From: a virus
Length of the DNA stretch: 43,467 bases
Virus record (IMG/VR): IMGVR_UViG_3300020202_000121
Coordinates: 1 to 43,467 of that record
Direction: 5' to 3' (one strand)
Below, piece by piece: positions 1 through 43,467 of the stretch. The notes beneath the pieces were generated by a model. It did no database searches and was not told where the DNA came from. It saw only the letters and a program-made list of their open reading frames with translations. Within the stretch, counting starts at the first letter, position 1. Each line of letters begins with the position of its first letter. A program made the position numbers and the translations under genes.

Positions 1-128
1 GGGCGTTCCGTAGCTGCTCTGCATACAACTCCGCTTTGACACCAACTATCAACTGACCTGATTTCATCCGATGGATATTTCGCTGAATGATTGCGATGTC
101 CTGGTCACGTTGCCGCTGCGCCGTGCGG
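1..128. repeat. Direct repeat A, copy 1 (identical to 42394-42521)
   Basis: By eye these 128 bases are identical to 42394-42521. The match then breaks at base 129, with about ten more matching bases after one mismatch. The repeat covers the 3' part of a small minus-strand gene family. With repeat B it marks the right flank of two alternative cassettes, which suggests that the window ends overlap on a circular molecule. Confidence 0.95.
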
Positions 129-286
129 TGGAGGGCGTCGGCTAGTAGCTTGGTCAGGTGAGCGACGCAGTAATCACACAGGACGCCTTCATCCTGAGAC
201 TTTTGGTCGCAGCCACAGACGATGCTCCAGAGCGCACTGTGCTGGAGTTTCTGCGCGAGCTGCTCCGCCTCTTCCCGCGCCGTCAT
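1..286 (-). CDS. Partial small phage protein, paralog of the genes at 42368 and 1959
   Basis: A minus-strand reading frame starts at ATG 286-284, runs to the window edge with no stop, and gives about 95 residues. The start overlaps the stop of the upstream 42-aa gene (ATGA). The N-terminal half has a C-x-C ... C-x2-C pattern (CGC and CDYC), absent from the homologue at 42368-42655. From the LHRTAQRQRDQD segment onward the two are identical, because that part lies in repeat A. The gene is thus a shared C-terminal domain with an exchanged N-terminus. Function unknown; a metal-binding regulatory role is only a guess. Confidence 0.7.
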   Translation of the reverse strand, partial: MTAREEAEQLAQKLQHSALWSIVCGCDQKSQDEGVLCDYCVAHLTKLLADALHRTAQRQRDQDIAIIQRNIHRMKSGQLIVGVKAELYAEQLRNA

Positions 287-411
287 CCGGTATGCTCCCG
301 ATATGCCGCACAGCCAACACAGATCAGGCTCGGCCAGTCAGCAGGATAGTGACAGCATTCTCGACACATCGGGATTCGCCACCGCTTCGCCTTTCGTCTC
401 CGCACCGTCAT
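283..411 (-). CDS. 42-aa zinc-ribbon-like micro-protein
   Basis: The start ATG (411-409) is preceded by GGAGG with a 6-base spacer. The stop TGA overlaps the next ATG. The protein is basic at its N-terminus (MTVRRRKAKRW), followed by C-x2-C-C ... C-x2-C (MCRECC, CVGC), a treble-clef or ribbon pattern. It belongs to the chain of coupled micro-genes in this operon. No family recognised; DNA, RNA or protein binding through zinc is an inference. Confidence 0.65.
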   Translation of the reverse strand: MTVRRRKAKRWRIPMCRECCHYPADWPSLICVGCAAYREHTG

Positions 412-759
412 CCGGGCCTCCGCTGACATATCACCGGTTTGTCTGCTAGTGCCCCTCGTCGAGCGACTGGCGACTTGACATCGACGACCAGCTCATCCGA
501 AATCGGCCTCATTTCGCGTGACCCTCGTCGAGAAGAAATCTGATTTTGATGACTTCCGCAGCACAAAATAGTTTTGGAATCAGCCATTTCCAGTCATCGC
601 CTAAATTCCGTGCGGAGCCACTCGCTAAAAATGCAGCCGTTTAGAAAGTGTCTACTAGTCCGTTTCGGTTTTCCCAAAATCGATTTTGGTACTCTGGCGC
701 TGTCCTTCGAGGACATCTGCTCTGTGACAACCAGGCTCCGGCGGAGAATGGAGGATCGC
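412..759. other. Divergent intergenic region, no convincing gene
   Basis: This stretch lies between the leftward micro-gene at 411 and the rightward gene at 760. It is more AT-rich than its surroundings (roughly 500-680). I found no ORF with a good ribosome site. It should hold promoters for both directions, but no hexamer pair is strong enough to call. It carries two copies of CCCTCGTCGAG, listed separately. Confidence 0.5.
453..532. promoter_or_regulatory. Two 11-bp direct repeats with a dyad (CTCGtCGAG), candidate operator
   Basis: CCCTCGTCGAG occurs at 453-463 and 522-532 in the only long divergent intergenic region of the micro-gene operon. Its core CTCG-T-CGAG is an interrupted palindrome. 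A further CCTCGTCGAG lies beside attP near 11570-11580. A binding site is possible, but the motif is short and GC-rich, so chance is a real alternative. Confidence 0.25.
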
Positions 760-1023
760 ATGAAGCGAACCGTTCTCTGCACCACGCGTTTGAAGTTCCC
801 GACCGTCGAGCCCGTCAAGGCTGGTGAGCAGTTTCGATTCGGCAGCAGCAATGAGCTGACTACCATCCTGCCCAACTGCAAGGAAAACTGGCGCGGCGAA
901 TGGTATTGCGCTACGCATGAAGAAGTGTTCCAAAGTCAGTTCGAGAAAGACACGCATATCCAGTGTCGCGGCAAGCATCGTTTGATCTGGTGGTGTTCGG
1001 GTCATGGTCCAGAGCAACCGTAA
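760..1023 (+). CDS. 87-aa Cys/His-rich protein on the opposite strand
   Basis: The start at 760 has an excellent Shine-Dalgarno site (GGAGG, 5-base spacer). A longer frame from 574 lacks one. The C-terminal half has a metal-site look: C40, C50-x2-H53, H67, C69, H73, C79 and H82, ending in HGPEQP. It is transcribed against its neighbours, like a moron. It is absent from the alternative cassette at 42522-43348. A 46-aa minus frame (911-1051) overlaps it; only one is likely real and I favour this one. Function unknown. Confidence 0.6.
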   Translation: MKRTVLCTTRLKFPTVEPVKAGEQFRFGSSNELTTILPNCKENWRGEWYCATHEEVFQSQFEKDTHIQCRGKHRLIWWCSGHGPEQP

Positions 1024-1051
1024 CTAAGTCCGCTGGAGCCTGGTTGGTCAT
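911..1051 (-). CDS. Doubtful 46-aa ORF antisense to 760-1023
   Basis: Its ATG overlaps the stop of the 50-aa gene (ATGA), the pattern used by real genes here, and a weak AAGG lies upstream. It lies antisense to the better-supported plus-strand gene and has no recognisable features. Listed because the position would match gene order in the other cassette. Confidence 0.25.
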   Translation of the reverse strand: MTNQAPADLVTVALDHDPNTTRSNDACRDTGYACLSRTDFGTLLHA

Positions 1052-1200
1052 GGAGCCACCTTCCCCCGCCGGACGCGGCGACGGTAGACTCTCGCCGAAA
1101 GCCGTTCGATCTTGAACACTTGGGCGACCAGCGCCAACTCTAGCAACTCGATTCGCTTGGCTAGTTGTTGGTAGTCCAGCCCGCAGCGACAACGGCTCAT
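1048..1200 (-). CDS. 50-aa micro-protein with an MSRCRCG start
   Basis: ATG 1200-1198 overlaps the stop of the 27-aa membrane peptide. The protein starts MSRCRCG and continues as a Leu/Glu-rich helix, ending in a basic tail (YRRRVRRGK). It shares its first seven residues and its basic tail with the 46-aa protein at 43138-43278. The middle differs completely: helix here, zinc ribbon there. It is therefore the allelic partner of that gene with an exchanged core. Function unknown. Confidence 0.65.
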   Translation of the reverse strand: MSRCRCGLDYQQLAKRIELLELALVAQVFKIERLSARVYRRRVRRGKVAP

Positions 1201-1280
1201 CGCTTCCATAGCCAGCAAATGAAATCAACCGTCATCGCAATCGCCGCAATCCCAAGCCAGATGTTGAGGACATCGCTCAT
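1197..1280 (-). CDS. 27-aa single-pass membrane peptide
   Basis: The start overlaps the stop of the 74-aa zinc protein (ATGA) and the stop overlaps the next start. The sequence is one hydrophobic helix (IWLGIAAIAM...ICWLW) ending in KR, so probably an inner-membrane peptide. At the same position in the other cassette lies a different 26-aa membrane peptide (43275-43355). Function unknown. Confidence 0.55.
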   Translation of the reverse strand: MSDVLNIWLGIAAIAMTVDFICWLWKR

Positions 1281-1392
1281 GCCGGGCCTCGGGTCATCGC
1301 CTTCAGGCGACCTTGGTAGAGCCGATGGCCGCATGATCCGTACACACAGTGGCCCACCTGTTTCTGCGTCACCGCTTGATGGCACGTCGGAC
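1274..1392. repeat. Direct repeat B, copy 1 (identical to 43349-43467)
   Basis: These 119 bases match the last 119 bases of the window exactly by eye. They encode the C-terminal part of the 74-aa zinc protein. The repeat is cut by the window end, so its true length is unknown. It marks the left border, in transcription order, of the two alternative cassettes. Confidence 0.95.
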
Positions 1393-1501
1393 ATTTCCCG
1401 TCACGGAGTTCGGCTAAGTGCTGATCGAGATGAGCCAGCAACGCGACACAGTAGGCACAATCCCGCATGAAACGCCGATGCTGACAGCGTTCGGCGCTCA
1501 T
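1277..1501 (-). CDS. 74-aa zinc-ribbon protein
   Basis: The start at 1501 overlaps the stop of the coiled-coil gene (ATGA). Cys/His pairs run along the protein: C6/H8, C15-x2-C18, C37-x2-C40-H, and C-x4-C-x-H near residue 60. This suggests two small zinc sites separated by a Leu-rich helix. The 3' part is repeat B, so the gene enters the window again, truncated, at 43352-43467. Function unknown. Confidence 0.7.
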   Translation of the reverse strand: MSAERCQHRRFMRDCAYCVALLAHLDQHLAELRDGKCPTCHQAVTQKQVGHCVYGSCGHRLYQGRLKAMTRGPA

Positions 1502-1962
1502 GCCCCCTCCGCCGGGTGCAGGGCGCGGTCGACGGCTTCTGGAATTTCCACGAGTAGCTTGTGACCAATCTCGCTGTTGACTAGCTCAGGTGTTAGCCAG
1601 TGTCGTAACTGGTCTGGGCTGTCGGGCATCTTCGAGCGAATCTCAGCCAGCGCCTCCCGCAACCGCTGCGCCTCGGATTCTGCCGCCTCCTGATTCTTCT
1701 GGGCCACACTCAACGCTTGATCGCGGTCGATCACCTGCGCGGTGAGGGATTGGACTTGGGCGTCCAATTGCTGCACCAGTTTGTCGCAGAGTGCGCCCTG
1801 CTGCGCCATCACGCCGCCGAGATGTCGGAATTGGTCGGCTTCTTCCCGCGCCTGGGCCAGGTCACTTCGCAGCCCGTCAATCTCGCAGCCGTAGCACCAG
1901 GTCGAATGGTCAGTCAGCGAGACGCCGCGCTGTTCGTGCTTTAGGCAAAGTGGATGGCTCAC
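1498..1962 (-). CDS. Zinc-site plus coiled-coil protein, 154 aa
   Basis: The protein starts at GTG 1962, overlapping the upstream stop. Residues 1-27 hold C6, H9, H19, C23 and C26, a possible zinc knuckle. Residues 28-115 are a long charged heptad-like coiled coil (AREEADQ, AQKNQEAAESEAQRL). The C-terminal 40 residues are globular. It is coupled to the genes on both sides. No family recognised; a scaffold or regulatory role is a guess. Confidence 0.7.
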   Translation of the reverse strand: MSHPLCLKHEQRGVSLTDHSTWCYGCEIDGLRSDLAQAREEADQFRHLGGVMAQQGALCDKLVQQLDAQVQSLTAQVIDRDQALSVAQKNQEAAESEAQRLREALAEIRSKMPDSPDQLRHWLTPELVNSEIGHKLLVEIPEAVDRALHPAEGA

Positions 1963-2279
1963 GTCCCCCTCCCCGGCTCCGTGTCGGTCACGAGCGGAGT
2001 TTCTCGAATCTGTCTAGCAAGCGCGTGTTGAAGATCGCGGTATGTAACCACGATTCCTTGCGTAGCACAGGACATCGACCCGGTCTCTGCAATCTTGGCA
2101 TCTTGCTCCCGCTGCTGCCGCGCCACGTCGGCGAGGGCGGTGGCAATGCGTTTGGTAGATTCCTCTAGTACTGCCGCTTTCCCGATGCCATCAGGCCGTA
2201 ACCCAGTTGAGCAGAGTCCAATCACAAAATTGGCGATCAACGATGCCTGCTCCGCCCGCGTAGTCATCTCTGCTGCCAT
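1959..2279 (-). CDS. 106-aa protein, third member of the QRxQD paralog family
   Basis: It resembles the products at 42368-42655 and 1-286: an aliphatic helix, then ATALADVARQQREQD, then a C-terminal TPLVTD (APLVTD at 42368). The paralogs start MTA, so the internal MTT (four residues in) may be the true start; 2279 has a GAGG site. It overlaps the next gene through TGA/GTG. Function unknown. Three related copies within the joined early region point to duplication. Confidence 0.7.
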   Translation of the reverse strand: MAAEMTTRAEQASLIANFVIGLCSTGLRPDGIGKAAVLEESTKRIATALADVARQQREQDAKIAETGSMSCATQGIVVTYRDLQHALARQIRETPLVTDTEPGRGT

Positions 2280-2294
2280 CCCGCGCCTCGTGGG

Positions 2295-2435
2295 TTAGGC
2301 TACGATGTCGCGTGACTTCTTCCGCACGATTACATTCCCGTCGGGAAGCCGTACTAGCAATGTCCGTGGACGCACTTCCAGGACTTCGGCTTCAACGACA
2401 CCCTTTTTCAAACGCACTCGGATTGTCTCTGCCAT
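2295..2435 (-). CDS. 46-aa small beta-barrel-like protein
   Basis: ATG 2435-2433 lies very close behind a GGGGGAGG tract. The sequence alternates beta-type stretches and turns (IRVRLKKGVVEAEVLEV, then LLVRLPDGNVIVRKKSRDIV). That resembles a KOW, Tudor or SH3-like barrel, but the likeness is structural guesswork. The basic surface would suit nucleic-acid binding. No family recognised. Confidence 0.55.
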   Translation of the reverse strand: MAETIRVRLKKGVVEAEVLEVRPRTLLVRLPDGNVIVRKKSRDIVA

Positions 2436-2462
2436 CCTCCCCCTCCCGCTCGGTGAGCGAGG

Positions 2463-2546
2463 TTACAAGAAGAACCCGTGGGTGGGTGGCCGGATTCCCC
2501 ACCCGGCTCCAGATGTACGCCACAGCACAACAGCGTTATGGCTCAT
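2463..2546 (-). CDS. Possible 27-aa micro-ORF
   Basis: A short frame between the 46-aa gene and the lipoprotein gene: MSHNAVVLWRTSGAGWG... ending in GFFL. It has no good Shine-Dalgarno site. A 12-codon ORF overlaps its start by ATGA. GC-rich hairpins (GGGTGG/CCACCC) lie in the same place, so this 190-base gap may be untranslated. Confidence 0.25.
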   Translation of the reverse strand: MSHNAVVLWRTSGAGWGIRPPTHGFFL

Positions 2547-2624
2547 GTCAGGTCGCCATAGACCTTGGCTGCTTTTGCCATCCCGCTCAACCCGGCCCTG
2601 ACAGGCCGCACCCACCCACGGGCG

Positions 2625-2864
2625 CTACTCCCCAACCTGCTGTACGAACGCTTCGCTACAATTCGTGGCACAACTCGCACTACACCGCTCCCCCTCGGCG
2701 GTGTCCGTCCGGCGGAAGACCCGGCCCGTCGCGTCGGTGTATTCGAGCACCTTGCAGCCGGTTGGGTCGGTCCAGAGTGCATACGCATCCCGGCGCTGCG
2801 TGGCACACGGTGGACACGAGGCGCAGCCGGTGAGCACGATGAGCAACCCCACAAGCCATCTCAT
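2625..2864 (-). CDS. 79-aa predicted lipoprotein
   Basis: The start ATG 2864-2862 overlaps the upstream stop. A short signal peptide (MRWLVGLLIVL) ends in the lipobox LTGC, so the mature protein should be lipid-anchored. The mature part has six further cysteines, probably disulfide-bonded in the periplasm. It follows a membrane protein of similar topology, as outer-membrane spanins or exclusion lipoproteins often do, but it has no Pro-rich stretch. Role unknown. Confidence 0.7.
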   Translation of the reverse strand: MRWLVGLLIVLTGCASCPPCATQRRDAYALWTDPTGCKVLEYTDATGRVFRRTDTAEGERCSASCATNCSEAFVQQVGE

Positions 2865-3211
2865 TCTTGAGCCGTACTCCCATACTCCTTGACCCGCGTG
2901 AACTTGTAATAGAACTTCGGACTCCCCGCCCAATGGGGATCGAGCACAAGGGTATTCACCAGGTTCGTCGCCGTATCGTCATCCACCTGCTCGGAGTACG
3001 CATACCCCGTCGGGCCACAGGCCATTTGCCACCAGAAGTCTTGGTCAGGGATCAGCACAATCGTATCCACGGCACAGGACCAGGTGATCTCGGCGTGGGC
3101 TTTCGCGGGGCGGAGGAGCCAGAGGGTGAGGAGGAGAGCGAGTAGCGCCGCTAGCAAGCCGAGCTCGACGACATCATGCTGACTGTGAAGCGACGGCCAC
3201 TCGCGTTTCAT
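2861..3211 (-). CDS. Membrane-anchored or secreted protein, 116 aa
   Basis: I choose ATG 3211-3209 (GGAG upstream) over TTG six bases earlier. A charged N-terminus precedes a strong hydrophobic helix at about residues 16-35 (LGLLAALLALLLTLWLL), then AKAHA, which could be a signal cleavage site. The rest is soluble, with two cysteines (SCAVD, ACGPTGYAY). It probably faces the periplasm and is coupled to the lipoprotein gene downstream. No family recognised. Confidence 0.65.
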   Translation of the reverse strand: MKREWPSLHSQHDVVELGLLAALLALLLTLWLLRPAKAHAEITWSCAVDTIVLIPDQDFWWQMACGPTGYAYSEQVDDDTATNLVNTLVLDPHWAGSPKFYYKFTRVKEYGSTAQE

Positions 3212-3239
3212 CTCCAAGGCTCCAAAAGGTTCGGATTAC

Positions 3240-3830
3240 TCACAGCAACTCGTCGACGCTGCCACGCACCGGACGTCGCAATGCACGCTCTAAGTTGTTG
3301 TGCATAGACGCCTTAACATCGTCTGACCGATAGCGCTCCGTGCGCCAGGCCCCCCAGGTAATGACACTGATCGGAATCACGGCCAGGCCCACCATCGGCG
3401 TCCACTGGTAGAGCAGCGATCCGCCCACGGCTCCGGCAAGCGGCAGATACGCATCAGCTAAGAGTGGCGGCCCGTCATACTCTTCGTGCTGCACCACACG
3501 GCCGTTGTCGTAGTGCACATCCGCATAGGCAATCGGTGTCACACACATCCAACACGCTACGACGAACCCGATGATTCGCTGCATGAGGCCCCCCTGTACG
3601 TGCTGCTCTCCCTCTCCTTGCGCCATCTGACAACAAAGGCGCGCCCAATTCACCCGATTGATACTCCCGATCGTCTCAGCGACTGAAGCCGCCAGTTCAG
3701 CCAGCGTAGGCCGACACAGGCATGCGCGACGCCGGCGTGCTTCAAACTGTGCCGCCCGTAAGTCCGTGCCTGGTCGATCCTCTGCCCCGCTCAATAGCCC
3801 CACGGCTGTCTCGGTGCCGCCCAGGATCAT
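3240..3830 (-). CDS. Membrane protein with a possible internal start (196 or 114 aa)
   Basis: The long frame starts at ATG 3830, coupled to the DUF1064 gene by ATGA. An internal ATG at 3584 follows a GGGGGG tract and begins a clear signal-like segment (MQRIIGFVVACWMCVTPIAYA) with further hydrophobic stretches (LPLAGAVGGSLLYQW, VGLAVIPISVITW). The first 82 residues look soluble, with an Arg-rich patch and CLC. Both forms share a frame, so this may be a two-product gene or a fusion. Function unknown. Confidence 0.6.
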   Translation of the reverse strand: MILGGTETAVGLLSGAEDRPGTDLRAAQFEARRRRACLCRPTLAELAASVAETIGSINRVNWARLCCQMAQGEGEQHVQGGLMQRIIGFVVACWMCVTPIAYADVHYDNGRVVQHEEYDGPPLLADAYLPLAGAVGGSLLYQWTPMVGLAVIPISVITWGAWRTERYRSDDVKASMHNNLERALRRPVRGSVDELL

Positions 3831-4174
3831 GCACGCACCTCGCGGATCTCGATGCGGTGGAGTGCTTTCATGAGCCGCTTCTTGATCCGGTACGCTGGCG
3901 TCTTCATACCCTTCACGTCCTCGACCACGTACTGACCCTCCTTGGTGACGTACCCGAAATCCCCGACGTAGGTTGCCACGTCCACGTCGTTGATCCTGAG
4001 CTGGAACCGCGGGTGAATCTGCACCTGTGCGATCTCGCCCGCCTGAACCAGCAGCTTGAGCGCCTGATACCGGGCGCCCTCGGCCTTCGAGTCAAACCGC
4101 ATGTCGTCGATGACGACCGGCACGTTCCGGTACTTCCGGCGCACGCTCCCGAGCACCAGCTTCAGTTCAGCCAC
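3827..4174 (-). CDS. DUF1064 family, nuclease-like phage protein
   Basis: GTG start at 4174, with GAGGA just upstream, inside the end of the 59-aa gene. The sequence matches the DUF1064 pattern: KYRN, FDSKAEG near the N-terminus, then GDFGYV, VVEDVKGMKTPAYRIKK. The acidic residues and DVKG resemble a PD-(D/E)XK core, and the family is thought to include endonucleases. It sits with replication genes, so processing of replication or recombination intermediates is likely but inferred. Confidence 0.8.
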   Translation of the reverse strand: MAELKLVLGSVRRKYRNVPVVIDDMRFDSKAEGARYQALKLLVQAGEIAQVQIHPRFQLRINDVDVATYVGDFGYVTKEGQYVVEDVKGMKTPAYRIKKRLMKALHRIEIREVRA

Positions 4175-4341
4175 TCCTCGCGCAACGGCGTCACCGGATC
4201 ATGGAGCACCAGCGTCAGCATGGGGCCGTCGAGATCCTTGCCATCGACGAGGCTCACGAGAAACGCCAATACGGAACTTTTGAGCACCCGGCGCTGGTCG
4301 AGGTGCCAGTCGAGCGTGACGACGTCATCGAAGCCGGTCAT
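4162..4341 (-). CDS. 59-aa hypothetical protein in the replication operon
   Basis: The start overlaps the stop of the helicase-loader-like gene (ATGA), with AGGG upstream. The sequence is acidic and hydrophobic (MTGFDDVVTLDWHLDQ...LVLHDPVTPL) with no membrane helix or cysteines. Its end overlaps the GTG of the DUF1064 gene. Coupling on both sides supports a real gene. Function unknown. Confidence 0.65.
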   Translation of the reverse strand: MTGFDDVVTLDWHLDQRRVLKSSVLAFLVSLVDGKDLDGPMLTLVLHDPVTPLREEWLN

Positions 4342-4844
4342 CCCTGGTGTCCGATCCCTTTGGTGAGTTCTGCCAGTTGTTTCATGCCGCTAGCGGATAG
4401 GCCCGCCAGCCGATGCGTGGTCTCCCGCTTCGTAAGCTGCTCGTAGCACTTGAGAAAATGCGCGCGCTCGATGGCAATCTCCTCGCTGTTGCAGAGCGTG
4501 ACCCATCCAATCGCGCGCACGGTTTGCTCGATACGCTCATGCGTAAACTTCGGGATGCCGTAGTAGCCGATCCGATGCACCTGCTCGATCACTTCAGCCC
4601 AGGCCTCGACAGCGAGCGGAGCATCGTCGGGACGTGCATAGTCGAGCAACGTGGCGACCAGGCCCGTCCCCGGAAATAGATCCTTGTGACACCGGCAGAA
4701 CATCAGCACGGCGCGCAAGAACGCCTGGTCATCGAGATCCCCGAGCAAGGCGCGCCACGCTTTGAGCGTATTTGTGTCTGGCTTCAGGTTCGGAAACGAC
4801 GCCAGGAGTAGCGCCATGCCTTTGTCGAATGCGTCGGCGGTCAT
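4338..4844 (-). CDS. Putative helicase loader, 168 aa
   Basis: The N-terminal half (FPNLKPDTNTLKAW, LLGDLDDQAFLRAV, LFPGTGLVATLLDYARP) resembles the helical N-domain of phage helicase loaders or inhibitors such as SPP1 G39P. Gene order supports this: it directly follows, and overlaps by four bases, the initiator-like gene. It probably delivers a host or phage replicative helicase to the origin. No helicase gene is seen in the window, so the host DnaB is the likely partner. Confidence 0.6.
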   Translation of the reverse strand: MTADAFDKGMALLLASFPNLKPDTNTLKAWRALLGDLDDQAFLRAVLMFCRCHKDLFPGTGLVATLLDYARPDDAPLAVEAWAEVIEQVHRIGYYGIPKFTHERIEQTVRAIGWVTLCNSEEIAIERAHFLKCYEQLTKRETTHRLAGLSASGMKQLAELTKGIGHQG

Positions 4845-5602
4845 GCCCGTCCTTCCTCACGCCGAAGCTGGTGCAATGCCTGTAAACCTGGTGAGCCGAC
4901 CAGCGCCGGCTCAGCCTCGTCTTCCCATCGCTTGCCGTTCAACCACGTCGAAGCGTGCGGGATGTACTGGCCGCCATCCTTGAGCCACGCTGCCGAGGTC
5001 TTGGCCCGCTCTAGCGACGCAAGGATCGCTGCTTGGAGCTGCTCGCTCGGCTGTAGCTTTCGCCATGCCCGTCTCGCCGCTTCTTTGGCCTTTTTCACCG
5101 GGTAGGTGTGCCAAAACTGTGTAAACCCCGCCTCCGCGCGCTCGCGCGCGCGTGGATCTGTGTCTGTAACTGAATCTGTAACTGAATATGAAACTGATAC
5201 TGAAACTGGTGGGGTATTTTCCTGGGATTCCTTGTGGTTCCCGGTATTTCCCGGTAATTCCGCGATGTTGGTCGGTGGCTCGGGGTACTTACGGTGCAGC
5301 CGTGGATCGATCCGTTGAAACTTGCCCCAATTGGTGAACACCGCATAAGTCTTCCCGTCTTGGTCCCAGATCTGGAGCATGCCGTGTGCTTGGTACTCTC
5401 GAATCCACCTGGTAATGTCGGCCGGCTTCACGTCATCACGCAGCGGCCACAGTCGCCCTTTCAACGCCTTCGCGTTCACCTGTAAGACGCCAAAGCTGTC
5501 GGCTGCCAGGATGAAACGCGGGAACGCATCTTGCGCCTTTGGCGTACAGCGGGCGACCGATTCGCTGACGCAGAATTCCTCGTGCATAAGTCGTGTCGGC
5601 AT
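4841..5602 (-). CDS. Phage replication initiator-like protein, 253 aa
   Basis: Residues 1-105 form a winged-helix-like DNA-binding region (VSESVARCTPKAQDAF, LKGRLWPL, MLQIWDQDGKTYAVFTNW). Residues 130-155 are a low-complexity Ser/Val/Thr linker (VSVSVSYSVTDSVTD). Residues 156-240 are the conserved C-terminal domain found in many phage O-like or DnaD-like proteins (FTQFWHTYPVKKAKEAARRAW, YIPHASTWLNGKRWEDE). The linker-coding DNA consists of tandem 12-bp repeats, so the gene may contain the origin, as in lambda O. It overlaps the helicase-loader-like gene by ATGA. Confidence 0.75.
   Translation of the reverse strand: MPTRLMHEEFCVSESVARCTPKAQDAFPRFILAADSFGVLQVNAKALKGRLWPLRDDVKPADITRWIREYQAHGMLQIWDQDGKTYAVFTNWGKFQRIDPRLHRKYPEPPTNIAELPGNTGNHKESQENTPPVSVSVSYSVTDSVTDTDPRARERAEAGFTQFWHTYPVKKAKEAARRAWRKLQPSEQLQAAILASLERAKTSAAWLKDGGQYIPHASTWLNGKRWEDEAEPALVGSPGLQALHQLRREEGRA
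5165..5212. repeat. Four tandem 12-bp repeats, candidate iterons/replication origin
   Basis: Consecutive units are TGTAACTGAATC, TGTAACTGAATA, TGAAACTGATAC and TGAAACTGGTGG. They form an AT-richer island inside the GC-rich initiator gene and encode its Ser/Thr/Val linker. Downstream lie further repeats of the type GGTATTTCC and GGTAATTCC (about 5240-5265). Iterons inside the initiator gene are the lambda-O arrangement. A purely protein-level repeat is the alternative. Confidence 0.55.
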
Positions 5603-5772
5603 TAGTACGGGTCATCCCTTAACGCATCGGCCTCACACGGCACCATCGTCCCGAGATACCGATGCACCCACCGGTGCTCCTGCAGGTCGTAGATGGCAAT
5701 GAATCCTTGGCGGCACCAGTCGCACAGGGAGCGGCAGACGCTTTCGAGTTCGTTATGCTGAGAAGGTGTCAT
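5602..5772 (-). CDS. 56-aa Cys-containing hypothetical protein
   Basis: The frame runs from ATG 5772-5770 to TAA 5604-5602; TAATG overlaps the initiator start. CRSLCDWC near residues 13-20 and a later Cys suggest a small metal site. The remainder has aromatic and charged residues (IYDLQEHRWVHRYLG). It is the first gene after a promoter-like region, so it would lead the replication sub-operon. Function unknown. Confidence 0.65.
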   Translation of the reverse strand: MTPSQHNELESVCRSLCDWCRQGFIAIYDLQEHRWVHRYLGTMVPCEADALRDDPY

Positions 5773-5796
5773 CGCCTCGTAAAATCACTTAATCGT

Positions 5797-5845
5797 TGTC
5801 GAAAAAAATAGACACCTGTTGTACTGATTCGACACCAGCAGACAA
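5797..5845 (-). promoter_or_regulatory. Putative leftward promoter with an inverted repeat
   Basis: On the minus strand TTGTCT (5845-5840) and TACAAC (5823-5818) are 16 bases apart, each 4/6 to the sigma70 consensus. The region is AT-rich with A/T runs on both sides. An inverted repeat TGTCGAA (5797-5803) / TTCGACA (5828-5834) spans the -10, so an operator is plausible. It would drive the initiator, loader and DUF1064 genes separately from the recombination genes. Confidence 0.4.
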
Positions 5846-5858
5846 AAAAACACCCATA

Positions 5859-6020
5859 TTAGGCTGGCTCCTGCTCTAGCGTGGGGATCTCTTCAACCAC
5901 CAGTTCCACCATCTGCTCGATCAAGATGGCGAGCGAGCCATTCCCGATGCGCTCAGGCGCACCGAGCTTGGTGAGCACATCAATCAGTTCGTCACGCAAC
6001 ACGTCAGCTTTCGAGGTCAT
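5859..6020 (-). CDS. 53-aa acidic helical protein
   Basis: The start overlaps the stop of the coiled-coil protein (ATGA). The product is almost wholly helical and acidic (ADVLRDELIDVLTKLG, ILIEQMVELVVEEIP). It is the last gene of the recombination sub-operon, just before an AT-rich promoter-like gap. Function unknown; a small partner or inhibitor protein is possible. Confidence 0.6.
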   Translation of the reverse strand: MTSKADVLRDELIDVLTKLGAPERIGNGSLAILIEQMVELVVEEIPTLEQEPA

Positions 6021-6640
6021 CGGACTCCTGCGGCCACGGTGTCATCGGCATAGACGGTTACGCCAGGGATCTTGGTCGAGCCTTTGAGGGCGCGTACCAC
6101 GCCACCGATTTTGACGAGGTCCGGCATCAGATACTCGCGCGGGATTTGTGACAGATCGGTAATGCGGAATTTCCAAGTCTGCCGAAAGCTGATCCCGTTC
6201 ACCTTCGGCGCGGCCGTCGGCACGATGACAGGCGGGACACTCACCGCACCGTTCAGAATGCCGTCAACCTGGTCCAGCGCACCTTCGGACTCCGCCAGTT
6301 CCGCCGCGGCCAGTTGTGCCTCTTCTTGCGCCTTGCGCTCGACTTCCCGACGCTTCCGCTCCTCCTCGGCGAGGTAGATGCCGATCTTCGGCTTGACGAT
6401 CGCCTCGGCTTGCGCCATCGGCTCTTCGTGGCGCTTCTTGGCGGCAACCGCGGCTTTATGCGCGTCGTAGGCTTTCTTGATCGTCTCGTCGAAGGTGCGG
6501 TCCAATTCCTGCCGGAAGGCTTTAATCGTCAGCAAGAACTGACATGCGGCCTCATACTGCGCGGGTGTCGTGATCGTGAGGGCGCGTGCGTCTTCGACAA
6601 GTGCCAAGGCCCGCGACTCAAGCTCGACCGTTCGGTCCAT
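6017..6640 (-). CDS. Coiled-coil protein of the phage recombination cluster, 207 aa
   Basis: I choose ATG 6640-6638 (GGGAGGGGG four bases upstream) over an upstream frame start without a site. Residues 20-125 form a long charged coiled coil (FDETIKKAYDAHKAAVAAKKRH, EEERKRREVERKAQEEAQ). The C-terminal domain has the conserved run FRITDLSQIPREYL ... KIGGVVRALKGSTKIPGV. This type of protein recurs beside phage exonuclease and annealing genes. The precise role is unestablished; a structural partner in recombination is the usual inference. Confidence 0.65.
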   Translation of the reverse strand: MDRTVELESRALALVEDARALTITTPAQYEAACQFLLTIKAFRQELDRTFDETIKKAYDAHKAAVAAKKRHEEPMAQAEAIVKPKIGIYLAEEERKRREVERKAQEEAQLAAAELAESEGALDQVDGILNGAVSVPPVIVPTAAPKVNGISFRQTWKFRITDLSQIPREYLMPDLVKIGGVVRALKGSTKIPGVTVYADDTVAAGVR

Positions 6641-7268
6641 ACAACCCCCTCCCGTTGACCGTCGCCACAATCGAGAGAAACAAACCCGGCAGCCGCTTAT
6701 CGTTCACCGGCACCACGTCGGGCTTGTTCGCGCCATCCGACATGTACACGAGATACGATTCCGCCCCTTTGTAGCGCGGGTAGTGGCTGGCGAGCATCGG
6801 CGTGTAGGCGCCCCCGACCTGGAGATGGTGCCAGCGCTCCTTCGCGCCAAACTTCTTCTCGATCACGCACGGCGTACCACGCAAAAAGCCCGGCACGTCT
6901 GGCGTGCCAGCGTAGAGATACGTCGGATGAAAGCATGGCCGTTCCATGAGGTCCAAGTCCGGCACGAAGTCATACTCCCGCTTGAACTGCCGCCAGAGCT
7001 CAACCGCCGCGACGAGCTTTGGGTCGAGCGTGTCCATATCCAGGTCGCCCAGGTCATCCAAGGCCGTGGCCTCATGCTTATAGCGTCCGATCGTGGCCGC
7101 GTCGCCGTTGCCGTTCCACAGACGGCAGTAGCCCGCGTCTTTCAGGTACTGCGTGGTCGATTTCAGCGGCATGGAGTCCAGGTGGTACTCGTGGCTGAGC
7201 GGGTTATAGTGCAAGACCCGGTCGCCATACGGCACGTCCAGGACTTCGACGCCATGCAAGGTGGTCAT
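6618..7268 (-). CDS. PD-(D/E)XK exonuclease, recombination (YqaJ/Cas4-like)
   Basis: Catalytic signature: GRYKH with H65, GTPD with D124, VIEKK with E137 and K139, then QVGGAY with Q150. That is the core of the PD-(D/E)XK exonucleases that resect phage DNA ends. It lies between the annealing-type protein (upstream, 4-base overlap) and the coiled-coil protein, the usual order of a phage recombination operon. It probably makes 3' single strands for annealing. Length (216 aa) fits the family. Confidence 0.8.
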   Translation of the reverse strand: MTTLHGVEVLDVPYGDRVLHYNPLSHEYHLDSMPLKSTTQYLKDAGYCRLWNGNGDAATIGRYKHEATALDDLGDLDMDTLDPKLVAAVELWRQFKREYDFVPDLDLMERPCFHPTYLYAGTPDVPGFLRGTPCVIEKKFGAKERWHHLQVGGAYTPMLASHYPRYKGAESYLVYMSDGANKPDVVPVNDKRLPGLFLSIVATVNGRGLYGPNGRA

Positions 7269-8014
7269 CGAGTGAGCGTCGTCACGGCCTCATAGCACGC
7301 TTCACACATCGCCGCCTTTTGCTTCGGGCTGTAGTAGATCGTGTTCCCCGCCTTAATCATCTCGTTGCAGCCGCCCGAGCATTTGGACTCAAACTTCGAG
7401 GTCATCTTGCGCCAGTCGTCCCCGTTAGCCGGCGCGGGAGCCTGTGACTTCCGCTGCGGGGCTTGCATCACCGGCTTCGCTGGCGTTTCGGCACTCTCAC
7501 TCACCGCCGCTTCCGGCAAGTCCTCGACATCCTGCGTGAAGATGTCGCTCGCGGCTGTGCCATTCAGGACCGCCGCTACCAAGGCGCGCTTCGCAGCCAT
7601 CTTCTCGACCGTGTTCCGCACGTCCTCTAAGTTGGGACGCGCCTCATTCCTCACGTAGGCGTATTTGGTTTCCTTGGACGAGCAGCAGCCGACCCCCTCC
7701 GCGATGATGTGGCCGGTCAGGAGCGACTTGAGGGCGCACTTGATCTCGTAGCGAAAGTGACCATTATCCAAGTCGGTCGGCGTCACCTCGTAGAGCGGCG
7801 CCAGCCGGAACATGAACGCGAGCTTTTCAGCCCCCGCTTTCAAGAGCGTCGGCTTCGGGCCGCAGCCAGGAATCAGGCCGTAGTGGGTGCCGTCCTGCAT
7901 GACGGTCTTCATCAGTTCTTGGATGGCCGCCACCTGCGCGACGACCTCGCGGGGTGACATCGGGAGGAGTTCGGTACTGCCCGTCTGCACTTCGGCGAGC
8001 GCCTGATTCGTCAT
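7265..8014 (-). CDS. Phage recombination/ssDNA-annealing-type protein with zinc finger, 249 aa
   Basis: Residues 35-165 match a conserved phage family (THYGLIPGCGPKPTLLKAGAEKL, FRLAPLYEV, GVGCCSSKETKYAYVRN, VEKMAAKRALVAAVLN, SDIFTQDVEDLPE) found beside phage exonucleases. A Pro/Ala linker follows. The last 45 residues carry C-x3-C ... C-x2-C (KCSGGC, MCEACYE), a zinc finger of the kind seen on ssDNA-binding proteins. I infer strand annealing with the neighbouring exonuclease. The family assignment is from context and not from a named profile. Confidence 0.65.
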   Translation of the reverse strand: MTNQALAEVQTGSTELLPMSPREVVAQVAAIQELMKTVMQDGTHYGLIPGCGPKPTLLKAGAEKLAFMFRLAPLYEVTPTDLDNGHFRYEIKCALKSLLTGHIIAEGVGCCSSKETKYAYVRNEARPNLEDVRNTVEKMAAKRALVAAVLNGTAASDIFTQDVEDLPEAAVSESAETPAKPVMQAPQRKSQAPAPANGDDWRKMTSKFESKCSGGCNEMIKAGNTIYYSPKQKAAMCEACYEAVTTLTR

Positions 8015-8211
8015 GATGCTCTCCTTGCCTTCCGGTCTTCTCGTGCTACAATGATTTGAGCCGACCCCTCGGCTCTCTTCCGTGCGCCCTGGCGATCCAC
8101 CGCCGGGGCGTCTTGTTGCTCACTCTCTTGATGCGCGTAACACGGCACCACGACCAAGCGCGTCTCAGGATTCACGAAGCAGCCGCACGGCTGTTCGACC
8201 GCCCGATCCAT
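8011..8211 (-). CDS. 66-aa small protein with C-x-C site
   Basis: TGATG coupling to the upstream 46-aa gene and ATGA coupling to the annealing gene support a real gene. The N-terminus has PCGCFVNPETRLVVVPCYAH, a possible zinc site (C-x-C ... C-x2-H). The second half is Arg/Ala/Glu-rich and probably helical. Function unknown. Confidence 0.6.
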   Translation of the reverse strand: MDRAVEQPCGCFVNPETRLVVVPCYAHQESEQQDAPAVDRQGARKRAEGSAQIIVAREDRKARRAS

Positions 8212-8351
8212 CAGTTAATCCGCAACTCCAAATCCGCGATCTCTTTTTCGAGCCGCTTAATCTTCGCCTCGGCCGCACACAGCGGGCAGTCGGGCGCGTC
8301 ATAGACGATTTCGTCGTGCGTATCGGGATAGACGCCGCCGCAGACTTCCAT
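8211..8351 (-). CDS. 46-aa zinc-site plus helix protein
   Basis: Start ATG 8351-8349 after TAAGG. The N-terminal half has CGG ... CPLC with a His between; the C-terminal half is a charged amphipathic helix (AAEAKIKRLEKEIADLELRI) that may dimerise. Coupled by TGATG to the next gene. This ribbon-plus-coil design resembles small phage regulators, but no family is recognised. Confidence 0.6.
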   Translation of the reverse strand: MEVCGGVYPDTHDEIVYDAPDCPLCAAEAKIKRLEKEIADLELRIN

Positions 8352-8355
8352 TGCC

Positions 8356-8517
8356 TTACCGGTCCTGCTGGTGCATCCGTGCGGCATCGAGGAGTTCTGA
8401 CGCCGTATCGACACAGTCGTTCCACTTGTCCTCGCACGCCTGGCAGACCCAGAGGTCGCCGTGGCGACGCAAGACCCGCTTCTTTCGATCGCAGTACGAG
8501 CAGCGCTCAAAGTCCAT
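8356..8517 (-). CDS. 53-aa zinc-ribbon protein
   Basis: A clear four-Cys ribbon: C6-x2-C9 (CSYC) and C25-x2-C28 (CQAC), separated by a basic stretch, followed by an acidic helix. Its start overlaps the stop of the secreted hydrolase gene (TGATG). A nucleic-acid or protein-binding zinc ribbon is likely; the target is unknown. Confidence 0.7.
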   Translation of the reverse strand: MDFERCSYCDRKKRVLRRHGDLWVCQACEDKWNDCVDTASELLDAARMHQQDR

Positions 8518-8954
8518 CAGTTCACCCGTCCGTAGCCAAGGAGCTGCGGCACCGCCCGCCGGCGGTAGAACCGCTGCGTCACCCGGCCGGTGACATTGCC
8601 TTCAATCGTGGCAATCGTGTCCGCATCGACTGCCGCTACAATCCCGACGTGACCTTTCCAGGACGACGGCGACTCGCGCCAGAAGAAGATGAGGTCGCCC
8701 GGCTGCGGCTCGTTCGTCAGCCGGCCCGCTTTGGCGAAGGCGTTGTAGAGGGCCTTGGCGCTGCGGGACGGCGCAACGGGCAGATCCTCGCCCAGGACGT
8801 GCACGGCGAAGTCCGCGCACCAGGACGCGCCATCAGCGTTGAACCGGTTGCCTTCCCAGAGGTAGCGCGCCGCCCGTTCCACGATGGGAAGTGGTTCAGC
8901 CGCCACCGGACCCGCTACCAAGCACCCCACCAGCACGAGCTGCCAGGTCTTCAT
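8517..8954 (-). CDS. Secreted CHAP/NlpC-P60-type cysteine hydrolase, candidate endolysin, 145 aa
   Basis: Start ATG 8954-8952 overlaps the HTH gene. A signal peptide (MKTWQLVLVGCLVAGPVAA) precedes the domain. Papain-like catalytic residues are visible: C46 in SWCADFA, H102 in KGHVGIV, and N120 or E118 in TIEGNV, with PQPGDLIFFW between. Such domains cut peptidoglycan peptides or the sugar-peptide amide. An exported endolysin is plausible, since I see no other lytic enzyme. Its place in the early operon, away from the holin-like genes, is odd; it could instead act in entry or envelope remodelling. Confidence 0.75.
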   Translation of the reverse strand: MKTWQLVLVGCLVAGPVAAEPLPIVERAARYLWEGNRFNADGASWCADFAVHVLGEDLPVAPSRSAKALYNAFAKAGRLTNEPQPGDLIFFWRESPSSWKGHVGIVAAVDADTIATIEGNVTGRVTQRFYRRRAVPQLLGYGRVN

Positions 8955-9148
8955 GCCTGTACGACCTCCCACTGTTCGACCATCGCTTCGATCTCGGTAC
9001 GCCGAAAGCGCGGTGGACTGTTGGGATTGCCGTTGATGCGGATCGGCCGAACGCCCCATTTAATCCAGGTCGGCCACTGGCGGTTCACGGTGTCGTACTT
9101 GAGGTTCAGGATCTCGGCGACTTGCTGGAGGGTCAGGAGTTGGGTCAT
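8951..9148 (-). CDS. Excisionase/MerR-type HTH protein, 65 aa
   Basis: A compact winged-helix of the HTH_17/excisionase type: LLTLQQVAEILNLKYDTVNRQW, then a wing (RINGNPNSPPRFRRTEIEAMVEQW). It sits in the early operon close to the Cro-like gene and 2 kb from the integrase, which fits a recombination directionality factor. It could equally be a transcription regulator. Coupled on both sides by ATGA. Confidence 0.7.
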   Translation of the reverse strand: MTQLLTLQQVAEILNLKYDTVNRQWPTWIKWGVRPIRINGNPNSPPRFRRTEIEAMVEQWEVVQA

Positions 9149-9357
9149 TTCTTCAGGCGCCCCTTGATTGCCAGTTGCATGAGGCGGTCTCGCTGGATTT
9201 CCAACTGACCCCGCTTGTCGTTGATCCAGGAGCGATCCGCCAGCACATCCGGTTCGTAGAAGGACCGCTCAAGGCGCGTGAGCGCGGCTTCGGCCAGCTC
9301 GTACAGGTCGAACGCGATCGACTGCTCCGTAAAGCGCCCGCTCCCATGCCCGCCCAT
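9145..9357 (-). CDS. 70-aa hypothetical early protein
   Basis: Starts MGGHGSGRF and continues as charged helices (ELAEAALTRLERS, LEIQRDRLMQLA). The G-x-G-x-GR start is common in small phage DNA-packaging or early proteins. It lies five bases after the Cro-like gene and overlaps the excisionase-like gene. Function unknown. Confidence 0.6.
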   Translation of the reverse strand: MGGHGSGRFTEQSIAFDLYELAEAALTRLERSFYEPDVLADRSWINDKRGQLEIQRDRLMQLAIKGRLKK

Positions 9358-9362
9358 CCGCG

Positions 9363-9737
9363 TTAAGCGTTCTTAAGTGATTCCGTTTTTAGGGGATTTT
9401 CCCGGTGAGGCCGGATACTGCCTTTCGATCGCTTGCTGGAATGGCCGGAATTTGCGCGGAAACGGCCTAAATTTGAGCGGCCGGGGCGTCCTGGTTGCAC
9501 TGTATCGGTACAGTGTTGTTTCGGGGCAAAAAAAGACTCTAACGGCGTTCCTAGCGCATCTGCTAGCGCTGGTATGAACCGGAGTGACGGACTAATCCCG
9601 TAGCGTTCCCAATTGTAGAGCGTCTGAACCGTCACACGCACCCCTCGACGGAGCATTTCGATGTGGAGATCAGACATGCTGAGCTTGCGGGCCTCACGCG
9701 CCCTACGAATTATGTCACCAGCGGTGCCGCTCTTCAT
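9363..9737 (-). CDS. Cro-like XRE-family repressor, 124 aa
   Basis: Residues 7-67 are an XRE helix-turn-helix (IIRRAREARKLSMSDLHIEML, VTVQTLYNWERYGISPSL, IPALADALGTPLESFF). The C-terminal half is a basic, probably disordered tail (PGRPGRSNLGRF, SSKRSKGSIRPH). It is first in the leftward early operon and divergent from the CI-like gene, the classical Cro position. A TTGACA promoter lies so close that the mRNA may be almost leaderless; I see no Shine-Dalgarno site. Confidence 0.8.
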   Translation of the reverse strand: MKSGTAGDIIRRAREARKLSMSDLHIEMLRRGVRVTVQTLYNWERYGISPSLRFIPALADALGTPLESFFAPKQHCTDTVQPGRPGRSNLGRFRANSGHSSKRSKGSIRPHRENPLKTESLKNA

Positions 9738-9834
9738 TCTGCGGACTACGTTACACTAGACCACTACAGTTTGTCAAGGTCTTTTTTCAAATATTCCTAT
9801 GCGGTGTATCAGCGACGGTGATAGAATCGCCAGC
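9738..9834. promoter_or_regulatory. Divergent lysogeny-switch control region
   Basis: Leftward promoter: TTGACA (9777-9772, minus) and TGTAAC (9755-9750) with a 16-base spacer. For the rightward repressor, TTGTCA at 9771-9776 on the plus strand is a possible -35 facing an AT-rich TATTCC/CCTATG region, so the two -35 boxes would overlap. An inverted repeat AGACC (9758-9762) / GGTCT (9778-9782) brackets this overlap, a natural operator position for CI or Cro. Confidence 0.55.
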
Positions 9835-10539
9835 ATGACATTCGGAGAGTATTTACGATCCCTCCGCATAGCCCGTGAAGTTGAAATGCTAGAGCTTGGG
9901 CGCGCCCTTGGCCTACAGTCTGGCAGCTACATCGGGAATGTAGAAAGCGGCCGCACCAAGCCCCCTACCCTCGAACGGTGTAAGCAGATTGCCGATGCGC
10001 TCCGGCTCACCACCCAAGAGCGCGAACAGCTCTTCAAGCTCGCGGCCCAGGAGCGCACACCGGACGAGCTCAAGCACTTCATCCGAAGCAAGCACTTCGA
10101 GGTTCACGAGCCGAGCGGCACGTATGGCACGAAGAAGCTGTACCTACTCGGCGAGGTGCCAGCCGGCCCGATCAAGCCGACGGCTGACTACGTCGAAGGC
10201 TTCATTAATATCGACGCCAACCTGGTCGGCAATAAAGACTGCTTCGCCCTGCGGGTCAAAGGCGACTGCCTTAAGGACAAGCAAATCTCCAGCGGCGATA
10301 TTGTAATCGTCGCCCGTGGCGTCCACCTGGAGAACGGCAACATTGCCGTCGTGCGAATCCATGAAGGCCCTGAAGAGAATTGCACCATGAAGATCTTTCG
10401 GAAGCGTGGTGACGACGTGTGGCTGATGCCCGCGAGCAGCGATGACAAGGACCAGATGCCGATCCCGGTGAAGAAGGATAGCGGGAAGCAGGTTGAGATC
10501 ATCGGCAAGGTGATCTGGGCGATTAAGAGTGTGGGATGA
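9835..10539 (+). CDS. CI/LexA-like repressor, S24 peptidase with Cys in place of Ser, 234 aa
   Basis: I prefer ATG 9835 (MTFGEYLR) to 9799, because the HTH begins there. Residues 4-60 are an XRE HTH. The S24 domain has the cleavage pair A110-G111 (EVPAGP) and the lysine K186 (CTMKIF). The nucleophile motif, normally GDSM, reads KGDCL, so residue 145 is Cys. The protein should maintain lysogeny and block the leftward early promoter. Self-cleavage may be slow, thiol-based or lost. The stop overlaps the integrase start (ATGA), so both are co-expressed. Confidence 0.85.
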   Translation: MTFGEYLRSLRIAREVEMLELGRALGLQSGSYIGNVESGRTKPPTLERCKQIADALRLTTQEREQLFKLAAQERTPDELKHFIRSKHFEVHEPSGTYGTKKLYLLGEVPAGPIKPTADYVEGFINIDANLVGNKDCFALRVKGDCLKDKQISSGDIVIVARGVHLENGNIAVVRIHEGPEENCTMKIFRKRGDDVWLMPASSDDKDQMPIPVKKDSGKQVEIIGKVIWAIKSVG

Positions 10540-11606
10540 AGCTCGTTCGGCGTGGCAAGAAAGGCATCTGGCACGCCTATATCTACCGCCCGAACCGCCC
10601 GCCGCTCCGTCGCAGCCTCAAGACCATCGATAAGCGTGTTGCTGAATACCTCGCCGGACAGCTCGTCCGCGATGTCCGCACGAACCAGCTCCCGACCGCT
10701 CTCCGCGATTACCCGCTCCAGGACGCGATAGATCGTTATCTCGCCGACTGCGCCAGCCGCCTGCGGCCGCTCCACGTCAAGAAACGGCGCGACCGGTTGC
10801 AGCGCCTCGTGGACGCCTTACACGTCACGACCTTGCGCGGCCTGACCACCGAACGCCTCCGGCAGGTCATGCAGCAGCTTGCGGATACGCGCAAGTGGGA
10901 ACCGCGCACGTATAACCACTACCGGAACGATCTGCATGCGTTCCTGAACTGGTGCCGACATCAGCAGTGGCTGATGGAGAACCCGGTTCAGGCAATCGGT
11001 ACGCGGAAAGTTCCGAAGAACCCGGTGCGATATCTGGCCGATGAGGACATCAGCCGGTGCCTGGCGGCCTTTCATGGGCGATGGCTTGAGCGGGCGGTGG
11101 CCTTAGCGATCTATGCGGGCTTACGGCGGAGTGAGATCGCGCGCCTGGACTGGCAGGATCTCGACTTTGAGGCAAAGACGATCATGGTCGAGAACAAGCC
11201 AGAGGGGTTGACCAAGTCAGGCAAATTCCGCGTGGTGCCGATGTCAGAAGGCTTAGCGGAGCTGTTGCGGCCACATCGCAAACCGACTGGCCGCGTCGTT
11301 GGTCGGGTGACGCAGCTTACGACTCCGCTCTGGAAAGCGCGCGCGAAAGCGAAGCTGCCCCACTGGTGGAATTGGCTCGCCTTCCGGCACACCTTTGGGA
11401 CGCACTGCGCGCTACGCGGGGTGCCGCTCGTGAAGCTCGCGCAGTGGATGGGCCATCACGATCCGTCAGTCACCAACCGCTACTACATTGGCCGGCAGAT
11501 CAGCTATGACGCCGACATTGAACGATTCAGCCCGCGACTCGTGCACAATTTAGTACACAAGTCTGCGGGCCTCGTCGAGAAAAATGGTGGGGACGAGAGG
11601 ATTTGA
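10536..11606 (+). CDS. Tyrosine integrase, 356 aa
   Basis: Catalyses phage integration at a tRNA gene. The N-terminal part has an arm-binding-like segment and the SAM-like core-binding domain (about 60-155). The catalytic domain has R197 (GLRRSE), K227/K230 (TKSGKF), R284 (FRHTF), H307 (MGHHDP) and tyrosine 316 or 317 (NRYY). The His of the usual H-x-x-R box is replaced by Leu281. The gene is coupled to the CI-like repressor by ATGA. Its last codons and stop lie inside the attP core. Confidence 0.9.
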   Translation: MKLVRRGKKGIWHAYIYRPNRPPLRRSLKTIDKRVAEYLAGQLVRDVRTNQLPTALRDYPLQDAIDRYLADCASRLRPLHVKKRRDRLQRLVDALHVTTLRGLTTERLRQVMQQLADTRKWEPRTYNHYRNDLHAFLNWCRHQQWLMENPVQAIGTRKVPKNPVRYLADEDISRCLAAFHGRWLERAVALAIYAGLRRSEIARLDWQDLDFEAKTIMVENKPEGLTKSGKFRVVPMSEGLAELLRPHRKPTGRVVGRVTQLTTPLWKARAKAKLPHWWNWLAFRHTFGTHCALRGVPLVKLAQWMGHHDPSVTNRYYIGRQISYDADIERFSPRLVHNLVHKSAGLVEKNGGDERI

Positions 11607-11759
11607 ACGACTTTATGCCGCAGACGCTAACTCATCGACACGGAGCCGCTTAGCACGTATCCCCTTGTGACTAAATCCCTTGAAGCGCTGTAAGCGTCCG
11701 TAGGATAATGGATGCAACCGGACGAAATCGTGTGAAACACTACACGGATTCGTACACAA
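11541..11759. other. attP: tRNA-derived core with integrase arm-type repeats
   Basis: Core 11585-11607, read on the minus strand, is the 3' end of a tRNA: G, T-loop TTCAAAT, T-stem half CCTCT, acceptor half CGTCCCC, discriminator A, then CCA. The rest of a tRNA is absent, as expected for attP. GTACACAA occurs on both sides (11553-11560 and 11752-11759), with GTGCACAA at 11541-11548; these are candidate arm sites. The host tRNA should have a GGGGACG 5' acceptor strand. No gene is seen between 11607 and 11814. Confidence 0.75.
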
Positions 11760-11814
11760 AATTCCGTTGCGCCAACTGGAAGCGACGGCATGTGGGAGCA
11801 CACCGGAGGTCTAG

Positions 11815-11961
11815 ATGGTCAAGCGTCAAGCCCGAAAGGTGGGTCGTCGGTATTCAGACGGCAGGATCGTGTCAGTCGAAACTGCCAAAAAGAATCCGAA
11901 GACGCACCAGATCGAGATGATGCCGTTGCCAGGATACGGGGACACGAAGCGAAAGAACTAG
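11815..11961 (+). CDS. 48-aa basic protein on the plus strand
   Basis: Preceded by GGAGG with a 5-base spacer. The sequence (MVKRQARKVGRRYSDGRIVSVETAKK...) is basic, with a short C-terminal PLPGYGD motif. It lies just beyond attP, convergent with the next minus gene; a single CTAG palindrome supplies both stop codons. It could be transcribed with the integrase or from its own promoter in lysogeny. Function unknown. Confidence 0.65.
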   Translation: MVKRQARKVGRRYSDGRIVSVETAKKNPKTHQIEMMPLPGYGDTKRKN

Positions 11962-12212
11962 TCCCGTCTTAGCACGGTCAGCTTTACTATAGCGGCTGTG
12001 GGGATGGCAATGTCCCCACAGCCCTGTAGTAATTTATTCCAACGATTTTCGCCCGTCATGTGCGGGACGATGACTTTGTACTGCTTCGTTTCAGAAAGCA
12101 GCCAGCCGACGGATCGGCAGTATAACGGCTCCGCCGATTTCTTGAGAACGTCCAGATCCTGCCACCCGCGACTCGAATGCGAGTCGATCCACTCGACGAG
12201 TACCAGTTTCAT
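11958..12212 (-). CDS. 84-aa conserved-type phage protein
   Basis: I choose ATG 12212 (MKLVLVEWIDSHSSRGWQ) over the longer frame. The pattern of an opening strand with WxDSH, then LYCRSVGWLLSE, VIVPHM and a closing IPTAAIVKLTVL looks like a small beta sandwich common in phage and prophage lysis or tail-end regions. No name is established that I can recall. It is last in the operon, with the convergent plus-strand gene at its 3' end. Confidence 0.65.
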   Translation of the reverse strand: MKLVLVEWIDSHSSRGWQDLDVLKKSAEPLYCRSVGWLLSETKQYKVIVPHMTGENRWNKLLQGCGDIAIPTAAIVKLTVLRRD

Positions 12213-12448
12213 GGCGATGACATTGTAGCATCGAGCACGCGATCCGCGCACCCTTCAAAGAGCTTCTGATAGGTGCCGCGCTGCAGACACACCCCGTCGA
12301 ACGGCACCGCCTCGCCCGCATTCAGGAACACCGGCTTTTCGTCACTTGGCAGGTACACGACCTTGGATCGCTCGAAGCTCAGACAGCCGGCGCTGAGCGA
12401 GAGCAAGGCCATCGCTGTCACCATCCGCCAACGCTTGCGCCACATCAA
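12209..12448 (-). CDS. Predicted lipoprotein, possible o-spanin, 79 aa
   Basis: A signal peptide (RWRMVTAMALLSLSAGC) ends in the lipobox LSAGC, so the protein should be lipid-anchored. The mature part has VVYLPSDEKPVFLNAGEAV, the type seen in phage lipoproteins next to holins, and three Cys. Its start lies within the upstream membrane/coil gene (107-base overlap), the architecture of Rz/Rz1 pairs. It lacks the strong Pro-richness of Rz1, so spanin function is a moderate inference. Confidence 0.55.
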   Translation of the reverse strand: MMWRKRWRMVTAMALLSLSAGCLSFERSKVVYLPSDEKPVFLNAGEAVPFDGVCLQRGTYQKLFEGCADRVLDATMSSP

Positions 12449-12566
12449 TCTTGAGCCTCCTGATTGCTTCAGCCACCTGACGACGCCGACGTTCCTGAAG
12501 CCATCGCAAGAGACCGAGGACGACGGGCGTCAGAAGCGCCAGCGCCGCTGCGATGGTCTGCCACAT
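12342..12566 (-). CDS. Membrane-anchored coil protein, possible i-spanin, 74 aa
   Basis: One N-terminal membrane helix (MWQTIAAALALLTPVVLGLL), then a basic stretch (RWLQERRRRQ) and a helix of coiled-coil character (VAEAIRRLKIDVAQAL). Topology and overlap with a lipoprotein gene match i-spanin/o-spanin pairs that fuse the membranes in the last step of lysis. It is shorter than typical Rz. Alternatively it is a small pinholin-like accessory protein. Confidence 0.5.
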   Translation of the reverse strand: MWQTIAAALALLTPVVLGLLRWLQERRRRQVAEAIRRLKIDVAQALADGDSDGLALAQRRLSELRAIQGRVPAK

Positions 12567-12568
12567 GG

Positions 12569-12751
12569 TTACGCCGACTTCGGGAAGATCCTTCGGAGGA
12601 CGTTACCGACGATGACGCCCAGATTATCGTCGCCCTTCCACGGGGTCAGGGTGACAATGATCTCCAGACCCTTTTCGATCGACCACAGCGCCACGCCGAT
12701 CGTCACCCAATTGTCCTGGAACCACCGAATTGCTTCCATGATCTGTTGCAT
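12569..12751 (-). CDS. 60-aa small membrane protein of the lysis region
   Basis: I choose the internal ATG 12751-12749, coupled by TGATG to the holin-like gene and preceded by GGGGGA. It starts MQQIMEAIRWFQDNW, has one hydrophobic segment (VTIGVALWSIEKGLEIIVTL), then a conserved-looking TPWKGDDNLGVIVGNVLRRIF tail. Such proteins flank phage holins. It may be a holin or anti-holin; the sequence alone does not decide. Confidence 0.6.
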   Translation of the reverse strand: MQQIMEAIRWFQDNWVTIGVALWSIEKGLEIIVTLTPWKGDDNLGVIVGNVLRRIFPKSA

Positions 12752-13035
12752 CAGTCCCCCTTGTGCGTGAGCCGCTTCCACACCAGATGCACGACTAGCC
12801 CCACTGCCCCAACCGCGACCAGACCAGCCAACAGCCATCCCTGCGTCGGATGCGCGGCCATGTAGCCCCAGAATTGTTGCGAGAGCGTCTGACCCGTAAC
12901 GAGCTTCGCAGCCACCTCGAAAATCCCGAGCACCGCAGCGATCGCCGCCCAGAACCACGCCCACCACTTGAGACCCGCCGCCCAGAACGCGCCGATGAAG
13001 ACGGCGATGGCGACTACGGCGATCAGCGCGTCCAT
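12751..13035 (-). CDS. Holin-like membrane protein, 94 aa
   Basis: Three hydrophobic segments: about 3-20 (ALIAVVAIAVFIGAFW), 22-42 (WWAWFWAAIAAVLGIF) and 67-87 (GWLLAGLVAVGAVGLVVHLVW), then a short basic tail (KRLTHKGD). Size, topology and the neighbouring spanin-like pair fit a class I holin, which opens the inner membrane at lysis. No family signature is recognised, so the call rests on topology and place. Confidence 0.6.
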   Translation of the reverse strand: MDALIAVVAIAVFIGAFWAAGLKWWAWFWAAIAAVLGIFEVAAKLVTGQTLSQQFWGYMAAHPTQGWLLAGLVAVGAVGLVVHLVWKRLTHKGD

Positions 13036-13038
13036 GCG

Positions 13039-13359
13039 CTACTCCTTGAAGCCCCAGCGTGGCGGTTCGTCAGGACGTGGTGTAGACAGTTCGCACCGCT
13101 CGGCGTTTTCGGCATAGCCGATGACATCCACGAGGTTGTCTTTCTTGGGCCTATTGGCGTCTCGGCTGGCTTTCTGGAGAATGTTCAGCCAGCAGACATC
13201 GCGTGCCGTCAACGGCAACACAATCCCGAACCGACGTTGGAGCCAGTCACGCCACAAAGCGGCCGTACAGCCGTGATTGTCTTTCGGATGGCCGTAGCTG
13301 TGCTGCCGCTCACCCTCGACAGCTTGCTTCGCGTCATCAAGGATGCTCACGTCGCTCAC
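13039..13359 (-). CDS. DUF6378-type phage protein, 106 aa
   Basis: The block AVEGERQHSYGHPKDNHGCTAALW, then a helical middle and DNLVDVIGYAENAERC, matches the phage DUF6378 family. The spaced His, Asp and Glu residues recall an all-alpha NTP-pyrophosphohydrolase (MazG-like) fold, but that is inference. It overlaps the exonuclease gene by four bases. Its presence in the lysis region hints at nucleotide metabolism. Confidence 0.7.
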   Translation of the reverse strand: MSDVSILDDAKQAVEGERQHSYGHPKDNHGCTAALWRDWLQRRFGIVLPLTARDVCWLNILQKASRDANRPKKDNLVDVIGYAENAERCELSTPRPDEPPRWGFKE

Positions 13360-13928
13360 CTATGAATGGACGACACGTTCGGCAGGAAGCGCCAGTAGGC
13401 TTGCGCCAGGACTTTGACGTCCTGCTCACAGTGCTTCACGACCTGATTAAACGCTTTCATGTTCCCCATGCCGGCGCGCTGCCAGTCTTCCCAGGTAATC
13501 GGGGTCTTGGACTCCGACAGGCCCAGAAAGCGCTGCACGTTGTCAAGCTTGCGCGAGCCGATCCGGTTACTCGACCCAGCGGCATACCACATGGAGTCGA
13601 GGTGAAACTGCGGACGCAGCGGACGCTCTCGAATCTTCAAGAGCCGCGCGTTGAGGAACGCCGCATCAAAAAGCTTGCCGTTCCACGAGACGATCATGTT
13701 GTACCGTTCCAGCTCGTCTCGAATCGCCACCACGAGCTTCGCGTCTGAGATCGCTTCAGGGTCTTCGTGCCACTTGGAGGTCGGCACATTCATCCACGGC
13801 GCCCGATCCCCGCGAAACGTATACGGCCGTCGCAACGCCGTCCCTGGTGGCGTAATCTCCATGAACGAGCAGCAGAGCACCCGGCCCATCAGGGCCTTCA
13901 GATCCGTGGTTTCCAGATCCCAGGCCAC
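13356..13928 (-). CDS. DnaQ-like (RNase H fold) 3'-5' exonuclease, 190 aa
   Basis: Catalytic pattern of DEDDh/DEDDy-type exonucleases: D4 and E6 (AWDLETTD), D near 91 (SWNGKLFDAAFL), HLDSMWYA, and HCEQD near the C-terminus. Resembles the YprB/RNase H-like nucleases found in phages. The start is awkward: an in-frame stop lies just upstream and the first usable codon is GTG 13928, so KIV before AWDLE may be lost or begin at a rare codon. Role in replication, repair or host DNA turnover. Confidence 0.75.
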   Translation of the reverse strand: MAWDLETTDLKALMGRVLCCSFMEITPPGTALRRPYTFRGDRAPWMNVPTSKWHEDPEAISDAKLVVAIRDELERYNMIVSWNGKLFDAAFLNARLLKIRERPLRPQFHLDSMWYAAGSSNRIGSRKLDNVQRFLGLSESKTPITWEDWQRAGMGNMKAFNQVVKHCEQDVKVLAQAYWRFLPNVSSIHR

Positions 13929-13940
13929 GATCTTCGTGCG

Positions 13941-14069
13941 TCACCCCCAGCGTAGCGGCCGATCCAGATCGACTCGATGGCCGCACAAGGCCATGTCACA
14001 GACCAACGCCGTCCCCCGTTGACGCATCTGCCCCATGCGACAGATCCGGCACCGTCTAGCGCCATTCAT
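13941..14069 (-). CDS. 42-aa zinc-ribbon micro-protein
   Basis: ATG 14069-14067 lies within the end of the previous gene, whose stop TAG follows eight bases later. Pattern: C7-x2-C10 (CRIC) and C24-x4-C29-x-H (CDMALCGH) in a basic protein. It belongs to the same type of small Cys proteins found in the early operon. Function unknown. Confidence 0.6.
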   Translation of the reverse strand: MNGARRCRICRMGQMRQRGTALVCDMALCGHRVDLDRPLRWG

Positions 14070-14238
14070 ACCAATAGACGTGGAAGAGGCTTTGTCGGAA
14101 GCCGCAGACGGTACAGACGTAGTGCCAACAGCCGACCATCCAGATGCCGAATTCGTCTTGGTCGTAGACCTGCTTCCACCGAGCCACCTGGCCGCAGCGG
14201 TAGCATCGCTTTTCAGCGGGGGCCTCGGACCAGGACAT
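14056..14238 (-). CDS. 60-aa zinc-ribbon protein
   Basis: I choose ATG 14238 (MSWSEAPAEKRC), overlapping the end of the XhlA-like gene. Two knuckles, C12-x2-C15 (CYRCG) and C37-x2-C40 (CTVCG), with a preceding CWHYV, form a classical zinc ribbon. The C-terminus is aromatic (LFHVYWYEW). Probably a small regulator or adaptor. Function unknown. Confidence 0.65.
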   Translation of the reverse strand: MSWSEAPAEKRCYRCGQVARWKQVYDQDEFGIWMVGCWHYVCTVCGFRQSLFHVYWYEWR

Positions 14239-14506
14239 CCCAGGCGGTCTTGATGGCAATGCCGATGAGCGCCGCCCAAGCCGCAAGCTCCGTCCGCAAC
14301 CGGCGGTGTTCAGTTTGTTCCAACCGATCCAGGCGCACAATCGCCCCCCGCTCTGGATGGCCGTTTCCCGTAATGAACTCCACGGTCTGCTTCAGGAGCT
14401 TGGCATTCACTTCTTGGGTCGCCCGCATTTCGGCCAAGGTCCGAAGGATGTCCTCATGGCAATCGTGTGGCATCTTTTGACGCTCCGTGCCGTCCCACTC
14501 GCCCAT
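14213..14506 (-). CDS. XhlA/holin-like membrane protein with coiled coil, 97 aa
   Basis: An amphipathic helical N-terminal two-thirds (DILRTLAEMRATQEVNAKLL, IVRLDRLEQTEHRRL) precedes one membrane helix near residues 75-92 (AAWAALIGIAIKTAWDVL). This coil-then-anchor layout is that of hemolysin XhlA-type phage proteins, which work with holins. It stands at the head of the lysis region after the secreted-protein genes. Function inferred from layout only. Confidence 0.55.
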   Translation of the reverse strand: MGEWDGTERQKMPHDCHEDILRTLAEMRATQEVNAKLLKQTVEFITGNGHPERGAIVRLDRLEQTEHRRLRTELAAWAALIGIAIKTAWDVLVRGPR

Positions 14507-14530
14507 GATCGTCTCGCTGTTGGTGCCTCC

Positions 14531-15076
14531 CTATTGGCCTACGCCGCGATCCGTGCGGGCCTTCAAGCACTTTGCCACCTTTCTCAACGCCGCAGCTATG
14601 CGTGTGTTCATCGTGGTCATGGCGGTCTTGGCACTCGCTACATTGGTTGTGGCGTCAATCTGTGCCTGGATCGTGGCTTGCTCGCTATTAATGCGCGTGA
14701 CGATATCATCCAACTCAGCGGTACAGAGGTCGTTGCCCGTGATTTCCGAGGCTAAGGTAGCTTGTCGCGTCGCTTCGGCATTCGCCGCCGCCACCCGTGC
14801 GGCCTCGTCGGTGTTGTAGCGGTCGAGCATCGCTTGGTCGGTAATGACGCCCGTCGGGTCAAACGTGTTAAAGCAGATCGCATGGAGCTGACTCTGGCCG
14901 GGCTGCTTGCCCTGCCCGTCCGTCGGCACCTCGTTATGTCCGGCGGCAAAGGCGAGCGCATACGCGACGGCAGTTCGCATATGGCGCGGGACGCCTGGGG
15001 CCGGGACGTCGACACAAGCCGCGTGCGCGCTTAGTTGCGAGAGGAGCAGAATGACCAGGGCCAGCGTGATACGCAT
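14531..15076 (-). CDS. Secreted protein, 181 aa
   Basis: Clear signal peptide (MRITLALVILLLSQLSAHA, then ACVD). The mature part begins Pro-rich, has cysteines near residues 21, 68, 117 and 170, and a long Ala-rich helical middle (YNTDEAARVAAANAEATRQ...). It starts within the end of the 434-aa secreted protein (46-base overlap). All three genes 14531-18155 encode exported products in one operon. No family recognised; envelope or virion-associated role is possible. Confidence 0.65.
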   Translation of the reverse strand: MRITLALVILLLSQLSAHAACVDVPAPGVPRHMRTAVAYALAFAAGHNEVPTDGQGKQPGQSQLHAICFNTFDPTGVITDQAMLDRYNTDEAARVAAANAEATRQATLASEITGNDLCTAELDDIVTRINSEQATIQAQIDATTNVASAKTAMTTMNTRIAAALRKVAKCLKARTDRGVGQ

Positions 15077-16335
15077 GAATCCTCCTTACTGATGAGAAAC
15101 ATCCGACGAGTTCCGGCGGCGGCAGCGATTTGACCACAGTACGCAATGCTTGGGTTCCGCGCGGTCGGTGTCCCGCTCGGGGTGGACTCTGAGGCGAGCA
15201 AATCTGCCGCTGAGATTGAAATCGTGGCGGAGCCATTGCAGGTCGTGTTCGTCCCGGAGACCTGGCACGAGAGGCCCGGACTGGAGGCATTTTGTCGCAG
15301 GTTGAACGTGTAGCTCGTGCCTGCGCCCGGTGATGCGTTCAGTTCGACATAGATTGCCTTGATGGTCATGATCTGCGCGAGCTGATCGGCGCTGGTCTCG
15401 GTTGCGTTCCAGGCCGAGTTCTCGTGCATATGCACAAGGTCATAGACGCTTGCGGCGTTTGAGACGTTGCCCGTGTTGGAGGCCGCCAAGATAAACTCCC
15501 CCTCAGTGTCTGACACAAACGTCACGGCGTAGCGACCGGTACTCGCTGTGGGCGTGCCGGTCTGTGTAAAGGACAGCGACACCGCATCGCCGGCCGCCAC
15601 GGTCACGCTGTTGCTCGTATCCGTGCAGCCGGTATTCCCCGAGGTAATCGTGCATGTGAGCGCCGTATCTGCACTGTTCTTCCGCAGCGTCCAGACAAAC
15701 GTATTGCCGACGCCTGGATCAGACTTCACGATTCGGAGGTTCTTAAAGCTGCCCCCAGTCGGAATCAGAGTTTCGGAACCGACCGCTTCGGTCGTGTTCC
15801 CCGACCCCTCGTTCCCATGTGGCGGATAGAACCGTGTCGCCGTGTTGTTACCGGACCCTGACCCGCCTAAGATGCTTTCTTTCGTGGTGGAGCCGTCAAA
15901 CTGCACGGTGATGTGCGGAATCGCCGCTACGGGGGTGCCAGAGGGTACAGCAACCCACGTCGCTAGATCGCCTGCCGAAACCGACACGGTGTTACTCGTG
16001 TCGTTACAGCTCGTGCTGGCTTCGGAAATCGTGCAGGTGAGCGCGGTGTTGGTATCGTTGATCTCCAGCGTAAAGGCGTAGCTCTGGGTTCCTGCCCCGT
16101 TGTCAGGCGCGACACTGAGCGAGACATAGAGCTTGCTCAGCGTGCCCGCAGAGGCAATCGGCGTTTGGTTCGTGGCTCCCGCGGCTTCCCAGGCATCGGA
16201 CGCCATCAGGGGGTGTTCCCGAGTCGCCGACGCAGACGTGGCGGTGTTCCCTGCCGCAAGAATGATCTGCGAGGAGGCCCAGGCTGGCGTGGCGGTCGCC
16301 AAGGCGATGACGAGTGCCAGGAGTCGTCGCATCAT
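15031..16335 (-). CDS. Secreted three-repeat beta protein, candidate appendage, 434 aa
   Basis: A signal peptide (MMRRLLALVIALATATPAWA) is followed by Thr/Ser/Gly-rich beta sequence. Three imperfect repeats of about 75 residues lie near 65-145, 195-275 and 330-405. Each has a YTFxLRxN-like strand, a paired Cys box (LTCTIS ... CNDTSNT and LTCTIT ... CTDTSNS) and a closing VSAGDL...PSGTPTA. The Cys pairs suggest disulfides outside the cytoplasm. It could be a fibre-like or surface-display protein. It is coupled to the 607-aa gene by ATGA. Confidence 0.65.
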   Translation of the reverse strand: MMRRLLALVIALATATPAWASSQIILAAGNTATSASATREHPLMASDAWEAAGATNQTPIASAGTLSKLYVSLSVAPDNGAGTQSYAFTLEINDTNTALTCTISEASTSCNDTSNTVSVSAGDLATWVAVPSGTPVAAIPHITVQFDGSTTKESILGGSGSGNNTATRFYPPHGNEGSGNTTEAVGSETLIPTGGSFKNLRIVKSDPGVGNTFVWTLRKNSADTALTCTITSGNTGCTDTSNSVTVAAGDAVSLSFTQTGTPTASTGRYAVTFVSDTEGEFILAASNTGNVSNAASVYDLVHMHENSAWNATETSADQLAQIMTIKAIYVELNASPGAGTSYTFNLRQNASSPGLSCQVSGTNTTCNGSATISISAADLLASESTPSGTPTARNPSIAYCGQIAAAAGTRRMFLISKEDSCVSRWPWSFCSSRN

Positions 16336-18155
16336 TGGGCGTCCACCGTGTAGCGATTGCAGAAATTCACCCAGTCGACCGCCCCGCTGACGGTGCCGGT
16401 GTCAAACTCCATCCGCTCATTCGCCGTAAAGGTGTTGTTCGTCAGCGTGCCGTCATCGGCTTGGCCGTCGGAGTCGCAGGTGATCGCTTCCATATCGTTC
16501 GTGCCGTCCGACACCGTGATCTGCGCGGAGGTGCCTCCCTGTGTACGGCAGTATTGACTGGTGATGGTGATCGCATCGACCGGCGACCAGACAGGCACGT
16601 TGTCGTCGGCTGCCGCTGGATCTTCGATCGTGAAGCACTTTTCATCGGTATACGGCACGACGCGCTTCGATCCGCCGAAGTAGACGAGCTGGTCGTCCGT
16701 CGTGTCGACCGCTATCTCGCCAGCGGCATCGACCGTCGGCCCGGTGCCTTGTGGCAGCGTCAGAAATGATGAGACGGTCGCGCCAGCCGTGAGCGAAGTC
16801 GCCACGGCGATCGTCGCGGCCGTCTGCGTGAAGGAGTAGTCCGTGGTCGGCGTGCCATCGGCATCCCCGATGAACTGCGCGTAGATCACATTCGCGTCAG
16901 CCCCGTCGTTGTGCTTGAGTTCAATGAAGGCGGTATCGTTCGCCTGATCCGCGTCGGTGTTGGTGATCGTCAGGACGCCTTCTTGACCGGCGGTCGCATC
17001 ATCGAGCGTCGACGTGATGTCTTGCTCGTTGCCACCGAACGCGATGGTGCCTTCCGTCGTCGGGTCGCCGATGTTATCCCACGTCGTCGCACTGCCGGCT
17101 GACTGCGTATCGTCTTCCCAGGTAATCGTGCCGCCTGTGTTCCACTTCGGCACCTGGCCGTTCGCTGGCGTGTCGGACACGAGGGCGCCGATCAGGGCTG
17201 TAGCCGCCGTCCCGTCGTAGGCAAGGATCGCGCCACGCCCGGTATCCCAGAGATTGTTGTCGCCGGCGATTTCTCCAAAGGCATCCACCGTCGGGGCCGC
17301 ACCATTTGGCACCTCGAAGCTCGTCTCGCCGCCTAAGTCGAGTGCATTGATGAGGTCATTCGCATCAATGCTGTTGTCGGCGATTTCGCCACCGGACCCA
17401 CCATCCACGGCCCCGGCTGCCAAGGCCGTATCGTCCACTTCGCCCGCATCTGGGACATCGTCATCCGCCGTGCAGCTCTCGACAGCCCCGGCTGCGTCGA
17501 CGCCGAGCGGGTAGTTGCCAGCGGAACAGTTGGCGCCGTTCGCGGCCAGCGCAACGGCTGAGTCCGCATCGATCACATTATTGGCGGCCGCCAACGTCTT
17601 ATTCGTGAGCGTATCGGTCGTATCGCGCCCCACGACGGTATGCGTGGCGTCCTGAAAGGTAATGTCCTTGTCCGACGTCGCCCAATCGGGAAACACAAAG
17701 CGCCCCTCGATCGTGTTGGCAGTCGTGCCTTCTGAGACGATGCCGTTAAGCGAGAACGCCACTTCATTCGTCAAGAGCGCCACGTCGCCCGATGCGGCGT
17801 TATAGTTTGGCTTCGCGGAGATGGCGTCTGGTGTGGTACTCGTGTCTAAGGCGAAGTCGATATAGATGTTGTCCGTGAAGTTCGCATCCGCTGCGGCCGA
17901 GCCATTCACCGTGATGTTGTCGCCCGAGCCACCCGAGCCGCAGGTCACGAACTCCAGGGCCGTTGCCCCAGAGTTCACCGCGACACAAAGGCCACCTGAA
18001 CCGGCATATGAGCTGGGAACATCCACAAGCTGCGTGAAACGATCCAGCACGACTTCCGCATCCGCCCACACACGTGCCTGACTGACAGTTAGTAAGGACA
18101 CAGCCAGCCACAGCCGTTGGAGGACGATTCCAATTGACGACAGACGGTTACGCAT
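16332..18155 (-). CDS. Secreted fibre-like protein, 607 aa
   Basis: The N-terminus resembles a signal peptide (VLQRLWLAVSLLTVSQARVWA). The body is acidic, low in Lys/Arg and rich in Gly, Ala, Thr and Asp, with recurring fibre-type units: GxGDNITVNG, TLTNKTL, GxGPTVDAAGEIAVDTTDDQLVYFGG. The last is typical of phage fibre shafts before a C-terminal head domain; here the final 100 residues hold three or four Cys. A fibre or adhesin is likely. A Sec signal on a phage fibre is unusual. Confidence 0.65.
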   Translation of the reverse strand: MRNRLSSIGIVLQRLWLAVSLLTVSQARVWADAEVVLDRFTQLVDVPSSYAGSGGLCVAVNSGATALEFVTCGSGGSGDNITVNGSAAADANFTDNIYIDFALDTSTTPDAISAKPNYNAASGDVALLTNEVAFSLNGIVSEGTTANTIEGRFVFPDWATSDKDITFQDATHTVVGRDTTDTLTNKTLAAANNVIDADSAVALAANGANCSAGNYPLGVDAAGAVESCTADDDVPDAGEVDDTALAAGAVDGGSGGEIADNSIDANDLINALDLGGETSFEVPNGAAPTVDAFGEIAGDNNLWDTGRGAILAYDGTAATALIGALVSDTPANGQVPKWNTGGTITWEDDTQSAGSATTWDNIGDPTTEGTIAFGGNEQDITSTLDDATAGQEGVLTITNTDADQANDTAFIELKHNDGADANVIYAQFIGDADGTPTTDYSFTQTAATIAVATSLTAGATVSSFLTLPQGTGPTVDAAGEIAVDTTDDQLVYFGGSKRVVPYTDEKCFTIEDPAAADDNVPVWSPVDAITITSQYCRTQGGTSAQITVSDGTNDMEAITCDSDGQADDGTLTNNTFTANERMEFDTGTVSGAVDWVNFCNRYTVDAQ

Positions 18156-18188
18156 GGGATGCTATGCTCCTAACAGGAGGACGACGGA

Positions 18189-18353
18189 ATGCCGATCTTT
18201 TGGCTCGTGATGGCGCTACTTGGACTCGCATGGGTTCGCCTTCCACTCTGGGCCTGTGTGGTGGCTGCTGCCTCGATCTACCTCTTTACGGCCTGGTACG
18301 ATCGTCTCTACAGCAACAAGCGCGTTACTCGTACCCGTTCGATTGACGAATAA
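18189..18353 (+). CDS. 54-aa two-helix membrane protein on the plus strand (moron-like)
   Basis: AGGAGG lies eight bases before ATG 18189. Two hydrophobic segments (FWLVMALLGLAWV, ACVVAAASIYLFTAW) are followed by a basic tail (YSNKRVTRTRSIDE). TATGCT about 15 bases upstream of the ribosome site is a possible -10 without a clear -35. It stands alone against the late operon and its end overlaps the 3' end of the ejection-protein gene. Independent expression in lysogeny, for example superinfection exclusion, is an inference. Confidence 0.6.
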   Translation: MPIFWLVMALLGLAWVRLPLWACVVAAASIYLFTAWYDRLYSNKRVTRTRSIDE

Positions 18354-20232
18354 CCGTTCCCGCACGTAGCGCGCGCCCAGCCTTTCCAACATTCACGAGT
18401 CCGCGACGCGCCTTTTGACCAACCCGTGTCAGATCGGCACCGGTCGAGAGAAACTTCTGCCCGAAATCCGACGCCACGAAGCTTGAGAATGCCGCGTCAC
18501 CGAGGATCGCCTTAAGCGAGATCCACGGATTGATAAAGAGCGGCCCAAGCTCGGCCGCCACGCGGCCCATAAAGGCCGTCTGTGATCCGCCTGCTACACG
18601 CTCCACCCCAGCCAGGCTCTTGGTCGCCGTCTGAAGGTTCTTCACCGCAGTAAACTGCTCAGGACTCAGCACTGCCTGCAGCTTGTCCTCGCCATACCGC
18701 TTCACCTGCCGCGCAATGCCTTCGGGTGAAAAGTCGCCGCTCGCATTCTTGGCACCCTTAAAGAACTCTTCGAGGAACGCCGATTGAATCGCTGGCACCG
18801 CCGGTTCGCCGACCAGCTTGTAAATCCGTGGAATGTCCTCGATCGAGGTGCCTTTGTTGAACAGCGCGGGAATGATCTTGTCGGGCTGATCCTTCAGCGC
18901 GAAGATCGTCTCCCCGTAGGAGCTGTTCAGCATCTGCACGCCTTCGGAGTAGAACTTATTGGCCGCCGCGAGATCCGCTGCTAGATCGGGACGCTGCGCC
19001 ATGATCGCTTCGTCAAGTTCCTCGGAGAAGAACGCGATAAGCTTGTTCAGCTTGCCGCGGTTGCCTGTTACGAAGGGATCATTGAAGTTCTTGACCTTCT
19101 CGTTCAGTTCCAGGATCGTTGAGCGCATGTCTGCAGCGCTGATCCCGTGTCCCTTCGAGAGCTTGTCAGCTAGGTGCTCGTAGAACTTCATGTCCGGTGC
19201 GGAACCGATGACCTTCGCAGCGCGTCGCTTCTCGTCGAGGATGGTTTGCACAAAATCGAGGGAGCGCTTCGGACGGAAGACGATCTCCTGCCCCTTCTTC
19301 GTGATGCCCGCCTGGTTGTACAAGGTATTCTTCGTCTTGATGAACTCATCACGAAACTTGTCCGCACCCCTGACGATCTCGTTGCCAGCCGCCGAGAGAT
19401 CCGCCGACTTGCCAGCCTTCTTAACGACACTGTCCGCAATTGTGTTCAGCGACTCGCGGGCTTTCTCAAGCTTCTGGGTGAGCTTGGCCCCGAACGGACC
19501 CTTAATGACAAAAGCTTCGATGTTCGGCACCAGACGACCCGACACCTTGGAGGACGCTGGCAGATTGAGTTCTGCACCAGGCACCGTCTTGCCGCTTGGT
19601 GTGAGTGCTTTGCTCAGTTCCTGTTCGGCCTTGAGCACGTCCATGTCGACTTTGCCAGCGAATGGTGCACGGATGCTGCGACCCTTCGTGCCGGCGCGTA
19701 CCAAGTCGCCCGTACTGCGCGCCACGGCCATCAACGGGTCGACTGCTTCCCCGGCCCGGGCCATTCGTGTGCCGACCTGCGCCAGGCTCGCCAGCTTGCC
19801 CGCTTTGCCAGCCTGTGATAGCGCAGCCCCGCCACCACTGAGCAGCATGGCAACGTCAGCCAGCGAACCAACCGGATCGGTATTCAGGGTATGTTTGATG
19901 GCCTCTGGGCTGCCGTACCGACTCTTATAGAACTCGCCTACTGCATCGACGTTCGCTTCACTCGGTTGCACGCCCGGCGTGAACTTTTCCACCACACCGC
20001 GTCCGAGGCTGCCAATAGCCCGAGCCGTCTGGATCGGATGGGCGACCAGATCAAACATGTCGCCGGCGTACTGCATGGCGCTGTTCCCGATCGTGGCGAG
20101 CGGCGCCGTCGCCATCGTCGGTACTGACGGCGCGCCTGGCGGCTCGTCCAAGACAAAGCCCTCGGGCAAACTGTCCTGTGCCGGCTCGTCGAGGACGAAC
20201 CCTTCAGGCAGCTCTACTTGGCCGGTTGCCAT
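18325..20232 (-). CDS. Internal virion/DNA-ejection protein, 635 aa
   Basis: The N-terminus carries a tandem LPEGFVLDEP motif (residues 9-18 and 22-31), a motif recurrent at the N-termini of podovirus internal proteins. The body is long, helical and Ala/Lys-rich with a small glycine-rich hydrophobic stretch (VAMLLSGGGAALSQAGKAG). It is last of three consecutive ejection-type genes. It probably enters the host envelope with the DNA. Overlaps the upstream gene by 19 bases. Confidence 0.65.
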   Translation of the reverse strand: MATGQVELPEGFVLDEPAQDSLPEGFVLDEPPGAPSVPTMATAPLATIGNSAMQYAGDMFDLVAHPIQTARAIGSLGRGVVEKFTPGVQPSEANVDAVGEFYKSRYGSPEAIKHTLNTDPVGSLADVAMLLSGGGAALSQAGKAGKLASLAQVGTRMARAGEAVDPLMAVARSTGDLVRAGTKGRSIRAPFAGKVDMDVLKAEQELSKALTPSGKTVPGAELNLPASSKVSGRLVPNIEAFVIKGPFGAKLTQKLEKARESLNTIADSVVKKAGKSADLSAAGNEIVRGADKFRDEFIKTKNTLYNQAGITKKGQEIVFRPKRSLDFVQTILDEKRRAAKVIGSAPDMKFYEHLADKLSKGHGISAADMRSTILELNEKVKNFNDPFVTGNRGKLNKLIAFFSEELDEAIMAQRPDLAADLAAANKFYSEGVQMLNSSYGETIFALKDQPDKIIPALFNKGTSIEDIPRIYKLVGEPAVPAIQSAFLEEFFKGAKNASGDFSPEGIARQVKRYGEDKLQAVLSPEQFTAVKNLQTATKSLAGVERVAGGSQTAFMGRVAAELGPLFINPWISLKAILGDAAFSSFVASDFGQKFLSTGADLTRVGQKARRGLVNVGKAGRALRAGTVIRQSNGYE

Positions 20233-21371
20233 CGTCCACCCATAAAGATGATCTTCTGGCCGGTTTTGGGATTGGTCGCCGTCTGGCCCTCCACGAACTG
20301 TGATGCGCCAGATGCCGCTGGCACCCGTCCGGCTTGCGGCGTGTACGGTATGTGCGGCTTTTTACCACGTGTCACCACGTTGACGTCGTACCCGAGCTCG
20401 CTCGCCAAGTCCTCATATTCCTTGAGCGTGGTGTTATACGTCTGTCCGCGCTCGTCCGACAAAATGCGCGCGACCTGGAGCAGCCCTTCACGCTCGGCGT
20501 TGTTGAGGACGCCGCCCTTCTGAAGTCGCTGCCACGCAGCGTCCATCCGATTGAATAACGCCATATTCGCTGGCGTGCGCTGATACTCGGCCTCACGAAT
20601 TGACACGCCCGGATCGAGCATGCGACCAATGGTATTGACGAGCGCCTGATCGACTGCGTTGGCGCTGCTGATCTTGCCGTCTTTCCACTTGTCGTATGTC
20701 GACTCCATGAGCCGTAACTGCGTTTCGACCTCGGTATAATCCTTGACCTCTTGGCGGTTCAAAAACTCTTGGCGCAGCTTTGCCATCTCCAAACGACCAC
20801 GACGATCTTGCTCAGGCTTCGCCGCCTCTTCCTTGATGCCCGCTTTTGCGCGCTCTAGTTCAAGCAGTTCTTCCTTAGTGCGGGGTTTCCACTCCTGCTG
20901 ACCTGCCTTGAGGTAGTCATCCGTCACCGCTTTGATGACGTCATCGCCCAAGACTTCCTTCGCCATCTGCGGGTTCGACAAGATAAGCTTGTACATCTGG
21001 CCCTTCTTGCCGAGCAGCGCCTGACCGCCGTCGCCCGGCATGTCGTCGAGCGGGCTATTCGACCCCATGATGGTTTCGATCGACTTCACGAAGTCCCGCT
21101 GTTGCTGCTGCCGACGCATGATGTTGTTGGACGCCGCAAGGCGCAAGAGCGTTTCACCGCCCGCCTGATTCGGATCAGCCGTCGCTAAGGCCACATTGGA
21201 GAGCGCATCGAGTCCGTACTGGAGCCAGTTCGGTTTCTGGGCTGGCATCCCTGGCGGCGTCACGGGCGGCATGGCTGGTTCAAAGCCATTCCCGCCACCG
21301 GACTGCGCTGCGCCAGTCCGCACCGTCACGGGATCGAGTACAACGTCCTCAAGCCGGTTATAGGTCGGCAT
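20214..21371 (-). CDS. Internal virion protein-like, 385 aa
   Basis: A Pro/Gly-rich start, then a Gln-rich helical region (IMRRQQQQRDFVKSI) and long charged helices (KPRTKEELLELERAKAGIKEEA, LRQEFLNRQEVKDYTEVETQL). The C-terminus ends with GQTATNPKTGQKIIFMGGRW, a small module often found at the ends of phage internal or tail proteins. Position between two ejection-type genes supports an internal virion role. Confidence is mainly contextual. Confidence 0.55.
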   Translation of the reverse strand: MPTYNRLEDVVLDPVTVRTGAAQSGGGNGFEPAMPPVTPPGMPAQKPNWLQYGLDALSNVALATADPNQAGGETLLRLAASNNIMRRQQQQRDFVKSIETIMGSNSPLDDMPGDGGQALLGKKGQMYKLILSNPQMAKEVLGDDVIKAVTDDYLKAGQQEWKPRTKEELLELERAKAGIKEEAAKPEQDRRGRLEMAKLRQEFLNRQEVKDYTEVETQLRLMESTYDKWKDGKISSANAVDQALVNTIGRMLDPGVSIREAEYQRTPANMALFNRMDAAWQRLQKGGVLNNAEREGLLQVARILSDERGQTYNTTLKEYEDLASELGYDVNVVTRGKKPHIPYTPQAGRVPAASGASQFVEGQTATNPKTGQKIIFMGGRWQPAK

Positions 21372-21373
21372 CG

Positions 21374-22261
21374 TTAGACTCCGTAAATGGTCTTGTAGAG
21401 ATCTGGGTACCGTGCGTACCCAGATCCGCGGAAGCCGCGACTAGCGTCCTGCCAGGCTGAAGTGCTTGATCGCACCGGCTGAAGCTGATTCAAGTACTGG
21501 AGCCAGTTCGCCGAGCTGCCGCCGTCCGTGTTGTAGAGGGCATACGGCGTCGTCGTGCTGCCGCGCGACCCAGCGTAACCAGTCAGCCCTCCGGCCCCCG
21601 CTCCCAGCAAGGCACCCCACGGCCCGGCCGCCGAGCCATATTGCGCGCCCTGGAGTGCGCCCTGGAGTGCGCCAGCTAGTCCGTTATTCGAGTTCGTGAC
21701 CGTCGTGGTGTACGGCAGCGTCGCTAAGTAGCGGTTCTGGGCGAGATTCGCATCCTGGTAGCCCGCCCCCTGCGACAACCCGAGCAGCCCGGCAATGTTG
21801 GCGAATTCCTGCTGGTTGAGTCCTGAGATACTTGCCAACTGCTCAAGCTTCAAAAGCTGATCCTGACGGGCCAGGTCTTCCCGACTCAAGACCGACTGCG
21901 TCGCCACCTTTGAAAGCAGGTCGTTGACGGCGCCTTTGTAGAACTCCGAGCCGCCGAGTCCGCGCGCAAACAGCGTCTGTTCGAGCTGCGGCATCGTGCT
22001 CCGCAGGGCTTCCTTTTGGAAGGTGTCTTGCCACTCGTTCAAGGAGGCTACGCGCTCAGGGCTGGTCAACGCCAAGCCGCTCAAGATGGAGCCACGCAGG
22101 GCCTTGAGCTGGTTCATGTAGTCTTCCTGCCCGGCGTCAGGCGAGAAGCCGTAGGTGTTGTTCGCGTAGCTCGCGGTGCCATAGCCGGGAATCGAGAACG
22201 ACGGCACCGGCGGCTTTTCAAACGTCGGTACGTTGATCGAAGTCTTCTTCCCGCTACTCAT
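21374..22261 (-). CDS. DNA-ejection/injection-type protein, 295 aa
   Basis: Pattern of podovirus ejection proteins: helical middle with LARGLGGSEFYKGAVNDLLSK, then NQEFANIAGLLGLSQGAGYQ-like stretches, then a Gly/Ala-rich potential membrane segment (GALQGALQGAQYGSAAGPWGALLGAGAGG) and an aromatic C-terminus. Such proteins form a channel across the envelope. It overlaps the acetyltransferase gene by eight bases. No exact family named. Confidence 0.6.
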   Translation of the reverse strand: MSSGKKTSINVPTFEKPPVPSFSIPGYGTASYANNTYGFSPDAGQEDYMNQLKALRGSILSGLALTSPERVASLNEWQDTFQKEALRSTMPQLEQTLFARGLGGSEFYKGAVNDLLSKVATQSVLSREDLARQDQLLKLEQLASISGLNQQEFANIAGLLGLSQGAGYQDANLAQNRYLATLPYTTTVTNSNNGLAGALQGALQGAQYGSAAGPWGALLGAGAGGLTGYAGSRGSTTTPYALYNTDGGSSANWLQYLNQLQPVRSSTSAWQDASRGFRGSGYARYPDLYKTIYGV

Positions 22262-22883
22262 GGCGCCAATCCTTCTGTAAGAGGCCGAGCATCACGACGT
22301 CCCGATAGACGCCGTCATGCCAGTGAGCCTCGCGCAACGTCCCTTCGAGTTTCCAGCCGACCTTTTTCTGCAAGAGGAGCGCCCGCCGGTTATCCGCCCG
22401 TACCATCGTGTCGATGCGGTGGAGCTTCAGCGTCGTGAAACAATGCTCGATCAAGGTCCGGCTGACATCTTCGGCATAGGTGTACCGGCCTTCACGGACC
22501 CGACGCCCAAGACCATGCACCGCCTTGCGGTCCATGATCCCGCTCAAGGTGGCGGAGTGCTTCGTGATATCCGTCAGGTACGCGAACCCGATACAGTCCG
22601 ACTTGCGGCCCTGCTTGGCGTACACACTCCAGCCGGCCAGCTCGCCCGACGCGAGCAGCATCAGCACGTAGCGCGTCGCCTCGTCGTCCGTCATATCTTT
22701 GAGACACATCCGCATCATGTAGCCCGCTTTGTCGCCACGATGCAGCGCGACAAGCTGCGGAATGTCACGCATCTCCAGCTCAAACAGCACGGTCTTCTTG
22801 CCGTAGAGCACCGCCATCTTCCGCGCCACGGTTGGCGCAGGCGGTTGTTCCAGTGCTGGCAGCGTAGCCGTTTCGGACATCAA
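22254..22883 (-). CDS. GNAT N-acetyltransferase, 209 aa
   Basis: RimJ/RimL-like GNAT fold: CIGFAYLTDITKHSATLSGIM (strands 4-5), RVREGRYTYAEDVSRTLIEH at the acetyl-CoA loop position, then RADNRRALLLQKKVGWKLEGTLREAHW and DVVMLGLLQKDW, the family's C-terminal signature. It probably acetylates a protein or small amine. It sits between fibre and ejection genes, so a virion or host-surface protein is a candidate target. A second Met follows directly and could be the start. Confidence 0.85.
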   Translation of the reverse strand: MMSETATLPALEQPPAPTVARKMAVLYGKKTVLFELEMRDIPQLVALHRGDKAGYMMRMCLKDMTDDEATRYVLMLLASGELAGWSVYAKQGRKSDCIGFAYLTDITKHSATLSGIMDRKAVHGLGRRVREGRYTYAEDVSRTLIEHCFTTLKLHRIDTMVRADNRRALLLQKKVGWKLEGTLREAHWHDGVYRDVVMLGLLQKDWRHE

Positions 22884-23596
22884 TACTTGATGATGTAGTT
22901 GAGCGCCACAAAGGGCGGGTTCGCGGTTCCGGTGTCGCCCGTCCCAGATGACCCCGTATTGCCTGTCCCGCTTGCCGAGGTCGTGAGCGTATGCGTGTGC
23001 GCCTGTTCGGTGTTGTTGGCGCCTGAACCGCCACCACCGGTCGCGGCGTTTGCGGCAGATGTCGTCGCCGTATGCGTGTGCGATGGCCCTGTATGCGTGT
23101 GACTCGGGCCGGTATGGGTATGGTCGATTGAGCCGCCCGTTCCACCGAGCGATGAGCCGGTGCCAGACGCCGCCTTACCGAGCGGGAACTTGCCTCGCAT
23201 GTCCGGGAGGTTGAAGGTCGTCGAGCCGTCGCCCGTGCCGAACGTCGTACTGACAATGGCAAAAAGGTCCGCATACGTCGTTCGGCTGACGGCCGTGCCG
23301 TCACAAAGGAGCCAGCCCGTCGGGGCTGAGGCGGCCCCATACGGCAAGATCACGCCGGCTGGCACGTCGACCCGGTCCCAGGCCGAGTTGCGGTAGACCT
23401 TGACCATCTTGTTCGTCGAGTCGTACCAGGTGGAGCCTTCAATGGGGCTAGATGGCGCGGTGGACTTCACGAGCATTTTCCGGTTCAGCCCGGTCATAAT
23501 CTGGTCGAACTCGGAGTCCATGAACGACGCCGTGATGGGGACGGCCGAGTTTTTATCGTTCACGAAGTTCCGCACACGCGAGATCTCAGTGCTCAT
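22880..23596 (-). CDS. Tail fibre with phage collar domain and His-rich tip, 238 aa
   Basis: Residues 1-65 are shared with the next fibre (RVRNFVNDKN, DSEFDQ, STNKMVKVYRN) and probably anchor to the tail. Residues 80-145 form the phage tail-collar domain (GVILPYGAASAPTGWLLCDG, FGTGDGSTTFNLPDMRGKF). The tip has repeated HTHTGPS and HTHT motifs, as in T4 gp12-type needles, where His pairs bind metal ions. The tip ends FVALNYIIKY, also typical. Likely receptor binding. Coupled to the GNAT gene. Confidence 0.85.
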   Translation of the reverse strand: MSTEISRVRNFVNDKNSAVPITASFMDSEFDQIMTGLNRKMLVKSTAPSSPIEGSTWYDSTNKMVKVYRNSAWDRVDVPAGVILPYGAASAPTGWLLCDGTAVSRTTYADLFAIVSTTFGTGDGSTTFNLPDMRGKFPLGKAASGTGSSLGGTGGSIDHTHTGPSHTHTGPSHTHTATTSAANAATGGGGSGANNTEQAHTHTLTTSASGTGNTGSSGTGDTGTANPPFVALNYIIKY

Positions 23597-23603
23597 CGAC
23601 GCC

Positions 23604-24575
23604 TCATGACCTAGTTGACCGGAAGATGTGAACTTTGCCGCTCAAGTTTCCCGAGGACAGAATTGTCACAGTCGTAATGGCCGCGCTGCTATCCCACCCA
23701 CCCCGGAGCGCAATTCCATTCGTTAGATTCTTGGTGGCGAGCGCGAAGGCCACGCCGTGGCCGTTGTTGGTCTGGAGCCGGTTAAAGACCGCCGTCCCCT
23801 CTAGGCCCGCCGTGGCCGTGTCGTGGAGCTGAAACGACGTCTGGGCTGTGCTGTGCGTGATCGAGGTGGTGTCGAGGGTCTGGTACTCGTAGACTGCGCT
23901 CGTGTCGCCGTTAAACCGCATCTGAACCGTGCCAGAACTGGTCGAGACATTGTCGAACACCAGCATAAAGACATCCGACGTGGTCGGGAGCGTACCGCTC
24001 GTGTGGCTGGTGCTGGATAGCGACAGCGATTCGACGAAGATCCACGCCCCGTCTTCGGAATGCACATGATCGCGTCGGGCCGCCACCGTCGCCGAGCCGG
24101 TCGCGGCAGTCCCGAGGGCTGCCGGCGTCGTCGCGTCGAATGCGACAATCGTGGCGTCGCTGCGGATCGTCGTCGTCGCAGAGCCGGCGGCCGCCGCCGT
24201 CCCCAGGACAATCGCAGGGGTCGCAAATGCAGTGACGGCTGTCCACACGGAGCCGTTGTACGTTTTCAGCACGTCGTTCGTCGTGTCATACCAGAGGTCG
24301 CCTTCCTGCGCCGTCGCATGGGCCGACGTCCCCACGTGGCACGGCGACATGATCACCCACTCGTTGTTGCGGTACTGCTTGAGCCATTTGTTTGTGGAAT
24401 CGAGCCAGAGCATGCCGGCAATCGGCGAGCCAGGAGCCGTCGCCTTGATGACCACCTTCTGATTACAGGCGGTGATGAGTTGGTCCAGTTCCGAGTCCAT
24501 GTAGGACGCGGTAATCGGAATCGTGTTGTTTTTGTCGTTCACAAAGTTGCGAACGCGCGTCACTTCAGCGGACAT
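23604..24575 (-). CDS. Second tail fibre, same anchor, different C-terminus, 323 aa
   Basis: The first 65 residues are closely similar to the collar-domain fibre (VRNFVNDKNNTIPITASYMDSELDQL). A repeat of the STNKWLKQYRNNEW type recurs (TTNDVLKTYNGSVW), then an Ala/Thr-rich shaft (GSATVAARRDHVHSEDGAW) and a beta-type head of about 110 residues. The DHVH before the head resembles phage fibre junctions. Two fibres with one anchor suggest dual receptor use or stacked assembly. Confidence 0.75.
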   Translation of the reverse strand: MSAEVTRVRNFVNDKNNTIPITASYMDSELDQLITACNQKVVIKATAPGSPIAGMLWLDSTNKWLKQYRNNEWVIMSPCHVGTSAHATAQEGDLWYDTTNDVLKTYNGSVWTAVTAFATPAIVLGTAAAAGSATTTIRSDATIVAFDATTPAALGTAATGSATVAARRDHVHSEDGAWIFVESLSLSSTSHTSGTLPTTSDVFMLVFDNVSTSSGTVQMRFNGDTSAVYEYQTLDTTSITHSTAQTSFQLHDTATAGLEGTAVFNRLQTNNGHGVAFALATKNLTNGIALRGGWDSSAAITTVTILSSGNLSGKVHIFRSTRS

Positions 24576-24909
24576 CGCCGGACGCTTTCTTGAGGAGCCA
24601 GAACTTTGCCAGCACCACGCCGAACGAGCCGTCTTCGATTGGAGCCATGCCAGGAGCCGTCAGCCGGTAGCCGCGCATGGTGATTGGTCCGCGCTCAATG
24701 GCACAGCACTCGACGGTGTAGTTCAGGTGTTCTAGGGACGACACGAGAGCTACGGCATGCGGGACACGCACGGCGTCCAGGCCATCGGGAATCTGCCCTG
24801 GCTGACAATACTCATCTGTCTGCGGCAGGTAGACGCCGTCACGATATTCGACCGTTTGAGAGAAGCCGGCGGCTTTCAGGTCGAGCGCGAGCTGGCTGTA
24901 AGGGTGCAT
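24565..24909 (-). CDS. Hypothetical protein between tail genes, 114 aa
   Basis: Globular mixed sequence (LALDLKAAGFSQTVEYRDGVY, PQTDEYCQPGQIPDGLDAVRVPH, LNYTVECCAIERG) with three Cys, coupled on both sides (four-base overlap with the tail stabilisation gene, eleven with the fibre gene). No membrane helix. Possibly a fibre chaperone, given its place before the fibre genes; that is inference. Confidence 0.55.
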   Translation of the reverse strand: MHPYSQLALDLKAAGFSQTVEYRDGVYLPQTDEYCQPGQIPDGLDAVRVPHAVALVSSLEHLNYTVECCAIERGPITMRGYRLTAPGMAPIEDGSFGVVLAKFWLLKKASGDVR

Positions 24910-26474
24910 CAGACCGCCCCCTCCAGCACGTAGCCGATTTTCACGAAGTCGATGGAGAGCCGCGCGTCGTCGGTGTCCTGTGAGATGTCCATCACCATGA
25001 AGCGGCCGCGGCCAATCAGGTTACTGGTACGGTAGAGGAAGCTGCCGCCGACGTCGGACCAGTACGAGACATCCCAGAGCGCGGTGTCCCAATAGTAGAG
25101 CGTGGCCCCAGAGAGAAGTTCGATGTCGAGGCTCGTGGTATCGGTTTGCGACAGGCCCAAGCCCCCGAACCAGTAATCGAGTTGAACCGTCGGCTCGGCG
25201 TTCTCCGCAATGAACAGCGCTTCAAAGTCGATCGGCTTCTTATAGCGGTCGGGCCGATCAAAGTAGAGAGCCGGATAGGAGGCTCTGAAGCTGATCGCCG
25301 TCCCGTCATCGTCGTAGGCGGTTGAGACGTTGATCTTGTAGACATGGCTCGTCGAGCCGACGAGCATGTCCCCGTTCCGGCGCTCGCACATGCTGAAGAC
25401 GTTGAATGGAAAGGTCCAGCGACCGACCACGTTCCCGACATCGATCGAGTACACGAGCATCTGATGGTTGCCAGAGACCGGGAAGTTGATGTAGTAGAGG
25501 TTGTAGGCATTGTGGAACGCCCCGGAGATGTGCTGGCTGGTCGTCACTGACGACGCGAGCGAACGGTACAACGGCTCCACCCACTTGGAGAGGCTGTCGG
25601 TGTCAAGCTGTTGGTTCTTCTGGCTCGAAATGAGCGAAGTCAGGACATCACGAGACGGATAGACAATATCGGTGCCGACATAGTCGGCCGCGTTGACCGA
25701 GAGGCAGGTGGTCGGGAAATATTGGACGAAGGTAAACTCGTAAGTGTTGGCCCCAGCGGCGTAGATGACCGTGTAGCGGTCACAGATAATCGCGATCAGC
25801 CCTGAGTCGACGCCGCCAAAGGTGCGAAAGCCACGAATGCGGTCGCCCGTCGGCAACACCGTCGAGAGATCAATCGTGCCAGCGTCAGTCGTGCCGGTCC
25901 AGTCATTCGCGCCCGTGGCGGCATTGGTCTTGGAAAAATACGCCTTCATCGGGTTGGCCGCGCTGTTCAGCCAAACCTTATCCCGATGGACCCAGACCGC
26001 ATCTGAGTCCTGCGGCATGTTGGCATCTGCCGAGAGTGCCGAGGCGACGTAGCCCGAGGTCAGCTTCTGCGGCACGCCGCCGTCGACCAGAAGGAGCTGG
26101 TTCTTGAACATCGCAGCCTGCGCGAGCGCATCATCCGTGCGTCCCGTCAGGCCCGTCAGCGTGTCAAAGGTGGCCGACCCATCGAACTTGCCGTAGGCCG
26201 TCCCCGCGCGGATGATGACATCCGTCGACCCGCCGTCCCACTTGGCCTCGAATACCAGTCGAATCGTCTTGGTGGCTCCATAGCCTGCCCCAAGCGCCGT
26301 GCTGTTCAGCTTGACGGACCCGCCTCGCTGCACAATGACGCCCTGCCCGGATCGGACATCTTTGCGGACGTAACCGTTGAGCAGGTCGTAGAGGAAGGCC
26401 TTTGGCATGTTGAGCCGGTCGCTGATCCGGTTCATGCCTTTGGACTCTGCCAGCACTTCTTGCAGAAGCGGCAT
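24909..26474 (-). CDS. Tail stabilisation/tubular protein (P22 gp10-like), 521 aa
   Basis: Beta-rich throughout, with FEAKWDGGSTDVIIRAGTAYG, FKNQLLLVDGGVPQKL, VWVHRDKVWLNSAANP, GLIAIICDRYTVIY and GRWTFPFNVFSM, the pattern of podovirus hub proteins (P22 gp10 and relatives) that close the tail and hold packaged DNA. Length is close to that family. It follows directly after the adaptor gene, as in P22-like orders. The fibres probably attach here. Confidence 0.7.
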   Translation of the reverse strand: MPLLQEVLAESKGMNRISDRLNMPKAFLYDLLNGYVRKDVRSGQGVIVQRGGSVKLNSTALGAGYGATKTIRLVFEAKWDGGSTDVIIRAGTAYGKFDGSATFDTLTGLTGRTDDALAQAAMFKNQLLLVDGGVPQKLTSGYVASALSADANMPQDSDAVWVHRDKVWLNSAANPMKAYFSKTNAATGANDWTGTTDAGTIDLSTVLPTGDRIRGFRTFGGVDSGLIAIICDRYTVIYAAGANTYEFTFVQYFPTTCLSVNAADYVGTDIVYPSRDVLTSLISSQKNQQLDTDSLSKWVEPLYRSLASSVTTSQHISGAFHNAYNLYYINFPVSGNHQMLVYSIDVGNVVGRWTFPFNVFSMCERRNGDMLVGSTSHVYKINVSTAYDDDGTAISFRASYPALYFDRPDRYKKPIDFEALFIAENAEPTVQLDYWFGGLGLSQTDTTSLDIELLSGATLYYWDTALWDVSYWSDVGGSFLYRTSNLIGRGRFMVMDISQDTDDARLSIDFVKIGYVLEGAV

Positions 26475-27169
26475 TAGATCGACGCCACCATAATGTTATC
26501 GCCGTCCAAGAGGTCTGGGCTGCGCCACATGGCTTTAAACTTGTCGAGCGAACCGCGCTGCCGACCGTCCGGTGAGCCGTAGACCTTTGTGAAGTACACG
26601 GCCGCCTGCTCGTTGTGCTTGTAGTGGAGAATCTTGTAGGTCACGAGGTCGGCCAGCAGGGTCAGATCGAACCCTTCAGGAATCCAGCAAGTGCCGGCGG
26701 GCGTCGCTGTCGAAAGGGGCGTGGGGAGAATCCACTGCCGCCAGGTGATAAGTTTGGTGCTCGCGGCGCTGTTTGGCACGGGATGCGGACGGAAGTGGCC
26801 CCCGTAGTCAATCAGCTTGTCGGGAATCCCGCTCTCGGTGGAATTCAGGCGTTCAAAGTCAAACCGCTGCGGGGTGTAGTAGGTCAGCGACGAGGTGCCG
26901 TTATAGCGGAAGCTGTTACGGTCAAAGTCGGCCGCGCTCGACGGCTTGGCATACGTGGTTACAGCCGACGTGAGGGTCGCCGTCCCCGTATCCTCCAGGG
27001 GCTTCCAGTGGCCGTTCTCTTCCTGCGAGAGGTCGTACAGCACCTCGTTCAGCGTGTTGAACACTAAGAGCGAGATGCCGGTGAGACTCGTCAGGACGGT
27101 CAGGTTCGATGACTCACCGAGATTCGCAAGCACTTTGTTGACGAGTTGGAGCGCACTCTGCTTTGCCAT
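26474..27169 (-). CDS. Tail adaptor protein (gp4/gp11-like), 231 aa
   Basis: The helical start (SALQLVNKVLANLGESSNL, VFNTLNEVLYDLSQEENGHW) and beta middle (YYTPQRFDFERLN, PDKLIDYGGHF) match short-tail adaptors such as T7 gp11 or P22 gp4 relatives, which connect portal and tail. The C-terminal helix (ADLVTYKILHYKHNEQAAVYFTKVY) is also typical. Position between head and hub genes supports this. Confidence 0.7.
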   Translation of the reverse strand: MAKQSALQLVNKVLANLGESSNLTVLTSLTGISLLVFNTLNEVLYDLSQEENGHWKPLEDTGTATLTSAVTTYAKPSSAADFDRNSFRYNGTSSLTYYTPQRFDFERLNSTESGIPDKLIDYGGHFRPHPVPNSAASTKLITWRQWILPTPLSTATPAGTCWIPEGFDLTLLADLVTYKILHYKHNEQAAVYFTKVYGSPDGRQRGSLDKFKAMWRSPDLLDGDNIMVASI

Positions 27170-28095
27170 TAGAAGTCGAGTCCCAGGCTGGCGAGCGTCT
27201 GCTGTACGCGCTTGTTCTGCTGCAACGCCTCAATGCGCTTGAGTATCGCTTCTAAGCCGTGATGGTTTTTGATCGTCGCGTCCAGTTCGTCCTTCACCTC
27301 GCGGATGGCCTGGCGCACCTGGTCTACGGAGTGCGCGACTTGGGCTTGTCCAGCCACCCCGCCGAGCTTCGTTTCCAGGCCGCGCGCGATGCGATCAAGG
27401 GTTTTCAGTTCATCGGCGAGCGAGGCGAGTTGTGCCGACAGCGGTTCCACCGACGACCGCGACGCCTCAATCAGGAGTGCAAGCTGCTGACTGAGGGCCT
27501 TGAACGCTTCGGTGTAGTCCGGGATCTTGATGTCGGGCGCCGCAACCGTCACGGGTGGCGGCGTGTAGTTCACCTTGACGGGCGGCGGCGTGTACTTCAC
27601 GATCGGCGCCGGCACCTCGGGCGCGGGTACGGTGACGGTCAGCGCTTGGCGAATCTCGGCCAGGGTCGGCGGCGCAATCGCCTTAATCTGCTGCGCGAGG
27701 GATTTGAAAGCCGCCTCATAATCCTTTGGCTTGGTGGGCTGGAGCACATTGAGGCGTTCCAGCAGCGTCTCGTACATTTTTCCCTGGTTACGTAGGCTGT
27801 TCCAAATGAAACGAATGCGGTCGGTTTCTTCTTGAATGGCGTTGAGCTGCGACAGAGTGCTTTCGACACCATACCGGATCGTTGCGTCGCCCGTGTCCCA
27901 AACCACGATGCCATCGAATCCTTCTGACAGCGCAACCTTCGCGGTATAGATCCCTGTGCTGCTCCCAAGCTCTACGACGCCGCTTGTCGTTCGGGCCTGA
28001 TGCGTCGTACCCGTCGTGGTGTAGACCGTATACCCGACGGTTGAGAGGCCGCCTTTGCCGGTGCCAAAGTTGACCGTAATCACCCGTTGATTCAT
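27169..28095 (-). CDS. Structural protein with beta head, Pro-rich linker and coiled coils, 308 aa
   Basis: Residues 1-85 are beta-type (VITVNFGTGKGGLSTVGYTVY ... VVWDTGD). A coiled coil follows (IQEETDRIRFIWNSL, YETLLERLNVL), then a Pro/Val repeat linker (KYTPPPVKVNYTPPPVTV), then a long coil (LSQQLALLIEA, VKDELDATIKNHH). The layout suits an extended virion component near the tail. No known family. Confidence 0.6.
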   Translation of the reverse strand: MNQRVITVNFGTGKGGLSTVGYTVYTTTGTTHQARTTSGVVELGSSTGIYTAKVALSEGFDGIVVWDTGDATIRYGVESTLSQLNAIQEETDRIRFIWNSLRNQGKMYETLLERLNVLQPTKPKDYEAAFKSLAQQIKAIAPPTLAEIRQALTVTVPAPEVPAPIVKYTPPPVKVNYTPPPVTVAAPDIKIPDYTEAFKALSQQLALLIEASRSSVEPLSAQLASLADELKTLDRIARGLETKLGGVAGQAQVAHSVDQVRQAIREVKDELDATIKNHHGLEAILKRIEALQQNKRVQQTLASLGLDF

Positions 28096-28481
28096 GTGGC
28101 AAGTCCTGCTCGTTGGAGCTTGTGATAGATACGCTGGGCACGGGCCTCAATCTGCTCGCTGCGCTTTAGTTGTGCATCAGCCCGAAGCCGGTGAAATTCG
28201 TGGCAGCCGTCTTTGCCGCAGTGCAAGGGTTCCGGCACGCTATCGAGATTCATGGCGTCGACGTAACCGCCACGCATCGCTGCGAACAGATCGGACTCCT
28301 GCCAGTGAAACCACTCGCCGCAGTACCGACACCGCTTGTCGCCGTACAGCTTCGTCTTCAGAATGAAGCGCCGGCCGCAGAACCGGCCCGTTCCGTCGAC
28401 CTCAACCGAACGGGTCTCTTTGGATCTCGATTCGATCAGTTGCCCGTCGGGTGTTTTGTCGAGAAACGTGCGCGGGATCAT
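28092..28481 (-). CDS. Zinc-ribbon protein, 129 aa
   Basis: Two metal knuckles: C51-x2-C54 (CRYCGEWFHWQ) and C88-x4-C93-x3-H (HCGKDGCHEFHR). Basic helical C-terminus (LKRSEQIEARAQRIYHKLQRA). The start has FCGRRFILKTKLYGDKR. It is coupled to the coil protein by ATGA. Possibly a nucleic-acid-binding late protein; function unknown. Confidence 0.65.
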   Translation of the reverse strand: MIPRTFLDKTPDGQLIESRSKETRSVEVDGTGRFCGRRFILKTKLYGDKRCRYCGEWFHWQESDLFAAMRGGYVDAMNLDSVPEPLHCGKDGCHEFHRLRADAQLKRSEQIEARAQRIYHKLQRAGLAT

Positions 28482-28651
28482 TCCTGCTCGCTGTAGGCGT
28501 ATCCGTCTGGATACTTCCGGCTATCAAGCCGGCGGGTACTCACCTGGCCCTTGCGCTTAAGCCAAAACAGGCGCCAGCTCTCGACGAGCTGATCCGTCAC
28601 GGGCAATCGCGGGTGGGTCTTCCCCATCCGCACAATGTCACGGAGCGTCAT
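28478..28651 (-). CDS. 57-aa basic protein
   Basis: I choose ATG 28651 (GGGAGG upstream), inside the end of the methyltransferase gene. Basic helical sequence (LRDIVRMGKTHPRLPV, SWRLFWLKRKGQ, RRLDSRKYPDGYAYSEQE). No cysteines, no membrane helix. It couples the methyltransferase to the zinc-ribbon gene. Function unknown. Confidence 0.6.
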   Translation of the reverse strand: MTLRDIVRMGKTHPRLPVTDQLVESWRLFWLKRKGQVSTRRLDSRKYPDGYAYSEQE

Positions 28652-29258
28652 GGGACACCTCCCGTTCCAATTGCCACACACAATGCCGCCGAGTGAGTTC
28701 ATGAATCATCGAGAGACGGAACCCGCTCGCCGAGATCGTGCGGAGGACATCGTCGCGGTTATACTTATTGATCCAATGCCGGTGCACCTTGTCGCGGATA
28801 GTCATTAGCTGCGTCGGTGCCTCGCCTGGCTGACGGAACCAGCCGATCAGAACGACTCGGCCCGCGACACGCAGGAGTTCGTTCAAGCCCGGTGTGAAAT
28901 GCCGCAGATGTTCCAGCACGTGCTCGCTGATGACCACATCCCAGGCCCGGTCGGGGTACGGCAGCGCCTCAATGTCACCACGCAGAAAGGCCACTTCGGG
29001 AAAACGCGCCATCGCGTGTTGCAGCATGGCACTTGACTGATCCATGCCGCAGTAGCGAAGCGTCGGCAACGATGGCTGGATCGCCGCATAGGTATCGGCC
29101 CGGCCGCAGCCGACTTCAAGAAGCGACGTGGGTTTCAGGGACTTCACAATCTCCCGCATGACGAGCCGCCGAAACGGATGCAGATGGAGGGCTTTGACCA
29201 CCTCGGGCTGCTCCCAGCCCTCGTGATGTTTCGGCCGCTCCTCGATGAGTGTCGTCAT
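28638..29258 (-). CDS. Class I SAM-dependent methyltransferase, 206 aa
   Basis: Motif I SLLEVGCGRAD at residues 45-55, then CGMDQSSAMLQHA, RGDIEALPYPDRAWDVVISEHVLEHL and RVAGRVVLIGW form the Methyltransf_11-type fold. It overlaps the glycosyltransferase gene by four bases. Small-molecule or sugar methylation fits both the fold and the neighbours. The target (glycan of the virion or of the cell surface) is unknown. Confidence 0.85.
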   Translation of the reverse strand: MTTLIEERPKHHEGWEQPEVVKALHLHPFRRLVMREIVKSLKPTSLLEVGCGRADTYAAIQPSLPTLRYCGMDQSSAMLQHAMARFPEVAFLRGDIEALPYPDRAWDVVISEHVLEHLRHFTPGLNELLRVAGRVVLIGWFRQPGEAPTQLMTIRDKVHRHWINKYNRDDVLRTISASGFRLSMIHELTRRHCVWQLEREVSHDAP

Positions 29259-30220
29259 GCGACCGCCACCTTCACGTCAGCCTGAATCGCGTCAAGCACG
29301 GGCAGATAGGTCTTCCGATAGTCGTAGTGCTCTTCCGCGTACCGTCGCGCTTCAAGCCCCTCGTAGTTCCGCAGGTTGCGCTCGTAGATCGCGCGCAGTT
29401 CGTCGAAGGTGCTCCAAAGCCACTTCTCGGGAAACTGATACTGCGCCCCCGGCCAGCGGTGGACGAGCGGCACAGCCCCCGTTGCCATCGCTTCGAGGAT
29501 GTTCATCGGGTTCCCCTCGGCAATGGAGGAGGACAGCACGAAGCCGACTTTGCCGAGAAAGTGGTTCACGAACGTATGGTCATTCTTCCAGCCGTGGTGA
29601 TCGAACTTCACCCCGAGATGCGGCAGGATGCGTTCGAGGTAGTAGAACCGTCGCAGATCCTGATTGCGTCCGAGGTGGTGAAAGGTGAGCGAGGGATTGA
29701 CCTTGTGGAGTTCGGCGACGGCTTGCACCGCCAGCTCCACACCCTTTTTCTCGTTCACGTCACAGATCCATCCAAGGCGGCTGAGCGCGTCGCTCGGCCG
29801 GTCGATGAAGCCCCATTCCGAGAGATCAATACCGTTCTTGATGAAGGTCGGCTCCACGCCTTTGACACGGCACTTGAACGCATAGGCGTGTTCCTCGTTC
29901 AACATGAAGAACCGTCTGACGTTCGACCAGGTGATCTTCGTCAGGTCCGCCCATCCAGATCGCGTAAAAATCTCATAGGACCGTAAGATCACGTAGAGCG
30001 GCGGCGGGTTCAGTTCCTTCGGCAGTGCCGAGAGTTGAATCGCCCACTTGTCGGCCCAATGGCACAGGATCGCGTCGTACTTCGGCAGGTGCGGCGCAAG
30101 GGCTTTCTGGTCGACATACTCGCTCACCAGCCATTCGGACGTATGCCCGTGCTGCTTGAAGAAGTCGGACCAATACCCGATCCACGTGTTCTTCCAGGGC
30201 GTGACGCAGAGAATGTTCAT
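29255..30220 (-). CDS. GT4-type glycosyltransferase, 321 aa
   Basis: I choose ATG 30220 (MNILCVTPWKNTWIGYW), because a real fold starts there and it couples to the 31-aa peptide. GT-B features: a middle IKNGIDLSEWGF (acceptor/donor linker) and a C-terminal SSSIAEGNPMNILEAMATGAVPLVH, the E-x7-E donor site of GT4 enzymes. It should transfer an activated sugar in the cytoplasm. It is part of a five-gene sugar-modification block in the late operon. Confidence 0.85.
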   Translation of the reverse strand: MNILCVTPWKNTWIGYWSDFFKQHGHTSEWLVSEYVDQKALAPHLPKYDAILCHWADKWAIQLSALPKELNPPPLYVILRSYEIFTRSGWADLTKITWSNVRRFFMLNEEHAYAFKCRVKGVEPTFIKNGIDLSEWGFIDRPSDALSRLGWICDVNEKKGVELAVQAVAELHKVNPSLTFHHLGRNQDLRRFYYLERILPHLGVKFDHHGWKNDHTFVNHFLGKVGFVLSSSIAEGNPMNILEAMATGAVPLVHRWPGAQYQFPEKWLWSTFDELRAIYERNLRNYEGLEARRYAEEHYDYRKTYLPVLDAIQADVKVAVA

Positions 30221-30312
30221 TCCCAAGCGTCCGCGTCGTTGCCAAACAGGAACAGACCCACGACATAGCCCACCAGCCACAGAAGGAATATCGCGGAGAT
30301 CAGGAACTTCAT
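30217..30312 (-). CDS. 31-aa membrane peptide between two glycosyltransferase genes
   Basis: The ATG overlaps the stop of the upstream glycosyltransferase and its TGA overlaps the next start. One hydrophobic helix (FLISAIFLLWLVGYVVGLFLF) with acidic end (GNDADAWE). A small membrane anchor or partner of the flanking enzymes is possible. Coupling on both sides supports a real gene despite its size. Confidence 0.6.
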   Translation of the reverse strand: MKFLISAIFLLWLVGYVVGLFLFGNDADAWE

Positions 30313-31505
30313 GCCGGGATCTCCGGCGTCGCGTGGGTCAGGTGGCCGTTGCCATTGACGGCTTGAGCGACAGCCGGTCGGATCGCCGGCGCCGGGCGCT
30401 CCCCATCCAGCACCTGCGTATAGACCCGTTCGAGGTCCGGCAACCAGCGTTCGAGCGCAAAGTCCTTGCGACGCTTCACGACCTGCTCGCGGCACCGACG
30501 TTGCTCACCCCAGCGAGCTTTCAGCTCGTCGAGCGAATCGACTTTGATCCCCATTCCGGTGTCCTTGATGAAGCGCCAGGTTTCATCCGCGTGCATACAG
30601 ACGACGGGCATTGAGGCGCCCCAATACTCAAAGAGCTTGTTCGGGAGCGCGTGCTTCCACTCGGTATAGGGCTTGAGGTTGCCGACCAAGCCCCAATCAT
30701 GTCCGCCGATCGTTTTCAGCATCGTGTCGTAGGGCAGCGGTTCATTGACGTGGCACCACTGGCCGTAGGCGGCACGCACCTTGGCGTCCTTGCGGCTGGT
30801 GTAAATGAAGAACGGAATGCCCGCCTTCGCGCAGGACTCTGCCATCGGCAGGTAGTTGCAGTAGTTGAAGAAGTCCCACTGCCGATCAAGCTGTTCGGCC
30901 AAGTCGATGCGGCCCTCGTAGCACAGGCCCGAAATGTACTTGAACACGTCAAACCGCTGCATCTGGCGCGGCAGAGCCGACGGCACCACACAATGCGGAT
31001 GACGCAGCGCGTACTCGCTGCCGACGATGCGCTGCATGGGCGCACAGGGATAGACGAGGCCATCGGCTAGCTGCAGGTTGTTGCGCTCGTCCGTCGAGTG
31101 CCGGAAGACGGCCGGGTGCTTGGCTTTGGCGACTTCGGCTTCGGTTCGGCGGAGCAACATGCTGTCGTGCACGTCGAGCACAACCTTCGCCTTTGGCAGC
31201 GTTTCCTTGATCGCCGTCACAAACCACGACGGCTCGTTATGCGCGTGAAAGAGGTCCGCATCCGCATGCGCGGCGATCGACGCCCGCATTTGGTTGGCGT
31301 TCTGGTACACCTGCACCGTCTGATAGACTTCCGAGAACTGACTGATCTTGTTGACGATCAGGTGGACGTCGTAGCCCGCATTGATGAGCACGATCGCGGT
31401 CTTATGCACCCGCATGCAGCCGTGATTCGAAATCATCACGACTTTCCGCGGGCGCGGACGAGCCGGCCCCCCCGGAGTGGTGGAGTATGACCGACTCGTC
31501 CGCAT
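30309..31505 (-). CDS. GT4-like glycosyltransferase, 398 aa
   Basis: The N-terminal Rossmann start after a disordered lead is VVMISNHGCMRVHKTAIVL; then LFHAHNEPSWFVTAI and VVLDVHDSMLLRR, typical of GT4 acceptor domains. The C-terminal domain has ALPNKLFEYWGASMPVVC, the donor-site loop. Ends with a disordered tail (PAPAIRPAVAQAVNG). It directly follows the decoration-protein gene in transcription order, so it is expressed with the capsid genes. Confidence 0.8.
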   Translation of the reverse strand: MRTSRSYSTTPGGPARPRPRKVVMISNHGCMRVHKTAIVLINAGYDVHLIVNKISQFSEVYQTVQVYQNANQMRASIAAHADADLFHAHNEPSWFVTAIKETLPKAKVVLDVHDSMLLRRTEAEVAKAKHPAVFRHSTDERNNLQLADGLVYPCAPMQRIVGSEYALRHPHCVVPSALPRQMQRFDVFKYISGLCYEGRIDLAEQLDRQWDFFNYCNYLPMAESCAKAGIPFFIYTSRKDAKVRAAYGQWCHVNEPLPYDTMLKTIGGHDWGLVGNLKPYTEWKHALPNKLFEYWGASMPVVCMHADETWRFIKDTGMGIKVDSLDELKARWGEQRRCREQVVKRRKDFALERWLPDLERVYTQVLDGERPAPAIRPAVAQAVNGNGHLTHATPEIPA

Positions 31506-31523
31506 GGCTCGCGTCCTTTCTCA

Positions 31524-31544
31524 GGAACCCGGTATTACGGGTCC
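31524..31544 (-). terminator. Short hairpin at the end of the decoration gene, possible attenuator
   Basis: On the minus strand GGACCCG and CGGGTTCC pair with a one-base bulge and a six-base loop. No U-run follows, so a true terminator is unlikely. It could lower expression of the sugar-modification genes relative to the capsid genes, or protect the upstream mRNA end. Confidence 0.3.
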
Positions 31545-31972
31545 CACTTGCTGTTACCCGCCTGGTACTGCGGGATGTAGTCGATGAACAACGCCACCGA
31601 CCCAGTCGAACAAACATTCGTGGACGCCAAGAACGTGATGTACGAACCGGCGTTCACGACTTTGTTCACCGAGACCGAGCTGATGGTGTAAGGGGCGCCC
31701 GAGGTGGAAGCCACCACCGTCGCCACAGCCGTCGCCGTGCCATTCACGGACAGGCTGAAGAGCTCTTCCCCCTTCCCTAGCGTGGCCGCCACCATACAGC
31801 CGAGCTTCTTGATCTTGATCGGGCCTCGGATGTAGTCACGGGTCGGACCCTTCACACCCTGCGTTTCATTGAACGTGATAATGGTGCCGCCAGCCCCGCC
31901 GATCTTCTGGGTTTGGCCGTACCATTTCCTGATGGTGATCCCCGTGAACGGGGCATCGTTGTACTTCGCCAT
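31535..31972 (-). CDS. Probable head decoration protein, 145 aa
   Basis: A beta-rich sequence with Gly/Thr/Val strands (GTIITFNETQGVKG, GCMVAATLGKGEELFSLSVNG, APYTISSVSVNKVVNAGSYITFLA). It lies straight after the major capsid gene, with a 27-base gap, at the normal place and size of a decoration or head-stabilising protein. The nature of the fold is not provable here. It is the last gene before the glycosyltransferases. Confidence 0.6.
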   Translation of the reverse strand: MAKYNDAPFTGITIRKWYGQTQKIGGAGGTIITFNETQGVKGPTRDYIRGPIKIKKLGCMVAATLGKGEELFSLSVNGTATAVATVVASTSGAPYTISSVSVNKVVNAGSYITFLASTNVCSTGSVALFIDYIPQYQAGNSKWDP

Positions 31973-31999
31973 CGTGTGCTCCTCGTCTCCTCGGTTGGG

Positions 32000-32956
32000 T
32001 TACGCGCTGGTGACTTTGACGATCCGCTCGATGCCCTTGTTCACCGAGTTCAGGTCGTCGTTCGTCAAATCCCACATCTTTTTCCAGTTCATGATCGCGT
32101 ACCAGCCAACCTTCTTGGATCGACCAAGGTCCGTCGGCGGGTCACGACGCACTTCTTCGAGGAGCGCGATCGCTTCCATAACCGCTTCCTCACCGAAGAA
32201 GAACCCTTCCCCGTAGATCGAGCCACTCCCGACGGTGTCGGACAGCACCCCGCCATACTGGTCGACCACGAAGCGGACGTTGTAATACTGACCCACCTCG
32301 TTGTTGTGCATGTACTCGGGCTTGGTGTACTGCGCCACGCCAGAGACGACATCATAGATGCCGCGTCGCGTATTCACCGACACGATGGCTCGGTAGTTGC
32401 CATCGCTGAACTTCGGAATCCACCGCTTCTCCATGAAGTCGACGACATCGCGGACCGACTTGTCCGACATATTCGCCGTCGCCGTGATGGTGGCTGTCCC
32501 ATTCGAGGTGAACACCGTGGTCGCCGTGTTGGTGCAGACGGCCACGTATTTCGCCGTGTCAAACTGCGCTGACACGAGCGAGTCGATCACTTCGAGCTGG
32601 TCCGACTTGAGCATCTTGGAAGCGATGTCGGACGGGTCAAACTCCGCCAGCGTCTCCAGCTTGTCGGTCCAGGGTACGGAGTTCCCAAGTTCCGTCATCA
32701 CGACGGAATCTTTCACGATCTTGAAGCGGGCTTCCGGCACGGTGGCTGTTTCAACGAGGGTGCCGCCCTTGGTGTCGAGGCGCAGCACTTTGTCGAAGAA
32801 CACCGTGTCGCCCTTCTTCTTGCCCGGATCTTCCTTAATGTCACAGAACTGCCGAAACACCCATTTCGACTCGTTCTGCATCCGCAGGCTCTTGGAGAGC
32901 GAGTTGTTGGTAAGGTGCCCTCCAAGGCTATTCGTCACCCATACTTGGCCTGGCAT
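32000..32956 (-). CDS. Major capsid protein, N4-gp56-like, 318 aa
   Basis: HK97-fold capsid of the N4 gp56 type: a start with SLSKSLRMQNESKWVFRQFCD, then KKKGDTVFFDKVL, MTELGNSVPWTDKLETLAEFD, a central helix (VRDVVDFMEKRWIPKF), IVSVNTRRGIYDV and a C-terminal FFFGEEAVMEAIALLEEVR ... MNWKKMWDLT. The length fits. It follows the scaffold-like gene and precedes a decoration-like gene. No separate protease is seen. Confidence 0.8.
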   Translation of the reverse strand: MPGQVWVTNSLGGHLTNNSLSKSLRMQNESKWVFRQFCDIKEDPGKKKGDTVFFDKVLRLDTKGGTLVETATVPEARFKIVKDSVVMTELGNSVPWTDKLETLAEFDPSDIASKMLKSDQLEVIDSLVSAQFDTAKYVAVCTNTATTVFTSNGTATITATANMSDKSVRDVVDFMEKRWIPKFSDGNYRAIVSVNTRRGIYDVVSGVAQYTKPEYMHNNEVGQYYNVRFVVDQYGGVLSDTVGSGSIYGEGFFFGEEAVMEAIALLEEVRRDPPTDLGRSKKVGWYAIMNWKKMWDLTNDDLNSVNKGIERIVKVTSA

Positions 32957-32971
32957 GACGTGCTCCTAGGG

Positions 32972-33685
32972 TTACAGCCCTCGCGCCGCTCGTGCCAGCT
33001 TCCGACGCTGAATCTCTTGCTCCTCCGTTTCGGGAGGGGCTTCTTTCTTGGCAGGCGGTGGCGAAGCGTTATGCCCCGTCTCTGCCATCGCGTCAGCCGG
33101 TGGCGTGGTCGGTGCGGCAGGGGCTTTGAGTTTGTCGACCTTCTGCCGGTACTTCCCAACCACCGAATCGACGGTTTTCCTGAAGTCCGCTTTCGGGTTC
33201 ACGGACATCGCCTGGCCCACTTCTTGAGCGATCGTCGCCTCAAGACCGAGCTCAATCAGGTCGGGATGCTGGGCTTTCACCTGATTGATGTAGGTCAGCC
33301 GATCAATGACGGGACCGACTTCGTTCAGCGTCTTCCGCTGGACTTCATCGGTCGTGCGCGCAAGTAACTGCGAGAGTTGACGGCCCGCGGAGGCGGGGTC
33401 AGTCTGCGCCGTCTCAAGAATCGTGGTGACTTCTTGATCCACCACCGACGGGCTGCCTGCATGTGCAGGTGCCGGCTGCGTGTGGCTGAGGCGCGTTTCG
33501 AGCGTCGCCTTTTCCGTCTGCAACTCCGAGATATAGCGGTCCTTCTCGTCGATCCGTTTGCTGAGGTCATCAAGCTTTTTCGACAGCTCAGCGACTGCCG
33601 CATCAGGCGTCGGCGCAGGAGGGGTTGCCGGGGGTGGCGTCTGCGTTCCCGGCTGTGCCTCTGGCGTCGTGGTGGCCTGCGTCAT
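32972..33685 (-). CDS. Scaffold-like protein, 237 aa
   Basis: Pro/Ala/Thr-rich start, a strong coiled coil at about residues 32-72 (LSKKLDDLSKRIDEKDRYISELQ), a helical middle and a charged C-terminus (KKEAPPETEEQEIQRRKLARAA). This composition and position just before the capsid gene is that of head scaffolds. It guides capsid assembly and is expected to leave the mature head. No protease domain is visible. Confidence 0.7.
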   Translation of the reverse strand: MTQATTTPEAQPGTQTPPPATPPAPTPDAAVAELSKKLDDLSKRIDEKDRYISELQTEKATLETRLSHTQPAPAHAGSPSVVDQEVTTILETAQTDPASAGRQLSQLLARTTDEVQRKTLNEVGPVIDRLTYINQVKAQHPDLIELGLEATIAQEVGQAMSVNPKADFRKTVDSVVGKYRQKVDKLKAPAAPTTPPADAMAETGHNASPPPAKKEAPPETEEQEIQRRKLARAARGL

Positions 33686-33722
33686 GTGGTGCCTCCTTCG
33701 CTCGCGGGGCTGGGGGCGGCTC

Positions 33723-33992
33723 TTAGGAGCCGGTATCCGACAGCGACCGCAACTGGTGACGTGCGTCTGCCCCTAAATTCACCTTGTCGTCGAACTTCCC
33801 TAAGATGTTCCGAATGGCTTTAATCTCCGCACGCGCGACCGGGTCTTCGGTCTCTTCCAACCGTTCCCACGCTTCGAGGTACAACGCGCGGAAGATGTCG
33901 AGCAGGTGCTTGTAGCCGTAGTGATTCCGCAGCTCCTCAAGCGCCTGCCCCGTATTCGCGTCTTTCCGCAACTGTTCCGAGGACTTTTGCAT
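33723..33992 (-). CDS. 89-aa helical protein between portal and scaffold genes
   Basis: Wholly helical and acidic (GQALEELRNHYGYKHLLDIF, LYLEAWERLEETEDPVARAEI), coupled by TAATG to the previous basic peptide. Similar small proteins lie at this place in many podoviruses. Function unknown; a minor head or connector role is possible. Confidence 0.6.
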   Translation of the reverse strand: MQKSSEQLRKDANTGQALEELRNHYGYKHLLDIFRALYLEAWERLEETEDPVARAEIKAIRNILGKFDDKVNLGADARHQLRSLSDTGS

Positions 33993-34162
33993 TACAGGCC
34001 CCGCTTCATCCGGCGGGCGTAATGGCGCGCCATATAGGCGGCCGTGTCACGCTCTTCACGGGTCAAGTCCTTGGGCGCCGAGATCACAATCTGCTTGCCC
34101 TTCGCTGAGAGGATCGACTTCTTCGGCTTCGGCATGGCTGGTTTCTTCGGTTTCGGTGCCAT
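33992..34162 (-). CDS. 56-aa very basic protein with Pro-Lys repeats
   Basis: Coupled by TAATG to the portal stop and to the next gene. Starts MAPKPKKPAMPKPKKS, then a helix with RHYARRMKRGL. Such a charge suggests nucleic-acid or portal/scaffold binding. The gene is short and could be missed by automatic callers. Function unknown. Confidence 0.65.
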   Translation of the reverse strand: MAPKPKKPAMPKPKKSILSAKGKQIVISAPKDLTREERDTAAYMARHYARRMKRGL

Positions 34163-36078
34163 TAGAACGCTCCGGCGGTCGCTGGCTGTGGTGTCGGCGC
34201 AGGACGTGGCGGCATGCCAGTCGGCACCGGTGGCCCCTGCTGCGCAGCCTGCTGCTGCGTCAGCATTTGCTTGACCTCGTCCTTCGTCCGCAAAAACTCG
34301 TCGTAGTCCTCGATCTCGCTCAACTGCCAGAGCTTCTTGTAGAGGACATCGACCTTCGTCAGCGCCGTCAGCGTCGGATTCGAAAGCGCGGCCTGCAGGC
34401 CTTCTTTGAGCTTCTGCAACTGCTCTAGACGGCCAGTAAACTGCGTGATCCCGACGGCCTTAAAGTTGAACGCCATCTCGCCCTTCCTGCGGAGATCCGC
34501 CAAGACGAGCTTCGGCACTTGGGTCGTCCCCACCACCTTCGCGCGCACGACCGGCTCGCCCGCATTGTCCAATTCCTCGACTTGCTCAATCTGGTCGACG
34601 GTCCGCATGCCGATCAGCTTGTTTACCTTGTCCTGGCTGAACAGCTTTTCGTTGAGGATGATTTTGACGATGAGCGTAATGAGCGGCACGACGTAGTCAT
34701 GCTCAATGAAGCGGCCCTGGTCGAGGAACCGTTGGTCGACCATTTGCAGCTTCAGCTCGTACTGCCCTAGCGTCTCTTCGTTCGTGCCGGACCCAGACAG
34801 ATTCGGTGAGCCTTGGGCTTGGCGGGTAATGCCGCTTGCGTCTTGGTCGAGCTGGTCAATCAGTGTCAGACCGCGGATGACATCGGTAATGGCCGACACC
34901 GGCTGCCGCTGGATCTTCACGCCGTTCACATCGCGCATCTTCCAGACGGCTAGCGGTTTGTACTTGATCGAGGTTGAGTCTTTGACCTTGTTATCGTCGA
35001 GCACGATGATGTCCATCGCGCTGATCTTGGCCGAATCGAAACCCAGATTGACCATCGAGTTCGAGAGGTCTTGGAAGCCCCGGCCGTTTTCGAGGTAGCC
35101 GCGGCCATAGGCGTCGTACTTGCGGGGTTTCGTCCGGCACCACACCCAGGGATGACATCCGTAGGGGTGCGCCACGCGGCGGATCAGATGCGTTTTGTTG
35201 ATGAGGGCGCACAACTCCCACTGATACTCGCCTTTGTCGTTCGGCACACAGACCCAGCACTCATGAAAGTCGAGCTGCTTATAGCGAGACGGAATGGTGA
35301 CGTCGGTCGTGCCGTCGATACCCTTCACGACCGTCATCGACTCTTGGGCGTCCGTCGGCGTATTGCCAAGCGCGTAGACCTCATGCAGCTTCTTCGCTTC
35401 CTCGGCCGCCATCTGGAGGAATGCATCAATATCGGCCCGATGCTTGGCATAGAGGCCATTCCCGCGAGCCTGCTGGATCAGATACGCCAGATCCTTGCGG
35501 TACACGTCGATAATGAACCGGGCGCGGTCGAGGCGGTGTCCACACTCCGGGTCGATCAGCACGTTGTACGGCGAGCGCCAGGTAAATTCGAGATAGCCGT
35601 CAGGCCGCATGAGGACTTTGAGGAACGACGTACCCGGACTGCCAACGGCTTCCGCTACGACGAAGTCGTTAGCTTCGCTGAAGCGACCGAGGTTCAAGAG
35701 CACGTCGACTAAGTTCGTCAAATGCTGGGCCTGATCGTGGTCGCTCGCTTCATGGCCCTGAATGTCGAAGAACCGGCCCTTGCCGAAGACCATCTTTTTG
35801 AGGTAGCTGACGGCGATCTCTTCTTTCTTGGCCTGGAGCGGAATGAAGATTTTCGTCTGCCAGTCGTCCTTCTTCTCCCACTCCTCCGGCGGGACGCACC
35901 GGATCTGCTTCTCCACCTCTTCCCAGGTGTCGCGGAAGCGGTCGCGGTATTCTTCGCCTGAGCGGATGCACTCTTGGAGATGGACGACGAGTTCCGCATC
36001 GGAGAGGGCGCCGCTCGGCACCTTCTCGGCCTTGGGCGCTGCGTCGGTCGTGGGGGCCTTGTAGGACGTGTCAGCCAT
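34162..36078 (-). CDS. Portal protein, 638 aa
   Basis: The dodecameric gate for DNA in podoviruses. Seen: an acidic disordered start, FRDTWEEVEKQIRCVPPEEWEKKDDWQTKIFIPLQ, DVLLNLGRFSEANDF, FTWRSPYNVLIDPECGHRLDRA, AYGRGYLENGRGFQDLSNSMVNLGFDSAKIS and a long C-terminal helix with Gln-rich tail (VKQMLTQQQAAQQG). These are the wing, stem and barrel elements of long podovirus portals. It is followed by head genes. A Pro-rich C-terminus (PPRPAPTPQP) is disordered. Confidence 0.85.
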   Translation of the reverse strand: MADTSYKAPTTDAAPKAEKVPSGALSDAELVVHLQECIRSGEEYRDRFRDTWEEVEKQIRCVPPEEWEKKDDWQTKIFIPLQAKKEEIAVSYLKKMVFGKGRFFDIQGHEASDHDQAQHLTNLVDVLLNLGRFSEANDFVVAEAVGSPGTSFLKVLMRPDGYLEFTWRSPYNVLIDPECGHRLDRARFIIDVYRKDLAYLIQQARGNGLYAKHRADIDAFLQMAAEEAKKLHEVYALGNTPTDAQESMTVVKGIDGTTDVTIPSRYKQLDFHECWVCVPNDKGEYQWELCALINKTHLIRRVAHPYGCHPWVWCRTKPRKYDAYGRGYLENGRGFQDLSNSMVNLGFDSAKISAMDIIVLDDNKVKDSTSIKYKPLAVWKMRDVNGVKIQRQPVSAITDVIRGLTLIDQLDQDASGITRQAQGSPNLSGSGTNEETLGQYELKLQMVDQRFLDQGRFIEHDYVVPLITLIVKIILNEKLFSQDKVNKLIGMRTVDQIEQVEELDNAGEPVVRAKVVGTTQVPKLVLADLRRKGEMAFNFKAVGITQFTGRLEQLQKLKEGLQAALSNPTLTALTKVDVLYKKLWQLSEIEDYDEFLRTKDEVKQMLTQQQAAQQGPPVPTGMPPRPAPTPQPATAGAF

Positions 36079-36412
36079 GACGTTTCCGTGTCCAGAGGAT
36101 GAGAGAAGAGAGGCCTAGGCGTCCGACGTGGAACGCCACGAGCCAACTGTTGTATGCGACGGCCCGCTCGATGACGAGGCGAAACGGACCCAGTTCCCAG
36201 CGCCGCGTCGCCAACGACAGCGGCTGTGGGTCGGCCGGCGTAATCAGCTTCACCGCCTCGTGCACCGCCTCGCGGCAGTCCCACGATTCATGGATCACAA
36301 TCTGGTGGCTCCAGTCCACGCGATAGCGACATTGACACGGCTGCCCGCCCGCCGGCGACCATTCCAAAAGGTGCGGCCGTGCATCGTTAATCGGGAAGAC
36401 GTGCTGCCACAT
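36071..36412 (-). CDS. 113-aa hypothetical protein
   Basis: Starts MWQHVFPINDARPHLL and has CQC ... WDCREAVHEAV with several His, then hydrophobic aromatic stretches (PFRLVIERAVAYNSWLVAFHVGRLGL). Possibly one membrane-associated helix at the end. Overlaps the portal gene by eight bases. No family recognised. Confidence 0.5.
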   Translation of the reverse strand: MWQHVFPINDARPHLLEWSPAGGQPCQCRYRVDWSHQIVIHESWDCREAVHEAVKLITPADPQPLSLATRRWELGPFRLVIERAVAYNSWLVAFHVGRLGLSSLILWTRKRHG

Positions 36413-36603
36413 TACTTGTCCGAGACCTTGTGGATGCAGTCGCAGTCGAGGCGCGGCTGGTGATCGCCGAGGTGTCCATCGACGTGCTGCCCGATAAACG
36501 GCACGCCGCGCTCGTTATCGGCCGCACACCGGCAACAGGAGTTCTTATAGCCGCTGAGCTGGTGCCAGCAATGCGAGGGGCAATTCGTTTTCGGCTTTAC
36601 CAT
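36412..36603 (-). CDS. 63-aa Cys/His-rich protein
   Basis: I choose ATG 36603 (GGAG about eight bases upstream). Pattern CPSHCWH ... CCRC ... H-x3-H ... CDC-x-H gives at least two metal sites. It is the only zinc-type micro-gene inside the packaging operon together with the next one. Function unknown. Confidence 0.6.
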   Translation of the reverse strand: MVKPKTNCPSHCWHQLSGYKNSCCRCAADNERGVPFIGQHVDGHLGDHQPRLDCDCIHKVSDK

Positions 36604-36818
36604 CGACCGACTCCGGTAATGCGCGCGACATAGGCTTGGAGTTCGGCGCACAGCGCACAGCCGTCGGCATAGCCCACGTGATGTGCGGTGCCTTGCTCAC
36701 AACAGTTGTGGCGCGGCATGGGCTGGCGATCGAATGGCGAGCCGATCATGCCAGGTGTGATGACCGAGACGACATGCCCGGCTGAGTCCGGCTTGAGTGG
36801 CATGTACTGTGTCACCAT
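36597..36818 (-). CDS. 73-aa hypothetical protein with HNCC...CALC motif
   Basis: Overlaps the large terminase end by seven bases. A Pro/Gly-rich start (VSVITPGMIGSPF) is followed by a metal-like HNCCEQGTAHHVGYADGCALC block and a short helix. It resembles the small zinc proteins elsewhere in the genome. Function unknown. Confidence 0.6.
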   Translation of the reverse strand: MVTQYMPLKPDSAGHVVSVITPGMIGSPFDRQPMPRHNCCEQGTAHHVGYADGCALCAELQAYVARITGVGRW

Positions 36819-38188
36819 CCGCCGCGCCCTCCGCCGGCCAAGTTTCCGAAGTCAACGCTGACGGAGACACCGCCCATCGTCTTCCGCTCGGCGTAGTCGA
36901 CGCAGGACAGCATCGTGGCGATCAGCCCGTCGTCATGGAAGCCGTCTTGAGCGCCCATGCCCTTCCGCTTGGCTTCGTCGGTGTACACGAAGGTCGGCAT
37001 CTCGGCGACGACATCGGAGGATCGCAACTTGATGGCGCCGTCCCGGAGGAGCGTCAAGAATTGGTAGACGAGGATCGGCTTCGTGGCGCTCGTCGTCTTC
37101 CAGCCCAGCGTTTCCTGCTCGACGTAGTCCTCGCGGTCGAAGACCTTGCGGGTGTAGATGTGCTCGTAGTGCTCTTTGAGGCGGCTCAAGAACGCTAGGC
37201 CAATCCCATTGATCTCCGGCACGACCAGCGCGTCGTTGTAGTACCGCGCCATCGGCACAATCTTTTGGGCCAAGAGGTCCGGTGGCACCTGCCCCTTCCA
37301 GAAGGCCGCTTGCTCGCCACAGTCGAGGTCCATAACTGACATCGCCGAGGCGTCTTGGCCGATCCCTTCCGACACGTCGACGCCGACTTGGTACACGTGG
37401 CCCTGATGAAGATCGGAGTACACCTGCACGCCCTCTGAGACGCGCAACGGCGCGCGGACAAATCGGCGCTGTACGGTGATGTACTCCACCGGGATCACGG
37501 CCCGGTCAGACAAAAGGCTTTCGTCCCAAACGCCTTCGACGAACTGCCGACGCCATTGGAGCGGCTGCTTGAGCATGTCGGCCAGGTAGTCTTCGGGCAG
37601 GTTGGCTTGGTTATCGAGCATCGAGAACTCGATCAGTTCGCGGTTCGGGTCACGTTCCTGCTTGAACCGCTTATAGCCCCAGAAGAGGAGCGGGTTACAG
37701 TCCATCAAGAGCTGCCGAGACGGGACGTGCTGCAGGTTGAGTCGGGCGAGGAGCGCCATGACAACGGACTCTTTGATCTCCTCGACCTGGCTGATATACG
37801 CAAAGCCCAATGTCATCCCTCGGATTTCAGCCTCAGACACCGTGTCCAAGTGGCGAAACAGGACTTCCGTGCCGTTGTCGAGCGTCAATTCGCCGGTGCT
37901 CTCTTTCCAGTGCTTGATCCACTCCGGCGGCAAGAGCGCGAAGAAATCCTTTTGCACGGTGTCCCGGAGCTCGGGGTAGGTCAGCCGCCCGATCAGCCCC
38001 CGGTTGTTCGGCACGGGCAAGTGCTGCGTGATGAGTTTCACGATCATCGACAGCGTCTTGCCGGAGCGAAAGCCCCCGGACGCGAGCAACTCTTTAGCTT
38101 TGCTCGCTAAGCAACGAGACTGCTTGTCGCTCAACGCGATTTCGCGGCTCGTCTGCCCGTTCCGTAACACGCGAAACGTCGTGCTCAT
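36812..38188 (-). CDS. Terminase large subunit, 458 aa
   Basis: ATPase/nuclease motor of DNA packaging. Walker A GGFRSGKT (residues 38-45); Walker B region FAYISQVEEI (129-138), with the variant IxQxEE core; coupling MDCNP near 162. RuvC-like nuclease: D271 (GVDVSEG), E325 (VVPEINGIG) and D419/D420 (HDDGLIA). Head-full packaging would explain the circular permutation seen at the window ends. The start lies 95 bases inside the small-subunit gene. Confidence 0.9.
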   Translation of the reverse strand: MSTTFRVLRNGQTSREIALSDKQSRCLASKAKELLASGGFRSGKTLSMIVKLITQHLPVPNNRGLIGRLTYPELRDTVQKDFFALLPPEWIKHWKESTGELTLDNGTEVLFRHLDTVSEAEIRGMTLGFAYISQVEEIKESVVMALLARLNLQHVPSRQLLMDCNPLLFWGYKRFKQERDPNRELIEFSMLDNQANLPEDYLADMLKQPLQWRRQFVEGVWDESLLSDRAVIPVEYITVQRRFVRAPLRVSEGVQVYSDLHQGHVYQVGVDVSEGIGQDASAMSVMDLDCGEQAAFWKGQVPPDLLAQKIVPMARYYNDALVVPEINGIGLAFLSRLKEHYEHIYTRKVFDREDYVEQETLGWKTTSATKPILVYQFLTLLRDGAIKLRSSDVVAEMPTFVYTDEAKRKGMGAQDGFHDDGLIATMLSCVDYAERKTMGGVSVSVDFGNLAGGGRGGW

Positions 38189-38633
38189 TCGCCTCCACGC
38201 GCGGGGTCATCACTTGGACGACGACCACCTTGCCCGACGGGCCATCCACATGCCCGGAGTGCTCGACTTCCGTGCGTTCTCGATAGCCGTAGTTGGCCTT
38301 GAGGACCAAGGACGTAATCTGCGGGTTCGACAGGCCCAAGAAGCCGCAGGTCAGGTAGTGACGCTCCAAGAGCGCCTTCGCCGTCTTCATCGCCGCCTCG
38401 AATTCGGGATGGACCTTGCGCCACTCGTAGAGCGTGTCGATGTGGACGCCGATTTTCTGCGCGAAGTCGATAAAGTGCGGCGGATCGTTGGCGAGGCGCT
38501 TGAGCACCGTCATCCCGTCTTGGGTGACGGTGATGTCTTCGTAGGGTTTGACCTGGAAAAACTGCACCAGCGCCTCACAGTAGGCCGGATCGTACTTGGT
38601 GGGCTGCCCGCCTGGATGCTTGCCGTCGGCCAT
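38094..38633 (-). CDS. Terminase small subunit, 179 aa
   Basis: Starts MADGKHPGGQPTKYDPAYCEALVQFF, a common TerS start, then an HTH (FIDFAQKIGVHIDTLYEWRKVHPEFEAAMKTA) and the C-terminal oligomerisation/DNA part (ITSLVLKANYGYRERTEVEHSG). The tail after residue 150 is charged and overlaps the large-subunit gene by 95 bases, which is longer than usual. Recognises phage DNA for packaging. Confidence 0.85.
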   Translation of the reverse strand: MADGKHPGGQPTKYDPAYCEALVQFFQVKPYEDITVTQDGMTVLKRLANDPPHFIDFAQKIGVHIDTLYEWRKVHPEFEAAMKTAKALLERHYLTCGFLGLSNPQITSLVLKANYGYRERTEVEHSGHVDGPSGKVVVVQVMTPRVEANEHDVSRVTERADEPRNRVERQAVSLLSEQS

Positions 38634-38828
38634 TTACACCTTGCTCACAATCGTGCGTTGATACCAGTCGTGGAGGGCCGTGACATGCGTCTCGGGCCAC
38701 TGCGGTTCTGCCAGCATCACTTGCAGGGCGCGCACAATTTCCTCGCGGGTATAGGGACGTCGGAGCGTATCGCCGTGGATTGGCACGGCCTGTCGAATGC
38801 GTTGCAGCGATCGTTCCGTCATCCGCAT
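38634..38828 (-). CDS. 64-aa hypothetical protein ahead of the terminase genes
   Basis: Basic, helical (ERSLQRIRQAVPIHGDTLRR, EEIVRALQVMLAE). It begins 18 bases after the terminator hairpin and stops one base before TerS (TAAATG). First gene of the late operon, or an HTH-like partner of TerS. No Shine-Dalgarno site is obvious because of the hairpin T-run. Confidence 0.55.
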   Translation of the reverse strand: MRMTERSLQRIRQAVPIHGDTLRRPYTREEIVRALQVMLAEPQWPETHVTALHDWYQRTIVSKV

Positions 38829-38845
38829 CGCGCACCAAAAGCAAA

Positions 38846-38879
38846 AGGGCCGGCCTCGATTGGTTTCGAGACCGGCCCT
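38846..38879 (-). terminator. Strong intrinsic terminator ending the upstream (sugar-gene) operon
   Basis: Minus-strand stem AGGGCCGGtCTCG / CGAGgCCGGCCCT with an eight-base loop, followed by TTTTGCTTTTGG. It closes the 39-43 kb operon before the late operon. The AT-richer bases 38880-38953 may hold part of a late promoter, but no good hexamer pair is seen. The palindrome could also work for plus-strand transcripts. Confidence 0.85.
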
Positions 38880-38953
38880 ATCGTTGTCGATTCAGGTCGG
38901 AACTGCTCGCCCCGTCCGATGACGGATCAGGGCATAAATTGTCTAGTTCAAGC

Positions 38954-39172
38954 TTACCTGACGGGCTTTGCCGAAGTCAAGGGCTTGCCCGTCTCACTGA
39001 TCCGGTGCTTAATCGTCGGCTCGACGAGCGTAATGAGGCCGCCGGCGATCCCGATCATGATGGTGCCGTGGCCGGTATGCTTCTTGATGAGGGCGATGTA
39101 TTCACGGAGCAAGGTGTAGCACTTCTCTTCGTCGACAGCCTCGCCACTTGGAAGGCCCGACGGCGCCAGCAT
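38954..39172 (-). CDS. DUF2292-like small protein, 72 aa
   Basis: The second half (KKHTGHGTIMIGIAGGLITLVEPTIKHRI) resembles the DUF2292 pattern, in which a Gly-rich strand pair precedes E-x-T-x-K. The first half is a short helix (EKCYTLLREYIALI). It lies ten bases after the methyltransferase and before the terminator. Function of the family is unknown. Confidence 0.5.
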   Translation of the reverse strand: MLAPSGLPSGEAVDEEKCYTLLREYIALIKKHTGHGTIMIGIAGGLITLVEPTIKHRISETGKPLTSAKPVR

Positions 39173-39181
39173 CAGTCAGAC

Positions 39182-39955
39182 TCACACATCGAACGCCACC
39201 TTTTGCGCCAGGACGTGCACGTTGTTCCAGCTTGGGAACCGTTGACTGAAGTTTTGGGCCTTGTAGACGATCTCAAAGCGGCCCTGCCGTAGGTCGGGAG
39301 ACGCCAACATTAGCAGACGCTCCAGTAGGCTGCCGGATAGAAACTGGCGGTTCGATTCGAGATCCCAATGGCCGAAGTCGGCGAACTTCCCCATGCGGAG
39401 AATGTCGGTGTCCGGCGTGACGATGAAGAGCATGCCGGTCGGCTTGAGGAGTTGATAGCATTTCTTGAGTGCCGCTGTCGGGTCTGTAAGACACTGTAAT
39501 ACATCTCCCAGCCAGAGGCAGTCGAACTGCTGGGTGCCGAAGTCGAAGGACTCGAAATCGCCCATCTGGTAGTCGTTCGATGGAATCAGGTCAAGGCCCT
39601 GCACGATCCATCCACGACGTTCCATGCCCTGTAACATGTGTGGCGTACACGGTCCGACGTCGAGGAACCGCCGCCCGTAGGTCGCTTCCTCGATGATCGT
39701 GGCGTAGTTCCTGATGTACCAGCCATACCGCTCCGCGATCTCTTTCCGGTCCGCATACTGCTTCCGGTATTCTTCGGTGAAGACCTTCGATCGGTCCGGC
39801 TGGTAGAGGTTGAAGATAAGGTCGCACGCGCAGTGGAGCCAGCACTTCGTGAGGTCGTCGCCTGCCCCTTTGATCGCATAGCGATGGAAGACGAGGCGTC
39901 GGCATAGGGGGCAGCGGACTTCTGATAGTGTGGCTGGCACAGGTATCTCTGACAT
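39182..39955 (-). CDS. SAM methyltransferase with N-terminal zinc ribbon, 257 aa
   Basis: Residues 12-50 form a zinc ribbon (C15-x2-C18 ... C-x3-C-x-C: VRCPLCRR, CWLHCACD). The fold then has motif I FLDVGPCTPHML (residues about 95-106), QFDCLWLGDVLQCLTDP and LKPTGMLFIVTPDTD. Such ribbon-methyltransferases occur in surface-polysaccharide and tailoring clusters. It starts three bases after the GT9 stop, with AGGGG before the ATG. Target unknown. Confidence 0.8.
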   Translation of the reverse strand: MSEIPVPATLSEVRCPLCRRLVFHRYAIKGAGDDLTKCWLHCACDLIFNLYQPDRSKVFTEEYRKQYADRKEIAERYGWYIRNYATIIEEATYGRRFLDVGPCTPHMLQGMERRGWIVQGLDLIPSNDYQMGDFESFDFGTQQFDCLWLGDVLQCLTDPTAALKKCYQLLKPTGMLFIVTPDTDILRMGKFADFGHWDLESNRQFLSGSLLERLLMLASPDLRQGRFEIVYKAQNFSQRFPSWNNVHVLAQKVAFDV

Positions 39956-39958
39956 CCC

Positions 39959-41023
39959 CTACACACCGCCCAGGCTGTTCGGCTGCACAGATCGCACTTC
40001 ATTGCACATCAACGCCTCCTCAACCCTCGCCAGCACCCGCTCCGCTGGCAACCCCTTCGACATGCACAACGCCGCCCGGCTGTCATCCTCATCGAGATTG
40101 CAGGTCAGTGAACTCTGGTAGTGGATCTGATGACAGGGCGAGCACCCGACGCCTTCAGCCTGCGCGCAGTAGTCATTCGCAAAGTGCTTGCAGATTTCCT
40201 CGTGCGTCGTATGCCCGAGGAGCCCGACCTTCGGATTGTCCGCGCACCCGGCCGCATGGAGGAGACCCGTATCTGGGCTGACCACCACGGCGGCCGCCTG
40301 ACACGCCAAGGCCGACTGCCGCATGGTCCACTTGCCGGACTTGCAGATGACCCGGCCACGAAAGGGCTTGTTCTTGAACGGGAATTCGAGGATCTGACAC
40401 ATCTCATCGCCCACGGTAACAACTAGGACGTCGTCGTGGCGGGCTAACAGAAGTCGGATGACCTCATGTACATGGGGATAACATTTGTTAAGGGCTGATC
40501 CCGAGAGGCCCCAGAGGATCACGCGCTTGCCTTCCCACGGCTGGAACTCGTAGGCGAGCGCGGTACGCTCTTGGTCGGTGAAGAAGAGTTCGGGATGAAA
40601 ATACTTGGGATCTCCAAGCTGCATGGGCGTAAAAAAATCTTGCTCAAGCGCGTGCTGTGCAATCCTGAACGTCTCCTCGTAGTAATTCACATTGCGCCGC
40701 TCATGCTTCGGGTACTTATACCGCGGGCTATTCGGATGCAGCGCGATATTCACCTCGATCGACTCGCTCAGGCCGATATGCGTGTCGCACTCTTCCGCCT
40801 GCCGGACGGCCTCGAAGTACTGGTCAAGCTGGTCGCTCGGCACACTGTCTTTGACATGGAGGATCGTCTTCGCAAGATGCGGATTGTTGGCGAACATCGC
40901 CAAGCCCTGATCCGAGGTGAGCATCACGACTTCGTCACCGCGCGCATGGAGGTAGCGGATCAGTGGCGTGACGATGAGACAGTCACCAAAAGCACCCATG
41001 CGGGAGATGAGAATACGGCTCAT
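39959..41023 (-). CDS. GT9 (heptosyltransferase-like) glycosyltransferase, 354 aa
   Basis: N-terminal ILISRMGAFGDCLIVTPLIRYLHARG and TSDQGLAMF match the GT9 acceptor domain. The C-terminal domain has VILWGLSGSALNKCYPH, then VVVSPDTGLLHAAGCADNPKVGLLGHT, the family's donor-site signature. Two Cys near 310 (GCSPCHQ) recall LPS heptosyltransferases. Chemically it would add heptose or a related sugar to lipid A core or another acceptor. Phage-borne GT9 genes are uncommon. Confidence 0.85.
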   Translation of the reverse strand: MSRILISRMGAFGDCLIVTPLIRYLHARGDEVVMLTSDQGLAMFANNPHLAKTILHVKDSVPSDQLDQYFEAVRQAEECDTHIGLSESIEVNIALHPNSPRYKYPKHERRNVNYYEETFRIAQHALEQDFFTPMQLGDPKYFHPELFFTDQERTALAYEFQPWEGKRVILWGLSGSALNKCYPHVHEVIRLLLARHDDVLVVTVGDEMCQILEFPFKNKPFRGRVICKSGKWTMRQSALACQAAAVVVSPDTGLLHAAGCADNPKVGLLGHTTHEEICKHFANDYCAQAEGVGCSPCHQIHYQSSLTCNLDEDDSRAALCMSKGLPAERVLARVEEALMCNEVRSVQPNSLGGV

Positions 41024-41289
41024 CCGATCCTCAGCTCAAAGTCAAAGCTAAACGCCGGCGCATCGACCTGATACTCGTATTGCCGAATCCAGTCCGTGAT
41101 CGCCTGCGGCAGGCGCTGCCACTCGCCGCTTGCCATCATGACGGCCGTATAGCCGACGATGACGGGCTTTCCGAATGTGCGCCGCAGCGCCCGCTCAATT
41201 GCACAGCCCGTACCCGTGACCGGATCGATATAGATTCGACAGCTCGTGCTGGCTAGCCGAATGTCCTCCTGCGTGACCTCGACCTTCAT
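41020..41289 (-). CDS. 89-aa phage protein (beta-alpha type)
   Basis: I choose ATG 41289 (MKVEVTQEDIRLA), coupled to the 55-aa gene by ATGA. The pattern KVEVTQEDIRLASTSC ... GCAIERALRR ... LPQAITDWIRQYE is a recurrent small-phage-protein type. The stop overlaps the GT9 start. Function unknown; it might regulate or accompany the sugar gene. Confidence 0.65.
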   Translation of the reverse strand: MKVEVTQEDIRLASTSCRIYIDPVTGTGCAIERALRRTFGKPVIVGYTAVMMASGEWQRLPQAITDWIRQYEYQVDAPAFSFDFELRIG

Positions 41290-41453
41290 TCTTCCACCGG
41301 CCATTTCGAGACCATCGGAATCGGGCCGCGCGTCTCGCGGTCACAGCGGTCGATGAGGCGATACAGCTCCTGCTTGCAGCATAGATCCTCGAAGACGCCT
41401 TCGGCGCGGTGACAGGCTAGAAATTCTAGTAACGCTCGCAGCGCTGGACTCAT
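41286..41453 (-). CDS. 55-aa helical protein with C-C pair
   Basis: Coupled by ATGA on both sides. Helical with LEFLACHRAEGVFEDLCCKQEL and a later C (RLIDRCDRE), possibly a small metal site. Sequence ends VSKWPVEE. No family recognised. Confidence 0.6.
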   Translation of the reverse strand: MSPALRALLEFLACHRAEGVFEDLCCKQELYRLIDRCDRETRGPIPMVSKWPVEE

Positions 41454-41857
41454 CCCCGCCCCCGCTCCTTAGGTCGTGGGGTGCCACAGCGATCACAGAA
41501 TTTGGCCTTCTTTTGGACACGTACCTCATGCTCCTCATCGGCACGACGCCACGGTTGGTCCGCATAGCGACCGTCATAGACCCAGTGCACACACCACGTC
41601 GGCTCCGGCTCCGGCGTGAGGAGGGCCATGAGCTTATTGACCGCTTCGGTGATCGGTTTCGGCGAGTCACTACACCATCCGAGCACACAGTCATGGATAA
41701 TTTGGTGCACTTGCTCCCGCGTCACCCTCGGCTGCCATCGGCGGTGCCATTCAATGATCCGTTCGTCGATCCAGCCCTTTGGGTCTTGACCTTCAGCCGT
41801 ATAGCAGCGGAAGTCCCCGAGAATCTTCAGTAGCTCTGCCCGCTCCCCCTCCGCCAT
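41450..41857 (-). CDS. 135-aa protein with C-terminal zinc ribbon-like end
   Basis: An N-terminal helical part (RAELLKILGDF, VTREQVHQIIHDCVLGW) is followed by WCVHWVYDG and a C-terminal CDRCGTPRPKERGRG. Only one Cys pair is at the end, so the metal site would need partners such as C103 and H105. Coupled by ATGA. Function unknown. Confidence 0.6.
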   Translation of the reverse strand: MAEGERAELLKILGDFRCYTAEGQDPKGWIDERIIEWHRRWQPRVTREQVHQIIHDCVLGWCSDSPKPITEAVNKLMALLTPEPEPTWCVHWVYDGRYADQPWRRADEEHEVRVQKKAKFCDRCGTPRPKERGRG

Positions 41858-42240
41858 CAGGACTCCTTGACCAGGTGTGGGTGTTCGTAGATGTTGCCGA
41901 TGATCTCAATGGTGCTCGGATCGAAATAGCCAAGCTCTTGCCGATTCTCGACGTACCAGCAACCCAACCGTTCAAAGACCCTGGCAACGTCCTGAGTTCC
42001 AACAAATCGAATCCAATCTCCGTCGTAAATCTCGCGTCCCTGCCGGTCGAGGAGGCCGGTGAATTGCAAAGGGATCATCAGATCGCCGGCCAACGTACTG
42101 AGTCTCGTGCTGGTGCTACTCACGTTGATGAACCCGCGTCCGTCGGGAAGCAGCGTCAACTGGTCGGCGCCCATCTCCTCAGCCGAAAACATCTTGTTCA
42201 GCTTCGTATGCCACGCCCGGAACTTCATCGCTCGACTCAT
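41857..42240 (-). CDS. YopX-like protein, 127 aa
   Basis: YopX-family pattern: MKFRAWHTKLNKMFSAEEM, MIPLQFTGLLDRQGREIYDGDWIRF and the end IEIIGNIYEHPHLV. I take ATG 42240, with MKF (42228) as an alternative; GGGAGG lies upstream. The family is common in temperate phages of many hosts and has no established function. Coupled by ATGA to its upstream membrane-zinc gene. Confidence 0.8.
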   Translation of the reverse strand: MSRAMKFRAWHTKLNKMFSAEEMGADQLTLLPDGRGFINVSSTSTRLSTLAGDLMIPLQFTGLLDRQGREIYDGDWIRFVGTQDVARVFERLGCWYVENRQELGYFDPSTIEIIGNIYEHPHLVKES

Positions 42241-42371
42241 CCCGGCCACCTCCCACAGTGCCGACACCGCCGACGCGACCAGCATTGCCATAACGCCACA
42301 TGGTCCGCGAAGAAGACATAGCCCAGGAGGGCGGCGATTCCGGTGAAGCAGCCGAGGAGGAAGAGGGTCAT
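42237..42371 (-). CDS. 44-aa membrane peptide with terminal CRHCG
   Basis: A hydrophobic helix (LFLLGCFTGIAALLGYVFF) followed by a basic tail with CRHCG (RRRCRHCGRWPG). Start and stop overlap the neighbouring genes by ATGA and GGATGA. A one-pass membrane protein with a small cytoplasmic metal-binding tail is likely. Function unknown. Confidence 0.6.
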   Translation of the reverse strand: MTLFLLGCFTGIAALLGYVFFADHVALWQCWSRRRCRHCGRWPG

Positions 42372-42655
42372 GGCGAGGAGTCGGTGACGAGCGGGGCGTT
42401 CCGTAGCTGCTCTGCATACAACTCCGCTTTGACACCAACTATCAACTGACCTGATTTCATCCGATGGATATTTCGCTGAATGATTGCGATGTCCTGGTCA
42501 CGTTGCCGCTGCGCCGTGCGCTGGAGGGCGTTGGCAATCAGTTTCCTGACGGTGCCAATGTGATCGACTTGCCAATTGCCGCGTAGGTGATCGGCCAACT
42601 GGCACCAGAGTTCTAAGGCAGGATCCACGTTGCCCTGTTCCGACTTCGCCGTCAT
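42368..42655 (-). CDS. 95-aa member of the QRxQD paralog family
   Basis: I choose ATG 42655 (MTAKSEQGN) with GGGAGG upstream. A helical protein with LWCQLADHLRGNWQVDHIG, then LIANALQRTAQRQRDQD ... IHRMKSG ... APLVTD. Repeat A covers the part after LQRTAQ, which is identical to the partial gene at 1-286. Together with 1959-2279 this makes three family members. Function unknown. Confidence 0.75.
   Translation of the reverse strand: MTAKSEQGNVDPALELWCQLADHLRGNWQVDHIGTVRKLIANALQRTAQRQRDQDIAIIQRNIHRMKSGQLIVGVKAELYAEQLRNAPLVTDSSP
42394..42521. repeat. Direct repeat A, copy 2
   Basis: Identical by eye to 1-128. Beyond it the two copies diverge at one base, share about ten more bases, and then differ. 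The right border of the variable cassette on this copy is 42522. Confidence 0.95.
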
Positions 42656-42840
42656 CCGGGCCTCCCAGGATTCACGAGATACACCAGCCAATCGAGCGTC
42701 ACCTGATCGACGTAGGGATCAGTGGAGGTAACAGTCATCCGGGCCTCCGTTGAAGAGTGCGGGAGGAGCCAGGTACTATCCCGGCGCTTATCGCATGGCG
42801 AGAAGTAGCCTCGGACCCGCTCATGACGCTTCGCCTCCAT
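42652..42840 (-). CDS. 62-aa protein of the variable cassette
   Basis: ATG 42840 follows GGGAGG with a six-base gap. The N-terminal half is basic and has one Cys (CDKRRD), the C-terminal half is helical/aliphatic (VDQVTLDWLVYLVNPGRPG). An internal ATG after GGAGGCCCGG at 42739 could yield a 28-aa form. It overlaps its neighbours on both sides. Absent from the other cassette. Function unknown. Confidence 0.55.
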   Translation of the reverse strand: MEAKRHERVRGYFSPCDKRRDSTWLLPHSSTEARMTVTSTDPYVDQVTLDWLVYLVNPGRPG

Positions 42841-42994
42841 CGGGAGTCCTCCCAGGACAATTGTGTGGAGCGTTCTCTAGAGTCACACCTGGCAGATTTG
42901 TAGCGATGCTAAACGAGCAACACGGGCAAGCCCACGATGAGATATTGGATGGCTCTTTCGGTTTCCACCAGTCCGCTTTATCCTCGTCAAACAT
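42821..42994 (-). CDS. 57-aa Cys-rich protein of the variable cassette
   Basis: ATG 42994 follows GGGGGAAGGAG. The acidic aromatic start (MFDEDKADWWKPKEP) precedes CPCC (residues 23-26) and NC late in the sequence, so perhaps a small metal site. Only in this cassette version. No family recognised. Confidence 0.55.
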   Translation of the reverse strand: MFDEDKADWWKPKEPSNISSWACPCCSFSIATNLPGVTLENAPHNCPGRTPDGGEAS

Positions 42995-43015
42995 GTTGCT
43001 CCTTCCCCCGTCCGC

Positions 43016-43138
43016 TCATCTGGGCCTCCGCTCCTCTTCATTCGCAATCCAGAGACAGATTTCGCGCAGCACATGTGCTTGATAGGCCATGACGCCACCG
43101 AACACGATCCAGGTTGCTCCAAGCAAGATCATATCCAT
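43016..43138 (-). CDS. 40-aa membrane peptide of the variable cassette
   Basis: TGATG overlap with the zinc-ribbon gene sets the start (MDMILLGATW). One membrane helix (ILLGATWIVFGGVMAY) with a charged end (ANEEERRPR). It occurs only in this cassette version; the other has a plus-strand gene at about this place. Function unknown. Confidence 0.6.
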   Translation of the reverse strand: MDMILLGATWIVFGGVMAYQAHVLREICLWIANEEERRPR

Positions 43139-43278
43139 CAGGCGTTCTTCCTCCCCCGCTGGACGCGGCGACGGGAGCGACGTGGCGTGACATGGCACCG
43201 GTTACACTCCTGCCAGCCGTGTCCTCCGTACTCTGGTACGAATCGTCTGATAGTTCCCCCGCAGCGACAGCGGCTCAT
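43138..43278 (-). CDS. 46-aa zinc-ribbon protein with an MSRCRCG start
   Basis: C4/C6 and C25-x2-C28-H (ECNRCH) make a four-Cys ribbon, with a basic tail (RRSRRRVQRGRK). The MSRCRCG start and the tail match the protein at 1048-1200, but the middle is different. The two are thus exchanged versions of one gene. Start and stop overlap neighbours. Confidence 0.65.
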   Translation of the reverse strand: MSRCRCGGTIRRFVPEYGGHGWQECNRCHVTPRRSRRRVQRGRKNA

Positions 43279-43355
43279 CGCCCCATCATCATCAGCAGCC
43301 ACATCACGAGCATCCCGAAGAAGAATCCGTCGATGAAGTCACAGCGACCGCTCAT
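43275..43355 (-). CDS. 26-aa membrane peptide, alternative to 1197-1280
   Basis: Starts MSGRCDFIDG and has one hydrophobic helix rich in Met (FFFGMLVMWLLMMMG). It starts at the edge of repeat B, exactly where the other copy starts a different membrane peptide. Coupled by ATGA on both sides. Function unknown. Confidence 0.55.
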   Translation of the reverse strand: MSGRCDFIDGFFFGMLVMWLLMMMGR

Positions 43356-43467
43356 GCCGGGCCTCGGGTCATCGCCTTCAGGCGACCTTGGTAGAGCCGA
43401 TGGCCGCATGATCCGTACACACAGTGGCCCACCTGTTTCTGCGTCACCGCTTGATGGCACGTCGGAC
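43349..43467. repeat. Direct repeat B, copy 2 (runs to the window end)
   Basis: Identical by eye to 1274-1392 and cut by the end of the window. Taken with repeat A it means that walking past base 43467 continues with the sequence after base 1392. Confidence 0.95.
43352..43467 (-). CDS. Partial 74-aa zinc-ribbon gene (5' end outside the window)
   Basis: The last 38 codons of the gene fully seen at 1277-1501: from the CPTC knuckle through HCVYGSCGHRLYQG to the stop. The identity with the complete copy is total over the overlap. Its 5' part is missing only because the window stops. Confidence 0.7.
   Translation of the reverse strand, partial: PTCHQAVTQKQVGHCVYGSCGHRLYQGRLKAMTRGPA

Follow-up and report, generated by a model that had tools for sequence, protein, structure and literature searches.

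Two versions of one small-gene cassette at the ends of a temperate phage contig: a probable assembly of two strains of a single circular genome

Small-gene mosaicism in the early regions of temperate phages is known from the nin-type regions of lambdoid phages, and the boundary sequences of lambdoid phages have been proposed to act as short linkers. Complete phage contigs in IMG/VR can carry direct terminal repeats, in which the two ends of the record have a common sequence. In assemblies by metaSPAdes or MEGAHIT, variation within a population opens bubbles in the graph, and metagenome contigs broken at branch points normally bear end words of the final k (maxK) (PMC10914622), which in the JGI metaSPAdes pipeline is 127 (-k 33,55,77,99,127) (PMC11584781). 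The locus described here touches on all three systems. It occupies the two ends of an IMG/VR virus record of 43,467 bases, classed as 'linear', which was analysed over its full length (the window). We consider it highly probable (around 90%) that the two ends of this contig are two strains' versions of one small-gene stretch in a circular genome, strung together by the assembler, and that the contig does not contain a duplication.

Both ends of the window carry the same two flanks in the same order. The left flank, A, covers positions 1–127 and is identical to 42394–42520, with a mismatch at base 128; a second mismatch follows at 139, and similarity fades at about base 142. The right flank, B, covers 1274–1392 and is identical to 43349–43467, where its second copy is cut by the contig end after 119 bases. 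Exact repeats of 127 and 119 bases cannot arise by chance. Between the flanks lie version 1 of the cassette (V1, 128–1273, 1146 bases) and version 2 (V2, 42521–43348, 828 bases). The original prediction had recognised this arrangement and gave the right repeat exactly; its left repeat, reported as 1–128 = 42394–42521, is identical as claimed over 127 bases only, and the intervening DNA indeed differs, with the sizes of 1145 and 827 bases corrected by one each. Both flanks lie in coding sequence, as had been stated, the left one in a gene of 103 (V1) or 95 (V2) amino acids and the right one in a 74-aa gene. As in contigs with direct terminal repeats, the two record ends share sequence; in contrast to these, the shared words are out of register and each stands next to a different version, so that each repeat is internal on one side. 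A direct terminal repeat genome was put low for this reason, since the shared words do not lie in register at both extreme ends.

One line of evidence comes from a simulated assembly. A word (de Bruijn) graph was built from two circles, one with V1 (1–42393, 42,393 bp) and one with V2 (1274–43348, 42,075 bp), using word lengths k of 99, 119, 123, 127 and 141. At every k tried, its three edges met at a single fork and a single join. With k=127, a walk from V1 through the long common edge to V2 starts at window base 1, equals the window and overruns its end by 8 bases. The proposal that a circular genome of about 42.1–42.4 kb exists in two versions, and that the contig runs along both arms of the bubble, is supported by this graph, which reproduces the window within 8 bases. 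The exact 127-base start follows because a circular genome present in two versions forks at a k=127 word, and the right repeat of 119 bases is 8 short of the k=127 join word. The shortfall could stem from a base variant at the position equivalent to 1393 or from low read coverage where the V2 arm ends. Graphs at k=119 and k=123 were rejected, since they fit the right end (k=119) or the total length (k=123) and miss the start. The two repeats together amount to 246 bases, or 2 x 123, and the k=123 graph gives the exact total length with a 4-base shift, which counts against regarding the word length as settled. The earlier idea that a repeat reflects the assembly word length is therefore kept in modified form, in that 127 bases at the start are a better sign of it than 119 bases at the cut end. 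Like the bubbles described for metaSPAdes and MEGAHIT (PMC10914622), the window has an exact final-k start word that is repeated elsewhere and diverges at the next base, and the origin would in both cases lie in within-population variation; it differs from them in that both arms are contained in one contig, one at each end of the circle, with the right arm lacking its last 8 bases.

As a yardstick, both ends were inspected in 30 further contigs from IMG/VR, each of which has one gene in common with the phage. A terminal repeat of exactly 127 bases was present in five of them, others having 123, 114, 99 and so on. In two further cases (G008 and G022), 126 exact end bases are preceded by one or two mismatches to the contig's own start, meaning that these contigs start on one variant and end on another at the scale of single bases. 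Both (G008, ends L077/L078; G022, ends L103/L104) are probably complete circles with strain variants that were classed as linear. By analogy, we infer that the window would represent the same phenomenon with a variant of 1 kb.

Closing the circle also repairs the genes cut by the record ends. The 103-aa gene at the left end (MTAREEAEQ..., 5' part at 1–286, minus strand) is completed, in frame, only when base 1 is joined to 42393, with its stop at 42368 and a positive codon score for the ORF across the join. At the right end, the cut 74-aa gene is likewise restored in frame. The minus-strand genes run leftward from the repressor region to base 1 and, with the ends joined, continue through the cassette into the YopX-family gene and the packaging genes; this gene order is sensible on a circle, whereas on the linear record it is broken mid-operon. 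The phage is a temperate tailed phage, with a CI-like S24/HTH repressor (9799–10539, plus), a tyrosine integrase (10536–11606, plus; PF00589), a large terminase subunit (TerL; 36812–38188, minus) and a portal-like protein (34162–36078, minus). Its genome further encodes a replication initiation protein (4841–5602, minus), a major head protein (32000–32956, minus), an amidase and a CHAP protein, and, just downstream of the cassette, the YopX-family protein of 127 aa from the likely ATG (41857–42240, minus; PF09643, E=1e-13). We propose that the record is a slightly overlong contig of a temperate phage whose genome is circular, or circularly permuted, and of which two strains would be present in the sample, differing at one variable cassette between the early genes and the YopX and terminase genes. 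V1 would precede and V2 follow the 41.2 kb that the strains have in common, since the two versions are attached to one and the same fork and join, and the sizes of the two circles would be those of the single-strain genomes, each with one version.

The two versions are allelic, occupying a single locus with the same outer genes. Flanks excluded, they share collinear exact blocks adding up to 86 bases at a word length of 10, whereas 100 shuffles gave 8.6 bases on average and never more than 33, none of them reaching the observed value; examples of the blocks are 278–290/42647–42659, 407–422/42734–42749, 1071–1084/43161–43174 and 1180–1203/43258–43281. All small ORFs that had been listed for the two versions are present, and all except one lie on the minus strand. 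Next to the Cys-rich 74-aa gene (1277–1501, minus), which holds flank B, both versions have a membrane peptide (27 aa at 1197–1280 in V1, in ATGA overlap with the 74-aa gene; 26 aa at 43275–43355 in V2), followed by an MSRCRCG protein (50 aa at 1048–1200; 46 aa at 43138–43278, a predicted ribbon), the two MSRCRCG proteins having similar basic C-termini. At the far end, both versions have a protein beginning MTA..., which the original prediction overlooked although its gene contains the left repeat: the 103-aa protein in V1 and a 95-aa protein in V2 (42368–42655, minus), with identical C-terminal halves and different N-terminal halves that carry Cys pairs in V1 and none in V2. The exchange has its right border at the 74-aa gene's stop codon, where flank B begins, and its left border inside the 103/95-aa gene. 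In between, V1 has a 42-aa Cys-rich ORF with a GGAGG ribosome site (283–411, minus) and an 87-aa ORF on the plus strand (760–1023), and V2 has ORFs of 62 aa (42652–42840) and 57 aa (Cys-rich, 42821–42994) as well as a 40-aa membrane peptide (43016–43138), all on the minus strand. Codon usage like that of the large genes is clear for the 103/95-aa pair and the 27/26-aa membrane peptides and weak for the 87-aa ORF. The Cys-rich mini-ORFs score neutral or negative (negative for the 42-aa ORF) and are therefore not proven genes, and several of the mini-ORFs may not be genes. A plus-strand ORF in V2 (43073–43336) also encodes 87 aa; its codon score is strongly non-coding, and the match in length to the V1 gene is coincidental.

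As to the route of the swap, the two versions would have arisen when related phages exchanged the cassette by ordinary homologous recombination, crossing over in the conserved genes on either side, which appears to be the simplest explanation. Crossovers might also have occurred at short conserved start-site sequences. The ribosome-site/start motif GGAGGCCCGGATGA is found on the minus strand at mini-gene starts of both versions, with three exact copies (408–421 in V1, 42652–42665 and 42735–42748 in V2) and one with a single mismatch (43016–43029 in V2). Allowing up to two mismatches, the whole window contains six matches against 0.53 expected, four of them in the cassette, and GAGGCCCGGCATGAGC, a close form of the motif, lies at the right border of the exchange itself. 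By analogy to the lambdoid sequences, GGAGGCCCGGATGA could serve as a short recombination linker; alternatively, it may just be a good translation start that was copied along with the genes. The likeness to nin-type mosaicism comprises tiny ATGA-overlapping genes swapped as a block between conserved genes, several of which begin with copies of a short common ribosome-site/start sequence. In contrast to nin-type regions, the present cassette has no sequence relatives in the collections searched, its motif is specific to the locus and the linker role is putative.

A more dynamic picture is conceivable, in which the locus is actively shuffling, GGAGGCCCGGATGA links the modules and the 87-aa gene of V1 forms a miniature unit, mobile or invertible, between its inverted repeats, but we regard it as unlikely. 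The 87-aa gene is flanked by an 18-base inverted repeat (728–745, plus, and 1029–1046, minus; 17 of 18 positions complementary). The window contains no other such pair within 500 bases; one was matched in 1 of 300 shuffles of V1 and in none of 30 shuffles of the window, and the arms continue to pair outward with a bulge. The repeat may mark the limits of a small mobile or invertible element. Considered as a possible moron, the gene reads against its neighbours, but a scan of 1–1600 for promoters of the sigma-70-like type and for simple terminators detected neither.

A real tandem duplication would place both versions in one circular genome (A-V2-B, then A-V1-B), with the copies diverged or replaced and the repeated flanks causing the contig to break where B meets A. 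This arrangement yields the same word graph save for one extra junction edge, and the contig alone cannot tell the two apart. However, the B-to-A junction is absent from the record, in a simple tandem copy it would disrupt either the 74-aa or the 103-aa gene, and the exact 127-base start does not require a duplication. Flanks that are 100% identical around insides in which shared exact blocks cover only about 86 of 828 bases are, moreover, unlike a decaying duplication. We therefore consider this explanation very unlikely compared to two strains of one circle.

Still less probable is a programmed switch from V1 to V2 by inversion, a diversity-generating retroelement or site-specific exchange. 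In favour of such a mechanism are the tyrosine integrase of the phage and the 18-base inverted repeat on either side of the V1 87-aa gene, yet the two versions differ in sequence and are not inverted forms of each other, the differences extend over the whole 0.8–1.1 kb, beyond 728–1046, and a second recombinase was not recognised among the larger genes scanned. Terminal-redundancy heterozygotes are established for headful phages such as T4, and TerL has weak similarity to T4-like terminases, but a single linear molecule with unlike ends of this type, stemming from mixed infection, is the most improbable reading of all, since its ends would be permuted over the population, making one fixed boundary of exactly k length unexpected, and a rare molecule would not assemble from population short reads.

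With two strains of one circular genome as the preferred reading, the finding itself is ordinary phage mosaicism, namely strain variation in a stretch of small genes that an assembly artefact has exposed. It offers one clear allele pair of a mini-gene locus, apparently from one population. In practice, the record should be handled as one complete circle of about 42.1 or 42.4 kb that has a single variable locus, rather than as a linear piece of 43.5 kb, and its end genes should not be counted twice. One contig can hold two strain alleles and in this way be missed by completeness tests based on end repeats.

Relatives that could place the cassette in a wider context were sought in several ways. 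Megablast against phages returned no near relative, and exact 40- and 32-base flank words had no match in viral_contigs, so that no sibling contig with V1 or V2 was found there by this means, in collections from which very near records may be missing. Protein scans with TerL, the portal and the 87-, 74- and 95-aa proteins in viral_contigs, and with the portal and TerL in genome_contigs, gave no relatives either, and Pfam and PHROGs searches of the mini-ORFs yielded nothing usable. No tRNA or Rfam family was detected in the searches made. Distant relatives were obtained for one early gene only (7265–8014), at 54 loci that have few other genes in common with the phage and are of no use for comparing the cassette.

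Two further observations concern the packaging region. At 34162–38188 (minus), a portal that fits head-tail connector models stands beside a terminase with weak T4-type similarity; this pair occurs in a phage with integrase and repressor that has no close relative in the collections searched. In addition, a methyltransferase, a family-9 glycosyltransferase-like gene and a family-4-like glycosyltransferase are located among the packaging and structural genes (39182–41023 and 30309–31505, minus), where they may function in modification of the host surface or the virion.
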